64,000 nucleotides of DNA from Myxococcota bacterium (GTDB lineage Bacteria; Myxococcota; UBA727; JAHDBA01), in assembly GCA_020630615.1 (NCBI GenBank), contig JAHDBA010000002.1:125112-189111 (forward strand), read 5' to 3'. Position numbers and translations under genes: made by a program. Within the stretch, counting starts at the first letter, position 1. Every line of letters starts with the position of its first letter. Shown here in pieces: positions 1 to 64,000 of the stretch. The notes beneath the pieces were generated by a model. It was given only the letters and a program-made list of their open reading frames with translations. It was not told where the DNA came from and did not search any database.

Positions 1-269
1 TTCTGCGCCGCTTCCTTCTCCGCCGCTTCTTCAACTGCAAATTTTGTAAGGGGGCGACGCCTCAAAATTCCATCTTCACCGGCCACAAGTTGACCGGATG
101 CGCGTTCAGATGCAATTCGTTCGTTGAGGTTCTCTAAACCGATATAGGTGACAAAAAAGAAGGCCAAACTGGTGCTAAGGATAAGAATGAGGCCACCCAA
201 GAGCCACCCTTTCTTTTCGTATGCCTTTGCTTCAGCACTCGTGAGTGTGTTTTGTTTCGTTGTGGTCAT
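1..269 (-). CDS. Single-pass membrane protein, C-terminus cut by window edge
   Basis: Only the first 89 or so codons lie in the window; the gene continues past position 1. The ATG at 269 follows a purine-rich AGAGAAAT stretch. The product has a short charged N-terminus (MTTTKQNTLTSAEAKAYEKK), then one hydrophobic segment of about 20 residues (WLLGGLILILSTSLAFFFV), then a polar Glu/Ala-rich region likely in the periplasm. The gene starts 6 bases after the stop of the Fe-S carrier upstream, so it is probably co-transcribed with it. I do not recognise the family. The topology is read from the sequence; the function is unknown. Confidence 0.7.
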   Translation of the reverse strand, partial: MTTTKQNTLTSAEAKAYEKKGWLLGGLILILSTSLAFFFVTYIGLENLNERIASERASGQLVAGEDGILRRRPLTKFAVEEAAEKEAAQ

Positions 270-275
270 ATTTCT

Positions 276-713
276 CTAAGCAGCAAAACTTGAACCGCAT
301 CCACAAGTTCGAGTTGCATTCGGGTTGATAAACTTGAAGCCGGAACCTTCCAACGCATCGATATACTCAAGAGTTGTTCCTTGCAGGTAATATGCGCTAA
401 AGGTGTCCATGACTAAAATCGCATTCTGGTTTAAAGTTGCAAAATCATCATCAAAGACTTCAGAGGTGAAGTTGAGAGCATATTGAAGACCCGCACAACC
501 ACCACCCGTGACACTGATGCGAAGAAGGTCACCCTCATCCTCATCATTGAGCTCAAAGGCTTCTCGAATTTTGCGAAGTGCATCATCACTGCATGAGAGA
601 GCAAAGTTTTTGGCCTCGCTTTGTTTGCACTTCAACTCTTCGTAGCGCGTCAAACGTTCTGGTGAGATTTCAAGCTTTTGAGAGGGATTTTTCCCCAAAG
701 ATAGCATGGTCAT
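276..713 (-). CDS. A-type iron-sulfur cluster carrier (IscA/SufA/ErpA family)
   Basis: This is an A-type carrier that holds and passes on Fe-S clusters to apoproteins in the cytoplasm. The three family cysteines are present: one in VTGGGCAGLQY near the middle and two in the C-terminal TCGCGSSF. The order FxxxTSEVFDDD-VMD-GSGFKFINPNA is typical of the fold. At 145 residues it is longer than the usual 105-120; the excess is an N-terminal extension of about 35 residues (MTMLSLGKNPSQKLEISPER). The ATG at 713 has a GAGG Shine-Dalgarno seven bases upstream, so the extension looks translated. No other isc/suf gene is in view, which fits a stand-alone ErpA-like carrier, but IscA, SufA and ErpA cannot be separated by eye. 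Confidence 0.93.
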   Translation of the reverse strand: MTMLSLGKNPSQKLEISPERLTRYEELKCKQSEAKNFALSCSDDALRKIREAFELNDEDEGDLLRISVTGGGCAGLQYALNFTSEVFDDDFATLNQNAILVMDTFSAYYLQGTTLEYIDALEGSGFKFINPNATRTCGCGSSFAA

Positions 714-734
714 CGATACACCTCACATGAGTTT

Positions 735-1571
735 TTATTCAATAAGTTGATTATAGATTAAAATGCCCGTGGCACCAAGAATCACAACGACTCCTGTGCC
801 TACTAGAATGGAGCCGACCAAGATGTCTTTATCGTAAGCTTCCTCGAGTAGGGCTCTGTTTTCCATGCTCAAATCTTTCTTAAGTTCTTGAGAGCCGATA
901 TAGGCTGAAGAATAGGGCATGGCTGAACTCAATGCGATCACACCACCAAGTGCGTAACCCAATCCGATCCAACCCGGTGGAATCGACCGAAACCCTTCAT
1001 TTTGAATTGAGGCTGCAGTGTTTTGATGAGAGACTCCAATCGTTTTGGTTACTTCTTGCATTTTTTTTTGGATTTCTTTGTCCAAGCTTAAAGACGTATT
1101 TTCTGGAGTCGTAAGCACTTGGCGCCAATCGGAAATTTGTTTAGAGCCAGCCGCAGAAAGGATATAGAGCCGATACGAAAAGCTTTGACTGGAAGAAATC
1201 CCACTCAATACGAATCGATAGGAGCCTCTCGAGTCAAAAGTTTTCTTTGCACTTTGAATAGTGGAATCTTTGAGCGTGAAGCCTTGAGCGTCAGTCGCCA
1301 CGTATTCAAGGGAAATAGACCTAAAATCTGCAACATTCTCTCGAACTAAAAGCCGAAGTTCTGGAGGATTGGACTTTCTAAAAACCTGTAAGTCCTGCAC
1401 AATAGTGTTAAATCTTCCATCTAAATCGAAGCTAGGGTTGCTCTTCTCAGTCTTACTGTGATTTTCTGTTTTCTCAGCGCGATTCTCATCAGCCCATCCA
1501 TGGGTTGAGAGTGTCAATACGGTAAAGGCTAACAAAGTAATTTTTAAAGATCTCAAGATCAAAATCATCAT
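735..1571 (-). CDS. Exported protein with C-terminal membrane helices, unknown family
   Basis: The 278-residue product begins with a signal peptide (ILRSLKITLLAFTVLTLS then THGWA), followed by a Lys/Glu-rich linker. A beta-rich region around residues 55-155 ends with a FSYRLYILSAAGSK-like strand pattern that resembles a fibronectin/Ig-like fold. Two hydrophobic segments lie near residues 200-220 and at the extreme C-terminus (LVGSILVGTGVVVILGATG). Two ATGs sit side by side at the start behind a GAGG motif. It is the first gene of a minus-strand set with the Fe-S carrier (21-base gap) and the truncated membrane protein. I do not recognise the family; the Ig-like reading is tentative. Confidence 0.75.
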   Translation of the reverse strand: MMILILRSLKITLLAFTVLTLSTHGWADENRAEKTENHSKTEKSNPSFDLDGRFNTIVQDLQVFRKSNPPELRLLVRENVADFRSISLEYVATDAQGFTLKDSTIQSAKKTFDSRGSYRFVLSGISSSQSFSYRLYILSAAGSKQISDWRQVLTTPENTSLSLDKEIQKKMQEVTKTIGVSHQNTAASIQNEGFRSIPPGWIGLGYALGGVIALSSAMPYSSAYIGSQELKKDLSMENRALLEEAYDKDILVGSILVGTGVVVILGATGILIYNQLIE

Positions 1572-1728
1572 GCCTCACGTTCTTTGAATAGGCGGGAACC
1601 AAGTTAGACCCTACATAATCTAATGAAAAAAAATGACTAGAATCTCAAGTTTTAGATCATGATGAGTTGGTTGACATGGTAGGATAGTTCGGCACACTTC
1701 CTTCATCTACAAAAAAGAAGGAAGAACC

Positions 1729-2550
1729 ATGAAAAAATATAACCTTTTATTGACCTTAGCTCTGGGACTTTCAGTTAGCGTTTTTAATATTGCGTGCAGC
1801 AGTGACGAGACTACTGAAGGCAACAACGATGGTAACAACGATGGTAACAACGATGGTAGCAACGATGGTAACAACGATGGTAACAACGATGACACAGCAA
1901 ACCAAGCAGAAGCACCTGTAACGGATCCAACCACATCTGAAGATCCAAACGATCCAACAACATCGGGAAATGTAAGTGATCCGAGCGATACTACAGACCC
2001 TGTAGATCCTCTTGCAGGTGCGCGTGATGAAGCGATTCAAGCCTACTGCGAAAAAAACATGGAGTGTGGTGAACTTTATGGTTGTGCTACTGAGTTGACT
2101 GGCGGCTCTGTTGAAGTTTGCGTTGGCCAAGTTTCTCAGGACCCCGGCATTCAAGAAATGACTCTTCAAGAGCTTCAAAATATCACCATGTCTTTTGGTC
2201 CTGATTCAGATTGTGGCACAATCTTTCACAGCATCGCAGGCCAGTGTTCAGATGCGCAAATCCAAGGCGTTTGCACCTGTCCAGAGAACACTTTGGCAAC
2301 AGCCTGTACCGATACTGAAACAAGCTGCTTGCTTGCTTTTGGCACTGAGTTTGGTGCGTGTCTTGCGGGTACAGTGCAAGCACCCAATCTTACGGCAAGT
2401 ATGGCGGCTTGTGGTGCTGGTATGGACCCATGTGCGGCAGATGAGCTGTGTTTGCAAGCTGCACCAGGGCAATCATTCTGCGTACAGTTATGTGAGCCGC
2501 CAACGGGCGAGCCGACAGACGATCCAACAACACCAGACGAGCCAGCTTAG
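1729..2550 (+). CDS. Cys-rich secreted lipoprotein with Asn-Asp-Gly repeat linker
   Basis: This is a 273-residue predicted lipoprotein. The N-terminus is basic and then hydrophobic, ending in VFNIAC (Cys about residue 23; the -3 position is not a classical lipobox residue). Next comes a low-complexity NNDG repeat linker and a Thr/Asp/Pro-rich stretch. The C-terminal half contains about 14 cysteines in spaced pairs (YCEKNMECGELYGC, CTCPEN, DELCL, FCVQLCEPP), suggesting a disulfide-bonded domain outside the cell. The ATG follows GAAGGAAGAACC, a good Shine-Dalgarno. The gene is followed by a hairpin terminator. The next gene encodes a shorter relative with the same cysteine spacing. The function is unknown; such proteins are common in Myxococcota-type genomes. 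Confidence 0.85.
   Translation: MKKYNLLLTLALGLSVSVFNIACSSDETTEGNNDGNNDGNNDGSNDGNNDGNNDDTANQAEAPVTDPTTSEDPNDPTTSGNVSDPSDTTDPVDPLAGARDEAIQAYCEKNMECGELYGCATELTGGSVEVCVGQVSQDPGIQEMTLQELQNITMSFGPDSDCGTIFHSIAGQCSDAQIQGVCTCPENTLATACTDTETSCLLAFGTEFGACLAGTVQAPNLTASMAACGAGMDPCAADELCLQAAPGQSFCVQLCEPPTGEPTDDPTTPDEPA
1819..1890 (+). repeat. Six tandem 12-bp units coding for (G/S)NND
   Basis: Six contiguous copies of a GGYARCAACGAT unit run in frame with the lipoprotein gene. Units 2, 3, 5 and 6 are identical, and units 1 and 4 differ by one base each. Each copy encodes Gly-Asn/Ser-Asn-Asp. The near identity at DNA level suggests recent slippage expansion; the unit length keeps the reading frame. Confidence 0.95.
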
Positions 2551-2574
2551 TAGACTAGTTTTATTATAGTCATG

Positions 2575-2602
2575 AAAGCTCTCACTTCAGTGAGGGCTTT
2601 TT
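2575..2602 (+). terminator. Rho-independent terminator after the first Cys-rich lipoprotein
   Basis: The arms AAAGC-CTCAC and GTGAG-GCTTT pair around a TTCA loop, with one unpaired base on each arm. The hairpin is followed by a run of seven T. It separates the first lipoprotein gene from its downstream relative. Confidence 0.85.
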
Positions 2603-2667
2603 TTGTTTCGCATTTATATTTGTGGCAACCTTAAAAACGGTCCTTGATGATATGATGGAGCTCCAAG

Positions 2668-3285
2668 ATGAACAAGTTTATGAGACCCGGTATTTTTGGG
2701 AAGATCAAAAATCTTCAGCCGTTTGTCATAGCAATTATGTGGACAGCTTGTGTTTCCGAGAACGGAAATACCGATATCAATAATAATGGTGGTAGTTCCC
2801 AGACTGAAGAGCTTGGTGCGCAAGAGATTATAGATGGTTATTGTGAAAAAGTTTTTGGTTTGTGCGCCAATGAATATTCTTGTGACCCTGATCATTTTGG
2901 TACGATCGAGGGTTGTATAGCCGGTTTTGATGCAGACAATCTTTTAGACACTGAAATAGCCAGTTTAGCGGCATTTTTACGAGAATCATCAACCTGTTCA
3001 ACGATTATGGGTACTTTGTGTGCGCTAGACGGTGCTGAAACTGAGCTGGCATGCGAATGCGAAAATGAAGCTATGCTTGAGAGTGATTGCCGACAGTCGC
3101 GTAACTGTGTCGCGGATGCATCCGTTCCCGAGGTCTATGGTTTATGTCTAGATGGTAGCGTTGGAGCGCCTGAGTTGCCGACAACTAATTCCTGCAATCT
3201 TGACGATCTCCTTTGTGAAGATGACGAAGTCTGCCTTGGTGACGCAACGAATGATGCACGATGCATTCAGGTTTGTCCTCTTTAA
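2668..3285 (+). CDS. Second Cys-rich secreted lipoprotein, related to its upstream neighbour
   Basis: The 205-residue product has a hydrophobic N-terminal segment (LQPFVIAIMWTAC), and Cys27 is the possible lipid anchor. The lipobox is poor, so simple signal-peptidase-I export is an alternative. The mature part shares the neighbour's pattern: an I-x-x-YCEK start, then C-x(4-5)-C, CECEN versus CTCPEN, a GxCLxGxVxAPxL block, and DxxCxxDExCL near the end. A short Asn-rich spacer (DINNNGG) replaces the NNDG repeats. The ATG has GGAG eight bases upstream. The pair probably arose by duplication and divergence. The function is unknown. Confidence 0.82.
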   Translation: MNKFMRPGIFGKIKNLQPFVIAIMWTACVSENGNTDINNNGGSSQTEELGAQEIIDGYCEKVFGLCANEYSCDPDHFGTIEGCIAGFDADNLLDTEIASLAAFLRESSTCSTIMGTLCALDGAETELACECENEAMLESDCRQSRNCVADASVPEVYGLCLDGSVGAPELPTTNSCNLDDLLCEDDEVCLGDATNDARCIQVCPL

Positions 3286-3329
3286 GTTTGCATTCAAACC
3301 AAGCTCACAATTCCCCCAAAAAGGTTCAT

Positions 3330-5894
3330 ATGATTTTCAAAATAGTAAAAGTCTTCATGTTGAGTGGTCTTATTTGGGTTGCCGGATGTCACCCTTTGTC
3401 ATGCACATATCCAAGCGATTTTTCGACACGTAGTGTAGAGCGTTTTGAAGCACTGTATCCTGATTTTCCCAATGCTGAAGTAGAGCTTCTGGTCGACGAT
3501 TGGGGGATTCCGCATATCTATGGGGACTCAAGAGCAGACCTTGCATATGGGCTAGGATTTATGCATGGACGAGACCGTTTATGGCAAGTTCATCTTTTGC
3601 GTATGGTCGCATTAGGGCGCGTTAGTGAGCTTGTAGGCGAAGATGCATACGAGTTTGACCAAGAAAATAGAATTATTACCTTTGGATTGGATGCACAAAT
3701 AAGCAATATCTCCCAGCGTGACCGTGACTTAGCCCAATCGTATGCGGCAGGCATTAATGCAGCAGCAGCAGAGTTTGGAGAAGGTGCAGAGTTTCAAATC
3801 TTAGGCGTTCATTTCCACCCCTACACGCTTCGTGACGTCATGGCGCTGGTTCGTTACCAATCGTGGGATTTGGACACGGGTTTTTATACTGAGCTCGCCC
3901 GTCAGCGGATGATTGATTATCTTGGTTTTGGTGAGCGCCTTGATGCATTCACGGCTGACGTGGGGGATGGTCTTGTTCCTGTGATTAACTCGGCGAATCA
4001 GGATGAATTAGTTGATGTTGCTGAACGTCCAAGAATTAAAAATGATCCATCGTCAATCAGAAGAAAAAGCGTTCCTGAATATGTAGGTGAGCGTAAGCAC
4101 GGTGCAACACATCGAGCAAAATGGCCGAGCTGGCTGCAAAAAATGCAAGAACGCTTTTCTGGAGGTGGTGCCTCGAACGTATGGGCCTTGAGTGGTGAAC
4201 ATACCGCGTCTGGAGCAGCTGTTGTTGCTCACGATCCTCATTTAAGACATGGGGGACCAGGCCTATTTTATCTCGCACATATGGAGAGCCCAGAAGGCTT
4301 ATGGGTTGGTGGTACTGTACCTGGAATCCCTGGTGTGATTATCGGTCATGGTCGCGACATAGCATGGGGGCTTCCGGTCTCGAACGCCGATACGAAAGAC
4401 CTGGTTGATTTAGATGTTGTGGATGAAGACCATTATCGTGTCGATGGTGAAGAAAAAGAGTTTCAAAAATGGACTCAACGATTTCGCCTCGACAAGGGGG
4501 ACGATGCACGAGTCGAAGAGCTTGTATTCAAGGTTTCTGATTTTGGCCCAGTTCTACCTGGCGTCTTTGACGATCTTGCGAACACAACACGTTTTGACGG
4601 TAGTGAGGTTCGGCATACCTATGCTCTACGTTGGCCAGGCTTTCAAAACATTGAACAATCAGGCGAGCTTTTGACAGCGTTTTGGGATTTGGCAGTTTCA
4701 GAAAATGTTGAGGAAGCCACAGACGCGCTCAATCGACTTTATGTGCCATCTCAGAGTTTTGGCATGGCGTTTACGAATGGCGATATTGCATTTCGATTGA
4801 GTGGAGATGTCCCTTTGCGCGATAGCTCAGAGACTCTTGCAAGGCCGCGTGATGGGTCGTCATCACTGGCAGGGTGGAGCACACGTCTCTCGGCATCCCA
4901 AAAACCCAAAATCACAAATCCTGGTTCTGGACTTGTCGTCGCAGCCAACCAGCGATTGGTTGCTAACGAAGATCCGCTGAAAGATTTTCTGGGAGGTGAA
5001 GGCGCCTTACCCTATCGTGCAGAGCGAATTCATGACCGCCTCAACGAGATGGTCGAAGTGGGTAACTTGAGCGCCGATGAAGTTCTTGCCTTACAGCAGG
5101 ACACGACGAGCGCAGAAGCTTTGGTTTTAGCACCAATCTTGGGACAAGCATGTAATGCTTCAATGTCTGCGTCCACCCATGAACATGTCGCGGTACTTTG
5201 TGAGCGTATCGTAAACTTTGATGGAAAGTTCGATGTAGATAGTTTGGGCGCGTTGCCTTACACGCGCTTTGAGCGGATATTCAGGCGTGCGTTACTGAGG
5301 CGTATCTTTGGCCCTGACATTATGGAGCAAATTTTTGATCTGAGTTTTGTCAGATATGCATTGCATCGCGCGATGATCGAAGAGTCTGAGGGTGGGACAC
5401 CTTTTCTTTTTGATGACCCGACCACTGACGCGCGTGAAGGACTTGAGTATTATGTCGGTGCGAGTTTGGATGAGATCCTGAATGATATTGAGGGCGACGC
5501 TGGGCGTGACCCTAATGATTGGCGTTGGGGTGATGTGCATACTTTAACGATCGAGGGAGCGCTATCAGGTGCACCACTCATCGGCGGGCTCTTCGACTTG
5601 GCTCCTCAAGAAGAATCAGGTTGTGGCACCTGTGTTCGGGCGGAGCGTGGTGCCCACGACACTGATGATGCGATCACGCGTGGTGCTACTTTTCGAATTA
5701 TTGCAGAAATGACGACACCCCCGAATGTCCGGATGATTCCAACAACTGGCCAGAGTGGTCACTTTGGACATGAGCACTTTGACGATATGTTAGAAAGTTG
5801 GAGTCTTGGTGAACCTATTCAAGTTTATCGGGAACGCGGTGCGCTTTTAGGTGAACGAGAATCACGTGTAATCCTTATGGCTCCGGGATCTTGA
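3330..5894 (+). CDS. Penicillin acylase-family Ntn hydrolase, lipoprotein
   Basis: This 854-residue enzyme belongs to the penicillin amidase (S45) family, which hydrolyses acyl amides such as beta-lactams or N-acyl homoserine lactones. The start at 3330 has AAGG upstream and gives a clean lipoprotein signal ending in WVAGC (Cys20); an earlier ATG at 3261 would overlap the preceding gene. The alpha-chain motif GIPHIYGDSRADLAYGLGF is near residue 65. The autocatalytic beta-chain start is ASNVW, with the nucleophile Ser282. The C-terminal TGQSGHFGHEHFDDML matches the family's conserved GQSGxxxSxHxxD region. It follows the second lipoprotein by 44 bases and may be co-transcribed. The substrate cannot be told; an AHL acylase role is possible but unproven. 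Confidence 0.93.
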   Translation: MIFKIVKVFMLSGLIWVAGCHPLSCTYPSDFSTRSVERFEALYPDFPNAEVELLVDDWGIPHIYGDSRADLAYGLGFMHGRDRLWQVHLLRMVALGRVSELVGEDAYEFDQENRIITFGLDAQISNISQRDRDLAQSYAAGINAAAAEFGEGAEFQILGVHFHPYTLRDVMALVRYQSWDLDTGFYTELARQRMIDYLGFGERLDAFTADVGDGLVPVINSANQDELVDVAERPRIKNDPSSIRRKSVPEYVGERKHGATHRAKWPSWLQKMQERFSGGGASNVWALSGEHTASGAAVVAHDPHLRHGGPGLFYLAHMESPEGLWVGGTVPGIPGVIIGHGRDIAWGLPVSNADTKDLVDLDVVDEDHYRVDGEEKEFQKWTQRFRLDKGDDARVEELVFKVSDFGPVLPGVFDDLANTTRFDGSEVRHTYALRWPGFQNIEQSGELLTAFWDLAVSENVEEATDALNRLYVPSQSFGMAFTNGDIAFRLSGDVPLRDSSETLARPRDGSSSLAGWSTRLSASQKPKITNPGSGLVVAANQRLVANEDPLKDFLGGEGALPYRAERIHDRLNEMVEVGNLSADEVLALQQDTTSAEALVLAPILGQACNASMSASTHEHVAVLCERIVNFDGKFDVDSLGALPYTRFERIFRRALLRRIFGPDIMEQIFDLSFVRYALHRAMIEESEGGTPFLFDDPTTDAREGLEYYVGASLDEILNDIEGDAGRDPNDWRWGDVHTLTIEGALSGAPLIGGLFDLAPQEESGCGTCVRAERGAHDTDDAITRGATFRIIAEMTTPPNVRMIPTTGQSGHFGHEHFDDMLESWSLGEPIQVYRERGALLGERESRVILMAPGS

Positions 5895-5950
5895 TAAAAT
5901 CTTCCAAGGTAAAGAGAGTTGCTGTCAGACATAACATTGTAGCAGCCCTT

Positions 5951-5974
5951 CAACTCGATCATGTACTCGAGTTG
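5951..5974. repeat. Perfect 8-bp inverted repeat in the intergenic region
   Basis: CAACTCGA and TCGAGTTG are separated by 8 bases, 60 bases downstream of the acylase gene. No T-run follows on either strand, so it is not a standard terminator. It may be a protein-binding site or a weak hairpin. Confidence 0.45.
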
Positions 5975-6012
5975 ATTCTGTGAGAGCAGACGGGAAGTGA
6001 GTCGAGTCACTC

Positions 6013-6168
6013 ATGATGATGATGGTTGAAAAGTCAGTTGACAGGAGTTCGAATCGCGACAGTGAAATCAAACGCTATAAGCTTCAAGGTCATCTCAAAT
6101 TTCTAGTTAATGATACTGCACTTAAAGTCTCGTCTGCAGACGATACAACATTCACGTTAGTCGAATAG
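6013..6168 (+). CDS. Possible small protein of 51 residues
   Basis: An open frame runs from four consecutive ATG codons (6013-6024) to TAG at 6166. The product reads MMMMVEKSVDRSS then NRDSEIKRYKLQGHLKFLVN and ends FTLVE, with a plausible amphipathic beta/alpha composition. There is no clear Shine-Dalgarno, and an in-frame stop lies at 5998. It overlaps the 3' end of the convergent orphan gene by 12 bases. It could be a real small gene, the tail of a decayed gene, or chance. Confidence 0.35.
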   Translation: MMMMVEKSVDRSSNRDSEIKRYKLQGHLKFLVNDTALKVSSADDTTFTLVE

Positions 6169-7236
6169 ATTTAAAGATTTGATCCATGCGAACCTGTTTC
6201 TCGTCAGTTCTTGCTTGAATTCATCAAAAGTCTGAGGGCTTTTGCCGAGATGATCGACCACTGCTCTGTAGCCAAGATATAAATCTTCTGCAGATGTCTT
6301 GAGTCCCCCGTAAAAATGGGATTGCGCAAACTCATACTCAGAATTCATAGCAAGTGCACCAAGGCATGCTTCACTTTCGGGTATTCCTTCAGACATTAGC
6401 TTTTGAATGAGGTAGCGAATAACGTAGTAATGATAGAGGCGACTGCACGCAGGGAAAGAAATGTTTGATGAAGGGTAGAGTTGTTCGGAAGATAGGTCTG
6501 CAACTAAATCTCGAACCTTTCCAATTATGCTTAATGACCCCGAGACCATATTTTCACTGAAACTTTGTGTGTCAGCAAAAAGGATTGCCAACATTCTCAC
6601 AGCCTCATTTATATCTCCAGAGGACGCCTTCATGGCTGTATCCCACAGTGAAATATGTCTTCCTTCTGAGAGATCTTGCAGTATTGTCGTAAGGAAAGAT
6701 CTAGTGTCAGAGTTTTTAGACATCTCGACCAAGTCTTCTTTAAAATTAGCTATAATCTCAGGTTCAAATTCTGAGAGTTTGAATGTTTTGAAGCCAGCTC
6801 TCATAGACGCAGCAATATTTTTTCCTGCTGCGAGAGCATAAGCGCCCGATATCAGAGAAAGATAGATGGGAGCAACCGTAAACACAACGCCAGAGACAAT
6901 ACGCCCGATTGTCTCTCCCACCGAAGTGTCTAAGTCGCAACCTTTGATATCAAAGGCTAGCTTTGTACCGACCGGCTCTACTGGTTCCAGGTCAAAGATT
7001 GCGAGAGCTGCGTCCAATATTTTTGCCGCTTCAGTTTCAACATTCGTTAGAGTTGAGATATCGGGCTCAAAGCCAAGAGCATTTTTATCTTTGCCTGCAG
7101 TTAATATCTCCGGTGTCTTGACTGCAATAGGTAGGTATTTTTGGGTAGTTGGCGGTTGAATCATTGGCATGGCACTAGTATGCGAAAGGCGTTGATTTTG
7201 GCCGAAGAGTACATTCTCTTTGGATAAAACTGACAA
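6157..7236 (-). CDS. Orphan protein of up to 359 residues, unknown function
   Basis: I do not recognise this protein. There is no signal peptide. A moderately hydrophobic helix-prone stretch lies in the first half (TVAPIYLSLISGAYALAAG). The rest is helical and acidic/polar, with a single stretch rich in aromatic residues (CSRLYHYYVIRYLIQKL) in the second half. The long frame begins with TTG at 7236 without a strong Shine-Dalgarno; ATG at 7170 (MPMIQPP) is an alternative start. It stands alone between a convergent acylase and the subtilase, with 170 bases of AT-rich sequence upstream. A role as a secreted or regulated effector is possible but has no direct support. Confidence 0.65.
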   Translation of the reverse strand: MSVLSKENVLFGQNQRLSHTSAMPMIQPPTTQKYLPIAVKTPEILTAGKDKNALGFEPDISTLTNVETEAAKILDAALAIFDLEPVEPVGTKLAFDIKGCDLDTSVGETIGRIVSGVVFTVAPIYLSLISGAYALAAGKNIAASMRAGFKTFKLSEFEPEIIANFKEDLVEMSKNSDTRSFLTTILQDLSEGRHISLWDTAMKASSGDINEAVRMLAILFADTQSFSENMVSGSLSIIGKVRDLVADLSSEQLYPSSNISFPACSRLYHYYVIRYLIQKLMSEGIPESEACLGALAMNSEYEFAQSHFYGGLKTSAEDLYLGYRAVVDHLGKSPQTFDEFKQELTRNRFAWIKSLNLFD

Positions 7237-7406
7237 AGAATTTTTCTTAACCTATAAGAACTCGTTTAATCAGATGAAATATACTTTCTATTTTCCCTGA
7301 TAGTGTTCTTTTTCACGCTTATTCTCTGATTCATATTTACATAGGCATGTTAGGGCCCTTACAAGTCAGATGCTACGAAAACGCAAGTCTAGGTCGTTTA
7401 TGGTTC

Positions 7407-10100
7407 TTAATTGTTTCGTTGGGAACAAACTTGCTCACTGGTGTCGACAACATAACAAGCATAGTCACCGTCTCGCTTACAACTCGCCTCACTGGAGCAG
7501 GTACGCAAGCAGTAGCAACAATCATAACTCTCACCAAACTCATCGCGACATTCTAAGGTCTCAGGCGTTGACCCTTGCGGACATGGGCTACCATCGGAGC
7601 AGTTGAATGAACAATATCCGCGTGGCCACTCAAAGCCGGTATTGTCGTCTTCCCTAAGGCATTCTGCCGATGAAGAATAGAGACATTGCTGATCGTCAAC
7701 ACATGCTGAACCGATCTCTCCACTCTGCTCAGGATCAAAACCTCCAAGTACGAAGAAGTCGCGATCGTAGATATCTTGGATATCAAGACGGATGACCTCT
7801 GGATTTTGGACACTTGGAAAGACACCATAAGCATCTCGAGAGTCAAAAAGTCCATCACCATTTGAGTCTGCATGTGCTTCGAGCACATATCGACCTGTAG
7901 GAAGTTCTCGAATTTCAAATTCAAAATTTTGCTCCGCACTTGTGTATGTTGGTTCGCCAACATCTGTCCATCCTGCAACAAGCGACGATAACTGATTGAT
8001 GGAGTCCTCTTCTGGGTTATAGTCTTGGACTTGTTTCGCGCGCACTCTAACTCGTCCGTAACGTTTACCAAAGTCTAAAGAAGTATCATTGAAGAAAAGT
8101 CTAGTACGTTGCTCAGGACTTAGGAGTGCGTCTCCACGACCTTTGATAGACAAAAGTGCCTCACCAAGCTCGGCGTCGCCACGGTCCAACGATACACGTA
8201 ACGCACATTTTGGTGATGCTTCGTAAAAGGTACCATTGCTTACACACGCTGGTACACCTCCAAAGGGTTGCGGGGTAACCGCAAAGAGTCCGTCATTATT
8301 ATTCTCAAGTATAAACTCAAATTCTGCGTCGCCATTTGTTGCCCCAATATTGGTCACCGAGATGTAAACCTCGGCTGGGTCTAAGTTTTTTGCAAAAAAG
8401 ACTTCACTTTCTTCAACATATATACGCGGAACATTTAATGCTGCACTTTGCAAACTTAAAATAGGCTGAAACATATTTAAACGTTCAGGTTCACAACCAC
8501 TATTATTGGGAGTGCACACTTGCCCCGGGTTGAATGAATTGGCTTTTATAAGAGCAAGGAAGGCTTCTTGATCCATAAAAGGATCGATGGTGTGGGCGAG
8601 TGCTGCAAGACTACTTACGATTGGCGCGGAAAAGCTCGTGCCCGAAGACGCAAATGCTGGACCTTCAGCAATTTCTTTCAACGAGTAGAGCTCGCCACTA
8701 CCACTTGGTGACGCGACCAATGGACTGCCACCCGGTGCGGAGATATCCACTGCTTCTCCATAATTGGAGTAGCTTGCGAAGTTATCACGCGCATTGGTGG
8801 CACCGACCGTAATATATTCTTCAAGACTTCCTGGAAACCAAGTCGATGCTGGATCATTTCCATTCCCTGCAGCGGTGATAAAGATTGGGGCAGTGCCTGA
8901 GGGCGCTATCACCGCTTCTCGCCAGATGTCTGCATCGCTCGAATTACTAATTGGTGCACCGATCGAAATATTGATGACATCCGCAGGATTGGAGTTGTTG
9001 GGAATATCATTCCCATCAAACGAACCCAAATCATGACCTGCTGCCCACCGAATCCCGGCAACGGTGGACGATAGATTTCCACCCAAATCCGCCTTGAGCA
9101 CACGTACAGGCAAGATTTTTACACTGGGTTGTGCTGCGATACCGGCAATTCCAATGGCATTGTTTCTATTTGCACCGATGATCCCCGCGATAAAGGTTCC
9201 ATGGTAAGCCTGACCCAGCGGGACTGCTCCACTTGCCCCACTCTCAAGCGTGACGCTTCCAGGGTCGTAAGCGCCAGTATCAAAATTTTGAAAGTCATAT
9301 CCTTGAGTAAAAAGGATCTGTGCTGGGTCCAAATCCGGATGACTCTCAACAATGCCAGAATCAACCACCGCAACCACAGTTTCATTCAAACCGGTCGGCA
9401 AATCCCATACACCTTGAACTTGCAGAGTATCCAAATACCAACTTTGTTGCGGAAAGTATGGATCGTTTGGAGTATTTTGTCCGTAGAGTTTTGTGTCTGT
9501 TGTGATTGTACGAAAGGAGTCGAGAGCAATCGCGTGAACTTCTTTTGCAAGCCGATAGGTATCGTTGCGACCGTAAACCCCATCGTTAATTTCAAATAAA
9601 CACATCAAAGCCCCATAACACCCTCGAATCTTAACCCGTGCTTCTGGCACCAAAGTTCTTAGTCTTGGGTTGAAGGCCATCGTTCGGTTGAGTTCTTCTC
9701 TAGCCTGAAGAGCGGAGGTCCCAGGTTTAAGTAGCGTTAATAAAATGGCATTCTCCCAATCGCCCTCACTCAAGCTTGGAATGTGGCCATCACGCCAATA
9801 CGTATCATAGCCTGCGATCATGCGTCGTGTGTCTTTTATCGGCTCGAAGCCAAGCTCGTTGCCAGGACCGTCACTTTCAGAGTTGGACGAATTGAGATCA
9901 AGAGCTGTTAAAGCGCTTGTCGTAGTATTCCCGGCAGTATCACCAATATCTCCTTGCAGAGTATTCCCATTTGAGGGAATCAAGATTCGGCCCGCTATCG
10001 AATACGTGCGCTCTTGCGCTTCCGGTTCACCCGAACGACAGTTGATTTGACTCAACATCAAAAAACAAAAAATTGAGGATCGAAGTATAGAAATGAACAT
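7407..10100 (-). CDS. Subtilisin-like (S8) serine protease with Cys-rich C-terminal tail
   Basis: This is an 897-residue secreted peptidase. The N-terminus is a hydrophobic export signal that ends in SQINCRS, possibly a lipid-modified Cys. A propeptide-like region is followed by the subtilase catalytic triad: Asp247 in VVDSGIVESHPD, His300 in YHGTFIAGIIG, and Ser489 in SSGTSFSAPIV. The oxyanion Asn is in ITAAGNGND. After about residue 560 come beta-sandwich-like regions. The last 110 residues hold about 16 cysteines (DDCCYC-type spacing is seen as ESYDCCYCLRTC), resembling the Cys-rich tails of the lipoproteins at 1.7-3.3 kb. It starts 8 bases after the stop of the gene upstream, so it may be transcribed from the ribosomal operon. 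The substrate is unknown. Confidence 0.95.
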   Translation of the reverse strand: MFISILRSSIFCFLMLSQINCRSGEPEAQERTYSIAGRILIPSNGNTLQGDIGDTAGNTTTSALTALDLNSSNSESDGPGNELGFEPIKDTRRMIAGYDTYWRDGHIPSLSEGDWENAILLTLLKPGTSALQAREELNRTMAFNPRLRTLVPEARVKIRGCYGALMCLFEINDGVYGRNDTYRLAKEVHAIALDSFRTITTDTKLYGQNTPNDPYFPQQSWYLDTLQVQGVWDLPTGLNETVVAVVDSGIVESHPDLDPAQILFTQGYDFQNFDTGAYDPGSVTLESGASGAVPLGQAYHGTFIAGIIGANRNNAIGIAGIAAQPSVKILPVRVLKADLGGNLSSTVAGIRWAAGHDLGSFDGNDIPNNSNPADVINISIGAPISNSSDADIWREAVIAPSGTAPIFITAAGNGNDPASTWFPGSLEEYITVGATNARDNFASYSNYGEAVDISAPGGSPLVASPSGSGELYSLKEIAEGPAFASSGTSFSAPIVSSLAALAHTIDPFMDQEAFLALIKANSFNPGQVCTPNNSGCEPERLNMFQPILSLQSAALNVPRIYVEESEVFFAKNLDPAEVYISVTNIGATNGDAEFEFILENNNDGLFAVTPQPFGGVPACVSNGTFYEASPKCALRVSLDRGDAELGEALLSIKGRGDALLSPEQRTRLFFNDTSLDFGKRYGRVRVRAKQVQDYNPEEDSINQLSSLVAGWTDVGEPTYTSAEQNFEFEIRELPTGRYVLEAHADSNGDGLFDSRDAYGVFPSVQNPEVIRLDIQDIYDRDFFVLGGFDPEQSGEIGSACVDDQQCLYSSSAECLREDDNTGFEWPRGYCSFNCSDGSPCPQGSTPETLECRDEFGESYDCCYCLRTCSSEASCKRDGDYACYVVDTSEQVCSQRNN

Positions 10101-10108
10101 GCCCCAGC

Positions 10109-10450
10109 CTACCCATTCACAAAATCCAGGTAAAATTCAGAGAACCATTTCATGAAGTCCAAGTCACGCGCAGTCAGTGATTGGCATTCAAATGTCCACA
10201 GTTTGAGCTCGAGTGATGAATAATCCAAATAGAGCTCGGGGTGGTGTTCAACCAACTCCGCATGCTTCGTAATCTCCAACAGGAGTTGGACACGTTTCGC
10301 ATATTCCAGTGCCTCCACACGTGCGACAAGACGTCCTGTGGGTTCGATGTAGACCTTATAAGGAAAGTGATTCTTCAAAAATTCGTGAATTTCCCTTTCG
10401 TTGAATGGACACACAGTATCGATACGGTCTTTCACTCTATATTTACCCAC
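10109..10450 (-). CDS. Pterin-4a-carbinolamine dehydratase-like (DCoH/PCD) protein
   Basis: The C-terminal two thirds match the PCD/DCoH fold: GRLVARVEALEYAKRVQLLL, then HAELVEHHPELYLDY, then LTARDLDFMKW. The HHPE motif and the following Tyr are conserved. The family His in the L-x-T-H strand is replaced by Phe (LKLWTFECQ), so catalysis may be altered. I chose GTG at 10450, overlapping the upstream stop by 8 bases and giving 113 residues, close to the family's usual 95-115. An ATG at 10516 would overlap the methyltransferase gene by 74 bases. No phenylalanine hydroxylase is in the window, so the role is more likely a moonlighting or molybdopterin-related one. That last point is inference. Confidence 0.8.
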   Translation of the reverse strand: MGKYRVKDRIDTVCPFNEREIHEFLKNHFPYKVYIEPTGRLVARVEALEYAKRVQLLLEITKHAELVEHHPELYLDYSSLELKLWTFECQSLTARDLDFMKWFSEFYLDFVNG

Positions 10451-11042
10451 CCATACCCACTTGGGAGTTTGGACTAAAAAGTCGGTCGCACGCAATTGCC
10501 ACTGCCGCGCGAACACTTAAATGATTGTAGTTCGTCGCACCCAAGATGGGTTCTAAGAAGATGGCACTCGTCTCCGTAACTGAAGGTGCAAGTCCATGTC
10601 CAGTCCCAAAAATATAGAGGTGAGTTTCAGAGTCGCCATTCTCAATCTTGGAGTTCATTGTGGTCCGCCAATCGCTCCAGGCTGTATTTTTGGGGTTCGC
10701 GATAGCACTCGTCGCAATTGTTAAAACTGGGGCACTGTATTCGTCTTCAAGCTGACCGACGAGTGACTCTAGGGAGTCAATAACTTGAATCAGTGATATT
10801 GCGCTTGCACGATCAGGATTTCTTTTCTTAGATTTTTCGCTCGCCCAAAAATTTGCAATACTCTGCGCCATGTCGCGTTGTGCCTCAACTGGATGCACAA
10901 GGGCGTATTGGTCAAAATCATAGGTTCGCGCAACTCTCGCAATATCGTGTACGTCGACGTTGAAGATTGACGTGGAGTAGAGTTCACCCGCCTTATTTAA
11001 ACAAGGGTAATGCACTAAAGCGAGGACTTTTCGTATCGTCAT
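10443..11042 (-). CDS. SPOUT-class RNA methyltransferase (COG4752/PF09936 type)
   Basis: This 199-residue protein resembles the TrmD-associated SPOUT methyltransferases of Thermotoga and deltaproteobacteria. Characteristic segments are LALVHYPCLNKAG at the N-terminus, VDVHDIARVARTYDF, and the SAM-binding knot loop FGTGHGLAPSV near residue 150, ending with NHLSVRAAVAIACDRLF. Its position directly behind trmD is the usual one for this family. It presumably methylates a tRNA or rRNA base using SAM; the exact target is unknown. It overlaps the following PCD-like gene, suggesting translational coupling. Confidence 0.88.
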   Translation of the reverse strand: MTIRKVLALVHYPCLNKAGELYSTSIFNVDVHDIARVARTYDFDQYALVHPVEAQRDMAQSIANFWASEKSKKRNPDRASAISLIQVIDSLESLVGQLEDEYSAPVLTIATSAIANPKNTAWSDWRTTMNSKIENGDSETHLYIFGTGHGLAPSVTETSAIFLEPILGATNYNHLSVRAAVAIACDRLFSPNSQVGMGG

Positions 11043-11098
11043 ACTCGTTATTCAACACGAATATGTCTCACTCGACAACTAGACAACGATAAGTTTCT

Positions 11099-11803
11099 CT
11101 AAGAACGTAAACTTTTCAGTGGTGAATCACTCTCACAATTGCCTTGTCTTTTTGCATCTCGAGCATTCGCATCCTTTTTTCGTGCTTCAGCAATCTTAGC
11201 ATGGTCGCCCGATATGAGCACGCTTGGCACACTTAGGCTACGGTATTCAAGCGGTTTCGTGTACTGTCGATATTCTAAACGATTGTCCTGATGGCTTTCT
11301 TCCGCAAGACTCTTTGCATTGCCCAAGCACCCCGGTCGTAGTCTTGTAATGGCATCGACAATGACTCCTGCTGCGAGTTCGCCGCCACTTAAAACATAAG
11401 GGCCAATAGAGTATGAGGCGTCGATATAATGTTCAATCCTTGCATCAATACCCTCGTAACGCCCACAGATAAAAACGAGAGGCCGATTCATCTCTGCGAG
11501 TCGTAAGGCTTCATCATGAGCGAAGCTTTGGCCTGCAGCTTCAAGCAAGATGACATAAGGGTTGCTCAGCTTTGTCGAGATCGACTCCAGAGCATGAAGC
11601 ACGACATCAAATCGCAAGACGAGGCCTGGCCCACCGCCATAGGGCGTGTCATCAATCTTTCGATGTTTTCCATGGGAAAAATCTAAAAGTGAGCAGGTTT
11701 CGATACAAAGCTTTCCTTCCCTTTGCGCACGACCCATGACTCCATGTTTGAAGTAAGGCAAGAGCGTTTCTGGAAACACTCCAATAAGAACAACCTTTAA
11801 CAT
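11099..11803 (-). CDS. trmD: tRNA (guanine-N1)-methyltransferase TrmD
   Basis: TrmD makes m1G37 in tRNAs reading CNN/GNN codons and so prevents +1 frameshifting. The start at 11803 (MLKVVLIGVFPETL) has a GAGG Shine-Dalgarno eight bases upstream, lies 10 bases behind rimM, and gives 234 residues, the usual length. Diagnostic motifs are DDTPYGGGPGLVLRFD, FICGRYEGIDARIEHY and IGPYVLSGGELAA. These form the deep trefoil knot and SAM pocket. Earlier ATGs in the same frame would run into rimM. The gene is in the conserved rpsP-khpA-rimM-trmD order. Confidence 0.97.
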   Translation of the reverse strand: MLKVVLIGVFPETLLPYFKHGVMGRAQREGKLCIETCSLLDFSHGKHRKIDDTPYGGGPGLVLRFDVVLHALESISTKLSNPYVILLEAAGQSFAHDEALRLAEMNRPLVFICGRYEGIDARIEHYIDASYSIGPYVLSGGELAAGVIVDAITRLRPGCLGNAKSLAEESHQDNRLEYRQYTKPLEYRSLSVPSVLISGDHAKIAEARKKDANARDAKRQGNCESDSPLKSLRS

Positions 11804-11813
11804 CGAAGAGGCC

Positions 11814-12443
11814 TCAGTGGCTTTCATGTTTTTTTCCATGAAATTGTTTCTGAGATGCAGATTTACGTGTTCGCTTTTCGTTACCTTGTGCATTTAGAAG
11901 ACCTTCAGGAAGCTCCAATACGATTTCTTTCGATTCAATATCGAGTTCTCGAATCCAAGAGGACACTAAAGGGATTAAAGCACTTTCACCTTTTGGCATC
12001 GCAAAGAAAGTCTCATCCACTTGAACCACCGCCATGGTTTGTGGACCGACGATTTCAATATTTTGGATGACACCAAGAAGTTTTTTCTCTGGCGTCAGGA
12101 CACTTAAACCAATTAGATCAGCGTAGTAGTATTCGTCGTCTGGTGTTTCTTCAAAAAGCTCACGCGAGATAAAGACCTCATAGTGCGTATACTTCTCAGC
12201 ATCACCACGCGTTAAAATTCCTTCAAAGAGTATTGCGCCATTACCCAAAACCTTTTTTATTTTTGTTTCAATGCGTTGCGGTGTTTCGGTCCTTCTCTTT
12301 ACATGGTGTGTTGAGTGAAGTTGTACAGATGTACCTGTCGTTAAAAGCGGACTTTCATCATGGTGCGCAAAAAAACGAAGCGCACCGTGAAGACCGTGCG
12401 CTCGACCGAGTTTGCCAAAGGAGACCCAATTGTTTTCGTTCAT
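11814..12443 (-). CDS. rimM: Ribosome maturation factor RimM
   Basis: RimM binds S19 and assists 30S head assembly. The N-terminal domain motif GKLGRAHGLHGALRFF is clear, followed by the EYYYADLIGLSV strand that begins the PRC-barrel, and KGESALIPLV near the C-terminal end. At 209 residues it is longer than the usual 170-180. The extra part is a basic tail (KRTRKSASQKQFHGKKHESH). No good Shine-Dalgarno is seen before ATG 12443. It sits between khpA and trmD. Confidence 0.96.
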   Translation of the reverse strand: MNENNWVSFGKLGRAHGLHGALRFFAHHDESPLLTTGTSVQLHSTHHVKRRTETPQRIETKIKKVLGNGAILFEGILTRGDAEKYTHYEVFISRELFEETPDDEYYYADLIGLSVLTPEKKLLGVIQNIEIVGPQTMAVVQVDETFFAMPKGESALIPLVSSWIRELDIESKEIVLELPEGLLNAQGNEKRTRKSASQKQFHGKKHESH

Positions 12444-12474
12444 ATTTTTGTTGTTCGGTTAAGAGCCAACACCA

Positions 12475-12765
12475 CTAAAACCCCAAAGATTCACTTGTCG
12501 GGGCTCGAGAACTTTCAAGCTCTTGGGGGATCTTCAAATCTTCAACATCAAGATTTACCACCAAACCTTGTTTGGCACCCAGCGCAGCAACGAGCGATCG
12601 AAAGGCCTTAATTGTGCGGCCTTTCTTCCCTATAATTTTACCTAAGTTTTTATCATCAACTTGCACAATATAGTCGACGAGATTTTCGTCTCGTTCTTCT
12701 TTAACCTCTACAATCGAACCCTCTGCTGTGAGGCGGTCCGATAAATAGCGTACAAGTTCAATCAC
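12475..12765 (-). CDS. khpA: KH-domain RNA-binding protein KhpA
   Basis: This small RNA-binding protein has one KH domain with the signature LGKIIGKKGRTIKAFRSLV (the GKKG loop is the GxxG contact). The family partners with KhpB in several bacteria and influences cell division and sRNA/mRNA binding. At 96 residues it is slightly longer than the usual 76-80 because of a C-terminal tail rich in Glu/Ser. The GTG start at 12765 has AAGG seven bases upstream, partly overlapping the rpsP stop. The location between rpsP and rimM is the conserved one. Confidence 0.94.
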   Translation of the reverse strand: MIELVRYLSDRLTAEGSIVEVKEERDENLVDYIVQVDDKNLGKIIGKKGRTIKAFRSLVAALGAKQGLVVNLDVEDLKIPQELESSRAPTSESLGF

Positions 12766-12774
12766 TTTTAAACC

Positions 12775-13044
12775 TTAAGCTTCAGCAGCTGGGGTTGCAT
12801 CGCCCGCTGCACGATAACGCTTCACAACGTGTCGAACACGATCGGACATTTGCGCACCTTGAGAAACCCAATGATCTACGCGATCAAGGCTGATACGAGT
12901 CGTTTCAGGTCGTTCAGACCGAGGGTCATGAAAGCCGACTTGCTCAATATATCTCCCATCACGGGAAAAACGTTGGTCTGCAACAACCAAACGATAAAAA
13001 GGACGCTTCTTTGAGCCACCACGAGCCATACGAATTACTACCAT
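12775..13044 (-). CDS. rpsP: 30S ribosomal protein S16
   Basis: S16 is a primary 16S rRNA-binding protein of the 30S body. The start at 13044 ([20 protein letters not shown]) has GAGG nine bases upstream and gives 89 residues; a longer in-frame start at 13134 adds a non-homologous leader. The core [14 protein letters not shown] and [18 protein letters not shown] are typical. It is the first gene of the rpsP-khpA-rimM-trmD-SPOUT-PCD operon. rplS, which often follows trmD, is not found in this cluster. Confidence 0.98.
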
Positions 13045-13194
13045 ATCAAACCTCATCTCTTTAAGAGCCATGTTTACGATCACTCTAAAAGCAATCTTAA
13101 AGTCGGATTCTGTACCATTATCCCGAAAAATCAAGACAGTGTCGTGAACTTGAGTGCCCTATAGACATCTTTTAGCCAAAACTTAGGATAAGAC

Positions 13195-14550
13195 ATGCTT
13201 GATCGCGAAAATGATGAAACCTCTGAGCTCATTCGAGGCTCGGAGTCCAAAGAGACCCAACCGCCACACCAACAGGTGATTTCTTGGTTACCGCGTTTGT
13301 CCGAAGGGAAGATCAGCGTGAAAGATCCGAGCGATATACCCACACATGATGTGAAATCGGACTTTGATTTGAGCCCAACAATCATCGATGCGAAAGCACT
13401 TACGTCGATTTTGAATCCATCGGACAATGGGGATGATGAAGCGGTGCTTAGTGAAGAAACTTTACTCATGACCCTCGAAGAAGAGCTTCTTGAAGAATCA
13501 AAGCACCAAAAAGTTGCAGTCTTATTAAACTCGAATGCGCGTGCCGTTTCGAAACGTTTGACAGAGCGCGTAGGGAAACTAATTCCACGCGAGGACATCT
13601 ATCTGTCTTCGTCGCTTGAGGAAGCTGAGACCTACGTCAAAGAGATACTTAAGAGTGGTTATGATCGTGTGATTACGGGTGGTGGTGATGGTTCAATCAT
13701 GAATACCATCAATATGCTCCAAACTTGGAGCCAAAAGACGCGCCGACGAATGCCACGCCTTGGGGTTCTCAAGTTGGGGACCGGCAACGCACTTGCTTCT
13801 GTCCTTAAAGCCTCAAAGCCGCTTCAAGACTTAAAGAAGCTGAAGCAAAGTCGGGACGAAAACGTCGATATCTTCGAAAAAACTGCGCTCAACTTTGTCG
13901 AATGTGATGAAGGTATCTCTGCACCCTTCATTGGTTTGGGTGTTGAGGCTCAAGTGGTTAATGATTATGAAGCCACAAAAGCGAAGCTTAAGATTGGCTT
14001 TCTAAAGCGACTCTTTGCAACAGTTTTGGGGTACGCATGGTCAATTGCCTTTGTGAGTTTGCCCAAAGTTCTTCGTGCAAAAGAGCGGCCTCAAGTTAAA
14101 CTTACGACCCGCGGTATTGCATATCGAAGAAGTGGAAGCATCGAAAACCCCGCTTGGGAGCGAGTTGAAAATGACGAGGTTTTATATGACGGGCGCGCAC
14201 TTTGGGTGGCTTCAGGCTCGATTCCAGTTTATGGTTTTAAGTTTAAACTTTTACCTTTTGCATGTGCCAAAGAAGGATTTATTCATGTACGGGTTCTTAA
14301 TACGCCCTTGTTGAATATGGTGCGAAACATATGGCCGAAGATGTGGCGCGGGACATGGGATCATCCTGAGTTGCACGATTTTTTGATACAACGTGTGGAC
14401 GTTGTCGCAGATCGCATGTTGGACTACCAAGTTGGCGGTGATGGAATGGGGCAACGCTCCACAATCTCACTCTCATGCACGCGCTCAAAAGTGGAGTTAA
14501 TTGCAATGGAGCAACCCAGCATGATCGGTCAAGCCGTCACAAGCGAGTAA
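13195..14550 (+). CDS. Diacylglycerol kinase-family lipid kinase
   Basis: This is a 451-residue protein with a DAGK catalytic domain, using ATP to phosphorylate a lipid hydroxyl. About 115 residues of low-complexity acidic sequence come first. The domain begins at KVAVLLNSNARAVSKR and carries the nucleotide signature VITGGGDGSIMNTI and the LGVLKLGTGNALASVL loop. The C-terminal beta-sandwich ends with LDYQVGGDGMGQ. It is divergent from rpsP, with 150 bases between. YegS/BmrU/DgkB-type enzymes are the closest class; the acceptor lipid cannot be told. The N-terminal extension has no known domain that I can see. Confidence 0.9.
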   Translation: MLDRENDETSELIRGSESKETQPPHQQVISWLPRLSEGKISVKDPSDIPTHDVKSDFDLSPTIIDAKALTSILNPSDNGDDEAVLSEETLLMTLEEELLEESKHQKVAVLLNSNARAVSKRLTERVGKLIPREDIYLSSSLEEAETYVKEILKSGYDRVITGGGDGSIMNTINMLQTWSQKTRRRMPRLGVLKLGTGNALASVLKASKPLQDLKKLKQSRDENVDIFEKTALNFVECDEGISAPFIGLGVEAQVVNDYEATKAKLKIGFLKRLFATVLGYAWSIAFVSLPKVLRAKERPQVKLTTRGIAYRRSGSIENPAWERVENDEVLYDGRALWVASGSIPVYGFKFKLLPFACAKEGFIHVRVLNTPLLNMVRNIWPKMWRGTWDHPELHDFLIQRVDVVADRMLDYQVGGDGMGQRSTISLSCTRSKVELIAMEQPSMIGQAVTSE

Positions 14551-14655
14551 GCCCGTGCTCAGCGGTCAACCCAAGGTCGTGAAGCACTTTTCGAGGGTTG
14601 GTTTACTGATATTTAAAGTTCGTCCGAGTCAAGACGTAGTACAGGAGTAACAAAT

Positions 14656-15903
14656 ATGTTCATGAACTCTCTAAACCTCAACCAAAGTATTTGGATTCGC
14701 ATGCAAGCCTTGTTTGCATTGATGATGGTACCTGCGCTTGCGTGTTCAAGTGATGAAGAAATTGTGATCGAGAAACCATCGATCGTGTCCAAATCTCCTG
14801 TAGGTTCGAATGTTAGCCCGGATGAAGACTTGGTGATTGAGTTTTCAGTACCTATGAATCCAGCGACAGTTTTTATGATCGTAGCCAATGAGGACGAGAG
14901 CGTCGAAGGATTGAGCGAGCCAACACTCACGATTGAATCTGAAAGCGGAGAAATTGTCCGTAGTGATTTTGAAAGTCTTGTTTGGTCGAACAATGTGAAA
15001 ACTCTAACTCTTGATATGGGGGTTTTGAATCAAGGGGACACCTACACGGTCTCTTTGTCCTCAGAGGTTCGCGCTGCAAAGGGTGAATCGCTTGATGAAG
15101 AGATTTCTTGGACTTTTGAGGTTTCCGAGCTTGGGTTCACAGACGAAGACGGTATCGAAACACGCCGTGGGTCTTTGACACGAGAATCACCTTTAGAGGG
15201 CGATGTGCATGTTCCAATAGACACCTATATTCGAGCAACCTTTGGGAGCGCGATGGACATCAACCAAGGTGTCCCCCCCTTATGTTTTGGCGAAATTGAA
15301 GTTTGCCCACGCAACGCACCATCATGCTCAACCGCACTTATCGCAGGTAGCGGCTCATGGGCTGATGACGGTTTGAGTTTTACATTTCAACCCGACACCC
15401 CTCTTGAATATGCGACGGAATATTCTGTTTTGGTATGTGGTGAGTTGGTGACGAACACGGGGGTACCCCTCGCGTCAGGCATTTCCGCTGTATTTGAAAC
15501 CGCAAGGGCACCCGTCGGGGTATTTTCAAGTTTGCCCAATGACCAGCTCGACGCTTGGCCTACGAACTCGCAGATTCTCATCGACTTTGCGACTCCCATG
15601 AACACTGAATCTGTCGAGTCGGCAATCGAAGTGTCTTCAAGTGGTGAGCTGCCCAATGATTATGAGATCACCTGGGATCGTGAAGAGCAAGCAATGACCT
15701 TGAGAGGCCCATCAACGATGCAAGATCCAGAGACAGGTGAGCCGGTACTCAATGCCTACGGCCCATCTTGGGGAGACTTTGTGGAGGTTACAATCGCGAT
15801 TTCAAGTGACGCTGTCGATGCGTTGGGTGACCCAATCACCCCTTTTACGCTGACGTTTTCTACGGATGATGTGGCCTCGGAACCCCCGCCTGAAGACCAG
15901 TAA
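14656..15903 (+). CDS. Lipoprotein with three SbsA-type Ig-like (Big_5) domains
   Basis: The 415-residue predicted lipoprotein has a signal ending MVPALACSS (Cys30, good lipobox). Three Ig-like Big_5 repeats follow. Each opens with the Pro-x-Gly/Asn-x-x-hydrophobic-Pro pattern and an I-x-F-x-x-x-M strand: VIEFSVPMNPATV, IRATFGSAMDINQ and ILIDFATPMNTESV. Two cysteine pairs occur in the second repeat (LCFGEIEVCPRNAPSC). The ATG has CAGGAG eight bases upstream. A hairpin terminator follows. It is likely a surface or periplasmic structural protein; no enzyme motif is seen. Confidence 0.9.
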   Translation: MFMNSLNLNQSIWIRMQALFALMMVPALACSSDEEIVIEKPSIVSKSPVGSNVSPDEDLVIEFSVPMNPATVFMIVANEDESVEGLSEPTLTIESESGEIVRSDFESLVWSNNVKTLTLDMGVLNQGDTYTVSLSSEVRAAKGESLDEEISWTFEVSELGFTDEDGIETRRGSLTRESPLEGDVHVPIDTYIRATFGSAMDINQGVPPLCFGEIEVCPRNAPSCSTALIAGSGSWADDGLSFTFQPDTPLEYATEYSVLVCGELVTNTGVPLASGISAVFETARAPVGVFSSLPNDQLDAWPTNSQILIDFATPMNTESVESAIEVSSSGELPNDYEITWDREEQAMTLRGPSTMQDPETGEPVLNAYGPSWGDFVEVTIAISSDAVDALGDPITPFTLTFSTDDVASEPPPEDQ

Positions 15904-15940
15904 ATGAAAGTTTACTCAATCTCAACGCGAGTAAAAATCA

Positions 15941-15967
15941 ATGGGAGCTTTCGGCTCCCATTTTTTT
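15941..15967 (+). terminator. Rho-independent terminator behind the Ig-like lipoprotein
   Basis: ATGGGAGC and GCTCCCAT form a perfect 8-bp stem around a short TTTCG loop. Seven T follow the stem on the plus strand. It lies between two convergent genes; on the minus strand a shorter T tract follows, so it may also act on the cytochrome gene. Confidence 0.9.
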
Positions 15968-15981
15968 CTTCCATCTTGTGC

Positions 15982-17685
15982 TTACCGGGTCTGAGCTTTT
16001 AGAAAGGCTTCTCCATGACCGGGGCCAAGAATATGCTCGAGTCGCTCCTTGTAGACAAAGCTACTCGCGGAATCAATATGCGGTGGATGATGGCATTCGC
16101 GACACGTCGTTTCAGGGACGTTGCGCCGAATTAAGTTAGGGTCGCCTGCACCCGCCACATGGTTTGAACCCGGTCCATGACATGACTCACATTGAACATT
16201 TTCAAAGGGGCCAACGTCCTTTGTTTTACAATAACCGCCAGGCGCATTGAAACCTACGGAATGGCATCCAATGCATTCTCGGTCCTTAGTCTTGCCCTCA
16301 CGTACCAGAGTGTCCCATGCTCGCGAATGTCCACTTTGGCGGGTAATGGCTTTGCCATCGTTGGTCCTTCCAGGCACATCCACCACCGCATTTTGCCAAA
16401 ATTTAAAGGCCGCTTGATGACAACCGTAACAGGTTTGTGCCCCAACATAGCGTGGTGCGCCCTCTTCAAGGGTAGGGCATTCAATCGACTCTTCGCAGCT
16501 CTTCACGAGTTCTGGGATCGCTTCTTCGTAAGCTTTCAATGCCTGCGCTCGATCTCGATCTTCAGGCATTCCTCGTTGCAGCGGGAGCACATGAACTTTC
16601 AAATAGGGCGCATCTGCGGACTCCAGTTTCGAACTTTTGAGACGCTCAAGTTTCGCATTCAATTTCAAAAGCTTTTTTTGATAGATTGCTGAACGCGGAT
16701 CCTTGGACGCGATGGCTTCACGATAGGTTTTGTGTTTGGACTCGAGTGCTTTCACTTTTGTTTCACGTGTGAAGCGACCTTGATCGAGCTGTATGGGTTT
16801 CTCTTTGGACCAGCCTTCAAGATCAAACTCCAATGCCCCAAGGTGTTGCCCTTGTATTCCGGCAGAGACAAAAATTGGCGCCCCAGGCGCACTTTGACTC
16901 GAGGGTAGTACGCCCTCGGGTGGCAGATCACCATGAACCACAATATCAATACAACCTCGAAGTCCGTCCAAAGCAGGTTGATAAAGTTCTCGCTTTCCTT
17001 GTGCAAGCACAACATCAAGACGATCATAATTTTCACTGCATCGTTTACGAAGTTGTGCAATTTCTTTTTCGTGATCGTTGTCTTCTTCAAAACGCGCCAT
17101 CATGATGTGCAGCATCGGCTGACCGTCGCGTTGAATGATGTGTGCCTCGGAGTTTGTTGTGAGTCTCTGAATCTTAGAGTCCGACAAAAGTTTCGGAATC
17201 CAAGTTGCTTTCTCTTGGTTGTCGAGCACACCTTCAGTCGAGACTTCAAGCCCAAGTTTGGCGAATGTCGAGACCAAAAGTTGATGTCGTGCTTCGCTCT
17301 GACATGTGTCGGCGGCAAGCATGGGTTCTGTCTTTTCAAAAAACATATTTCCAGCATCAATAATTGGAAGGACCTCACCCATTTGCGCATCAAGCGCTTT
17401 TTTCGCAGCGCTAAAACGTGCAATTCCACCCAAAGGTTCCGCGCTGCATCCACATGGGGAAACGTATCCCTGAAGGTTGGACGTAAACACCAGAGCTCCA
17501 TGATTCTTATGTGTCTTCGCGAGTTTGGGTGCTTGCGGTGTTATCACCGCGTGTGGGACCTCTACACCTTCTTCTTTTTGCGCCGTGGAAAGCGGAGGAT
17601 TGGATGACGCTAAACTGTTACAAGAATCACAGCCCAATGCACCGAGGAAAAACGTTAGTGGAAACAATAAACTCGCATATCGCAT
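15982..17685 (-). CDS. Tetraheme cytochrome c554-type lipoprotein with 5'-nucleotidase-like N-terminus
   Basis: The 567-residue lipoprotein has the lipobox LGALGC (Cys19). The N-terminal half resembles the UshA/5'-nucleotidase fold: FTSNLQGYVSPCGC, GGIARFSAAK, PIIDAGNMFF. The metal-binding D-x-H of true nucleotidases (TNDxHG) reads TSNLQG, so the site looks inactive. A CGC cysteine pair replaces it. A helical segment rich in Lys/Leu follows (residues about 330-360). The C-terminal 150 residues carry four CxxCH heme sites (CYGCH, CIGCH, CESCH, CRECH), with extra His residues as likely axial ligands. This matches the cytochrome c554 family (PF13435). It would act in periplasmic electron transfer. 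The electron partner is not in the window. Confidence 0.92.
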   Translation of the reverse strand: MRYASLLFPLTFFLGALGCDSCNSLASSNPPLSTAQKEEGVEVPHAVITPQAPKLAKTHKNHGALVFTSNLQGYVSPCGCSAEPLGGIARFSAAKKALDAQMGEVLPIIDAGNMFFEKTEPMLAADTCQSEARHQLLVSTFAKLGLEVSTEGVLDNQEKATWIPKLLSDSKIQRLTTNSEAHIIQRDGQPMLHIMMARFEEDNDHEKEIAQLRKRCSENYDRLDVVLAQGKRELYQPALDGLRGCIDIVVHGDLPPEGVLPSSQSAPGAPIFVSAGIQGQHLGALEFDLEGWSKEKPIQLDQGRFTRETKVKALESKHKTYREAIASKDPRSAIYQKKLLKLNAKLERLKSSKLESADAPYLKVHVLPLQRGMPEDRDRAQALKAYEEAIPELVKSCEESIECPTLEEGAPRYVGAQTCYGCHQAAFKFWQNAVVDVPGRTNDGKAITRQSGHSRAWDTLVREGKTKDRECIGCHSVGFNAPGGYCKTKDVGPFENVQCESCHGPGSNHVAGAGDPNLIRRNVPETTCRECHHPPHIDSASSFVYKERLEHILGPGHGEAFLKAQTR

Positions 17686-17756
17686 ACTCAGGGTCTATCA
17701 TAAAAGAAGGGTTTCAGCGCAACTTTGTCCACACCCCATTTAAAGGATTTCGTAGT

Positions 17757-18848
17757 TTGGATCTTTCAATGCAATCAATCCTCGAGGTGGGGCAGGTCTT
17801 TGGTTTTCTTCGCGAGTGGACGTATGCCAGCGTTCCTGAAAGGTGTGAAGCGTTTAGCCCTAAAGGTTGGCAAGACCTTGACCCAAGCGATATCTATCTA
17901 AAAAATACCATTGCTAAACTTTTTTCAGCGAGTGATGAGAAGGATCGGATACAACTTTTAATCCTTTGGTTGGAGCAGGTTATTCTTTTGGGGCCAGCAG
18001 GGGGCGATGAAGGGCAAGGATTAGAGCAGGCTCGTAGTAAACCCCATTTCATATTGAAGACACTCGGAGAAGCCATTGTGCGCGCAATACATCACGAAAA
18101 AGACAGGGCTTACCTACGGGTTCTTTTGGACAGCGCCGTGACCATGAGTTCACCCTACCCAACGCTTCGGAGCTCAGGAATTTACTATATTCACACGTTA
18201 TCGCATACGAATCCGGAGAAGAATCTCGTTGATAACCTCAACGCCAGCTTACGCACCCTATCTTCATTGCTAGCATCCGGTTGCGCACGTACGCAACTGC
18301 GTATCAAAGGTGTAACGTACCACGATTTTCTTGAAAGTGTTTCGAAACTTGAAGAGTGCTATCGCGATGTGATCTCAAAATGCATTGTCAACGACTGGGC
18401 GGAAGCGTGTTTCGCTTACCCTTTTGAAGGGGCCCATCTGGGCAAAAGTGATGGCACTTTCAAGGATATCCCCAGGGAGCTTCAGTCGAAATTCATATTT
18501 GGAAGAAGCACAAATACAATTGATGAATGGCATCGGGCTGCGAAAGAAGGTTGGGATTATATTTCTTTGGGGCCTATCTTTGAATCCAAAACGAAAAGTG
18601 GCCACGCTGCAGCGCTTGGACTGGAATCCGTTCGAAAACTAATGCAGGAGCGTCAAAAGTTTGACCACCCAGAACTCTGTGTGATCGGTGGAATTGATAC
18701 CCATGACCAGGTGTTTCAACTTGCAGCACTTGGTGTTGATTGGATAGCTTGTTCTTCATCGATTCAAAAAACAAAAGAGCCTGCTGTCGTCTTTCGACAC
18801 CGGACTTTTGCGTATGAAGCCGGACGCGCGGTATACAAGCTTAAGTGA
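17757..18848 (+). CDS. Thiamine phosphate synthase-like (ThiE/TenI) protein with unknown N-terminal part
   Basis: The C-terminal ~220 residues have the ThiE/TenI TIM-barrel motifs in order: TQLRIKG, IVNDWAEACF, GAHLGKSDG, FGRSTNTIDEW, ISLGPIFESKTKSGHA, CVIGGIDTHDQ. The usual NDR is NDW here. About 140 residues precede the barrel, helical and with no domain I recognise (LLILWLEQVILLG is in it). The TTG at 17757 has AAAGGA eight bases upstream; ATG at 17769 with a weaker GGA is the alternative. Earlier starts would overlap the divergent cytochrome gene. It may be a true ThiE, a TenI-type regulator, or a protein with a new combined role. Confidence 0.8.
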   Translation: MDLSMQSILEVGQVFGFLREWTYASVPERCEAFSPKGWQDLDPSDIYLKNTIAKLFSASDEKDRIQLLILWLEQVILLGPAGGDEGQGLEQARSKPHFILKTLGEAIVRAIHHEKDRAYLRVLLDSAVTMSSPYPTLRSSGIYYIHTLSHTNPEKNLVDNLNASLRTLSSLLASGCARTQLRIKGVTYHDFLESVSKLEECYRDVISKCIVNDWAEACFAYPFEGAHLGKSDGTFKDIPRELQSKFIFGRSTNTIDEWHRAAKEGWDYISLGPIFESKTKSGHAAALGLESVRKLMQERQKFDHPELCVIGGIDTHDQVFQLAALGVDWIACSSSIQKTKEPAVVFRHRTFAYEAGRAVYKLK

Positions 18849-18912
18849 GTACCATGAGTGTCCGACTTAAAAGCTGGCGGATTGATGAGTGCGTCTGTAA
18901 AGTGGAGATACG

Positions 18913-19773
18913 ATGAGACGCCCAAGAATAGTATTCAGTATCGACTCGAATCCGCACCCAACCCGCCGTGGTCCGCGTGAATATTATGAAATAGAAGCCG
19001 ACTATTTGAAAGCACTTTGGAGTGCCGGCGCGATGCCTATTGTTTTACCGTACGAATCTGCAGACGAGCTCGTGCAACATCAATCGGAATGGGATGGAGT
19101 TGTTCTGACTGGAGGTGATTTTGATATCGACCCGGCACTCTTTCATGAGGCGCCGCACCCAAAGCTGGGTACGATTAAAAGAGAGCGCTCAGCATTCGAA
19201 AGCAAGCTGTATCAAATCGCGTTGGACTTTAATAAGCCTGTTCTTGGAATCTGCGGTGGGATGCAACTCATGAATGTACTTCAGGGCGGAACACTCATCC
19301 AAGATATTGCAACCCAGTACAACCGATCTCAATCAAACTCTGCCGGGTCTCACCCTACAGAAAGCGGGCCAGCACGTCCCCAAAACACCCAAGGAGTTCA
19401 TACTGGCACCGCTAACATTCCGACAGTTAAGCAAGGCACTCAGAATCAACGCACTACGCTCAACCACGAACAAGTAGAATGCAAGAGCCAGGCAGGTCAT
19501 TCGATTGCGATCGAACACGATTCCAGGCTCGCAGAGATTCTTGGTGTCACCCGGATTGGCGTCAACTCGACACATCATCAGGCGATTAAAGAGGTCTCAT
19601 CGTTCTATCGATGCGTCGCAAAAGCACCGGATGGAATTGTTGAAGCGATTGAAAACAGAAATGCAAAGACGGGTTGGCACTTAGGTGTTCAATGGCACCC
19701 GGAAGCGATGGTCGATTCGCGCCAGCATCAGATCTATCATGCCTTTGTGAAGCATGCATCCTGGGCGATATAA
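18913..19773 (+). CDS. Class I glutamine amidotransferase, C26 (PuuD-like) hydrolase
   Basis: This 286-residue hydrolase is of the gamma-glutamyl-GABA hydrolase type. The nucleophile elbow is PVLGICGGMQLMNVL (Cys), and the catalytic His-x-Glu is GVQWHPEAM. GVNSTHHQAIKEV precedes it as in the C26 family. The N-terminal VVLTGGDFDIDP loop is also typical. A long polar insert between the Cys and His regions (residues about 140-195, rich in Gln/Thr/Ser) is unusual. The start has GGAGATACG upstream. No other putrescine gene is near, so the substrate is uncertain. Confidence 0.9.
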   Translation: MRRPRIVFSIDSNPHPTRRGPREYYEIEADYLKALWSAGAMPIVLPYESADELVQHQSEWDGVVLTGGDFDIDPALFHEAPHPKLGTIKRERSAFESKLYQIALDFNKPVLGICGGMQLMNVLQGGTLIQDIATQYNRSQSNSAGSHPTESGPARPQNTQGVHTGTANIPTVKQGTQNQRTTLNHEQVECKSQAGHSIAIEHDSRLAEILGVTRIGVNSTHHQAIKEVSSFYRCVAKAPDGIVEAIENRNAKTGWHLGVQWHPEAMVDSRQHQIYHAFVKHASWAI

Positions 19774-19806
19774 GGAATGCGAAAAAGGTCTAACCCCCTA
19801 CTCACT

Positions 19807-20253
19807 TTAAAGTTCGTGTGGAGTTGGATAGCTCGATAGGGCCAATCGATTCCCATCGCTGTCATTGAAATACACACTGAACTTACTCCTTTCATGAATC
19901 GTAATCTCTTTCGCCTTGAGTCTATCGATCCACACCCTCCATTCATCCGAATTGACTCCTAGAGCAATCATATAGAAACCTGGAGGAATAGACCTTGATT
20001 GCTCTTTGAAGATAGAGCTAAACCCGGATTCTGTCTTTTGAATAGACGAGCCAGCATCGTTACGTGTGTCCTTTGATTCTTGATTGATATCTTCCAGCAT
20101 CAAGACGACACCATTCAAATCAAACCAAAGAGAGCGTTGACGTCCGTTATCATAAAAGTAGGTCTTCTGAGGCGCTTGACCGAGTAAGCCCTGATAAAAT
20201 GAACCCAGCGTTTCCAGATGAAATGTTTTGATTGCAATATGATGAAGCTGCAT
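19807..20253 (-). CDS. VOC-superfamily (glyoxalase/dioxygenase-fold) protein
   Basis: The 148-residue protein begins MQLHHIAIKTFHLETLGSFY, the typical first VOC betaalphabeta module, followed by WFDLNGVVLMLED as the second strand set. FKEQSRSIPPGFYMIAL and KFSVYFNDSDGNRLAL form the second module; the DPDGN-like signature is DSDGN. A His and Glu of the metal site are visible (HHIAI, LMLED). ATG 20253 has AAGGAG eight bases upstream; earlier ATGs (20271, 20340) run towards or into the kinase gene. It lies 22 bases behind the hybrid kinase and is probably in its transcript. The substrate is unknown. Confidence 0.87.
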   Translation of the reverse strand: MQLHHIAIKTFHLETLGSFYQGLLGQAPQKTYFYDNGRQRSLWFDLNGVVLMLEDINQESKDTRNDAGSSIQKTESGFSSIFKEQSRSIPPGFYMIALGVNSDEWRVWIDRLKAKEITIHERSKFSVYFNDSDGNRLALSSYPTPHEL

Positions 20254-20275
20254 TGTCTCTGCTCCTTCCATCGTT

Positions 20276-23200
20276 TTAACTTTCCTTAAAAAGTTCAGAG
20301 ATCTTTGAGAGAAGATCAACAATATGAAAGGGCTTCTCAATTACAAGATTGACGGCTTCGTAGAGCTTTTGTGTTTCCGGATCGTGTTTGCGCCAACCCG
20401 TCACGATGCCCAATTTTTGATTGAGGTCTTTGCCTTGAAGTTGCTGCAACACGGATTGGCCAGGAATATCGGGTAAAGAGAGGTCGCAGAGGATTAAATC
20501 AAAGTCCTCCTGGTCCGCAAGCATTAATCCATCCTGCCCGCATTCCGCGAGAACAACATGATAACCCGCGTCCGAGAGAACATCATCCAAGATCTCTCGG
20601 ATACTCTCCTCATCATCGATGACAAGAATCGAAAGACCTTCCACATTTGAAGGTTGTGCACCCAACATGGTCACCACGCTAACTTCGTCTTTATCAAACT
20701 CGGCTTCGGGTTCTTCTGCAAGAGGCAAGCTTAGACGAAAGCCTGTTTGGTAATCGTCCTCTTCGGGATCAAAGAAGCGCAACGCACCTTGATGATCTTG
20801 GGTAATCCTGACACTCACACTGAGCCCGAGTCCCGTTCCTGCATCGCCTTTCGTGCTTACAAAGGGCTCAAAAATACTTTCCCTTAGATCGTTAGGAACT
20901 CCGATCCCGGAATCAAAAACCTCAATAACGATCAAGCCCGCAGCTTCACGTGCACGGAGTCGAACTTTTGGCGTATGGGGATTACGCGGATCGAGAACCG
21001 CATCGAGGGCATTGCGTAAAAGGTTCGTTACGACCTCACGGATTTCAGCTGGCCGACAATAGATGTGTCCTTCACAGGATTCAAAGTCCGTGATCAGTTC
21101 AACCTTTTGGCTTTGCTCAAGGTCGGGTGTCACGTAATCAACACAGTCCCGGAGCAACTCATTCGCTGGAACACGAACATATTCAACAGATCGTTCACCT
21201 TTTGCGAGGCCTCGAATTCGTTCCGCAATATCTGCTCCATCTTTTACAGCACGCAGGATTTTATGGAGTTCACTTTTTAAGATTTTTTGGTTTCCATGTG
21301 CATTGGGCTCAATCCTTCCTAGAATCAGTTCTGTACGACCTTTGATTGCGGTGAGTATATTGTTAAAGTCGTGCGTCACACCGGATGCGACTTCTCCAAC
21401 TGCACGAACCCGTTCTGCTTTGACGAGTTCGTTTTGCGTGTCTCGCAATACATTCATCGTTTGTTCGCGTGCATCAAGAAGATCGATCTTGTGTTTCGAA
21501 ATTGCAACGTGCATCGCAATGGTTTCAAGAGCGTCAATAACGTTCTGCGCAACAGGTGTACTTTCCGGAAAGCCCAGTAGAAGTCCCCCTCGTAAGCGGT
21601 TTTCATAAAAAATCGGGACAGCAACCAGTGCACCCACACCAGCATTGAAGAGTCGCAATGCATTCCTGGGCAAACGGGAACTTCCTTGCTCCATCACATT
21701 CGGTTTTAATCTTTGAATACTTCGTCCCAAATCGTGAGCGGAACCCAATAAGGTATCGCTTTCGTTGATACGCTGGATATTCCCGCTCGCCTTTGGGTTA
21801 TGGACCTGCAGTTCAAGAAAAGCCTTTTCTTCGTTTTGGTATTCATAGAGACGTACAAACGCAGGGGAGAACGTCTTACGTATACTCTCAACGACACGTC
21901 GGCCTACCTCGACAGAATCATTGGAATCGGAGAGGGTCAGAGTGATATCCGAGAGCGCTTTCATACGTTTTAGCGCATTTTCTTGCGATAGAATTAGATG
22001 TGCTTTATCGATCGCGTTCCCCACGGCGACACTAATACCTTTGATCATTTGTAGGTCTCGCTGCCTTACTTTTCGACCCGAAGGTAGAAAAACAAATGCT
22101 GCCCCAACGCTACGATTTTGGCTGCGTAATGGGAGGATAATGGCACCTTTGAAGCCCTCGTCGCGTACCGCTTGTATTGTAATTCTTGGGTCCACCTTCA
22201 TATCGTCCACAACATAGATTTCGTTCTTGCGATATGCTGATGCCAGTAGAGAAGCGCCCCGAATAGTTAAGGATTGTAGTGGGCGTGCCAAATTCCGTGG
22301 TACGCCCTCGGTCGCAATTAAGTCCAAGCTTTTCGTACCGTCTCGCGCGATGTAAATGCCTGTTGCCTTGGCTTGCGCTATGAAGTGCACATGCTCACAT
22401 GCGCGTTTGAGAATGTCTTCGAGTCGATGCGATTGATGAATCGCAGACTCAAGTTCTAGAAGCGCGCGCAGTTCACTGTTTTTCCGTAAGAGCTCTTCTT
22501 CAAGTCGATGATATTGGCCACGATCTCGAATAATTGCCACATTAACGTCACGCCCTTCTTGAAGCGCGAAAAGCAAAACCTCACAAGGAAAGCTTTGCCC
22601 GTCATTGCGCACTCCCATGAAACCATTGCTTGATTCAGCAGGCTTTAAAATGGTTGCAACTTCACCTCGGCGCAAAAGCTGCTGCCAGGCATCTTGTGGT
22701 TCAAATCGTAGGCTTGGATCCCAACGTGTGATGGCCTCACTGTCATCTGCAAGCCTAAAAAGTTGTCTGAAGCGCGTGTTCACAAAAAGCACACGTGGCC
22801 CTCGAAATACAATGATCGCATCATGGCTATGTTTGGCAAGCGCACGTAAATCAAAGCGACCATGAATCGATTGTCCATGTGTAGCTTTTTTTAAAGAAGC
22901 CTCGACATTCAGTTCAAGAAGATCCGGGTTGTATTGCAGCCCAATACAGAACTCCTGAATGCCCAAGCGAGCAAGGACGAGTCGATCTTCGCTTTCAGCA
23001 CGAGTGAAAACAACGAGAATTCGCTCAAAGGCAATCCCTGCGACACCAAAGCGTTGCACAATCTTAATGCTTTCATCGGTAAAGGCCTCAAAATCCAAAA
23101 GTACCAAAGGTAAGAGCTGGGCAGGGCTCATCTTTGTGTCTGCGACAACTTGACTCAAACTTCGAAGAGCAGAGTCACAGTTGTCAGCAAGAATCAAATG

Positions 23201-23299
23201 TAGGCTATGCCCTTTCAGCTCCAAACGCGTGACGAGGTCTTTGATCCAGAAACTTGTAGAGTCTTTGCGTGAGACTAAAACAATCGATGAAGTTGCCAT
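20276..23299 (-). CDS. Large hybrid sensor histidine kinase (PAS, two GAF, HisKA, HATPase, receiver)
   Basis: This is a 1007-residue cytosolic hybrid kinase. The N-terminal ~130 residues look like a degenerate receiver domain. Then come a PAS region (DAIIVFRGPRVLFVNTRFRQ), two GAF-like domains (the second includes VGALVAVPIFYENRLRGGLL), a HisKA domain with phospho-acceptor His643 in GVTHDFNNIL, an HATPase with N box LLRNALDAV and G boxes FDSGIGVP and GTGLGLSVS, and a C-terminal receiver with Asp939 in LILCDLSLPD. No membrane helix is seen. I chose ATG 23299 (MATSSIVLV) because longer starts overlap the divergent gene; ATG 23353 is possible. The divergent neighbour carries a phospho-acceptor domain and may be its partner. 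Confidence 0.93.
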   Translation of the reverse strand: MATSSIVLVSRKDSTSFWIKDLVTRLELKGHSLHLILADNCDSALRSLSQVVADTKMSPAQLLPLVLLDFEAFTDESIKIVQRFGVAGIAFERILVVFTRAESEDRLVLARLGIQEFCIGLQYNPDLLELNVEASLKKATHGQSIHGRFDLRALAKHSHDAIIVFRGPRVLFVNTRFRQLFRLADDSEAITRWDPSLRFEPQDAWQQLLRRGEVATILKPAESSNGFMGVRNDGQSFPCEVLLFALQEGRDVNVAIIRDRGQYHRLEEELLRKNSELRALLELESAIHQSHRLEDILKRACEHVHFIAQAKATGIYIARDGTKSLDLIATEGVPRNLARPLQSLTIRGASLLASAYRKNEIYVVDDMKVDPRITIQAVRDEGFKGAIILPLRSQNRSVGAAFVFLPSGRKVRQRDLQMIKGISVAVGNAIDKAHLILSQENALKRMKALSDITLTLSDSNDSVEVGRRVVESIRKTFSPAFVRLYEYQNEEKAFLELQVHNPKASGNIQRINESDTLLGSAHDLGRSIQRLKPNVMEQGSSRLPRNALRLFNAGVGALVAVPIFYENRLRGGLLLGFPESTPVAQNVIDALETIAMHVAISKHKIDLLDAREQTMNVLRDTQNELVKAERVRAVGEVASGVTHDFNNILTAIKGRTELILGRIEPNAHGNQKILKSELHKILRAVKDGADIAERIRGLAKGERSVEYVRVPANELLRDCVDYVTPDLEQSQKVELITDFESCEGHIYCRPAEIREVVTNLLRNALDAVLDPRNPHTPKVRLRAREAAGLIVIEVFDSGIGVPNDLRESIFEPFVSTKGDAGTGLGLSVSVRITQDHQGALRFFDPEEDDYQTGFRLSLPLAEEPEAEFDKDEVSVVTMLGAQPSNVEGLSILVIDDEESIREILDDVLSDAGYHVVLAECGQDGLMLADQEDFDLILCDLSLPDIPGQSVLQQLQGKDLNQKLGIVTGWRKHDPETQKLYEAVNLVIEKPFHIVDLLSKISELFKES

Positions 23300-23441
23300 G
23301 CATAAGCCTAGCGTGAAAGAATTTGAATGCGTAGTTTTCCGCAATTTCAGCATCAGGCGATAAAAATACGGGTGCGTTTCCAACAATGCTAAAGTTGAGA
23401 TCTTTATTTTCATTGATAAGCTTTGGTTGAGAGGTGCACCT

Positions 23442-24698
23442 GTGGACGATGACATTTTTGAGCTTCATACCGAGCCAGAGGGCGCAGCATTGGATGAAAA
23501 CTGGTCCAACGTTCCTGCACTGCGCGAGAATCCTCTTTGCTATCTTGGTAGTGAAGTAGTCGTCGCACGTCAAAGTGCTCTTCGTGACCGTTTAAATATT
23601 TCTCGGCCGATATTACCTTTGATCTGGGGAGCGACTTCACTTGATGAGTTACTGTCTCAGATTGAAAACCCGTCGAGCAGGAAAGTTCAGCTGCTAATCG
23701 AGCTTGGTCATCTCAGTAGACATTCGCTCCAACGACTGGATCGCTTTATGGTCGACCTTGCCCAACGCCTTCCCTTGAGCATCGCCGTCATTGTCACGAA
23801 CGAAGAGGATTTCGATCGTGTGGGCGCTCTTCAGGCGAAGCTTGATGTTGTTTTTGATTTGCGACTTCCCAACCATGTGTTGAGTTCTCTTTGTTCGTGC
23901 TGGTTGAAACGCGAGAGGGACGATCGTTATGCACGCCTTGAGCAAGAAGTTCGAACAACGAAAGAGTTCTTGGGTAACTTAATCAATGCTTCCGATGCTG
24001 CGGTGATTGCAGCCGACATGAATGGGACAATCTTGCTTTACAATAAAGCTGCATCGAAATTGCTTGGGCATGCTCCCAAAAAAGCGATTGGCTCTTTAAA
24101 CCTGAGTTCGATCTATGCATCGGGTGACCAAGAGCAAGTCATGCGTAAGTTACGTAGTGCGGGTTGGGGCGGCCAAGATAAGCTGGTCAATGAAGGTATT
24201 GAATTGATCGATGTTGAAGGGGTCATCATCCCCTCGGCGCAGTCTGCCACAATCATTCGAGAACAAGGCCTTGAGGTTGCAACGATCAATATTTTCCGAG
24301 ATTTACGAGAGAAAATGTCGATGGAGCAACAACTCTCTCAAACAGAGCAGGCGCTCCTTGAATCACAAAAGGCAGGCGTTGCCGCAGAACTTGCGGGAAT
24401 GGCAGCCCACGAGCTCAATCAGCCTTTAACCTCTGTGTTGGGTTATGCGGACATTCTACGAGCGCGCCTCGAAGGACAAGATTCTCGTGCATCAAAACAT
24501 GCCGAGCGTATTTATGAGCAAGCAACACGAATGGCGGAGATTGTTCGACGCATTGCAAACATCACCCGTCATAAAACGAAACCCTACTCGCGCGACACGC
24601 AAATGATCGATCTCAGTGCTGCTTCAAGTCATGGTGATGTTGTACGCCAGAAAAAAAACATAGAGTCGATCATCCGCTTGGATACAATCGACCCCTAA
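23442..24698 (+). CDS. Histidine kinase-like protein with PAS and HisKA but no ATPase domain
   Basis: The 418-residue protein has an N-terminal region of about 165 residues with a receiver-like pattern, a PAS domain (NASDAAVIAADMNGTILLYN), and a HisKA dimerisation domain with His323 in MAAHELNQPLTSVLGYA. Only 95 residues follow the His and none of the HATPase N or G boxes is present. The C-terminus is Ser/Arg/Lys-rich. The GTG at 23442 has GAGG seven bases upstream; a TTG at 23427 is possible. It is divergent from the large hybrid kinase, with 142 bases between. It may be phosphorylated by another kinase, act as a dominant partner, or be a truncated remnant. Confidence 0.85.
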   Translation: MDDDIFELHTEPEGAALDENWSNVPALRENPLCYLGSEVVVARQSALRDRLNISRPILPLIWGATSLDELLSQIENPSSRKVQLLIELGHLSRHSLQRLDRFMVDLAQRLPLSIAVIVTNEEDFDRVGALQAKLDVVFDLRLPNHVLSSLCSCWLKRERDDRYARLEQEVRTTKEFLGNLINASDAAVIAADMNGTILLYNKAASKLLGHAPKKAIGSLNLSSIYASGDQEQVMRKLRSAGWGGQDKLVNEGIELIDVEGVIIPSAQSATIIREQGLEVATINIFRDLREKMSMEQQLSQTEQALLESQKAGVAAELAGMAAHELNQPLTSVLGYADILRARLEGQDSRASKHAERIYEQATRMAEIVRRIANITRHKTKPYSRDTQMIDLSAASSHGDVVRQKKNIESIIRLDTIDP

Positions 24699-24748
24699 AA
24701 TCTCTCTAATATTTGTCTGTCGAGCTCTAAGATTGGCTCTGCAAAATC

Positions 24749-25090
24749 TTACTCTGGCATAGAGTCTGTTGGCCCAGCGAAAACATAGTCCACTGCGCCG
24801 ACCACTACATACGTTGCTGTGTCTGCAAGATCTTTAATGCGCCCCACGAAAGTCACTACTTCATCAAGCGGTCCGCTGACTCCGCTGCGAGGAACGCGAG
24901 CAAAAGCTTTTGCAAAGTTGTTTTTCATGGATGCAAAGTAATCGGCTCGTGGTGCATCCATTGATTTTATTGATTCTGCACCATTTCTGTCTTTCGAGAG
25001 TCGGATCTTCTTGGCGTCGTTTCGATCGTAGACTTTTAGGTTTTCGTCAATTGTGTAGAAAAAGTTTGAGATGGGTCCTAATGCATTCAT
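24749..25090 (-). CDS. Orphan small cytosolic protein, 113 residues
   Basis: I do not recognise the family. The N-terminus is MNALGPISNFFYTIDENLKV, the middle is Lys/Arg/Asp-rich (YDRNDAKKIRLSKDRNG), and a mildly hydrophobic helix runs near the C-terminus (ADTATYVVVGAVDYVFAG). ATG 25090 has AGGA seven bases upstream; an earlier ATG at 25129 lacks one. It stands convergent with the kinase-like gene and divergent from rseP, with 109 bases before rseP. Confidence 0.65.
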   Translation of the reverse strand: MNALGPISNFFYTIDENLKVYDRNDAKKIRLSKDRNGAESIKSMDAPRADYFASMKNNFAKAFARVPRSGVSGPLDEVVTFVGRIKDLADTATYVVVGAVDYVFAGPTDSMPE

Positions 25091-25199
25091 AATGTGTTCC
25101 TTTTGAGTTGTGTGGCTCTTGATATTCATTCACCGGCATTTTTGGCGCGATTTGAGTGAAAAGTGCGCAATCGTGCCTGAAAAGTGATAACTGATATCT

Positions 25200-26672
25200 A
25201 TGGGTATCATTGCTTTTGTTCTTCTTTTGGGCGCTTTGGTCTTTATTCATGAGCTCGGGCATTTTGCAGTTGCAAAATGGTGCGGTGTTCGTGTTCTAAC
25301 CTTCTCGATCGGCTTTGGGCCACGCTTATTCGGCTTTAAGCGAGGTGATACCGATTATCGCATCTCTGCAATTCCACTCGGTGGATACGTTCGGATGTAC
25401 GGAGATAATTTTGAAGAGGTGGTGCCAGAAGACCAAAAGCGCTTCTCATTTTTGTTTCAAAGCTATTTTAGAAAATCAGCAATTGCTTTTGCGGGCCCCC
25501 TCGCAAATTTTATTTTGCCTTTGTTTATTTTCACACTTCTTTTTGTGGGCCGGCATGAGGTTCAAAAAGCCAAGCTTGGAACAATCTTTCGAGGCAGTCC
25601 GGCGGACCAAGCAGGTCTTCAGGTTGGTGATGAGGTAATTGCCATTGACGGTGAGCCCATGGCTACTTTTAATGACTTGCACGAAAAAGTTTCGTCATCA
25701 CCTAACACAAATCTTACATTTAAGCTTAGGCGTGGTGAAGAAGAGCTTGCGCTTCCGGTCTATGTTGAGGTGGTGCAACCGATTAAAGAGTTTCAACAAG
25801 AAAAGGTTACGGGGCGTATCGGTGTCATGCCAGGGCATCTCGCCAGCGAAGCTCAAAGTGTCGATGGCTTGGTTTGTGATTCAAAACTTCGAAAGGTGAA
25901 TGTTAAAGAACCTATTCAAATGCCCTATCGATGCGAACTCTTACTAAAACAAGTTCAAGAAGAGGGTGGATACAAAGAAGTTGCTGAAACAAAAACAATC
26001 ATGGAGAAGAGCGTTGCCTCAAAACTTGGTTTAAGCGTGGGTGATATTGTATTGACATTGGATGGTCGTCGCTTGAGTGCTGCAACGGAGCTCACTTCGA
26101 TGTTGCAAAGTAACATGAACAAAGAGCACACGATGACATGGGTTTCAGAAAAACAAATACGACAGGGTGTTTTTCGAATGGAGAGTCACCCGAAGTGGGG
26201 CTTGGAAGAGATTAAGGTGTTGGGCGCGAGTTTTTCATCAAACTTCAAGCCCGGTGAAATGACGACCATCAATGTGGGTTTGGGAGAAGCCGTGCGCGAG
26301 TCCTTCTCTGCAACATGGTCTCTCTTAAAACGTATGACAAAAGACATGGTGAAGCTTTTCACTTTTCAAGTGAGCCCAAAACAAATGGGTGGTGCGATTA
26401 TGATTTATCAAATTGCAGAAGACTCTTTTCGGGCCGGGTGGAAACCTTTTCTCGATCGCATGGCATTGATCTCTGTCTCACTTGGTATCATCAATCTTGT
26501 ACCTGTCCCTGCGCTCGATGGTGGTCATCTTCTTCTCTTTACGATTGAAGCGATTACACGAAAACCTTTATCGATTCGAACTCGAAAGGTGGCTACGATT
26601 ATTGGGTTTGTCTTTTTGTTAGGGTTGATGGTTCTCGCATTTACCAACGACCTCATTCGACTTTTTCAATAG
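25200..26672 (+). CDS. rseP: RseP-type site-2 intramembrane zinc protease
   Basis: This M50 protease cleaves transmembrane anti-sigma factors and remnant signal peptides in the inner membrane. The zinc motif HELGH is at residues 17-21 in the first helix, the third ligand is in LVPVPALDGGH near residue 430, and several membrane helices flank both (ALVFIHE, PLANFILPLFIFTLLF, TIIGFVFLLGLMV). One clear PDZ domain lies in the loop (RGSPADQAGLQVGDEVIAID) and a second PDZ-like region follows (SVASKLGLSVGDIVLTLDG). At 490 residues it is slightly longer than the E. coli enzyme (450). No dxr/bamA/uppS neighbours are present. Confidence 0.97.
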   Translation: MGIIAFVLLLGALVFIHELGHFAVAKWCGVRVLTFSIGFGPRLFGFKRGDTDYRISAIPLGGYVRMYGDNFEEVVPEDQKRFSFLFQSYFRKSAIAFAGPLANFILPLFIFTLLFVGRHEVQKAKLGTIFRGSPADQAGLQVGDEVIAIDGEPMATFNDLHEKVSSSPNTNLTFKLRRGEEELALPVYVEVVQPIKEFQQEKVTGRIGVMPGHLASEAQSVDGLVCDSKLRKVNVKEPIQMPYRCELLLKQVQEEGGYKEVAETKTIMEKSVASKLGLSVGDIVLTLDGRRLSAATELTSMLQSNMNKEHTMTWVSEKQIRQGVFRMESHPKWGLEEIKVLGASFSSNFKPGEMTTINVGLGEAVRESFSATWSLLKRMTKDMVKLFTFQVSPKQMGGAIMIYQIAEDSFRAGWKPFLDRMALISVSLGIINLVPVPALDGGHLLLFTIEAITRKPLSIRTRKVATIIGFVFLLGLMVLAFTNDLIRLFQ

Positions 26673-26726
26673 AATATAATTTTTCCAAAAGCTGTCGTTG
26701 AGAAGCAACACATGAAAGCTACGATC

Positions 26727-26744
26727 ATCGTCGTAGACGACGAT
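26727..26744. repeat. Palindrome in the rseP-CAP intergenic region
   Basis: ATCGTCGT and ACGACGAT are exact reverse complements around two bases. The palindrome is 70 bases before the CAP-domain gene start. It could be an operator; no T-run follows. Confidence 0.4.
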
Positions 26745-26814
26745 CGACCGATGCCAATTCTTCGCCAAAATAGTGATAGTGATCAAGTCACCGATACATT
26801 TTTTGGGGGAGAAG

Positions 26815-27894
26815 ATGACACGATCAAATGCAAAAACAACGATAACACGATGGATACGCGCAACATTCACTGGTTCACTTCTCTTGATTGCGATCGCATG
26901 TGGGGAAATAGACGACACCAATATTGTCGGGCAACGAAGTGCCTACTCAAATCAACTCCAGCCTGCAGGCAGCGCTCAAGCTGTACAGCACCATTCCGAA
27001 GCATCTGCAGCGGAAAACACACACGGAGTCGCGCGTGCTGAAGATGTAGATCGGATTGAGGGAATAACATTTCAAGACTCGCAAAATACAAGCATAAACG
27101 ATACTTCAGGTTTCAATACTTCGGATAAAATAAGAGCCTTGCTTGAGTACCTTGCTGCACTTCAAGCGAGTGCTGCAGCGAACGCTACAGAAGAAAGTAT
27201 AGAAGAAGAAAGCGAAGAGACTGTAGACGATGAAACGGATCCAGAAGATGCTTCAGAGGAAGCATCGGGTGTGAGTGTTACTGTGAACGGCAATACAGAT
27301 TCCACAAATATTAGCGTTGTGGTGGAAGATGACGAAGCCGACACACCAACGGAAACCCCAGCCTCGAACACGAATGAGAATATCCCTGCAGAAGAGCACT
27401 TTGAGTTGATACCTGGTTGGTCAAGTGTTGAAAGTGAGGTCCTTGCGCGAGTGAACGAATTGCGAGCGAGTGGAACTTGGTGTCGAGAGCAAGCTGGGGT
27501 TCCAATGTCTCCACACGGACCCGTGATTGATGTTTGGCATCCGCCGGTTGCTCCACTTCAAGCGTTCACCCCTCTTCGCCATGTTGCAAAAGCGCATTCT
27601 CAAGACATGGCAGAGCGAGACTACTTTGCGCATAACACTCCTGAAGGTGTGACCCCTTTCCAACGCATTCAGAATGCTGGAATCTCATATGAACAAGCAG
27701 GCGAAAACCTGAATGCACATTGGCCGTTTATGAGTGTTGACAATGCGATAAACGGTTGGCTCGACTCAACTCAAGGGCATTGCGGCGCAATGATGCACCC
27801 TGGTTTCACGCATACGGGAGTTGGTTACCATAGTGATGACGGGGAAAAGCACTACTTCGGCCAACTCTTTGCCAAGAACCCAAGCTTAGACTAA
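26815..27894 (+). CDS. CAP/SCP-domain lipoprotein
   Basis: The 359-residue lipoprotein has the signal LLLIAIACGE and a long acidic, Glu/Thr/Asp-rich linker (residues about 100-200). The C-terminal CAP domain of 150 residues carries the usual signatures: HSQDMAERDYFAHNTPEG, AGENLNAHW, and TQGHCGAMMHPGFTHTGVG. The conserved His and Glu positions (KAHSQDM, GENLN, QGHCG) are present. ATG 26815 has GGGGGAG upstream; an earlier in-frame ATG at 26773 would precede the signal. CAP proteins in bacteria are secreted and of unclear biochemical role. A hairpin terminator follows. Confidence 0.92.
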   Translation: MTRSNAKTTITRWIRATFTGSLLLIAIACGEIDDTNIVGQRSAYSNQLQPAGSAQAVQHHSEASAAENTHGVARAEDVDRIEGITFQDSQNTSINDTSGFNTSDKIRALLEYLAALQASAAANATEESIEEESEETVDDETDPEDASEEASGVSVTVNGNTDSTNISVVVEDDEADTPTETPASNTNENIPAEEHFELIPGWSSVESEVLARVNELRASGTWCREQAGVPMSPHGPVIDVWHPPVAPLQAFTPLRHVAKAHSQDMAERDYFAHNTPEGVTPFQRIQNAGISYEQAGENLNAHWPFMSVDNAINGWLDSTQGHCGAMMHPGFTHTGVGYHSDDGEKHYFGQLFAKNPSLD

Positions 27895-27915
27895 GCGGTA
27901 AACGCCAAAATAGAG

Positions 27916-27947
27916 AAGACTCAGCTATAAATGTTGAGTCTTTTTTT
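27916..27947 (+). terminator. Rho-independent terminator behind the CAP gene
   Basis: AAGACTCA and TGAGTCTT form an exact 8-bp stem around an 11-base loop, followed by further T residues (nine T from the arm on). Confidence 0.85.
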
Positions 27948-28525
27948 ATGAAGAAGTAAAACAACACCAAGACAACTACACTCTGAAACCATTGTTCTCT
28001 TCACTTCAATAAATGGTTCCAGTGCAAGTCGAAGTTCACTTCTTATCTTTGAAATGGCAATCCCGAATCTCTTGGGTGCCAGTGACCCCAATATTTCCGA
28101 GGATGCGCTTAACGTTGCAGTTTTAAGGTCGGCTTTTTAGACAGTATCGTAACTCTTGTCGCAACGGATACTAACGCTATGCGCCACTGGGATGACTTGT
28201 GACGGTTGTCATCGTATCGCCGAGAACAAACTCCTGGGCAGTGGCCTAACACGGCCGAATGATATGGGCTTTGTCCATGTTGACTTTGGTATCGACACTT
28301 TTGTGACTGAAGTCACACGTGCGACCAGTGATGTTTTTCTTCCCAAGCGACGCGAAGTACTTCGCGAAACAATCTACTGTGCAGGAAATTCAGCAATGGT
28401 TGTTGCCGGGAAGAACTCGACAGGTAGAGATGCGAATGTACCGAAGCGAGGAACGAATGGGTTTCCACGAGGAAGGTTTAAACCTCATGAATCCCAAAAC
28501 CTTAGTGTTGAGAGTATATCAAGAA
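27948..28525. other. Gene-poor gap of about 580 bases, possible gene remnants
   Basis: No convincing complete gene is seen here between two terminators. One frame reads MAIPNLLGASDPNISEDALN (ATG 28054) and stops at 28138-28140. The same frame, after another stop, reopens with CATGMTCDGCHRIAENKL, which superficially looks like a metal-binding HMA motif. Another frame starting at 28319 reads a protein-like stretch (WLLPGRTRQVEMRMYRSEER) but runs through the ahcY terminator. The pattern of short protein-like pieces in several frames suggests a decayed gene. It could equally be chance. Confidence 0.4.
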
Positions 28526-28550
28526 AAACCCGCCAAGTCATGGCGGGTTT
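28526..28550 (-). terminator. Rho-independent terminator behind ahcY
   Basis: AAACCCGCCA and TGGCGGGTTT form a perfect 10-bp stem with a 5-base loop. Read on the minus strand the stem is followed by TTCTT after the T-rich arm. It lies 25 bases beyond the ahcY stop. Confidence 0.88.
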
Positions 28551-28574
28551 CTTTGTCGATTGTTTAAGTTGAAC

Positions 28575-29930
28575 TTAGTAACGGTAATGCTCAGGTTTGT
28601 ATGGGCCTGCAACCGGTACACCGAGATAGTCCGCCTGCTTTTGCGTTAGCGTTGTCAGCTTGGCACCCACTTTTTCCAGATGGAGCCGTGCCACTTTTTC
28701 GTCAAGGTGCTTTGGTAGAACATAAACCTTGCCGCTTTCGTAGATCTTTGTTCCATTCTTCGCATCTTCCCAAAGCGCGATTTGTGCCAAGGTTTGATTC
28801 GTGAAGGAGTTGCTCATCACAAAGCTTGGGTGACCGGTAGCACAACCAAGGTTAACCAAGCGACCTCGTGCAAGTACGATAATGCGTTTGCCATCCGGGA
28901 AGATAAAGTGATCGACTTGAGGTTTGATGTTTTCCTCGGTGATATCTTTATTGTTTTCCAACCACGCCATTTCAATTTCAGAGTCAAAGTGACCGATATT
29001 GCAAACGATTGCTTCATCTTTCATTGCGGTCATATGGGCGCCGGTAATAACACTCGCGCAACCTGTCGCAGTACAGAAAATATCACCGATTGAAGCTGCC
29101 TCGTCCATGGTTGTGACTTCAAAGCCATCCATCGCAGCTTGAAGAGCGCAGATGGGGTCCACTTCCGTGACCATCACACGTGCTCCAAGACCTCGAGCAG
29201 AATAGGCTGTTCCTTTACCGACATCACCAAAGCCACAGACAACAACAACCTTGCCGGCAATCATGACATCCGTAGCGCGTTTCACAGCATCGACAAAAGA
29301 CTCTCGACAACCGTAAAGGTTATCAAATTTGGATTTCGTCACAGAGTCATTTACATTGATTGCAGGGCACTTGAGTGAACCGTCTTTCATCATGTCGTAA
29401 AGACGATGTACCCCAGTGGTTGTTTCTTCTGAAAGACCAAGGATTTTATCCTCACCCTCAAAAAGCTCAGGATGATTTTCATGAATATAGATCGTTAGAT
29501 CTCCACCATCGTCCAAAATCAAGTTTGGCGCTTTGCCACCTTTGAATGCAAAGATTTGACGTTGAATGCATGCCTCATACTCTTCTTCTGTTTCGCCTTT
29601 CCACGCAAAAACCGGTGTCCCAGTTTTCGCAATCGCGGCAGCGGCATGATCTTGTGTTGAGTAGATATTGCATGAAGTCCAAGTGACTTCAGCACCAAGG
29701 TCAACGAGAGTCTCGATGAGTACCGCAGTTTGGATCGTCATATGTAGACAACCCGCAATGCGCGCACCTTTCAGTGGTTCTTGACCTTGATACTCTTCGC
29801 GTAGTGCCATGAGTCCTGGCATTTCTTTTTCAGCGATCGAGATTTCTTTACGACCGAAATCCGCAAGGTTGATATCTGCAACATGGTAGTTCCAGGTTCC
29901 ATCGTTAACGTTGTTTTGGTTTTCACTCAT
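28575..29930 (-). CDS. ahcY: S-adenosylhomocysteine hydrolase
   Basis: AhcY splits S-adenosylhomocysteine into adenosine and homocysteine, removing the product inhibitor of methyltransferases. Motifs are [14 protein letters not shown] near the start, [15 protein letters not shown], the NAD loop [29 protein letters not shown], and the C-terminal [11 protein letters not shown] chose ATG 29930 ([10 protein letters not shown]) because GAAGG lies seven bases upstream and it gives the family's usual N-terminus. A longer frame starts at 30011 or 30017, adding a Thr/Pro/Asn-rich leader. The ArsR-methyltransferase gene lies just upstream and a terminator follows, so the two form an operon. Confidence 0.97.
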
Positions 29931-30038
29931 CGGTGTGCCTTCGCTCTTTGTTTTTAGGGTATTGGTAAATGTTTCTGGTGTATTGCTTTGGGTTGTTGGG
30001 CTTGGGTTCATTCTCATTCCTTTTGTTGACGTTGAGTT

Positions 30039-30965
30039 TCACACTTTATGTGCGACAAAATAGTTCCATTTGAGGTTGGCATCTTCATCGAAGCCACATT
30101 CGGTACTCGGTATTTCTTCACTTGCGATGGATTCAAAACCTTGATGTTTTAACATTCCGAGTATTGCCTTTTCATCAAAGCCCAACCACAGATCACCCTT
30201 CGAGCGCATCGATTCATTTTTATGTTCCACATAATCGATAACCATAATCCGCCCACCAGGTTTCAAATATTGATAGACTTGGCGTAGCAACTCTTCTGGC
30301 TTGGTGACATGGTGTAGAACCCGACTCAGATATATTAAATCGGCACCGCCATGTTTATGAATTTGCTCTTTAACACTAATATCTGAAAGTTTCAGGTTAT
30401 ACGTTTCTACATTGTCGAGACCCAAATTGAGCATTCGTTGTGAACATCTACGTATTTGATCTGCATTCAGGTCAATAGCGATAACATTTTGATAAAGAGT
30501 CGCGAGTATGCGTGTTGCAAGCCCTTCTCCGCATCCGACATCAATAGCCAACTCTGGGCGACCGAGAATTTCTTGGAAGGGTCGAAGATGGGCTCCTAAG
30601 AGTGGTAGGTCGACAGGAGATTGGGTGGGAGCTCCATTCTCCTGATCGCGCAACGCTAATGTGGAATGGAGCCTTTCAAAGTGTTGATGAAGTATGCAGA
30701 GGCGTCGTCCCTCATTCAGAGCGTCTCGAACGACCACATCGTTTAGAGTTTGTGTCTTCAGGCTGACCCAAGTCGAATTCCCGCGACGCTCACTGTGTAA
30801 GAGTCCTCGTTCAAAGAGCTCTTTTGTTCGTTTGCTGGCTTGCGATTGTGAAATCGTCAAAATTGATGCGATTTCACTAATTTGCAGTTCGTGCTCAGAA
30901 ACCAGTGCGATTAGCGCCAATCGCGTTGGGTCCGAGAGAGTTTTATATAAGGTTGCACGACTCAT
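30039..30965 (-). CDS. ArsR-type regulator fused to SAM-dependent methyltransferase
   Basis: The 308-residue protein has an N-terminal winged helix: LYKTLSDPTRLALIALVSEHELQISEI, then SQSQASKRTKELFERGLL, of the ArsR/SmtB class without the cysteine metal box. From about residue 110 a class-I methyltransferase follows: motif I AIDVGCGEGLATRIL, then VIAIDLNADQIRRC, ADLIYLSRVLHHV and LKPGGRIMVIDYV. Proteins of this architecture are known near methionine/SAM cycle genes. Directly upstream of ahcY, it is likely a SAM- or SAH-responsive repressor. That is inference from context. It is divergent from the first SRPBCC gene, with inverted repeats in the gap. Confidence 0.92.
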   Translation of the reverse strand: MSRATLYKTLSDPTRLALIALVSEHELQISEIASILTISQSQASKRTKELFERGLLHSERRGNSTWVSLKTQTLNDVVVRDALNEGRRLCILHQHFERLHSTLALRDQENGAPTQSPVDLPLLGAHLRPFQEILGRPELAIDVGCGEGLATRILATLYQNVIAIDLNADQIRRCSQRMLNLGLDNVETYNLKLSDISVKEQIHKHGGADLIYLSRVLHHVTKPEELLRQVYQYLKPGGRIMVIDYVEHKNESMRSKGDLWLGFDEKAILGMLKHQGFESIASEEIPSTECGFDEDANLKWNYFVAHKV

Positions 30966-30970
30966 ATGAA

Positions 30971-31014
30971 CAATATATTCCTATTTTCGAATATTGGCAA
31001 CAATACGTATGTTG
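30971..31014. promoter_or_regulatory. Candidate operator of the ArsR-methyltransferase
   Basis: Two inverted repeats lie between the divergent start codons. CAATAT (30971-30976) pairs with ATATTG (30991-30996). CAACA-A-TACGTA-TGTTG (30998-31014) is a palindrome with one extra base. ArsR-family regulators bind AT-rich inverted repeats close to their own start. No footprint or comparison supports it beyond symmetry and position. Confidence 0.45.
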
Positions 31015-31053
31015 GTCCTGTATTTATTCTTTCATCCTTCTACATTAAAGTTC

Positions 31054-31713
31054 ATGAATGCATTTTTACGTACTTTCGTTGTTTTGCTCATCACTCTTAT
31101 TGGTTTTGGGCTCAAGCCAAGTATGGCAGCGACCTTAGGTTCCGGGGTTGAAACCTATGATGAAAGGTTGCCGACCATTAAGCTGAGCTTAGAAGATCGG
31201 GTTGCCCTGAAAAAGGGTGGCCAAATCACAAAGTACTTTCGCATGGGTAAAGATGGTATCGATCGGAAACTATCCATAATGGATGTTCCAGGCTCGACCA
31301 AAGAAGTCATGGCGATCATCCGGAATTTCCCTCTTTATACGAAGTATATTCCAGAGGTTAAGGAAGCCGTACCCTATAACGATCGCGGCAATACGGTTGG
31401 TTCTCGATTTGCCCTCGCCAAACTTGGATATCAAGCAACGTACCATAACATGCATCATTTCTCTGCCTCCGGTTTAGAAATGACCTTTAAGCTTGATGAG
31501 AGTCAAAAGAATGAAATGGACTATGTTGTTGGTTTTTGGAAGTTAGAGCCGCTCGGTGAGAACTCTCAAAAAACCAGGATTACCTACTCCATTACGATGA
31601 AAACAAGCACATGGGTTCCAGGTTTTATTCGGAACATGCTTCGTGATAAGGCAGTAAAGAATGGGCCTCAGTGGGTCAAAAAGGCGATTAAAGATCGTCA
31701 CTCGCCAAAATAG
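31054..31713 (+). CDS. Secreted SRPBCC (START/polyketide-cyclase-like) protein, first of a pair
   Basis: The 219-residue product from ATG 31054 has a signal peptide (FLRTFVVLLITLIGFGLK, cleavage after PSMA). The mature part fits the SRPBCC helix-grip fold: VPGSTKEVMAIIRNFPLYTKYIP, then GSRFALAKLGYQATYHN, VVGFWKLEPLGE, TRITYSITM, and the C-terminal helix VPGFIRNMLRDKAVK. An ATG at 30994 would precede the signal. The following gene encodes a relative with the same C-terminal VPGFIKNMM. The fold binds lipids or other hydrophobic ligands; the ligand here is unknown. Confidence 0.85.
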   Translation: MNAFLRTFVVLLITLIGFGLKPSMAATLGSGVETYDERLPTIKLSLEDRVALKKGGQITKYFRMGKDGIDRKLSIMDVPGSTKEVMAIIRNFPLYTKYIPEVKEAVPYNDRGNTVGSRFALAKLGYQATYHNMHHFSASGLEMTFKLDESQKNEMDYVVGFWKLEPLGENSQKTRITYSITMKTSTWVPGFIRNMLRDKAVKNGPQWVKKAIKDRHSPK

Positions 31714-31764
31714 TAATCGTAATGCTATAAATTTTGAGTCAACTTTACACTTTGAGGACAAACT

Positions 31765-32397
31765 ATGTTTTTTCGATTCTCGATTCTTTGCGCAAGTCTA
31801 CTTTTTTCAATTTCAGCACTCGCTGGCGAGGCTCACCCACATCAAGGGGTGCTCAAGAAATATTCAGGAAAACCAAGCTTACCTAAAATCTCAGAACAAG
31901 ATGAATTGACCTTGAATTCTGGAAAAGCAGTTCATAAAGTCGTGCGAAAGGTTGCTGGCGGAGATCGCGGCGTTGCAATTCAAGATATCGCAGCCCCGAC
32001 TAAAACAGTTTGGCGCCATATCACCAATATGAATCGCTACTCGAAAATTATTTCGTCAGCAAAAGAATGTGAGGTTTATGAAAAAGGCAATGGCCACATT
32101 AAAGCGCGATTTAAGGTGGGTAAGCTTGGGTTCTACAAAGAATATTTCATTGATCACAAATACGTGCCTTCGAAAAATTACATGACATGGCATTTGGATT
32201 ACTCAAAAAAGAGCGAGATTGATGATTCCGTTGGTTTTTGGGTCGTGGAACCCCATCCCACTAAAGAAAACTACACTCGACTATACTATTCGGTAACATT
32301 TCGTTTGAACGGTGTTCCGGGTTTCATCAAGAACATGATGCAAAAGAAAGGCCTTCGAGAGGCAACCGAATGGGTGAAGCGCGAATCTGAAAAATAA
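31765..32397 (+). CDS. Secreted SRPBCC protein, second of a pair
   Basis: The 210-residue product has a signal peptide (ILCASLLFSISALA, then GEA). The SRPBCC core is DIAAPTKTVWRHITNMNRYSK, KARFKVGKLGFYKEYFIDH, DDSVGFWVVEPHP, TRLYYSVTFRLNG and VPGFIKNMMQKKGLRE. It matches the upstream protein segment by segment. The ATG has GAGG nine bases upstream. The 51-base gap suggests a shared transcript. Confidence 0.87.
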   Translation: MFFRFSILCASLLFSISALAGEAHPHQGVLKKYSGKPSLPKISEQDELTLNSGKAVHKVVRKVAGGDRGVAIQDIAAPTKTVWRHITNMNRYSKIISSAKECEVYEKGNGHIKARFKVGKLGFYKEYFIDHKYVPSKNYMTWHLDYSKKSEIDDSVGFWVVEPHPTKENYTRLYYSVTFRLNGVPGFIKNMMQKKGLREATEWVKRESEK

Positions 32398-32513
32398 GAT
32401 AGGGAACCCAGGCATGTGTGTTGGATGAGTCGATAGAGAACTCGATGCTACCCAGACTCTTATAATTGTGGTAGACAGAGGGCGTGAATGACTTTTTAAT
32501 CCGAGGTTTGGTA

Positions 32514-33326
32514 ATGCTGTTACAACGCGTCGTTGATCTTTTTTTTCGTGGCTTAGACTTTGCAGATCTTGTTAGAGAACGTGTGTTTGGACAAGACGAT
32601 GTTGATCGTAAATTTGATGACCGAAACATAGAGGCTACAAACCTAAAAGACTCAGTAAGTTCGAACAATTCGAAACCAACATCAACCTCTACTTTTATCG
32701 CTGGCGCAAAACCTCTGGGTGTCACAAAAGTGAGCAAAGCGGGGAACCAAGACCAGAAAAATTCAGATATCGTCACGCCCTCGAAGAGTGATGCGATAAC
32801 AACCAAGAAAGTATCGAAAAAGGCGGCGGTCCAAAAGTCGAAGACGGACCCAGCAGCGCAGAAAAAAAACACGCAGAAAAAATCAAAAACAGCAAAATCG
32901 CCAGAGAAAGCTACTGCTGAATCAAAAGGCTCCCCCAAAAAGAAGTCAAAAGCTTCTCGAAAAGGCTCTGTAGATCGCAGTGCACGAGAGTTAAAGAGTG
33001 AAACTGCCGAACAACTTGTTCTCTACTGGAAAGGATTGAATCGGGAGCTGAGCTCAACAGACCTTGTATGTGACGGCAAAGCCGGACTTGGGCGAGTTTT
33101 ATGGGTCTTGGCGCTTGCTGAAGAAGCATTGGGAACAGGTATTACCACAAAAGATATGGCGGTGTGCTTAAATCAACTTGTAGATTTGGATTTATTCCCA
33201 ACCAATTTGACCCGTACATTACGAGAGCACAGCGAAGATTTTAAGGAAGTGGGCAAAGAGGGCCGATCCAAACTTTTTGCATTGAGTGCAAAAGGCAAAA
33301 AAAAGGCTTCAAAGCTTTTCTTGTAG
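32514..33326 (+). CDS. Protein with long Lys/Ser-rich linker and C-terminal helical domain, unknown
   Basis: The 270-residue protein begins MLLQRVVDLFFRGLDFADLV, then has about 130 residues of Lys/Ser/Ala-rich, histone-H1-like low complexity (KKAAVQKSKTDPAAQKKNTQ). A folded-looking C-terminal region of about 100 residues follows (LGRVLWVLALAEEALGTGI, LREHSEDFKEVGKEG, LFALSAKGKKKASKLFL). The last motif ending in LSAKG resembles a winged-helix end, but this is weak. ATG 32514 has GAGG seven bases upstream; GTG 32484 is the alternative. The basic tail suggests nucleic-acid binding, as inference only. It precedes the PilZ gene by 37 bases. Confidence 0.7.
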   Translation: MLLQRVVDLFFRGLDFADLVRERVFGQDDVDRKFDDRNIEATNLKDSVSSNNSKPTSTSTFIAGAKPLGVTKVSKAGNQDQKNSDIVTPSKSDAITTKKVSKKAAVQKSKTDPAAQKKNTQKKSKTAKSPEKATAESKGSPKKKSKASRKGSVDRSARELKSETAEQLVLYWKGLNRELSSTDLVCDGKAGLGRVLWVLALAEEALGTGITTKDMAVCLNQLVDLDLFPTNLTRTLREHSEDFKEVGKEGRSKLFALSAKGKKKASKLFL

Positions 33327-33363
33327 GCCAAACTTGATGTAAACGTAGAAGAAAGGGGGCACC

Positions 33364-33717
33364 ATGCTTACACCTCGCGCGCCACGTTATTCGATTTCCT
33401 TTCAGATTATCTATGATGATCGAGAGGGTTACATGTCCGGACGAGTTGTCGATATCTCAGAAACTGGAATGTTTATCGAAACGGTGATGCCTTTGAAACC
33501 CGGCACACGCGTACGACTATCACCTCTCTTGGATGATTCTCATGATACAGGTATTTTTGAACTTGAGGGTGAAGTCGTTCGGAAGAATGAGTATGATATG
33601 GATCGCTACTTTGATCGTACTCCTGGAATGGGAGTGCGTTTTATCAACGTGAGTGAAGAGGACTTAGAGCAAATTAGAGAGCTTCTATCTGTCTCAGGTG
33701 TTGAAGGTAAAGCTTAG
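33364..33717 (+). CDS. PilZ-domain protein
   Basis: This 117-residue single-domain PilZ protein likely binds cyclic di-GMP. The N-terminal RxxxR-like motif reads PRAPRYSI, and the second motif is VVDISETGMFIE (D/N-x-S-x-x-G). The barrel ends with GMGVRFINVSEEDLEQI. The first motif has shorter Arg spacing than the usual RxxxR, so c-di-GMP binding should be considered likely but not certain. The ATG follows GGGGGCACC. It is convergent with the M23 peptidase gene. Confidence 0.9.
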   Translation: MLTPRAPRYSISFQIIYDDREGYMSGRVVDISETGMFIETVMPLKPGTRVRLSPLLDDSHDTGIFELEGEVVRKNEYDMDRYFDRTPGMGVRFINVSEEDLEQIRELLSVSGVEGKA

Positions 33718-33727
33718 TTAAAACTGA

Positions 33728-34666
33728 CTACAAACGATTTGAATTGGATGCTATTTCCTTCATGATTCCTAGACTTGGACTCGGGTCAACGGGGATTCCA
33801 GAGCGCCTGATTTCATAATGCAAGTGGGGGATGAGTGTTGACCCACTTGATCCTACCTTGCCAATGATTTGTCCTCGAGTAACGCGATCAAAGCGCTCAA
33901 CATCAATTTCATTCAGATGCGCATAGAGAGTCGTGTAATCGCCTGCATGGCGAATCCAGATGCTTTGACCATAGATTGGTAGCGTTCCCGCAAAGACTAC
34001 CCATCCGTCCTGAGTGCTGCGAACTCGACTCTTTAAGGGAGCTTTGAAGTCAAGACCCGTATGCAGAGAGGACTCGCCTTGCCAATTGGGATTTTGCTTT
34101 CCGAATCGGCTTTGAATCCAACCCATGGTTGGCCAACCCCTTGGAGACCATGGCCCAGCATTTAAATGCATATTCTTCGTGGATGCGATTTTCGACTTCT
34201 CTTCACCAAAAAGAAATCCAATTTGATCATGAAGTTTAGGATCAAAGAGGTGTTGAACAAGTTCTTTATTGGCCGCTCTGTGGTCTTGAATCCAGCTTTG
34301 GGTTGTCTTCAGTGTGTGAATATCTTGACTCGGTTGTTGTCCACTTTCTTCGTGTTGCGTGTTGCTTCTTGGGTACAAAAGATCGAGCCTCTCTCTCGTT
34401 TTCTGTGCAGAACGCACTTTATTGTTGAGGTCGCGAATATTGGTATTGTGCTTTTCTTCAATGAAAAGCGATTGACTTGGCTTCAGCACATTATCATTCG
34501 AGGTTGCCCCAACAAAACTTCTAATCTTGAAGACAGAAAACGTAAGTAAAGACAAAATCACTAGGCTCACGAGTAAAAAGAGCCATGGTGAAATGGTCCA
34601 TGACCTTAGCGTTGCATTTCGGTCGGATTTAAATCCAATTTGTATGCGATTGGAATTGTGCGTCAT
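33728..34666 (-). CDS. M23-family peptidoglycan endopeptidase, membrane-anchored
   Basis: The 312-residue protein has a short cytoplasmic start, one membrane helix (WLFLLVSLVILSLLTF), a coiled-coil-prone region (residues about 70-150, NNKVRSAQKTRERLDLL) and a C-terminal LytM/M23 domain. The zinc motifs are SLHTGLDFKAP (H-x3-D) and PHLHYEIRRSG (HxH). GWVVFAGTLPIYGQSIWIRH and YTTLYAHLNEI are the usual central strands. It cleaves peptide cross-links or acts as an EnvC-like activator. All zinc ligands are present, so activity is plausible. Confidence 0.93.
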   Translation of the reverse strand: MTHNSNRIQIGFKSDRNATLRSWTISPWLFLLVSLVILSLLTFSVFKIRSFVGATSNDNVLKPSQSLFIEEKHNTNIRDLNNKVRSAQKTRERLDLLYPRSNTQHEESGQQPSQDIHTLKTTQSWIQDHRAANKELVQHLFDPKLHDQIGFLFGEEKSKIASTKNMHLNAGPWSPRGWPTMGWIQSRFGKQNPNWQGESSLHTGLDFKAPLKSRVRSTQDGWVVFAGTLPIYGQSIWIRHAGDYTTLYAHLNEIDVERFDRVTRGQIIGKVGSSGSTLIPHLHYEIRRSGIPVDPSPSLGIMKEIASNSNRL

Positions 34667-34772
34667 AGAATTTCTATACGTCCAGCTTCAGAAAGTTGAG
34701 TCATCGACCCCTTGATAATGCAAACATTAAATGCAGGAAACCCATTGTTCCAATTGAACCAGCATTTAGCCT

Positions 34773-35630
34773 TTAATCTTCTAGAAAACCTGCATTGTAG
34801 GCTGCGCCACCTGCTACCGGATCAACGTCATCGGAACCATCTAAAAACTCAGGAGCACTTTCGTCGCCAACATAGGAAAGAACAACAGTAATATTGTCCT
34901 CACCACCTCTGGCATTGGCGAGATCAATAAGGCGTGAGGGGAGTTCATGAAGAAAATTGCCGGTCATAATCGAATGGATCTCTTGATCGTTCAAATGACC
35001 CGTCAGGCCATCCGAGCACAACAGGAAGAGATCGTGTGGCTGCGTCTCGACCGCGATCATATCAATCTCAACATTGGGATCAAAGCCCACTGAGCGCGTG
35101 ATGATATTCTTGAAACGACTTTGCTCTGCTTGCTCCTGAGAGATCATCCCTGCTTTCAGTTGTTCGTTGACTAAAGAATGGTCCTCTGAAAGTTGTAAGA
35201 TCCGTTCATCTCGAACGAGATAGCATCGGCTATCACCCACATGTGCAATGAAGCCCATTTTATGCGTCAAGAGCATTGCCGTGGTTGTAGTTCCCATACT
35301 TTGCTGATGTGGATTCTCTTGTCCGTACTCATAAACCACGGAGCAGGCACGTTTCATGGCAGAGTTCAATACTTGAGCTGCAGGGTTTCCATCGATTGGA
35401 CCTTCATAGCGCATCGCTTCATCGAGCACCTCGGTATTCGCACTAATCGATTGCTGAATCGCATGAACCGCTAGCCCTGACGCAACTTCTCCACACGCAT
35501 GACCACCCATGCCATCGGCAACAACAAAGACTTTGTGTTCAGGCATAATGAGGAAACTGTCTTCATTATGCTCGCGTTTCATACCAACGTCACTTGCGCC
35601 CCATGATAAAACCTTCACAACGAACCTCAA
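34773..35630 (-). CDS. PP2C-family protein serine/threonine phosphatase
   Basis: The 285-residue phosphatase has all PP2C metal motifs: SDVGMKREHNEDSF, VVADGMGGHACGEVAS, HVGDSRCYLVRD, LLCSDGLTGHLND and GGEDNITVVL. It has no membrane helix and acts in the cytosol against Ser/Thr kinases such as PknB-type, none of which is in the window. The C-terminal 30 residues (VGDESAPEFLDGSDDVDP) are acidic. FHA-domain proteins elsewhere in the window are possible partners in such signalling, by inference. Confidence 0.95.
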   Translation of the reverse strand: MRFVVKVLSWGASDVGMKREHNEDSFLIMPEHKVFVVADGMGGHACGEVASGLAVHAIQQSISANTEVLDEAMRYEGPIDGNPAAQVLNSAMKRACSVVYEYGQENPHQQSMGTTTTAMLLTHKMGFIAHVGDSRCYLVRDERILQLSEDHSLVNEQLKAGMISQEQAEQSRFKNIITRSVGFDPNVEIDMIAVETQPHDLFLLCSDGLTGHLNDQEIHSIMTGNFLHELPSRLIDLANARGGEDNITVVLSYVGDESAPEFLDGSDDVDPVAGGAAYNAGFLED

Positions 35631-35747
35631 GAAAAAGTAACCTTCCTAGATTAGCCTTCATCCCACAAAAAGGCCAAGTCTTTGTCCGTCGGCATTCATA
35701 TTTTCCAAGTGAACTCCTAAGAAGCCCTGTTGGCGGTCGAATGAGCT

Positions 35748-38135
35748 GTGTTAGACATCCCTATGCTTCATTCGTTACAACCCGTCGAGCTCAAGAGAAT
35801 TGTTGAAAGTCACTTGGGGCATCTGCGTTATATTGATCGTGAGACATTGTTGCCTCATATCACTCATGATTCTCAAGGGATTCAACCCTTAAAGTGCTGC
35901 AAATCGTATTCATACTTAAAAAAGCAAGGGTATTCGCGCGAAACTTTTGAAAGTGAGCTTGAAGCTATTTTATCCATGAGTCGCTTTCGCACCTCAATTG
36001 ATTCGAAAGCATCCGTTGAACTTCTTGAACTGATGATCTTGACACGCGCAACCGACAACATGTTGAAACATCTTTTTATGAGTGCCGAGATGCAATACAA
36101 AGGTCGCGGTGTTCAAGGGAAAGGTTTTCGCTCTTTGGGACAAGAAGCGATAGCTGGCGCGAGCCTTGCCATGCGATACGGTCCAAATTTTGGAAGTCAA
36201 CAAGGTTGGACGGGTGATGTGATTGGGCCACTCATTCGCGATTTGGCATTGATGTTGGCATTTACCGATGATGTGCGGCTTGCGTTGAACGCCCAAGTTG
36301 GAAAAGACGCCGCACCCATGTTCGGACGCGATCTTCATTACGGTGACTATGAACGAGGGGTTTTACCGGCTGCTGCTCCACTCTCAATTGCAACGACGAC
36401 TCTTGTCGGTACAGCCTTTGCTTTTAAGCTTAAGAATCAGGCTCGCGTTGCATTCTCGATGATTGGCGAGGGCGGATCGAGTTTGGGTGAATGGCATGAA
36501 GCCATCAATTGTGCGGGTGTCCACAATCTGCCAATCGTTTTTTGCATTCAAAACAATCAAACAGCACTTTCAACTCCACGCAATGGACAGTCTCGTGTGC
36601 GTTCGTTCCGAGAGAAAGCGGTTGGGTATGGATTGCCTGGCGTTTGTGTAGATGGTAACGACCCGACCTGGGTTGGGGCAGCATTTCATTGGGCTGCACA
36701 GAGGGCGCGGTCAGGCCAAGGCCCTAGCGTTATTGAGCTTGAAACCATGCGCATGTGTGGTCACGCGCATCATGATGACATGCTCTATCTTGGTGAGGAA
36801 CCCAAAATTGGATTTGAACTTCCTGTGGCCAGTAAAAGTGGGTATGCGAATACAGAGCTTTACCAACAATGGCGAACTCAAGATCCGATTATCCGTTTCG
36901 CCAATCGTTTGATGGAATCCGGAACTCTGCGCGAATCTGATATTGAAGTGATGAAAAATCGTTCTCAAGCCCGGTGCGAAGATGCAAAGAATGAAATTGC
37001 TAGGCTTCAATGGCCTAAAGAATCGAGTGTTTGTCATAACGTGACATCGCATCAGAACGTTGCTAAACGCGTCCTTGAACTGCCAGAAAGTTCCTCACAA
37101 GGGCTTATCAATCCATCACTTTCGAGAACAATTGAAGTGGCCCCTGACTTTGACCGATCGGGAACGACGTATTTGGATGCAATTGCGGAGGGCCTCGATC
37201 GTGTACTAAAATCTCACGAAAATGCCTTTATTATGGGTGAAGACTGCGGTGCCCCTTACGGCAATGCATTCCTTCTTTTGCGTTCGTTGCTCAAAGAACA
37301 TGGCGATAAAATCTACAACATGCCTATCGCAGAAGGAGGCATCCTCGGCACATTAATCGGTGCGGCACTTGAGGGTTGTTGTGCGATTGGTGAAATGCAA
37401 TTCAATGATTTTGTCGCATCTGGATTCAATCAGTTGGTCAACAATGCTGCTAAACTTCGTTATCGCACGGGCTTGAGTGCGCCATGTGTGGTTCGGATGC
37501 CCTGGGGCGGGCTGAGACGTGCGGGGCCTTATCATTCGCAGGATACTTCACCTTGGTTTTACCGTACGCCGGGTTTGGTTATCGTCGCACCATCGACACC
37601 CTATGATGCTTGGCATCTGATCCAAGATGCTGCAGACTGCGATGACCCTGTATTGTACTATGAACATATTGCGCTTTACCGAAAGCCTAGCATTAAACAA
37701 AGCAAACCATGGTCGCGCAATGAATCAATGATTGGTAAAGCCGCCTTGCGTCGTGTCGGTGAAGATCTCGTTATTATTTCATACGGCGCCTTTGTCCATC
37801 GAGCGATCGAAGTTGCAGATGCGCTTTCAACTGAGGGTTATGAGTGCGCAGTCTTGGATCTTCGGTCCTTATCGCCTTTGGATTGGGATGCAATTGATGC
37901 GCAAGTCATTCATAATTCCAAAGTGTTACTGGTTGGCGAAGATACCAAAAAAGGATCGATATTAGAGTCGATAGGATCCGAAATTTCTGAGCGCCATTAC
38001 TTTAACCTCGACGCTCCTGTGAAGGTACTCGGTTCTTTGGACACGCCCGTTCCTTATGCCCCCTCACTTGAGGATGCCTTTTTAACTTCCGTTGAAGAAA
38101 TACGTCAGTGTGCACGCAATCTATTGAGGTGGTAA
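35748..38135 (+). CDS. Fused E1 alpha/beta of a 2-oxoacid dehydrogenase
   Basis: The 795-residue protein joins both E1 chains of a thiamine-diphosphate enzyme of the pyruvate or branched-chain type. Residues about 60-400 are alpha-like: GVQGKGFRSLGQEAIAG, the ThDP site GEGGSSLGEWHEA then IVFCIQNNQTAL, and RMCGHAHHDDMLYLG. A linker follows. Residues about 465-795 are beta-like: FIMGEDCGAPYGNAF, IAEGGILGTLIGAALEG, FNQLVNNAAKLRYRTG and APSTPYDAWHLIQDA. The start is GTG 35748 or ATG 35763, neither with a strong Shine-Dalgarno. No E2 or E3 gene is beside it. Substrate class cannot be decided by eye. Confidence 0.93.
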   Translation: MLDIPMLHSLQPVELKRIVESHLGHLRYIDRETLLPHITHDSQGIQPLKCCKSYSYLKKQGYSRETFESELEAILSMSRFRTSIDSKASVELLELMILTRATDNMLKHLFMSAEMQYKGRGVQGKGFRSLGQEAIAGASLAMRYGPNFGSQQGWTGDVIGPLIRDLALMLAFTDDVRLALNAQVGKDAAPMFGRDLHYGDYERGVLPAAAPLSIATTTLVGTAFAFKLKNQARVAFSMIGEGGSSLGEWHEAINCAGVHNLPIVFCIQNNQTALSTPRNGQSRVRSFREKAVGYGLPGVCVDGNDPTWVGAAFHWAAQRARSGQGPSVIELETMRMCGHAHHDDMLYLGEEPKIGFELPVASKSGYANTELYQQWRTQDPIIRFANRLMESGTLRESDIEVMKNRSQARCEDAKNEIARLQWPKESSVCHNVTSHQNVAKRVLELPESSSQGLINPSLSRTIEVAPDFDRSGTTYLDAIAEGLDRVLKSHENAFIMGEDCGAPYGNAFLLLRSLLKEHGDKIYNMPIAEGGILGTLIGAALEGCCAIGEMQFNDFVASGFNQLVNNAAKLRYRTGLSAPCVVRMPWGGLRRAGPYHSQDTSPWFYRTPGLVIVAPSTPYDAWHLIQDAADCDDPVLYYEHIALYRKPSIKQSKPWSRNESMIGKAALRRVGEDLVIISYGAFVHRAIEVADALSTEGYECAVLDLRSLSPLDWDAIDAQVIHNSKVLLVGEDTKKGSILESIGSEISERHYFNLDAPVKVLGSLDTPVPYAPSLEDAFLTSVEEIRQCARNLLRW

Positions 38136-38138
38136 AAA

Positions 38139-38867
38139 ATGCTGACACAAAAAGCATTGCTCGAATCAAAAGCAGAACGAATCGCGCCTTTAAAGGTGCT
38201 TAATCGTGAGAGGAATAACGAGGCCTCTCGCGAAGAGCTTTTGGTGAATGAGATCTATCGCTCGCTTCAAGGTGAAGGAACACACAGCGGATTAGCGTGT
38301 TGGTTTGTCCGATTAACGGGATGCCATCTTCGTTGTCGCTACTGTGATAGTGAGCACTCTTTTTACAAGGGCCAAATTGTTAACATTCAAGATATTCTAA
38401 AAAGGTTGGACCTTGCAAAAGCCCGCTATGTGCAGCTGACGGGTGGTGAACCTTTACTTCAAAAGAGTGTTTTTCGATTGATGACAGAGCTGTCCAACGA
38501 AGGTTTTCAAGTGCTGCTTGAAACCTCGGGCACGGTTTCAACGGCACGCGTCGACCCTCGTGTCATATCAATCATTGATTTGAAGACCCCTTCATCCGGT
38601 GAATCGTCCCGCAATCATTTTGAAAACTATCGCCGTTTGCGAACCCATGATGAAATCAAGGCGGTAATTGAGACGCGAGAAGATTTTGATTACACTTTGA
38701 ATGTAGTTAGGACCCAGCAAATTAAGCCTTCACAGGTCCTTATTTCTCCTTCCTATGGTCGCATTGAATTACCACGATTGGCGGAGTGGATCCTTGAATC
38801 CTCATTACCGCTTCGACTGCAGACGCAACTTCACAAAACGATTTGGGGTGAGAAGCAAGGGGTTTGA
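38139..38867 (+). CDS. queE: 7-carboxy-7-deazaguanine synthase (radical SAM)
   Basis: QueE rearranges CPH4 to 7-carboxy-7-deazaguanine in queuosine/preQ0 synthesis. The family start EIYRSLQGEGTHSGLACWFV is followed by the radical SAM cluster GCHLRCRYCD (Cys62, 66, 69). The glycine motif is VQLTGGEPLLQ, and LLETSGTVSTA follows. The 30-residue N-terminal leader before EIYRSLQ is longer than usual. The gene starts three bases after the E1 fusion, so the two are likely cotranscribed. QueC, QueD and QueF are not in view. Confidence 0.94.
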   Translation: MLTQKALLESKAERIAPLKVLNRERNNEASREELLVNEIYRSLQGEGTHSGLACWFVRLTGCHLRCRYCDSEHSFYKGQIVNIQDILKRLDLAKARYVQLTGGEPLLQKSVFRLMTELSNEGFQVLLETSGTVSTARVDPRVISIIDLKTPSSGESSRNHFENYRRLRTHDEIKAVIETREDFDYTLNVVRTQQIKPSQVLISPSYGRIELPRLAEWILESSLPLRLQTQLHKTIWGEKQGV

Positions 38868-38893
38868 GGTGGTCGCTTATTCTTTTGTACGAT

Positions 38894-39286
38894 CTACCTA
38901 ACATTATCAAGAAGAAAACCTGTGAAATGCCATGTCATAATCCCTGCATAGACACCGAATGCCAGAAGAAGACCACCTACAGCAAGATACGAACGACAAA
39001 ATCGAAGAAGCAAAGCCAAGCCTACAACAATAAGAAGCCCTTTGCCTGCAAGAAAAAGCCATGGTGATTCTTGAATCAATGCATCCATGATGGGGTTGGC
39101 TTCTTTCGCCATTCCTTTCGAAATCCAAAAGAGTGTTAGCAATGCGTCTGCGATATTCATCACAGCAACTAGAAGTGTCATAAGGATAGCACTACGCGTC
39201 ACGTGGGCCTGTTCACTACGAGAGAATCGCCCGGGTCCAGTGGGGCCATCCCAGCTGTGATCATTGTTTTTACGCTTCCAGATCAT
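38894..39286 (-). CDS. DUF5658-like small membrane protein
   Basis: The 130-residue protein has an N-terminal polar stretch and three to four hydrophobic helices. The motif ADALLTLFWISKGMAKEANP followed by a helix (WLFLAGKGLLIVVGLALLL) matches the DUF5658 pattern. The function is unknown for the family. It is convergent with queE. Confidence 0.8.
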   Translation of the reverse strand: MIWKRKNNDHSWDGPTGPGRFSRSEQAHVTRSAILMTLLVAVMNIADALLTLFWISKGMAKEANPIMDALIQESPWLFLAGKGLLIVVGLALLLRFCRSYLAVGGLLLAFGVYAGIMTWHFTGFLLDNVR

Positions 39287-39389
39287 AAGTCATTCTATCT
39301 CTGAGGCGTACCACGAGTGAAGTGTATCATTTTGGTGAATTACTTTGAGGCACTTGAACTGGCAGTGCTCTTCTTATTAAGCTTGAAGG

Positions 39390-40649
39390 GTGTTTTCACT
39401 CAATCCCAGTATACAGATGCATGAAGTTGGTCGTGGCGATACCCTATATCAAATTGCACGTGAAAAGTTGTGCCTTGAAGATGGCGAGACCAATGCTGAG
39501 TTGGGTCTCTTTGTTCGTGCAACAGCAAAGTTAAACGGTATCAAAGCGGACGCTCTTTTGAATCCTGGTGATGCCATAATGTTGCCACCGGTGGAAATTA
39601 CAGTGAGTCCAGGTCAAGTGGATATGGACACCCTCTTCGATATCTATGGGCTTAGCGATTATATTGTTGCTCCGGATTTGACGGTGGTGGATGATGTCAA
39701 GAAGGACACGAACCCCCTTCCGCAACTATTGGAATACTCTTTCGTGGAGGACAACGCTAAAAGTGTTGACGTTGTCGACGAGTTCGAGGTTCACGGGCAA
39801 AGTTTTGACGCTGTTCAAGAGATCAAGAAATTGAAAAGCGAGTTTCAATCAAAAACCACGTCGCAACAAAGCAGTCTACAGGCTTTTTTAAGTCTTATGG
39901 GATATCCGTGCAGTATCGATGGAGATTATGGACCCAACACAGAGGCGGCGTTGATCGATCTTTGTCGTGATTACCAACTGAATCTTTCAAGTTTAGAGAC
40001 ACTCTATTTTGATATTGGTGCATTGGCGTCGGTTGAGCTGAGTGAAGAGCTGAATGTCTTTGGTCGGGAGCAGTTTGCTCAGAATGGCCCAGAAGGTGAC
40101 TATATGTATGCAAACAAACGCCATACATTGAGGCGTAGTGGGTGCTTGCTAACAGCTTTGGCAAACGGCTTGACCAATGAAGAAAGAGCAGAGGCAATGC
40201 AAGAAATAGGGGCCAATGATTTCTCCCTGAAAAACTTCGATCGCTACCTCAAAACAAAAACAAAAGCCTTTGAAGGGACGAACCTCAACATTCAGACTTT
40301 TGCCCAATCTCTCGGCTTTGTTTACGATGATGACTTACGTTGGTCGGGGATGCGCGGTCACAAGTGGGTTGCTGAAACTCTTCATGCGATCCAAAGAGGA
40401 GACCTTGTTCTAGCTCAGGTGTCTGATGGCCAGGGAAGCCATCACTTCGTTCGTGTCACCGGACTTTCAATGGACGACGAGGGGGAACTGGGAATTGAGT
40501 TTGAAGACCCAGTATCTCAAGACAGGCAAAATCCGACACTTTCGACATTCAAAATTGATGCACGAGGACGCGCCATCGCTCCCAAAGAAAGCACCGGGCA
40601 AAAACTTCGTTACCGCGCCTTAAACTTCAGGTTTTTGCGTCGCGATTAA
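39390..40649 (+). CDS. LysM / PG-binding / C39-like peptidase protein
   Basis: The 419-residue protein has an N-terminal LysM-like domain (GRGDTLYQIAREKL and LNPGDAIMLPP). A peptidoglycan-binding domain follows (LMGYPCSIDGDYGPNTEAAL). The C-terminal region is C39/papain-like: Cys in RRSGCLLTALANGL, His in GSHHFVRVTG, and Asp in IEFEDPVSQ. No signal peptide is seen, so export by an unusual route or lysis is possible. Start is GTG 39390 or ATG 39417, both with weak Shine-Dalgarno. The combination suggests a cell-wall-acting protease or phage-tail-like lytic protein; that is inference. Confidence 0.78.
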   Translation: MFSLNPSIQMHEVGRGDTLYQIAREKLCLEDGETNAELGLFVRATAKLNGIKADALLNPGDAIMLPPVEITVSPGQVDMDTLFDIYGLSDYIVAPDLTVVDDVKKDTNPLPQLLEYSFVEDNAKSVDVVDEFEVHGQSFDAVQEIKKLKSEFQSKTTSQQSSLQAFLSLMGYPCSIDGDYGPNTEAALIDLCRDYQLNLSSLETLYFDIGALASVELSEELNVFGREQFAQNGPEGDYMYANKRHTLRRSGCLLTALANGLTNEERAEAMQEIGANDFSLKNFDRYLKTKTKAFEGTNLNIQTFAQSLGFVYDDDLRWSGMRGHKWVAETLHAIQRGDLVLAQVSDGQGSHHFVRVTGLSMDDEGELGIEFEDPVSQDRQNPTLSTFKIDARGRAIAPKESTGQKLRYRALNFRFLRRD

Positions 40650-40783
40650 AACCCATAAAGGCATAAAGCCATAAGCTTCCCATTAAAAAAAACGTGAAGA
40701 GAAAGCAATGGTCTTGAAAGCTTTGCCTGAAAGCAGCACCTTGTGTGTGAGACCTGATACGAATCGGTCTGTGAAGAGGTCGA

Positions 40784-41683
40784 ATGTCCAATACTCGATT
40801 AGTGATTGTGGGTGGTTTTGATCCCTCTGCGGGAGCTGGGGTGCTGAGCGACTATACCTTCGCAAAAGTGTGGACTGAAAATATTGAATCGATTCTAACA
40901 TGCACCACGCTTCAACGTGCAAACTCATTTCAATCGCTTCGCGCGCTACCGACAGATGATTTTCAAGCATCATTGAATTGGGTTGAATGGGAACACACGC
41001 AAGTATTGAAGACTGGGGCTATGGGCTCGTTTGAAAACCTTGAAGCATTGTGTGAGAAACTTCGAAGTCTTGGAGCTATCGCACCAAGGTGGTGGATCCT
41101 TGATCCGGTCCGCTTGGCAACGAGCGGTGGGATTTTAATGCATGACTCCGCAGCGTCGAAACCCAATTATTGGAAGTATTTGGCTTCCATCTTTGCCGAT
41201 CTGAACACAACACATATTGTTCTCACACCAAACCGTAGTGAAGGATTAGAAATGATGAAGTCCTTCAACCTGAGTCGATCGGACATGCGTCAAGCGTCTC
41301 TTGAGAGATGGTCTGAACTCGCGCTTCAATGCATCAAGGCGTTGAATCTGAAGGGACTTCTGATTAAGTCTTTTCGCGTCTCGGACGAAAGCATCGAAGA
41401 TCTCTGGGTTGATCCAAAGGGAGAATACCGAAGCTACTCGCAAACTCGACGCCAGGTTGATGCCCATGGGACAGGATGTGCATATGCAAGTTCAATCGCT
41501 GGGGCATTAACCTCAAAATTAGCCATTGAAGACTCGATTGAGCAGGCCCATCGTATGATGCAAAAAGCTTTGAAGGAGAGCGAAAGCTCAACTCACAAGG
41601 GACGGGTGAATTTACAACAACCGAGTCCAACTCTTCGAAATCGTATCAATACTAAAGCTGGGTGGTCAGAAGATGGTGGATGA
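40784..41683 (+). CDS. thiD: ThiD-like hydroxymethylpyrimidine (phosphate) kinase
   Basis: The 299-residue protein is a ribokinase-fold enzyme like ThiD, which phosphorylates HMP and HMP-P for thiamine synthesis. The start LVIVGGFDPSAGAGVLSD corresponds to ThiD's IAGSDSSGGAGI. WILDPVRLATSGG and TPNRSEG are the next motifs, and the anion hole with catalytic Asp is VDAHGTGCAYASSIAG. The N-terminal pocket residues differ from typical ThiD (GGFDPSAGAG), so specificity may differ. The ATG has AGAGG upstream. It overlaps tadA by 11 bases. Confidence 0.82.
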   Translation: MSNTRLVIVGGFDPSAGAGVLSDYTFAKVWTENIESILTCTTLQRANSFQSLRALPTDDFQASLNWVEWEHTQVLKTGAMGSFENLEALCEKLRSLGAIAPRWWILDPVRLATSGGILMHDSAASKPNYWKYLASIFADLNTTHIVLTPNRSEGLEMMKSFNLSRSDMRQASLERWSELALQCIKALNLKGLLIKSFRVSDESIEDLWVDPKGEYRSYSQTRRQVDAHGTGCAYASSIAGALTSKLAIEDSIEQAHRMMQKALKESESSTHKGRVNLQQPSPTLRNRINTKAGWSEDGG

Positions 41684-42176
41684 ACACGGTCAATGGTCTC
41701 AAAGGGACCTAACGTACATGTCACGTGCTCTTGAACTGGCTGACCATGCCGCTTCACTTGGGGATGTTCCTGTCGGTGCCGTCATCGTTCTGGATGATCA
41801 AATTATCGGTGAAGGGTGGAATACACGGGAAAACCAAAGGCGCCCAACAGGCCACGCAGAGATCATGGCGATTGAGTCTGCAGCCTTGCATCTTGCAGCA
41901 TGGCGACTTCTCGACACCACGATGTATGTCACCTTGGAACCGTGTTTTATGTGTGCGGGTGCCATTGTGAACTCGCGCATCACTCGAGTCGTGTGTGCTG
42001 CTCTAGACCCAAAAGCTGGTGCAATGGTCTCGAAGGGGCATGTGGGCACCACACCCGATTTGAATCACCAAGTCGCTCTCTCAACAGGTTGCCTTGCCGA
42101 GCAAAGCTCGAGGCGCTTGAAGGATTTTTTCAAAGCCCGGCGCGCAGAGATTAAAAAGTCAAAAGCTCTTTCGTAA
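41673..42176 (+). CDS. tadA: tRNA-specific adenosine deaminase TadA
   Basis: TadA makes inosine-34 in tRNA-Arg(ACG). The zinc/catalytic motifs are GHAEIMAIESAA (His61, Glu63) and LEPCFMCAGAIVNSRI (Cys91, Cys94). The N-terminal region DVPVGAVIVLDDQIIGEGWN is typical. The product has 167 residues, the family's usual length. Its start overlaps the end of the thiD-like gene, suggesting translational coupling. Confidence 0.95.
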   Translation: MVDEHGQWSQRDLTYMSRALELADHAASLGDVPVGAVIVLDDQIIGEGWNTRENQRRPTGHAEIMAIESAALHLAAWRLLDTTMYVTLEPCFMCAGAIVNSRITRVVCAALDPKAGAMVSKGHVGTTPDLNHQVALSTGCLAEQSSRRLKDFFKARRAEIKKSKALS

Positions 42177-43647
42177 TCGATTCGACTTCACCTTCAAGTT
42201 CGGTGTCGACAACACGATCAGTCGCGCGTTGACATAGCTCGGTACAAAGATCTTTTTGCATTAGATTCCTTGCCATAGAAGCGCCTTGAAGGAGCAAATG
42301 AACCGGTGTCGCAAAATCTAACATTTCACGTAAGGTGCGGGCTGCATTCGCCGGTTCTTGTCGTTGTGTATAAAGATCGACGAGAGAGAAGCGAGTCGCC
42401 ATATCCATAGGCGTCATGTCCAAGAGCTTGGAAAGAGCGTCTCGTGTTTCGTCGGAGTATCCGCTATTACGGTAGGATGCATGGGCTCGAAGGCTCAAGA
42501 ATTCAATCCATTCTTGACTCAAAAGTTTATGACTTTCGTTCGAAAAAGATTCAAGCTCTTCGATTTTTCCATTGGCAAAGTCCATTTCATATTTGAGAAT
42601 CTGAAGACTGCTTTGATGCTCTTCTTCGACTTCGTCTTCAAGCGTAGACAAAAGGATTTCCGCCAAGTCATGTTGGCCAAGTCGAATCATCAGTGCACAT
42701 CGATCACGAACAACTTGAAAAGAGTTTGGATACCTTTCGACAAGAGCTTCCAAATGCGTGAGAGCATCGCCATAATGTTGGAGTTCAATAAGAAGCATGA
42801 CAAGGGCACGCCCCAACGGATAGTTGTTGGGCGCCAAAACACTTGCCATCTCAAAGAATGTGCCGGCCCGTGCATGGTCATTTTGGGACAGTGTGATTCG
42901 GCCGAGCAAAACCCTCGCGTACGCATGATCGGGGTTTGCAACACAGAGTGAAGTTAAAAGATCAGAGGCGTCTCCGTATTCTCCTTTGGCCCATGCAAAT
43001 GCGGCTCGAGGAAAGCTTCTATCGTTTTTCCCGCTCAATTCCTTGTTGAGAGCAAGCTCAAGTTTTCGAACCAAAACAGCGTCGTCCTGCCCAATTAGTA
43101 AAACCAAGACGAGGTTCTCAATAAGAAGCGAGATGTTGTGCTTTTCATGGGGAGCGAGAGCATCATGCGTCGATTCATCGACGCTCATGCCAAACACATC
43201 CGCCGCAAGTGTGATAAGCGAAACGTCGGAGCCGTGAACCTCGTGCGCCAAATGTTGGGACAAAGCAAGCAGGACGTCCCGGATACTGTCAGGCTCTTCG
43301 AATAAACGAATGCTAATTTTAATTAGGTTGTTGACCATCGAAGAAGCAAGGTCGCTGAAGCCTGAGATAAAGTTCTTGTCTTGGGCTTGCTCTTTGAGTT
43401 TCGTGGGTTCTCCGCGCCCAAATACGGCGCACAACCTTTGAGTGAAGAGCGCACCATCTTCAAGCGACTCTTCAGGGTCTTCCAGGGCTTCACTTCGCTG
43501 AACTCTGGCTGTGAAACTTCCTTTAATTGAGTCAAAGACCTCAAAAGATGCCCTTGGTTTTTCATGGCCTTGACTCAAGGCCGTCAGGGTTGTTTCAGTC
43601 GGTAACCCAAAAACACGATATCGGGACGATGTAGAAAGTTCATGCAT
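42151..43647 (-). CDS. TPR-repeat protein, cytosolic
   Basis: The protein of about 498 residues, from ATG 43647, begins MHELSTSSRYRVFGLPTETT. About 180 residues without known domain are followed by helical TPR units (YARVLLGRITLSQNDHARAG, ALTHLEALVERYPNSF, HDLAEILLSTLEDE). No signal peptide is seen. Longer starts would run into the HAD gene. It is the third gene of the mutH-HAD-TPR set. TPR arrays mediate protein contacts; the partner is unknown. The C-terminus overlaps the convergent tadA end by 26 bases. Confidence 0.82.
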   Translation of the reverse strand: MHELSTSSRYRVFGLPTETTLTALSQGHEKPRASFEVFDSIKGSFTARVQRSEALEDPEESLEDGALFTQRLCAVFGRGEPTKLKEQAQDKNFISGFSDLASSMVNNLIKISIRLFEEPDSIRDVLLALSQHLAHEVHGSDVSLITLAADVFGMSVDESTHDALAPHEKHNISLLIENLVLVLLIGQDDAVLVRKLELALNKELSGKNDRSFPRAAFAWAKGEYGDASDLLTSLCVANPDHAYARVLLGRITLSQNDHARAGTFFEMASVLAPNNYPLGRALVMLLIELQHYGDALTHLEALVERYPNSFQVVRDRCALMIRLGQHDLAEILLSTLEDEVEEEHQSSLQILKYEMDFANGKIEELESFSNESHKLLSQEWIEFLSLRAHASYRNSGYSDETRDALSKLLDMTPMDMATRFSLVDLYTQRQEPANAARTLREMLDFATPVHLLLQGASMARNLMQKDLCTELCQRATDRVVDTELEGEVESITKELLTF

Positions 43648-43696
43648 CAGATAAAGACTATGTCTTCCTAGGGTGAATATCGACTTCTTGACCCAT

Positions 43697-44464
43697 TTAT
43701 TCTCGAGTTGCTTGAACTTTTGCGAGTGCTTCCAGAACCCCAAGACTTGATGGGTTGTCGCAAACAAATTTCGGTAGAGAATCCAGCTGCTGCAGGCGAT
43801 CGTTCGAGCGAACCACGTTGGCCACTCCAACACTTTTTGGCAAAAGTTTGAATGCAGATGCATCGTTTGCAGAATCTCCCAAATAAAGAATCTCTTTCGC
43901 CTTAAATTTCTTGAAAAAGAGTTCTTCGATTGCGGCACCCTTTGTGTGTGAGCCGATCCATAGATGAAAATGAATACTCGAATAGGTAAAGTTGAGACCC
44001 AAAGCCTTGGCCTCGTTTTCAATCGTGCAAAGTTCTTCGCGTGACTGAAGCGAACTTATCTCGTATGCGCGATCGTATATTCGTCCGCAATTATCAAGTG
44101 ATTCCACGATATGACTTTTCGTTCTAAAGATCTCTTCGAGTGCTTTGTCACGTTCTTTAAAGGCGTGCGAGCGTTCACTACGGTCCGGAATACTATGCCA
44201 AACATCAATAGACTCATCTCTTTTTAATAATGCTGCGGCTCCATTCTCAGCAATCGCAAAGTCGAGGTTGAACCATTCCAAGAGTACCTGTGCCCATGCG
44301 AAAGGCCTGCCGGTCACAATGCCTTGAAAGAGTCCCAACTCTCGTGCGCGCTCAAAGCACTCCAATGTTGTCGCCTGAAAGCGTCCATTTTGAGTCAATG
44401 TTTCGTCAACGTCACACGCGATCATTTGAATGGATGTCAAATCCGCTTGTTCAAGGGCTTGCAT
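43697..44464 (-). CDS. HAD-superfamily (type IIB, Cof-like) phosphatase
   Basis: The HAD hydrolase has motif I MIACDVDETLTQNG (nucleophile Asp), motif II IVTGRPFAWAQ, the lysine motif KGAAIEELF, and motif IV LYLGDSANDASAF. The cap lies between II and III, with IAENGAAALLK as in sugar-phosphate and sucrose-phosphate phosphatases. ATG 44464 has GAGG six bases upstream; ATG 44485 overlaps mutH more. It overlaps the mutH stop by 14 bases, so coupled translation is likely. Substrate is unknown. Confidence 0.9.
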   Translation of the reverse strand: MQALEQADLTSIQMIACDVDETLTQNGRFQATTLECFERARELGLFQGIVTGRPFAWAQVLLEWFNLDFAIAENGAAALLKRDESIDVWHSIPDRSERSHAFKERDKALEEIFRTKSHIVESLDNCGRIYDRAYEISSLQSREELCTIENEAKALGLNFTYSSIHFHLWIGSHTKGAAIEELFFKKFKAKEILYLGDSANDASAFKLLPKSVGVANVVRSNDRLQQLDSLPKFVCDNPSSLGVLEALAKVQATRE

Positions 44465-45254
44465 GCGAACCTCGAGATAGGCCAAATGTTTTGAGTTCTT
44501 CGGGCGAGCCTAGAGATTGGGTCACCAATGTCTTTGTTAAAGAGGGGCGAAGGTAGAAACCAGCGCTTTGCACACTCTGAGCGTTTCCATTTGCGAGTAC
44601 GATCTCAACTTGGTCGCTGGCCTTACGGCCTTTCGGGCGAACTTGAAGCCAAGTTCCTCGTGTTGCTGAAAGCGCATCTCGGACACCGTGGTAAAGCGCA
44701 TTGATGTGTGACTCCCAATCTTCACGCAAGATACTTTCTTGCTCAGGGGTTGGGCACCACAAGAAGGGGTAACCAATACGATCTTTGAGGCTGGGGGAAG
44801 ATTCTTTTCGGAGTACAGGGACCCAAAGAATTCTCTTCATTTTCGACCAGGCTCTCGACTCAACCCATTGATAGCTACCAAAATCAACTTGTGGAACACG
44901 GCAAATGTAGGTGCTTTCAAAAATCAGACCATCTTCTCGAATTGGAATCGATTTAACTTCGACCCCAAGATGTAAAAAATCTGGGCCACTCTGGCTGGGG
45001 TTATCAATTCGCAATGCCTTTTCAATCACTTCACCTTGCCAGCCTTTGTGTTTTGGTTGGTAACTCAAATGTTGTGATTGGCTGTGTTGCGCATCGATCA
45101 AACATTCAATATTTTCGCCTGCGATTTGATCAGCGATCATGAACAACTCTTGGATATTTGTCGGTGTTTTTTGAGAGCCTGTATTGCGAACGCCAAGACT
45201 CAACTGACTTAAGTCCTTAACTTTCTTCGATTGTAACTCTTGGTTGAGGGGCAT
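44451..45254 (-). CDS. mutH: MutH-type mismatch-repair endonuclease
   Basis: MutH nicks the unmethylated strand at hemimethylated GATC in MutS/MutL-directed repair. The restriction-fold catalytic set of E. coli MutH (Asp70, Glu77, Lys79) is matched by Asp92, Glu99 and Lys101 in GPDFLHLGVEVKSIP. Other collinear matches are HKGWQGEVIEKAL, ILWVPVLRKE, RIGYPFLWCPTPEQESIL, REDWESHI, TRGTWLQVRPKG and AGFYLRPSLTKTLV. At 267 residues it exceeds E. coli's 229 by an N-terminal extension. The ATG has AGGA upstream. It heads a set with the HAD and TPR genes. mutS, mutL and dam are not in the window. Confidence 0.93.
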   Translation of the reverse strand: MPLNQELQSKKVKDLSQLSLGVRNTGSQKTPTNIQELFMIADQIAGENIECLIDAQHSQSQHLSYQPKHKGWQGEVIEKALRIDNPSQSGPDFLHLGVEVKSIPIREDGLIFESTYICRVPQVDFGSYQWVESRAWSKMKRILWVPVLRKESSPSLKDRIGYPFLWCPTPEQESILREDWESHINALYHGVRDALSATRGTWLQVRPKGRKASDQVEIVLANGNAQSVQSAGFYLRPSLTKTLVTQSLGSPEELKTFGLSRGSHASP

Positions 45255-45337
45255 CTTGACGTCCTAACTCTATATTCTAAATTCGAGGGCGCTTTCGGCG
45301 TACATGTGTCGCTATCAATAGGTTGGAGGTAATCATC

Positions 45338-46372
45338 ATGACAGAATCGGTAATCGAAATCCATGACCTGCATAAACGTTATCAGTCTACGCAGGCTTTG
45401 AAAGGAATATCATTGGAAGTCCCTCGTGGACAAGTTTTAGGTTTCTTAGGGCCAAATGGTGCTGGCAAATCGACAACAATGAAGATTTTGACGGGCTATA
45501 TCGCACAGAGCTCCGGTTCGGCCAAAGTTTGTGGTATCGAAGTTGCTGACGATCGCGTCGCTGCACGCTCAAAGATTGGATACCTTTCGGAGTCAAACCC
45601 TCTCTATGATGACATGATGGTTGCAGAATATCTCAGTTATTGCGCCAATGTCCGTGGTTTCACCGGGCACGATGCAGATGAAAAGTTAAAGAGTGCCGCT
45701 TCTCGTTGTGGCATCGCATCCCGCTTGGGGCATGATATCCGTTCGCTTTCAAAAGGTCTTCGACAGCGGGTCGGTCTTGCTCAAGCAATCTTGGGGGACC
45801 CGGAACTGCTCATCTTGGATGAACCCACAACGGGTCTTGACCCCAACCAAGTTATCGAAATACGCAATCTGATTATGGAGCTCGGCCAAGAGAAAACAGT
45901 ATTGATGAGCACCCATATCATGCCTGAAGTACAAGCAACGTGTTCTCGTGTCGTGATTATCGCAGAAGGTCAGATTGTTGCCGATGCCGCACCTGACAAG
46001 TTACTTCACGAAGGGTCAACAATCGATTTGGAAGTGATTTCATCTGCAGAAGCCAACTCAAAAACGAAACTTACCACTGCAATACAAAAGTTGAGTGGGA
46101 TTGTTGGGGTTCAAGAGCGCCAAGTGGCTGCCGATCAAAGTTGGGCATTCAAAATTGATGTAGAAGGTGGTGACCCTCGGCGTGAGCTGGCGCACCTTCT
46201 TATGGAACATCGCTTCCCGGTCCTTAAACTCGAGCAAGAATCAATTTCTCTAGAAGAGACCTTTAGAAAACTCACAATGACCGACATGTCGAATATTGAG
46301 AATCTTGAGGTGAACGCGGGTGAAAGGAATCAGGACGCGAACACACAAAAAGCAAACGAGGTGAATGCATGA
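45338..46372 (+). CDS. ABC transporter ATP-binding protein (GldA/CcmA-like)
   Basis: The 344-residue ATPase has Walker A LGPNGAGKSTTMKI, signature LSKGLRQRVGLAQAIL, Walker B LLILDEPTTGLD and the switch His in LMSTHIMPEVQATC. The C-terminal ~100 residues form a divergent regulatory domain ending in an Asn/Glu-rich tail. The ATG at 45338 has GGAGG eight bases upstream. It overlaps the next gene by 4 bases (ATGA). Together with the permease and auxiliary proteins downstream it forms a gliding-type export system. Confidence 0.95.
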   Translation: MTESVIEIHDLHKRYQSTQALKGISLEVPRGQVLGFLGPNGAGKSTTMKILTGYIAQSSGSAKVCGIEVADDRVAARSKIGYLSESNPLYDDMMVAEYLSYCANVRGFTGHDADEKLKSAASRCGIASRLGHDIRSLSKGLRQRVGLAQAILGDPELLILDEPTTGLDPNQVIEIRNLIMELGQEKTVLMSTHIMPEVQATCSRVVIIAEGQIVADAAPDKLLHEGSTIDLEVISSAEANSKTKLTTAIQKLSGIVGVQERQVAADQSWAFKIDVEGGDPRRELAHLLMEHRFPVLKLEQESISLEETFRKLTMTDMSNIENLEVNAGERNQDANTQKANEVNA

Positions 46373-48738
46373 GTACGATTCGAAGTCTCTATTCAAAAGA
46401 GATTAAAGCCTATTTTAACTCCCCTGTGGCCTACGTTGTCTTAGGCGTCTTTCTTCTTGCTGCAGGCTCACTCTACTATTTTGTTCTCTCGGGTGGGGTT
46501 TTTGCAACAGAACGCGCTTCAATGCGAGGTCTTTTCGCCTTCTTGCCGTGGCTCTTCATGGTTCTTGCGCCCGCGTTAACCATGCGTCTCTTTGCTGAAG
46601 AAAAGAAAACCGGAACAATTGAATCGTTAATGACTTTACCCCTAACCGAGCGGCAAGTTGTTATCGCAAAATTCTTGGCATCATGGACAGTTGCGGGTTT
46701 GGGTATTCTCTTGACGATCCCTTTCGCAATCTCACTGTCTTTTATGGTCCCCGCTGAAGTGTCGATTGATTACGGCCCGGTACTGGGCTCATACTTTGGC
46801 GCGATTCTGCTCTCTGGCGTTTTCTGTGCGCTTGGACTTTTGTGTAGTGCAATAACACGGGACCAAATGGTGAGCTTTATAGTTGCCTTGGCTTTATGTT
46901 TTGTCTTCATTATCGCGGACGCTCTGTCACAGCTCGTAGAGGGCCCTTTGGGTGAAGTCGTTCAATACCTCTCGGTCACACATCATTTTCAAGGCATCTC
47001 ACGGGGGGTCATCGATACACGAAACCTACTCTATTACGTTACCGTTATTGGGCTCGCTCTCTATCTAACGATTCGCTTTTTGGTGCGTGAGCGTGAAGAC
47101 ATGCACCGTAACGCAAGTTTAAGCGCACATGCGATGTCGGGTCTGGATAGCTTTCTGTTAATTGCCAGTGCCGTGGGTTCAATCGCATTGGTCAATTTGT
47201 TGGCGACCGATTTCTTTGTCCGCTTTGATATGACGAAGTCGGGTGCCTATACCCTCTCAAGTGCAACACGAACCACGCTTGAAGGCCTGGAAGACCCCGT
47301 TACGGTACGGGCTTATTTCTCGAAAGACTTACCGCCTCAACTCGCAAACGTCCGTCAATATACGAAAGATATGCTTGAGGAATATCGTAATGTGTCCGGC
47401 GGCAATTTCCGTTTTGAGTTCCTCGATCCACAAGCGGAAGAAAGCGATGAAGATCGTGCCACCAAACGTGAAGTGAAACGTGACATATTTGGTCGTAGCA
47501 TGCGAGAGCAGACCTCCGTTGAGCGCGAGTTACAAGCACTTGGTATTCAGGCGGTGGAGCTACAAGTTCTGGAAGACGATGCTGCGAAACAACAACGAGC
47601 CTACATGGGTCTTGCCTTTCAGTATCACGACAACAAAGAAGCGATTCCTTTTGTGCAGAGCAGTGAGACCCTTGAATACGACATGACCTCCCTTCTGAGA
47701 AAACTTGTGCGACCGAGTGTACCAGTGGTTGGTGTACTACAAGGCGAAGCCTTCCCCAAAATTGATGAATCGCTCACAATGTTGAAACGTGTGGTTGAGC
47801 AAAACTACGAGTTACGAGCAATCGATGTTGATGCTGAAGACTTTGCGATGCCGACAGATTTGGATGCCTTGGTTGTCGTGGGGCCTAAATCGACGCTCCC
47901 CGAATCGCTATTGAAAGAGATCGATGCCTTAGTGTCCTCAGGAACCAATGCCGCTCTGTTAATCAGTAGCGTTGATGCCAACCTGCGGGAGTTCAATCCG
48001 ACCCAAGTGAGAAGTGGTCTTGAGACCTTGGCTGCCCATTATGGCGTTGAAGTTGGGCAGGAACTTGTTGCAGACGTAGAGTCCACACAGTTAACAATGC
48101 AGGTCCCCTCAAAACTTGGCCGAATGATGCGACAAGTTCCCTATCCTATGATTCCAGAACTCAAAAATCTTGTGGGCGAAAGCATTTTGACCCGAGGCGT
48201 ACAAGGTTTGGTGATACCTTTCAGCACCGAGCTTAAACTCAAGGAAGGTGTGCAAGGGGAGGCACTCATCCAATCCAGTGCACAAAGTTGGTTGGAGAGC
48301 TTCAGCCCACAAAACCTCGCCCCGCAGCGCCAGTATACGAAAGATGAGGTGAACTTTGACGGGCCACACACGATGGCGGTGACCCTCGAAGGACCCTTGA
48401 GTTCAAAGTTTGAGGGTACGAATTCAGAGAGTCCTGAAACACGCCTCTTAATCTCTGGATCGGGTTCATGGTTGAGCGATGATTTTATGAGCAATGGCAA
48501 TGCTTTAATGGCGATGAATATGATTGATTGGTTGGTCCTGGATTCAGACTTGATTGCGGTTCGGGCTAAAACATCCATGGAACAACCGATTGATCGAGAA
48601 CTATCGAAGTCAACACGTACAATGATCAAATATGGCAATGTCGTGGGAGCACCCTTACTTCTCGTTCTCTATGGTTTAACGCGACGCGCACGACGACAAT
48701 CTGAACGTGCACGTTGGTCTAAGGAGGTGTCAGCATGA
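46369..48738 (+). CDS. ABC-2 permease fused to GldG-type auxiliary domain
   Basis: The 789-residue protein is a fusion. The first 250 residues are an ABC-2 permease with about six membrane helices (VAYVVLGVFLLAAGSLYYFV, EKKTGTIESLMTLPLTERQV). From residue about 260, one helix (FLLIASAVGSIALVNLLATD) leads into a periplasmic GldG-like region (SSATRTTLEGLEDPVTVRAY, SSETLEYDMTSLLRKLV, VVGVLQGEAF), and a final helix sits near the C-terminus (VVGAPLLLVLYGLTRRARRQ). GldF and GldG are usually separate genes in Bacteroidetes; the fusion is seen in some proteobacteria. It overlaps both neighbours by 4 bases. Confidence 0.93.
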   Translation: MSTIRSLYSKEIKAYFNSPVAYVVLGVFLLAAGSLYYFVLSGGVFATERASMRGLFAFLPWLFMVLAPALTMRLFAEEKKTGTIESLMTLPLTERQVVIAKFLASWTVAGLGILLTIPFAISLSFMVPAEVSIDYGPVLGSYFGAILLSGVFCALGLLCSAITRDQMVSFIVALALCFVFIIADALSQLVEGPLGEVVQYLSVTHHFQGISRGVIDTRNLLYYVTVIGLALYLTIRFLVREREDMHRNASLSAHAMSGLDSFLLIASAVGSIALVNLLATDFFVRFDMTKSGAYTLSSATRTTLEGLEDPVTVRAYFSKDLPPQLANVRQYTKDMLEEYRNVSGGNFRFEFLDPQAEESDEDRATKREVKRDIFGRSMREQTSVERELQALGIQAVELQVLEDDAAKQQRAYMGLAFQYHDNKEAIPFVQSSETLEYDMTSLLRKLVRPSVPVVGVLQGEAFPKIDESLTMLKRVVEQNYELRAIDVDAEDFAMPTDLDALVVVGPKSTLPESLLKEIDALVSSGTNAALLISSVDANLREFNPTQVRSGLETLAAHYGVEVGQELVADVESTQLTMQVPSKLGRMMRQVPYPMIPELKNLVGESILTRGVQGLVIPFSTELKLKEGVQGEALIQSSAQSWLESFSPQNLAPQRQYTKDEVNFDGPHTMAVTLEGPLSSKFEGTNSESPETRLLISGSGSWLSDDFMSNGNALMAMNMIDWLVLDSDLIAVRAKTSMEQPIDRELSKSTRTMIKYGNVVGAPLLLVLYGLTRRARRQSERARWSKEVSA

Positions 48739-50237
48739 GTTCATCCAGACGGGTAGGTCCACTACGAGTTGAAACTTTAGTTTCGGTCTCTCTTTTCTTT
48801 GTGCTCGCAGCACTTTATCTTTTCACGCGGCCCGACCGTGTATCTTCTGGGATGCAGGCCATGCAATTACAGACCTTTGAGCCATCCGAAGTTCAAAAGA
48901 TTCGGATAAGCGGCACCCAGAATTTTACATTGGTGAACAAGGGTGAAACTTGGATGATCGCAAAAGGCGATGAGAATGAAGGGCTGGTACCCGCAGACTC
49001 CAACGCAGTTGCTTTCGCACTACGCGAGCTCTCGGGTTTGCGTAGCGAAACGGTGGTCACGGTGCGTGAAGACAAATATGAATCCTATGAAGTTAGCGAG
49101 GACAAAGGGCTCCATATTACCCTTGAGGGTTTGCAAGGAACGCTACTCGAAGGTACAATTGGTTCCAACGCCAAAAGCAAAGGTTTCTATTTTAAGAAGA
49201 AAGGAGAAAAGGAAGTTTTCATCACGGAAGGACAAGCGCGCACTGCGCTTTCGAAAAACTTTCTCAATTGGCGTCGTAAGACACTCACAACTTTTGCGGG
49301 TGAACATGTTGATAGTATTCAGGTTGTCAATGCCGATCAGACGAGCCAGCGATTCCTTCAATCCGAGGGCACCTGGTCGACACGTCTGAGCGATAGCTTG
49401 GCAGGCCAAGGCTACCAACTTGACGCAAAGCGAGTTCGCGAGTTTGCCACGGCAATTACCAATCTACGTGCGAAAGACTTTATTGAGGATTGGGATGTCA
49501 ATGCAAGTGGAACCACTCTACTTCGAAGTTTTGAACTCAAGTCAAAAGACGACACACAAAGCTTCAAGCTCTACCAAGTTAAGGGGAGTGAGGCGGCTGA
49601 AGAGGTATCGTATTACGCTACAAACTCAACGGACGCCTTGGTTTACACGATACCGGAATATTCGGCGAAGAAACTCATGAAGAACACAGATGCACTTTGT
49701 GACCATCACCTTGTGCCGAAAACAAAAATCGCCAAGATTCGTCTTCAGGGGCCCGAGCTGAACTTTGCTATGCAATTGAATAATGACGTCTGGGCCCTAA
49801 ACGATGGAATATTGATGCCTGAAGCCACGATCTTTGATGGCGCGCGTGCAAAGAGTTTTGCCCGAGAGCTTGAAAAGCTTGAAGCTAAGAAAATTTTGAC
49901 GGCGCCTATCGAAATGGGTGCTTCAAGAATCACCTTGATTATCGAAGACGAGTCGGGCACCTCACAGACGATTCAGCTGGCCACGCAAGAACTTGAGCGC
50001 GAAGAAGGTGGTAACGTCATGCTCGCAAGGCATGAAGGCGGTCTTTCTTATGAAGTTCCTGTGTTTCAGGCGCGTAAGCTTTTGAGCCCCTTTGATGAAG
50101 TGAAGGAAGTGCCACCACCCCGTGGAGGCATGCCGGGCATGAATGGAATGCCCGGCATGGGTGGAGGCATGGAAAACCTACCACCGGAACTACAACAACA
50201 ATTGATGCAAGCCTTGCAACAACAAGGAATGCGATAA
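48735..50237 (+). CDS. DUF4340 protein of the ABC export operon
   Basis: The 500-residue protein has one N-terminal membrane helix ([18 protein letters not shown]) and repeated DUF4340 units ([51 protein letters not shown]), in the periplasm. The C-terminus is Met/Gly/Pro-rich and then Gln-rich ([20 protein letters not shown]). DUF4340 proteins commonly follow GldG-type genes. The coding sequence for the Met/Gly tail contains an 11-bp hairpin. The 4-base overlap with the permease indicates one transcript. Confidence 0.9.
50130..50158 (+). repeat. Perfect 11-bp inverted repeat inside the DUF4340 gene end
   Basis: ATGCCGGGCAT and ATGCCCGGCAT are exact reverse complements separated by GAATGGA. 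They encode the Met-Pro-Gly-Met repeat. The strong GC stem lies 80 bases before the stop and 84 before yidD. It is not followed by a T-run. It may affect mRNA stability or the coupling to yidD. Confidence 0.7.
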
Positions 50238-50241
50238 TCGC

Positions 50242-50571
50242 GTGCGCGAGAAGCAACACACCATTCGCTTTCATGTACGCCTTTTACGGGCGTGCATTTT
50301 TTTTTATCAGCGTGTCATAAGCCCACTTTTTCCACCCACGTGTCGCTTTCAGCCCACATGCTCAAGTTATGCCCTTGAGGCATTAGAGGAACATGGCGCC
50401 CTACGGGGGAGCTGGCTTTCATTGTGTCGCATGATGCGTTGTCACCCATGGGGGGGCTCAGGTTATGACCCAGTACCGCATGCTTGTCATGCGCAGAGTT
50501 TCAATGCAAAAAAACAAGACGCAAGTGCTTTGGAGGAAGAAGTGGGAGAAGACTCAATCACGTCATGTTAA
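50242..50571 (+). CDS. yidD: Membrane protein insertion efficiency factor YidD
   Basis: YidD assists YidC/SecYEG insertion of membrane proteins. The family signature [20 protein letters not shown] followed by [12 protein letters not shown] and [17 protein letters not shown] is complete. At 109 residues it is slightly longer than usual because of a C-terminal acidic tail. GTG 50242 is only four bases behind the DUF4340 stop. rpmH, rnpA and yidC, its usual neighbours, are absent. The end overlaps the convergent FHA gene by 4 bases. Confidence 0.96.
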
Positions 50572-51701
50572 TCGAGTCGCGTTAAGACAAACCAAATCGC
50601 AAACGCAATTGCAGCGAGTAAGACAATTCCAATTCCAAGCCAAATGATATCCCCCAGAGCAATCTTACGAGGCGATTTATCTTTTGGCTTCTTTGTTTTA
50701 TCGGGCGCTATGTTTTCTTTCGCCTTGGCATTCTGCCGATTTTCATCGGCGATATTTTGGTCCGGAGCCAGGTTTGTCCCTGCGCTTTCTCCTTCTTCTC
50801 CCCTCTCGCCTTTTTGTTGTTCTTCAAGACGGTCAGGGTTGGCTGTTGCACTTGGCTCAAGATCATCGGGGGAGAGCTCATCATGTTCTTCTGCCCCATC
50901 CAGACGATCTGGAGAGAGCAAAGGGTCCTCGGGGTCAAGACTCGGAGCAACCTCTGGCGCAACCTGCGTTGCAAGCTCTGGGATATCATCGAGACGCCCC
51001 AAGAACTTAGCACTCGGGTCGATGTAGGTCAGTCGCAAAGCGCCCAGGAGTATTTCATCACCATCGCGTAAAAGAGTTGGGGTCTTCACCTTTTGTTGAT
51101 TGAGTACGACACCGTTTTTCGACTGGTTGTCACGAATGGTGATTTCTGTCCAATCACGCTTAATGAGTGCATGGTGTCGTGAGATATTGGGATCGTTGAT
51201 ATGAAAATCACAATCCACATGGCGCCCAATCAAAACTTCATTGAGATCGGGTGGCAGCCGATAGTGTTTACCTTGATCGGGCCCGTTCATCACACGAAGG
51301 TAAGGAAGGTCCTCCGCAAGACTTGAGCCCAAAACACGTGAGACCAATTCATCCCCACTGGAGGACTCCTTAACTTCGTCAGCGGCAAGGGCTTCACATT
51401 TAAAGTTGATCTTAAAATGAATGAGGTCAATCTCATCCCCATGTCTCAAGCGTTTATCGATACCAGCCCCAAGCAGACGACCGTTGAGCTTTGTGCCATG
51501 CGTTGACTTCAAATCTCGGATGAACCATTCGCCATGCTCTTCACGCAAAACACAATGGTTTCGGCTTACAGTGGAAAGAGGAATTTGTACGTCGTTCGTC
51601 TCATCTCGACCCAGTGAAATAGTGCTCTGGCTAAAGTCGTAATCAAAGCGTTTGATCTCCTTACCTGGGATATCCATGACGACGTGAAGTGATACATCCA
51701 T
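50568..51701 (-). CDS. Double-FHA protein with C-terminal membrane helix
   Basis: The 377-residue protein has two FHA domains. The first includes [20 protein letters not shown] then NHCVL and STHGTKLNG. The second includes [20 protein letters not shown] then HHALI and SKNGVVLNQ. Both keep the Gly-Arg and Ser-Arg/His phosphothreonine-binding residues. A 120-residue acidic/Lys-rich linker and a C-terminal helix ([20 protein letters not shown]) follow; the FHA domains should face the cytosol. It starts 10 bases behind the TPR lipoprotein. It likely reads Ser/Thr phosphorylation, but no kinase gene is in view. Confidence 0.92.
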
Positions 51702-51710
51702 ACGTATTCC

Positions 51711-52997
51711 CTAAAGGTTTGCCGATCGGAGTAGCGACGATGGGGACGAATTTTGCGTAGTGTTGCTCGTATGTGTCTCCGGGCTTTCGAGGGTACCAAT
51801 CCACCCTTGGCATTCCTCCAGTTCTCGGGCATGACTTTCGTTGTTCGGGCAACTTCGAAAACTCCGACAATATTCTTCCATTCTATCGGGTTGGGAAATC
51901 TCCTCATAATATTTTGCCAGCCGGAAACTTGCCAAACAAAAATTGGGATCAAGCTCTAGCGTACGACGACATTCCGCTTGTGCGAGCTGTGGTAAGTTTT
52001 TGTCGAAAAGTAAAACACAGAGGCCGTAGTGACCACGGGGATCATTCTCATCTTTGCTTAATCGACTCATGTACCGACTCAAGGATTTCGATTGAATTTT
52101 GATACCCTGATACGCGAGTTGAAGTTCTTCTCGGCATACGGGATGTTTGGGATCCAAGGTTAAGCATGCGGAAAAGTAGAAAAGGGCTTCTTCAAAACGT
52201 GCGTTCGCAAGATACAGATGCGCTAGATTGGCGATGCAGTCTTTCTCGTCGTTCTGAGCGACCAAACACTGATTGAAGAGCACCTCTGCTTCTTGAACAC
52301 GTTGATTTCGCTTGTTCTCTTGTTCGCTCATTTCTGCCCGATAGGTCATAATAACCCCAAGGTCGCGGTATGCAGGTGCATATTCTGGGTGCAGTTGAAA
52401 GATCTTTCGATACTCATCTTCCGCTTTTTGATAAAAACGTTCGATATATTTTTTATCGCTTGGCGAAATATTCAAATAGAACTTGGTCGCATCGAGTTGC
52501 ATGTTTTGCTTCTCTGCTTCGTTCACTTCTTTTTGATAACTTTGTGCGCGCCTTTTATCTCCTGTTCGCAGGTAGGCAAGCGCAAGATTGTATCGGCCAT
52601 CAAGATAGTTTGGGTCAACTTCAACCGAGCTTTCAAAGTGATACGATGCAAGGTCGTAATTTCCACGTTGAAACTCAAGGACTCCCAAATTATTTCGTGC
52701 TTGAGAGAAATTTCCATCTTCACGCACGGAGCGTTTAAAATAGGTACTGGCTTTATCTTCATTACCGCGCGACAGCCAAATCATACCGAGGCCGTTCAGG
52801 CATTCCGGGCTTCGTTCATTGTATTCCAAGCAGATTTCACATGCAGTCTCCGCACCGATGAGATCTCCATTCTCGAGTTGAGTGATGCAAGTTCGCTGCT
52901 GCGTGAGTTCTTCGGGTGTACGTACTTTCGGGGCAGCACAGCTGATACCCAGTGCCATGACCCAAAATGCGATCGTTGTTAAAGCAAAAATCCTCAT
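51711..52997 (-). CDS. TPR lipoprotein
   Basis: The 428-residue protein has a lipoprotein signal (TIAFWVMALGISCAA) and tandem TPR units: CLNGLGMIWLSRGNEDKAST, ARNNLGVLEFQRGNYDLASY, GRYNLALAYLRTGDKRRAQS, and two or three more further along. It is most like PilF/PilW-type outer-membrane pilotins, but the identity is not certain. The C-terminal 50 residues are Ser/Thr-rich. It is transcribed ahead of the FHA protein with a 9-base gap, suggesting a joint role at the envelope. Confidence 0.9.
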   Translation of the reverse strand: MRIFALTTIAFWVMALGISCAAPKVRTPEELTQQRTCITQLENGDLIGAETACEICLEYNERSPECLNGLGMIWLSRGNEDKASTYFKRSVREDGNFSQARNNLGVLEFQRGNYDLASYHFESSVEVDPNYLDGRYNLALAYLRTGDKRRAQSYQKEVNEAEKQNMQLDATKFYLNISPSDKKYIERFYQKAEDEYRKIFQLHPEYAPAYRDLGVIMTYRAEMSEQENKRNQRVQEAEVLFNQCLVAQNDEKDCIANLAHLYLANARFEEALFYFSACLTLDPKHPVCREELQLAYQGIKIQSKSLSRYMSRLSKDENDPRGHYGLCVLLFDKNLPQLAQAECRRTLELDPNFCLASFRLAKYYEEISQPDRMEEYCRSFRSCPNNESHARELEECQGWIGTLESPETHTSNTTQNSSPSSLLRSANL

Positions 52998-53154
52998 GGT
53001 TCATGTTAAGTGCAGCACAAAATCAACATCAAACTAAAGCATGGAAATTAACGACATTTCTCTCAAATTCGGGCAAAATAGATTTGTACTAAATGTCCAC
53101 TCACACCAACGTTCTTAGTGGTGATGTTTTGGAGATGAAAACCTTGGGTCGCGT

Positions 53155-55431
53155 ATGTATGCTGATGTAGTTGTTGTTGAGGCGAAAATGCCTTACGCGA
53201 TAACCTATCGAATTCCCAAGGTGCTTGAGAAAACCATTCAAATTGGTGCATGGGTACAGGTACCTTTGAGAAAACGATTGCAGGTCGGCGTTGTTGTTGG
53301 TTGTCATCAAGAAACATCTGTAGCTGAAGCAAAGATTAAGTTTATCGAATCATGTGTTGAAACCTTACCCGAGTGTCGACCCTCTCAAGTCGAATCAAGC
53401 CGTTTTCTTAGTTCGTATTATGGGGGAAACGCATCGAGTATTTGGGCGCTGAATCTCCCACCCAACGCACTGAATTCCATTAAAGTGCGCTACAAAATCA
53501 CGGAGAACGGAAAAAAATCGCAGTTCTTTTATGCGAATTCAAATCTAAAACCCAAAGAGGCAAAAGCCTTGAGTGAGATTGATGACGGGGTTTTACGGAA
53601 TAAAGAGCAGCTTCGTCGCAAAGGTTTCACTCTCCGCTTTATCGAGCGTGCTTTGGAAAATGGGCTGATTGAGAAGCGTCCCTCAGTTTTGGAGTCTCAA
53701 CGAAAAAAGTCGAAGAATATCGAAGCGCAAGACTCGAGAGACTATGAATTTGTGGAAGCACCCTACGAGCTGAATCGCGCGCAACGAGCGGCGCTTGATC
53801 GAATGGAAGAACAACCTCAAGGGCGTTTTTTGATTCATGGTGTGACGGGCTCCGGCAAAACTGAACTTTATATTCAGCGACTGCATCAAGTACTCTCAGC
53901 GGGGGGAAGCGCGTGTGTGGTTGTCCCTGAAATTGCCTTGAGTCTTCAAATCGCTGAACGTATTCAAAGTCGCGTTCGCGTCAAGAGTTGTGCTACGAAT
54001 TCGATGGCTGGGGTGCGCGCGCGTCAAGAGGCATGGTGGGCAGCGTATGGTGCAGGTTCACGCCTCTTTATCGGGCCACGATCAATATTGACCTTACCCT
54101 ACCAGTCATTGGATTTGATTGTTGTCGACGAAAGCCATGACGCTTCGCTTAAACAAGATGAGTCCCCTCGGTACCATGGTCGAGAGTTTGCGATGTGGCT
54201 TTCAAATCATTTTAACGCACAATTGATCTTGGGCAGCGCAACGCCTTCGATTGAGTCCCGTGTACGCGTTACGAATGGGCATCTGGAAAAAATCACCTTG
54301 AACGAACGCGCATCGTCCGATGCGAGAATGCCTACAATTCGACTCGTTGATATGTTGGAACGTGAGCAAAAGAAGGTGAGTCAAAAACGGGATAGGGCTC
54401 AAAGTCATGGTTCAAGTCAGGCAATCTTTTCCGGACCCCTTCAAAAAGCACTTTTACAACGCTTCGAGGCACAAGAGCAATCTTTACTTTTTCTGAACCG
54501 CCGCGGGTTTTCGAGCATTGTTCTTTGTGACACTTGCGGTCTCACTCAGCAGTGTCCGAATTGTAGTTCAGGACTTACCTTTTATGAATCGCGAATGCGT
54601 TACCAGTGTCATTATTGTGGCTTTTCTGCTAAAGCTTGGTCGGAATGTTCTGAGTGTCGTGAAGAAGCTCTTGTTCCTTACGGCTTGGGGACAGAGCGAG
54701 TTGAAAACGAAGTTCGTAACCTGCTCCCTCAAGCAAGGATTGTACGTTTAGATCGAGACCGTATCCGCAATGAGAAGGATCTCATCGAGGCCTTTGCGAG
54801 AGTACATTCTGGAGAGTGTGATGTGGTGATCGGGACTCAGATGATTACCAAAGGACATGATTTCCCCGGGGTTACATTAACAGGTGTCATCGATGCTGAC
54901 CTTGGTCTGGCTTTCCCGGATTTTAGAGCTGAAGAAAACGTTTTAACCAATCTCATCCAAGTGTCTGGGCGTGCTGGGCGTGCTGAAAAAGCTGGGGAAG
55001 TCATCGTTCAAAGTCATTTTTGTGACCATCGCGTTCTTCAATGTTTCGCGATGAATCGAAGTGAAGAACTTTTTGCAACGATCGCGGAAGAACGCGATGC
55101 TGCCGGCTTAGCACCGCAGTATCCAACATTGATGGTGCGTCTTTCTTCAACTGAAGAAGCGCTTGCCGCTCGCGGGGCCGACTGGTTGGCAAACACCTTA
55201 CGCGAAGTGCCAAGGCAAGTGGGATTTGACTTTGTGTGCACAGGGCCGAGTCCATCTCCACTGTCCAAAATCAAAAATCGCTTTCGCTTTCAAATTTGGT
55301 TGAGTTTTGAAAATCGTGCCCATCGGCATCGTATACAGAATTGGATTGAGGAGTTGGTGTTTCACAAAAGCGCAAAAGAAGTCAGTAAAATTCGGGTGAT
55401 TTGTGATGTCGACCCCGTCAACTTAATGTAA
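53155..55431 (+). CDS. priA: Primosomal protein N' (PriA helicase)
   Basis: PriA restarts stalled replication forks. The 758-residue protein has the N-terminal DNA-binding region (MYADVVVVEAKMPYAITYRI), Walker A VTGSGKTELYIQRL, DESHD box, and the zinc region CDTCGLTQQCPNC followed by YQCHYCG and CSECREEA. Motif V GTQMITKGHDFPGVTL and motif VI VSGRAGRAEKAG complete the helicase. All eight zinc cysteines are visible. The start has only a weak Shine-Dalgarno. It is divergent from the TPR lipoprotein gene. Confidence 0.97.
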   Translation: MYADVVVVEAKMPYAITYRIPKVLEKTIQIGAWVQVPLRKRLQVGVVVGCHQETSVAEAKIKFIESCVETLPECRPSQVESSRFLSSYYGGNASSIWALNLPPNALNSIKVRYKITENGKKSQFFYANSNLKPKEAKALSEIDDGVLRNKEQLRRKGFTLRFIERALENGLIEKRPSVLESQRKKSKNIEAQDSRDYEFVEAPYELNRAQRAALDRMEEQPQGRFLIHGVTGSGKTELYIQRLHQVLSAGGSACVVVPEIALSLQIAERIQSRVRVKSCATNSMAGVRARQEAWWAAYGAGSRLFIGPRSILTLPYQSLDLIVVDESHDASLKQDESPRYHGREFAMWLSNHFNAQLILGSATPSIESRVRVTNGHLEKITLNERASSDARMPTIRLVDMLEREQKKVSQKRDRAQSHGSSQAIFSGPLQKALLQRFEAQEQSLLFLNRRGFSSIVLCDTCGLTQQCPNCSSGLTFYESRMRYQCHYCGFSAKAWSECSECREEALVPYGLGTERVENEVRNLLPQARIVRLDRDRIRNEKDLIEAFARVHSGECDVVIGTQMITKGHDFPGVTLTGVIDADLGLAFPDFRAEENVLTNLIQVSGRAGRAEKAGEVIVQSHFCDHRVLQCFAMNRSEELFATIAEERDAAGLAPQYPTLMVRLSSTEEALAARGADWLANTLREVPRQVGFDFVCTGPSPSPLSKIKNRFRFQIWLSFENRAHRHRIQNWIEELVFHKSAKEVSKIRVICDVDPVNLM

Positions 55432-55476
55432 ACTAAAGCCAAACGTTAGTTGCTGCATCGAGTCAAAGGAGGTTTA

Positions 55477-55764
55477 ATGGCAATCAAAATTGATCGTTGT
55501 GTGTGTCATGATACTTCTTTCGATGATCTTAAATCTTTGGCTCAGACAAAAGAACTTGATGAGTTCATGGAGCTCTTTGAAGATTCGGAAGCAGATTTTG
55601 GTCGTGGTTGCGGCATGTGCCGTGTCTATGTGGACGAAATGCTTAAAAGCGGAGAAACGAACTTTCAACGTTTGATCTTAAGGGACGATCCACTTTTGGC
55701 TGGCACCCAAGGTAAGTTGACACGACGCGGACTCAAAATGAGTTTGGACGATTCAGAGACTTAG
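55477..55764 (+). CDS. BFD-like [2Fe-2S]-binding protein
   Basis: The 95-residue protein has Cys pairs in DRCVCHDTSF and RGCGMCRVYVDEML, the CxC...CxxC pattern of the bacterioferritin-associated ferredoxin fold. The start ATG 55477 follows AAAGGAGG closely; an ATG-equivalent at 55450 is 27 bases earlier and less likely. It is 45 bases behind priA and convergent, by 4 bases, with the DUF1287-like gene. No bacterioferritin gene is in the window. Confidence 0.85.
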   Translation: MAIKIDRCVCHDTSFDDLKSLAQTKELDEFMELFEDSEADFGRGCGMCRVYVDEMLKSGETNFQRLILRDDPLLAGTQGKLTRRGLKMSLDDSET

Positions 55765-56309
55765 GGAAGATCACCATAGCCAATAAAGTCGCGATCGTAA
55801 TCACTACCACGGCTTATCGTGATGAGCTTAACATCGTATCCATCTTTAGAGTTGCCTTGAGAGACCACCACTCGCGTTGCACGGGTTCGTTGAGCTTCAA
55901 TGATTATTCCAGAGCGATCTGGGATAAAATTATAGCGCCCTCGATCGCCGACATCGAAAAATGCAATCATACCAGGAACAGGAAGAGGGTGCCCGCCACG
56001 AGGAAGGTAAAAATTCTGTCGCTTCATGTAGTGTGCGAGATTTAGCGAAGAACGAAAAAAGTAGTTTCGTCCGGGGGTATTCGCACCACCACCAATTTTT
56101 AGGTATCCCTCAGGGGATTTTTGAAAATCGCGTTGCATCGCATCTTGAAGCCATGGGCTACCTGCGACCATCGCAACATCAATCGGACACAAGTCGCTAT
56201 GAATCGGGTCGAAATTTGAATTGCTTGTAAATCCCACCATCGCCCTTGCGGCAGTAACAAGGTGCTGCCTTCGACTTTTTCGAGCGTCGCTGAGACCATG
56301 AAAACTCAC
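55761..56309 (-). CDS. DUF1287/NlpC-P60-like protein, weakly recognised
   Basis: The 182-residue protein has features that recall the DUF1287 family of the NlpC/P60 superfamily: HLVTAARAMVGFTSNSNFDP, then CPIDVAM with a candidate Cys, NYFFRSSLNLAHYMKRQNF, PVPGMIAFFDVG, SGIIIE and ATRVVVSQGNSKDGYDV. The usual H-I-G-I-V is R-S-G-I-I here, so the catalytic His may be lost. No signal peptide is seen. The GTG start at 56309 overlaps the stop of the broken AMP-ligase gene by GTGA, so its translation may have depended on that gene. ATG 56240 is an alternative start. Confidence 0.6.
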   Translation of the reverse strand: MSFHGLSDARKSRRQHLVTAARAMVGFTSNSNFDPIHSDLCPIDVAMVAGSPWLQDAMQRDFQKSPEGYLKIGGGANTPGRNYFFRSSLNLAHYMKRQNFYLPRGGHPLPVPGMIAFFDVGDRGRYNFIPDRSGIIIEAQRTRATRVVVSQGNSKDGYDVKLITISRGSDYDRDFIGYGDLP

Positions 56310-57936
56310 TTAACCACCTCTGTGAGAGGGTGCCAGCAATCGTGTCCTTCTGTCAAAACACTTTGCATGATTATCGCTCGAATCTTCTCCTTTTGAATCT
56401 TCCCAAGCGCATTCCGTGGTAATCGTTTCATCACAACGAAATTCTTGGGAACTTCAAAGTTCGCGAGTTTTGTTTTCAAGATCTTTTTGACCTCTGAAAC
56501 GTGCGGGAGTGTCGTCTCACGATCACCTTCCATCTCGACAGCACAGACCACACGCTGTCCCCAACAGGGGGCATCGATCCCGACTACTGCACAAGAAAAA
56601 CCGTCGAAAGAGCTTTGGATGGCATTTTCAACTTTAAGCGCAGACACTTTTTCGCCTTCACTTTTAAATACGTGCCTACCATCTCGACCGAGAATATAAC
56701 ATCTGCCTTGGGTTAAACGCACTTGATCTCCTGTGGCAAACGTTCCGTCTTCTCGTATTGACTGCTTGAAATTGTCTTCCCTACCCCAATATCCACGAAA
56801 TACACTCGGACCTTTGAGGTGGAGCACGCCTTCATAAGTTTTGTGGGCATCTGTATTTTCATCAACCATCACCAATCTATCTTCCGTCATAATTGCGCAA
56901 TCAACACTTGGCAGCGGGAAGCCTACACTGGAAGCCACACGTTCTCCCCGATAAGGGTTGCTCAACGCCATCCCAACTTCACTCATACCATAACGTTCCA
57001 AAATCGAGTGCGTCGAGATTACTCTCCATCGCTTAAAGGCCGGCTCACTTAAGGCGGCAGAACCTGACACAAAGAGGCGCATTGCTGCGAGTCGACCAGA
57101 AGCGTGCTCTTGGTCGATATGCGCAAGTTGGTCAAACTTTTGAATGAGCTGCGCATAGGGTGTGGGTACAGTCATTAAAACATTGGCTTTGGAGTCGATG
57201 AGTGACGATAGAATTGATACGTTCTCTTGTTTTAATCTTTTGAGATCGGGGAGCACAATTTGAGAACCTGCCAGAAGAGATGTGAAGATGTGGTTCGTTA
57301 ATCCATGAACATGGTGTAGGGGCAAGGTATAAAAAAAAACGTCGCGATCACTGCTTTTCAGGCATCCACAAGAATCTCCGCTTGTGCACGAAGATTCCCA
57401 TGACTTAAGGGGACCCCTTTGGGAACACCTGTCGTTCCCGATGTCGTTAGCAAAAGAGCGATGTCCTCTTCTTGAGGAGGGCGAAGAAAGGGAGCACTAA
57501 CTTGGTGAATATTCGTGGTGAGAGCATTGCTACCGTCAAATAACGGAAGTGTGTAGGGTGTCGCTTTAGCATCGGAACGCGAGTCGCTCACAAGGAGTGT
57601 CGTGCCAGCATCGAGGCGCTGAGAATCAAAAAGCAAGCTTAACATGTAGGGCGATACTGAAACGTTCAATAAGCTCGTTGCGAGCGGATGCAGGTAAACC
57701 CGAATACAGAGGCATTGCGTTAAGGTTCCGATCCCAGGCCGCAGCCATGATGGTCAAAACCAAAGGTTGCGCTCTGCATTAAAGCTTACGATACTTTGTT
57801 CAGGAAGTTGATATCGATTCAGAATGCGTCCGAACACAAAAGTGTAGTGCTGTAAACATTGAGCAGAGTAGCAATGCTCCTGAACCCATATCTCAAAAGA
57901 TTTGGATGCACTCCAAAAGAGTTCGTGGAGCGTCAT
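56306..57936 (-). pseudogene. AMP-dependent acyl-CoA synthetase, broken by three or more frameshifts
   Basis: The region as a whole encodes a ~540-residue ANL-family (MatB/acyl-CoA synthetase-like) enzyme. The N-terminus starts MTLHELFWSASKSFEIW at 57936. The frame is lost near 57758-57766 (after NAERNL; continues as LVLTIMAAAWDRNLNAMPLY in another frame), near 57647-57655 (after ERFSIA; continues as PYMLSLLFDSQ), and at the TGA at 57358 (after AEILVDA; continues KSSDRDVFFYTLPLHHVHGL). Family motifs are intact between breaks: TTSGTTGVPKGVPLSHGN, YGMSEVGMALSNP, ATGDQVRL and the catalytic Lys in NALGKIQKEK. Each break fits a one-base loss. Neighbour genes are intact, which argues for true decay rather than sequencing error. 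Confidence 0.88.
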
Positions 57937-58454
57937 AAACTCGCACTGGCATTCTCAAGTTCTTGCGGCATTGGGCATTTGAAAGAAGGGTTCATGGCTT
58001 GCTCAACAAGATTGACACTTCGAATTTGAAGGTCAGAGAGCGACTTCTCCTCAAGGTCAAGAGTGGCACTCAAATTGCTTTGTTCATCTTTTGAAGTGTG
58101 AACGAAATTGTGTAGTGCTTCTTTCATTCTACGATGCACTTCTGCACTGTGTGCAAAGTTGATATCGAGCGTCGAAAAATTGTTGTACAAATAGTCCAGA
58201 CATTGAGGTTGTCTCATGAGTCGCCAATTCGTGGCAGAGAGGGCAACGTCGACTCTTTTTTGGGTCTCGTCCAAAGAATTGCCCATTCGCGCAATTCGCT
58301 TGGATAGCGACTCGTGTAGAGTCCGTTGACTCGCCTCATCTGCCATGCGTTGAGGCGTGCTTGAGCACGCAAATATCGATGTCGAGAGTACGACAAGAAT
58401 GAGTGCTTTTCGAGAGATAGGGCTGTCGATTAAAGGAGTCATCTTAGTTCTCAT
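57933..58454 (-). CDS. Small lipoprotein, unknown
   Basis: The 173-residue protein has a lipoprotein signal (ALILVVLSTSIFACSS; Cys about residue 30) and a helical, Leu/Glu/Asn-rich body that is coiled-coil-prone. Cysteines occur near QCLDYLYNNF and FKCPMPQELE. The long start ATG 58454 overlaps xseB by 11 bases; ATG 58442 is an alternative. It overlaps the start of the broken AMP-ligase gene by 4 bases, implying a formerly coupled operon. I do not recognise the family. Confidence 0.75.
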   Translation of the reverse strand: MRTKMTPLIDSPISRKALILVVLSTSIFACSSTPQRMADEASQRTLHESLSKRIARMGNSLDETQKRVDVALSATNWRLMRQPQCLDYLYNNFSTLDINFAHSAEVHRRMKEALHNFVHTSKDEQSNLSATLDLEEKSLSDLQIRSVNLVEQAMNPSFKCPMPQELENASASL

Positions 58455-58677
58455 TTGGAGTTTTTAATTCTTCAACACGGCTTTCATAATCGTTAAGAAT
58501 CGTGTGTCCATTTTTCGCCAATTGAACTCCTCGTTCATAGAGCGTAAAGCTCTCATCGAGGGATAGCTCACCGCTTTCGAGTTTCTGCACGATTGAACTC
58601 AATTCTTCCATTGAGTCTTCAAAATTCATCGTGGATTCTCTTTTTGTTTGTTCGGTCGACTTTGTCTTTGAAGGCAT
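58444..58677 (-). CDS. xseB: Exodeoxyribonuclease VII small subunit
   Basis: XseB is the small subunit of ExoVII. The core NFEDSMEELSSIVQKLESGE followed by LSLDESFTLYERGVQLAKNG is diagnostic. I chose ATG 58677, giving 77 residues, near the family's 70-80. GTG 58701 and ATG 58629 are alternatives; none has a strong Shine-Dalgarno. It lies directly behind xseA. Confidence 0.92.
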   Translation of the reverse strand: MPSKTKSTEQTKRESTMNFEDSMEELSSIVQKLESGELSLDESFTLYERGVQLAKNGHTILNDYESRVEELKTPNEN

Positions 58678-58707
58678 ACACTTTAATAGGCGCTTCGGCA
58701 CAAGCTT

Positions 58708-60219
58708 TCAAGATTCTTGTTTATTCTCTTTGTTTAAATCAATGTGAAGCACTTTGGATTGGATGCGACCGTCGTGAACTAGGAGAGAATACTCGTCTCC
58801 AACTTTAAAGTCCCGCATCGACCTTAGTGTCGCATTGCGTCTCTCATTTCGTGCAAGGCAGTAACCGCGCCCCAGTGTTTTCAAGGGTGACAACGAGTCT
58901 AGAACTTCTGTAGCACGACTCAAATCACTGAATTTTGACTTCAAACTCGATGTTTGTGCCATCTGAAGCTGCTTAAGACTGGACTTAAGCCCAACTCGAA
59001 GCCTATCAATATCGGGTAAGGACTCTTTGAGTGCGTACTCATGAGCATTGAGCAGAGCTTTCTTCTGACCCAAAAGAGTTCGTGGGCTAAATCTTTCGAG
59101 TATCATCTCAAATTCAGTCCTGAGCTCTTTCGCGTTCTTGGATATGTCAACAATGGAGCGCTCGAGAGTGCTTTCAAGTGTCGATATTCGATGCAATGCA
59201 CGTTCTAAAACGAGCTTGGGTGACACGATTGAGCTTGCGGTGAGGCCGAGACGATGTGCTGCGTGATCCAGCCGATACCGAAGCTGATCGTGCAAACGCT
59301 CTTGGAGCAAGGCCCACTCCTCAAGCGTTCCTTTCAGATGCTGGCAGACGATTTCTGCAGCGTGGGTTGGGGTTGCTGCTCGAATATCTGTGACCTCATC
59401 AATCAACATGCGATCGCGTTCATGGCCTACACCGGCGACCGTACAGAGATTCATCTGAGCAATATAACGAATAAGCCTTTCATCACTAAAGGAAAGAAGA
59501 TCTTCAAAAGCCCCACCGCCCCGACTGATAATCACAGCATCAAAACGATGAATCTGTTCTTCGATGGTCGAAAGTGCATGAAGGAGTTCATCGACACTCT
59601 TTTGTCCTTGAACACTCGCATGAAATACATGCAGTCGGATCGGTAATTGAGAACTTAATATTACTTTTTGAATGTCGCGCAGTGCATCGCCTTGTCTCGA
59701 GGTCACCAATGCGAGGTCTCGGGTCAGTCGGGGGAGCTCTTTTTTCCGAGTATCATTGAAGAGGCCTTCGTTGCGTAATCGTTCATAGCGTTCCCGTAGT
59801 TCGACGCGTAGTTCGCCTTCTCCTTTATGCGCGAGTCCAAGGACCTGAGCCTGAAAGCGCCCGCTACGCTTATAGAGGGTCAAGCGCGCATCAATAATCA
59901 CTTCACCCTCGAGCTTTGCCCGGAGTCGATTTGCAACGTCACGAAAAAGCACACACGCAAGTTCTGCATCACGATCTTTAAGCGTGAAGTAGATATGCCC
60001 CGATTGGGCTCGCCTCAAATTTGAGATTTCACCACGAATCTGTAGACGCGGAATCTCTTGGTGCAATAGTCTTGCAACCTGTCGTACACATTGGGATACG
60101 CTTAATGCTTGTGAGTCTTTGGTTGAGGTGGATGCACCTCTTCGAGGTTCGACGTGTTGAATATCTTTAGGTTCACGCTGAAGGCTCTTCGAGAACAAGG
60201 ATCGGTGAGAATAGCTCAT
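58708..60219 (-). CDS. xseA: Exodeoxyribonuclease VII large subunit
   Basis: XseA degrades single-stranded DNA in both directions. The N-terminal OB-fold (IRGEISNLRRAQSGHIYFTL, AELACVLFRD) is followed by the catalytic region: LALVTSRQGDALRDIQKVI, the motif VIISRGGGAFEDLLSFSDE, and AGVGHERDRMLIDEVTDIRA. A long coiled-coil C-terminal part ends with LGRGYCLARNERR. Product length is 503 residues versus about 455 in E. coli because of an N-terminal extension. xseB follows. Confidence 0.97.
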   Translation of the reverse strand: MSYSHRSLFSKSLQREPKDIQHVEPRRGASTSTKDSQALSVSQCVRQVARLLHQEIPRLQIRGEISNLRRAQSGHIYFTLKDRDAELACVLFRDVANRLRAKLEGEVIIDARLTLYKRSGRFQAQVLGLAHKGEGELRVELRERYERLRNEGLFNDTRKKELPRLTRDLALVTSRQGDALRDIQKVILSSQLPIRLHVFHASVQGQKSVDELLHALSTIEEQIHRFDAVIISRGGGAFEDLLSFSDERLIRYIAQMNLCTVAGVGHERDRMLIDEVTDIRAATPTHAAEIVCQHLKGTLEEWALLQERLHDQLRYRLDHAAHRLGLTASSIVSPKLVLERALHRISTLESTLERSIVDISKNAKELRTEFEMILERFSPRTLLGQKKALLNAHEYALKESLPDIDRLRVGLKSSLKQLQMAQTSSLKSKFSDLSRATEVLDSLSPLKTLGRGYCLARNERRNATLRSMRDFKVGDEYSLLVHDGRIQSKVLHIDLNKENKQES

Positions 60220-60260
60220 GGTATTACCAGCGATGAAGGGAAGGATATTTACTTCACGAT

Positions 60261-61400
60261 TTAATTGGGATCGGATTGTTTCATGGACAACGATTCAATA
60301 AAGGCTTCAGCTTCGCTCGTATCACCTTCAAGTTGTAGGGCCAGTGTTCCAAAGCGAAGTGCATCATTATCATTACCGTGGTCTCGGTGAACTTGTGCAA
60401 GGGCCAGAGCCACTTCGCTCTTGGGTGAGCTTCCAAGAAGTGTACGAAGTTGCTGAATCGTTTTGCGAAAGCGCTCTGATTTGTCCTCATCGGGATCATG
60501 CATTTCAACTTGTATTCTGAAAATCTCATACATCAAAGCCCTTCCCGAAAGCACGCTCGCTTTTCTAGAATATTTGATAGCTTTCTTAATATCTTTTCGT
60601 TCAAGTGCACTTTCGGCGTGAGCTTTCAAGAGAATCGGATCTTCGATAGGGATCTGGGTGGTAATGTGTTTCAGTTGTTGTGGACTCGACTCCCCCGCAC
60701 GTACCTTACTCAAATTGGTATTGTATTGAAGTCGTGCATCTGGATTGCATAGGATCGAACGAATCTTGTTCAGATGGGTTGTAATATTTAGACAGGCCTT
60801 CGTAACTTTTTCATCCTTTTCTGGTACGTAAGGTCCCAGGTGATCGGGGTGAAAGGCCTTCAAGTATTTGAGCAATGTGGTTTCAAGCTCTTCTTGGGAA
60901 GCCTTTGAGCTCATTCGTAACACTTCATAATAATTTTTTGTTTTGCACGCTTGATACATCACCCGAAGTCGATGTCTGACATTGGCTTTTGTGAGCTTAA
61001 GGTGTTCTGCATTTTGACGTCTTGCCTTTAGGTCGCGGATTGCCTTGGGTTTCAGGGACTTGACCTCCAAAGGAACAATCGCGCAAGCTGAAGCAATTGT
61101 AATGAGTTCTAGCGCTTCGGCTTTAACACAGGCATGGACGAAAGACACGAGTTCACTCTTTGGAAGTATATTCACGTCTTCAAGGGACTTCATTGAACGC
61201 GGCGCCTTGAGCAAGCGCCAGATCAGAATTTGCCGACCACTAAGGTCGACCTCGACCTCAAAAGCACTGGCCAAGTCAAGGGATCGCTTTAAGGCTTCAT
61301 TCCACTGAAAAGCTTGATGCTGACACTGTCTTTCCCACAGCGAGAGAGAGGCCGAGTCGACATTGTCAAGAGCGTGAAAGAATTGTTCAAAAGCGACCAT
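60261..61400 (-). CDS. J-domain protein with helical repeats
   Basis: The protein of 379 residues has a J-domain in the middle: NYYEVLRMSSKASQEELETT, then YLKAFHPDHLGPYV with the HPD tripeptide. The N-terminal ~150 residues resemble an alpha-helical, winged-helix-like module with RQILIWRLLKAPRSMKSLED. The C-terminal region is TPR-like (AIKYSRKASVLSGRALMYEI, VALALAQVHRDHGN). It probably recruits DnaK. Similar architectures are common in Myxococcota. ATG 61400 is preferred over a TTG at 61412 because GGAG is too close to the latter. Confidence 0.85.
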   Translation of the reverse strand: MVAFEQFFHALDNVDSASLSLWERQCQHQAFQWNEALKRSLDLASAFEVEVDLSGRQILIWRLLKAPRSMKSLEDVNILPKSELVSFVHACVKAEALELITIASACAIVPLEVKSLKPKAIRDLKARRQNAEHLKLTKANVRHRLRVMYQACKTKNYYEVLRMSSKASQEELETTLLKYLKAFHPDHLGPYVPEKDEKVTKACLNITTHLNKIRSILCNPDARLQYNTNLSKVRAGESSPQQLKHITTQIPIEDPILLKAHAESALERKDIKKAIKYSRKASVLSGRALMYEIFRIQVEMHDPDEDKSERFRKTIQQLRTLLGSSPKSEVALALAQVHRDHGNDNDALRFGTLALQLEGDTSEAEAFIESLSMKQSDPN

Positions 61401-61539
61401 TGTGTGTTTCAAAGCTCCGTCAATTCTTTGATTGGATCATTACGCATATTCACTGTTCTTTATTAATCTTAGATAAGTTCTAACATCACTTCAATAAAGT
61501 GTAAGCGGTAAATCATTCATCGGGCCATCGGTAGCGCGT

Positions 61540-64000
61540 TTACATGTTCTTCCGGTAGCGTCCACCAACCGCAAAAAGTGAATCAGTGATAGACCCAAGG
61601 CTGGCAACTTTCGTCGCTTCCATAAGGGACTCAAAGAGATTTTCGCCAGCTTTGGCTTTACGTTGCAATTCTTTGAGGCTTTCCTGACTTTCATTTTCAT
61701 AGAGCTTCTTGAGCCGATCAAGACGCTTGATTTGACGCTTCTTCTCACCATCGGTGGAGCGCATCAACTCGACTTCTGGAACAAGATTTTCGCCTTCGGC
61801 AACGAAAGTGTTCACGCCAACAATCGGAAGCTCACCGCTATGTTTTTGATGTTCATAAACCATCGACTCCTCTTGAATCTTTGAGCGTTGATACATGGTC
61901 TCCATCGCACCGAGAACACCGCCTCTACGCGAGAGGGCTTCGAATTCTTCCAAAACAGCTTCCTCAACGGAGTCCGTAAGCTCTTGAACAAAGAATGAAC
62001 CCTGTAATGGGTTTTCATTTTTAGTCCAGCCGAGTTCCTTATTGATAATGAGTTGAATGGCAAGAGCTCTTCGAACCGACTCTTCGGTCGGGGTTGTGAT
62101 CGCCTCATCGTAGGCGTTTGTATGCAAGGAATTACAATGGTCCGTAATCGCATAGAGTGCTTGTAGAGTCGTGCGGATATCATTGAAAGCAATCTCTTGC
62201 GCATGCAGGGAACGCCCTGAGGTTTGAATATGATACTTGAGTTTTTGAGAACGTTCCGATGCACCGTATCGATCACGCATCGTGATCGCCCAAATACGTC
62301 GAGCGACGCGACCGATAACACTGTATTCCGCATCGAGACCGTTTGAGAAAAAGAAGGAAAAGTTGGGCGCAATCTCATCAATCCGCATACCTCTAGAAAG
62401 ATAATACTCGATGAGGGTGAAGCCGTTCGCGAGCGTAAATGCGAGTTGAGTAATCGGGTTCGCACCCGCTTCGGCGATATGATACCCGCTCACGGAAACA
62501 CTGTAAAAATTCCGAACACGATGTTTGACGAAGTATTCCTGAACATCGGCCATCATTCGAAGCGCAAATTCTGTCGAAAAGATACAGGTGTTTTGAGCTT
62601 GGTCTTCTTTTAAGATGTCAGCTTGAACGGTACCGCGGACTTTCTGAAGAACATCCTCTTTAATATTCTCGTATAAGGTTTTATCGACGATGCGATCTGC
62701 GGAGAGGCCGAGGAAGCCAAGTCCATCACCTTGATGCCCTTCAGGGAGTTCGTCATCGTAGCCAGGTTGTTGTAGACCTTTTTGGGTAAAAAAAGCATCG
62801 ATTTTACTCTGAGTTTCTACCCATTGGCCTTTGCTACGGAGATGTCGCTCCACCTCAGCATCAATTGCAGTGTTGAGGAAAAACGCGAGAACCGTCGGCG
62901 CTGGGCCATTGATCGTCATGGAAACAGAAGTATTGGGTGCGGTAAGTTCAAAACCAGAATAAAGTCGCTTCGCATCGTCAAGTGTGGCAATCGACACACC
63001 TGCGTTACCCACTTTTCCGTAAATATCTGGGCGCGTGGTAGGGTCTGCTCCATAGAGGGTGACCGAATCAAATGCTGTTGAAAGACGTGTTGCGCTTTGT
63101 CCTTGTGAAAGAAAGTGAAAACGCGTGTTGGTACGCTCGGGCGATCCTTCGCCGGCAAACATTCGAGTGGGGTCTTCGCCCGATCGTTTGAAAGGAAACA
63201 CACCCGCAGTAAAAGGAAAACGCCCAGGGAGATTTTCCTCACGCATAAAGGTTACTTGATCCGCCGCGGACTGATAGTGGGGCAGCGCAACTTTAGGCAA
63301 GGCTGAGTCTGCTAAACTGCGCTGGAAATTTTCAACTTCAATTGAGCGTGTCCGCACCTGATAACTCTGCACCTCTGCACGATACGATTTTTGATCGCGT
63401 TGATATTGTTCTAAAAGGTCATCGATTTGCGCTTCATCGTCCAAGCTTATGCTATGTTTCGACCGGGCTTTTTCGATTAAGCGCGTCCCATCAATGTGGG
63501 TTTCATCTTGAAGTTTAACGATACAATCAATATTCGACTTGAGTGCTGCAAAAGCGCTCATACGCTTGCTCTGAGAATGATAGTGCCGAACGCCATCTGA
63601 AATTTCATGAAGATAACGCGCACGTTCTTCAGGAATCATCGCAGAGGTATCCGCATCACCTTCCTTAAGAGGAACACAATCCCAGTCGTGATTTGCATCG
63701 TGTGCCGCGAGATCCTTGACGATCGCATTAAAGAGCCTGTTGGTTCCCAAATCGTTAAAGCGATGTGCTGATGTCGGGTAGACAGGCATCGATTCAATAG
63801 CCTGATCAAAGGCTTCTCGATTGCGTTGAACTGTCTTCTGCACATCACGCAATGCATCGATTGCACCCGGCTTATCAAACTTGTTGACTGCAATGAGATC
63901 TGCAAAATCAAGCATGTCGATTTTTTCGAGTTGACTTGGGGCACCGAACTCCGGTGTCATGACATAAAGTGCGCGGTCACACAGATCACGAACTTCACTA
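61540..64000 (-). CDS. icmF: Fused isobutyryl-CoA mutase (IcmF), 3' part
   Basis: The window holds the C-terminal ~819 residues; the N-terminus (B12-binding and most of the G3E GTPase domain) is beyond position 64000. The GTPase end is seen in LCDRALYVMTPEFGAPSQLE and DLIAVNKFDKPGAIDALRD (NKxD motif). The mutase TIM barrel follows: GRFPFTAGVFPFKRSGEDPT, RMFAGEGSPERTN, SVSVSGYHIAEAGANPITQL, and YHIQTSGRSLHAQEIAFNDI. IcmF interconverts isobutyryl- and n-butyryl-CoA with B12. The GTPase domain chaperones the cofactor. Homology to separate Icm/Mcm subunits alone cannot be excluded, but the GTPase-mutase continuity makes IcmF strongly likely. Confidence 0.94.
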   Translation of the reverse strand, partial: SEVRDLCDRALYVMTPEFGAPSQLEKIDMLDFADLIAVNKFDKPGAIDALRDVQKTVQRNREAFDQAIESMPVYPTSAHRFNDLGTNRLFNAIVKDLAAHDANHDWDCVPLKEGDADTSAMIPEERARYLHEISDGVRHYHSQSKRMSAFAALKSNIDCIVKLQDETHIDGTRLIEKARSKHSISLDDEAQIDDLLEQYQRDQKSYRAEVQSYQVRTRSIEVENFQRSLADSALPKVALPHYQSAADQVTFMREENLPGRFPFTAGVFPFKRSGEDPTRMFAGEGSPERTNTRFHFLSQGQSATRLSTAFDSVTLYGADPTTRPDIYGKVGNAGVSIATLDDAKRLYSGFELTAPNTSVSMTINGPAPTVLAFFLNTAIDAEVERHLRSKGQWVETQSKIDAFFTQKGLQQPGYDDELPEGHQGDGLGFLGLSADRIVDKTLYENIKEDVLQKVRGTVQADILKEDQAQNTCIFSTEFALRMMADVQEYFVKHRVRNFYSVSVSGYHIAEAGANPITQLAFTLANGFTLIEYYLSRGMRIDEIAPNFSFFFSNGLDAEYSVIGRVARRIWAITMRDRYGASERSQKLKYHIQTSGRSLHAQEIAFNDIRTTLQALYAITDHCNSLHTNAYDEAITTPTEESVRRALAIQLIINKELGWTKNENPLQGSFFVQELTDSVEEAVLEEFEALSRRGGVLGAMETMYQRSKIQEESMVYEHQKHSGELPIVGVNTFVAEGENLVPEVELMRSTDGEKKRQIKRLDRLKKLYENESQESLKELQRKAKAGENLFESLMEATKVASLGSITDSLFAVGGRYRKNM

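Follow-up and report, generated by a model that had tools for sequence, protein, structure and literature searches.

The window analysed here, a stretch of 64,000 nucleotides, comes from a Myxococcota genome (G000; 2.83 Mb in 48 contigs, 93.5% complete and 1.6% contaminated). Its minus strand carries an ATG-initiated open reading frame that we identify as mutH, followed by genes for a HAD phosphatase and a TPR protein (Table 1). The MutH pathway has been thought to be confined to some gammaproteobacteria, where MutH is paired with Dam and MutL.

Table 1 Genes and predicted functional residues at the mutH locus (window coordinates)
Feature	Position	Strand	Basis or remark
mutH, predicted methyl-directed mismatch-repair nicking endonuclease, 267 aa	44451..45254	-	Pfam, NCBIfam and PDB matches, residue mapping, AF2 model, fold search
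K70 codon (E. coli K48)	45045..45047	-	residue mapping
Catalytic D92-(X6)-E99-X-K101 (E. coli D70, E77, K79)	44952..44981	-	alignment; invariant in all 104 homologues
QVRPK, residues 204-208, start of recognition loop (E. coli R184/P185/K186)	44631..44645	-	residue mapping
FYLR, residues 233-236, with Y234 (E. coli Y212)	44547..44558	-	residue mapping
HAD-IIB phosphatase	43697..44485	-	overlaps mutH 3' end by 35 bp; pair conserved in G001 and G002
TPR protein, mechanical ORF with TTG start listed	42151..44022	-	ORF list; neighbour comparison with G001

The product of the frame matched the Pfam MutH model PF02976 over its full length (84.2 bits, E 7e-24; cut-off 23) and two NCBIfam MutH models at 180 and 155 bits, which lie below the equivalog cut-offs of 243 and 230. 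When the PDB was searched with the sequence, the only significant matches were MutH structures (2aoq, 2azo and 1azo; E ~1e-32). An AlphaFold (AF2) model built from 44 sequences (pLDDT 84.5, pTM 0.83) superposed on the MutH-DNA complexes 2aoq (TM 0.89 target-normalised, 0.74 query-normalised) and 2aor (TM 0.87, target-normalised). In an alignment of 104 homologues, E. coli K48, E56, D70, E77, K79 and E91 correspond to K70, E78, D92, E99, K101 and E113 of the window protein, and K116, R184, P185, K186 and Y212 to K138, R206, P207, K208 and Y234. E. coli F94 is replaced by Y116, a position at which 42 of the 104 homologues have tyrosine; all the catalytic and GATC-reading residues tested are thus kept or conservatively changed. 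In a base-editing assay the activity of E. coli MutH was abolished by K48A, R184A and Y212S, and the GATC contacts in 2AOQ were attributed to F94 and the loop 184-190 (PMC10940147). Because the counterparts of the E. coli residues are kept, the protein most likely reads GATC, and by every feature testable in the sequence and the predicted fold it is a true MutH. The original prediction of a MutH homologue with a catalytic D-E-K set is therefore borne out, the counterpart of E56 being present as well.

The HAD phosphatase and TPR genes lie on the strand of mutH, as the original prediction described, and mutS, mutL and the methyltransferase genes are indeed elsewhere, on other contigs. The mutH-HAD pair is common to three genomes from two families (f1 and f2), namely the window genome, G001 and G002, and the TPR gene also accompanies it in G001. 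The overlap between the two genes (35 bp in the window, 41 bp in G001 and 4 bp in G002) suggests that they are translationally coupled, and the phosphatase is probably a mere operon partner of mutH. The TPR protein probably starts downstream of 43697, because the TTG listed for it falls within the HAD gene and its counterpart in G001 starts only past that gene.

The original prediction had raised the possibility of a Sau3AI-like restriction enzyme. This reading, widened here to any endonuclease of defence or restriction, draws on a common fold and on a weak match to the NCBIfam Sau3AI model (41 bits), but the MutH models score four times as high, and the AF2 model fits Sau3AI 4pxg with a TM of only 0.36 target-normalised (0.61 query-normalised). 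We built a MutH tree with Sau3AI as the outgroup; the Sau3AI sequences lay outside all MutH proteins (support 100), and the window protein did not group within the Sau3AI-type enzymes. Two Sau3AI family proteins lack counterparts of R184 and Y212 in their catalytic half, no methyltransferase was found among the neighbours of the window mutH, PADLOC gave no match for its product, and a restriction enzyme would leave the loss of the MutL nuclease described below unexplained. Taken together, profile scores, tree, fold, residues and genomic context rule out a Sau3AI-type restriction enzyme, and we reject this reading as extremely improbable. The other suggestion, horizontal acquisition, would in its strongest form make mutH a recent gammaproteobacterial import with little role. 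The Myxococcota proteins do stand close to the MutH of Chromatiales and Legionellales in the tree, but those of the window's order form one clade (SH-aLRT 96) adjoining other Myxococcota, and placing all Myxococcota proteins in one clade was not rejected (p-AU 0.85) and gave a better likelihood than the free quick search. Moreover, the mutH-HAD synteny is conserved across f1 and f2, the catalytic residues are kept over deep divergence, and the nuclease of MutL has been lost. A recent import is therefore very unlikely, and tree and synteny indicate that MutH is inherited vertically within the window's order, while an ancient transfer between Myxococcota and gammaproteobacteria may have taken place in either direction.

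Two further explanations were discarded. A gammaproteobacterial contig contaminating the genome bin is ruled out because G001 and G002 have the mutH neighbourhood too and the MutH proteins of the order form a clade. The genome belongs to Myxococcota, as had been proposed, since the MutH and D12 methyltransferase loci of G003, from the same order, are found unchanged in Myxococcales bacterium isolate SP234. The branches of the window and G001 proteins are long in the MutH tree, but fast evolution is not a sign of decay, as the neighbours and MutL are equally diverged between the window genome and G001 (identity 34% for MutH, 29% for HAD, 33% for TPR and 36% for the MutL N-domain).

MutH is not restricted to the window's order. 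PF02976 matched 22 of the 146 sampled Myxococcota genomes, in 19 of 78 genera. Among the best 80 loci of a scan of GTDB genomes, which is not a census, MutH was also found in two strains of Sorangium cellulosum, in Lujinxingia vulgaris and in several Polyangia MAGs, and many gammaproteobacteria were among the matches listed. An open literature search returned no relevant paper on MutH in Myxococcota or deltaproteobacteria, which may exist elsewhere, and the literature searched does not credit Myxococcota with methyl-directed repair.

We then consider the partners of MutH. A profile search of the window genome detected MutS (789 bits) and MutL (301 bits). Its only MutL (L003; 686 aa, on contig C28) is followed by miaA as in E. 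coli and has lost all three endonuclease motifs, DQHA(X)2E(X)4E, ACHxxxR and CPHGRP, which are also missing from the MutL of G001, G002 and G003. We compared 53 Myxococcota MutL C-termini with that of E. coli, 28 from MutH-bearing genomes with a readable C-terminus and 25 from genomes lacking MutH. The motifs were lost in 16 of the 28 and in none of the 25 (Fisher p 2e-6, a value that ignores kinship). The 16 are, besides the four genomes just named, G016, G017, G026, G027, G033, G039, G043, G049 and G094 together with those of L103, L109 and L131, the loss being partial in G026 and G094. The other 12, with intact motifs, comprise the f4 genomes, G058, G105, both Sorangium strains, Lujinxingia and three MAGs. 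Mapped onto a MutL N-domain tree, the loss requires nine changes, at least six of them on supported branches. Phylogenetically independent pairs agreed with an association between the loss and MutH in 3-5 cases and disagreed in none, numbers for which the sign test is underpowered (p 0.06-0.25). Genomes that have Dam and lack MutH (e.g. G018, G034, G044, G050 and G139) keep the MutL motif; therefore, the loss is tied to MutH and not to Dam. In gammaproteobacteria the MutL nuclease is absent where MutH is present (PMC8744996). Judged from these C-termini, that pattern recurs in Myxococcota, because the motif loss was found in genomes with MutH and not in those without it.

Some individual genomes deserve mention. 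In G023 (family f13), where the PF02976 search found no MutH, MutL (L047) has the degenerate motifs DPHAALER, ACHAARR and CTHG (CTHGTVV) and was counted among the 25 keeping motifs. Very small genomes (0.3-1.8 Mb, beside relatives of 5-8 Mb) occur in the window's order in family f5 (G005, G007, G009 and G011-G015); they are without MutH, but a nuclease-type MutL is kept in those read, and the beta-class methyltransferase described below in most. In Sorangium cellulosum (L300, L301) and Lujinxingia vulgaris (L278), MutH and a GATC-type methyltransferase coexist with a MutL whose endonuclease is intact.

A canonical Dam was not detected in the window genome (no TIGR00571 match at 1e-5), nor did a Dam pass the curated cut-off in any sampled genome of its order. 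Of the 14 MutH-bearing genomes outside the order, 11 had a Dam above it; the Dam of Sorangium reached 281 bits. The genome-wide search for a dam-like methyltransferase, which the original prediction had proposed, yielded only a D12 protein. A PF01555 search found a beta-class methyltransferase in most Dam-less MutH carriers. That of the window genome, the orphan L220 on contig C39, has no restriction enzyme among its neighbours, and enzymes of its type are 65-76% identical across families of the window's order, far above the conservation of MutH. Among the 146 genomes, 34 carried a Dam over the cut-off and 98 the beta-class family, with one genome shared (Fisher 5e-20 by genome and 5e-4 by family, large families driving much of the count). 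Outside family f13 there were 33 and 34 carriers and no overlap, and in the one shared genome (G129) Dam is at threshold, with 115.5 bits. Such exclusion is the pattern expected if one GATC methyltransferase replaced another.

The specificity of L220 was approached through its relatives. By bit score its best plasmid match, with 39.8% identity, comes from the DpnII-type operon of pSRQ700, where it is the second methyltransferase. With the PADLOC model that best fits this plasmid protein, PDLC03371, L220 scores 263, against 225 and 209 for CcrM-type models. Similarly, the beta-class enzyme of G003 scores 267 with the model fitting DpnA and 240 and 225 with CcrM-type models. In its Loop-45 region L220 has PNxxCRxFTxSTE, which is common to DpnA enzymes and absent from CcrM, where the corresponding loop reads the TC half of the site (PMC6787082). 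In a methyltransferase tree, the enzymes of G094 and Lujinxingia group with the DpnA-type (support 98/97), and for this reason are very probably GATC enzymes by their sequence, but those of the window's order form a separate clade (96/96) outside both DpnA and CcrM. The Loop-2B of L220, a loop that in CcrM reads the first bases, differs from both. The family is found in members of the order that lack MutH as well, and therefore has another duty, and in four MutH-bearing genomes, most of them fragmented (G006, G010, G046 and G051), neither a Dam over the cut-off nor a beta-class enzyme was found. On balance, we think it somewhat probable that the L220-type enzyme writes the GATC strand mark.

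The frequency of GATC in the window was uninformative as a sign of methylation state: 295 sites were counted against 311 in dinucleotide shuffles, that is, no depletion, with a mean spacing of 214 bp and a largest gap of 1.5 kb (observed/expected 0.80 under a trinucleotide model). Window-wide, CTAG was the most depleted 4-base palindrome (observed/expected 0.59; GATC 0.80, GANTC 1.01).

With L220 as the writer of the mark, the pathway would run as follows. As in E. coli, MutS would detect the mismatch, and MutL would then activate MutH, which would nick the new strand of a hemimethylated GATC while that strand is still unmethylated, creating an entry point for excision. Since the MutL of the window genome has no nuclease of its own, the nick would be supplied by MutH. 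The strand mark would be N6-methyladenine deposited, Dam being absent, by the beta-class orphan, a relative of DpnA and CcrM. In this scheme we infer GATC methylation, the GATC specificity of L220, the MutL-MutH contact and the nicking of the new strand. That MutH acts in MutL-dependent repair is, from the comparative data, very likely, and methyl-directed repair in another lineage, which the original prediction had listed among its options, is well supported by the nuclease-dead MutL, the phylum-wide association of MutH and MutL and the conserved adenine methyltransferase. The statement as a whole, that a second phylum uses methyl-directed MutS-MutL-MutH repair in which a beta-class enzyme stands in for Dam, we consider to be favoured by a modest degree.

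Two alternatives retain MutH but change the mark. The MutH-MutL repair could be real and the mark written by the orphan D12 (FokI/LlaI-like) adenine methyltransferase of the window genome, or lie in a non-GATC motif with MutH re-tuned. This D12 enzyme (L002, positions 1243-2274, adjoining dnaJ on contig C23) is the sole PF02086 protein of the genome and is kept across most of the window's order with 45-62% identity, even in a 0.3 Mb genome. However, the annotated enzymes closest to it are FokI/LlaI and ulcer-associated methyltransferases, which are not known as GATC enzymes, the recognition residues of the window MutH match those of the GATC-cutting E. coli MutH, and the D12 enzyme coexists with Dam in G099, unlike the beta-class family. 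We hold this reading to be unlikely. In the other alternative MutH would nick without any methylation and, in the way suggested for MutL nucleases, the strand would be picked out by nicks already present or by the replication clamp. The searches of the window genome gave no enzyme with proven GATC specificity, which would suit this idea. In dam cells of E. coli, however, MutH cleaves the two strands and causes double-strand breaks (PMC12907096), so that a GATC mark should exist in the window genome, and a conserved adenine methyltransferase is present whose distribution is complementary to that of Dam. Methylation-free nicking seems still less likely than a D12-written or non-GATC mark.

As to the D12 protein itself, its identity as a Dam was ruled out (25.6 bits to dam, and kinship with FokI/LlaI), and a PDB search with it gave a chance match only. 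Its closest phage relative is in Thermus phage phiLo (50.6% identical). Retention in the single-contig 0.3 Mb genome (G012) suggests that it has an essential duty, because so tiny a genome keeps it.

A second phylum with MutH, a nuclease-dead MutL and a swappable methyltransferase would be a natural replicate of the evolution of the pathway. We see an even chance that methyl-directed repair is old and widespread in Myxococcota, with the MutL nuclease lost several times in lineages that have MutH, Dam and unrelated beta-class enzymes interchanging, and the enzyme of the window's order being a previously unrecognised strand marker. Cultured Myxococcota such as Sorangium cellulosum, in which MutH and a methyltransferase stand beside an intact MutL nuclease, may represent an intermediate state, and the switch from MutL-nuclease to MutH repair becomes directly testable in cultured organisms.

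The system resembles that of E. coli and H. influenzae MutH (PDB 2aoq and 2azo) in about 31% identity, the fold, the D-E-K set, the equivalents of K48, R184, K186 and Y212, and a paired MutL without the endonuclease motif. It differs in belonging to a Myxococcota genome without Dam, where a beta-class adenine methyltransferase is found instead, and in having tyrosine in place of F94. The type II restriction enzyme Sau3AI is also a GATC cutter with a MutH-like fold, but it has two MutH-like domains in ~475 aa and a linked methyltransferase, whereas the catalytic and recognition residues of the window protein sit together in a single domain of 267 aa. On the methyltransferase side, L220 is a beta-class enzyme (PF01555) that has DPPY and its Loop-45 motif in common with DpnA (M2.DpnII-type, GATC), but it is an orphan chromosomal gene outside any DpnII operon and belongs to a clade apart from both DpnA and CcrM (GANTC).
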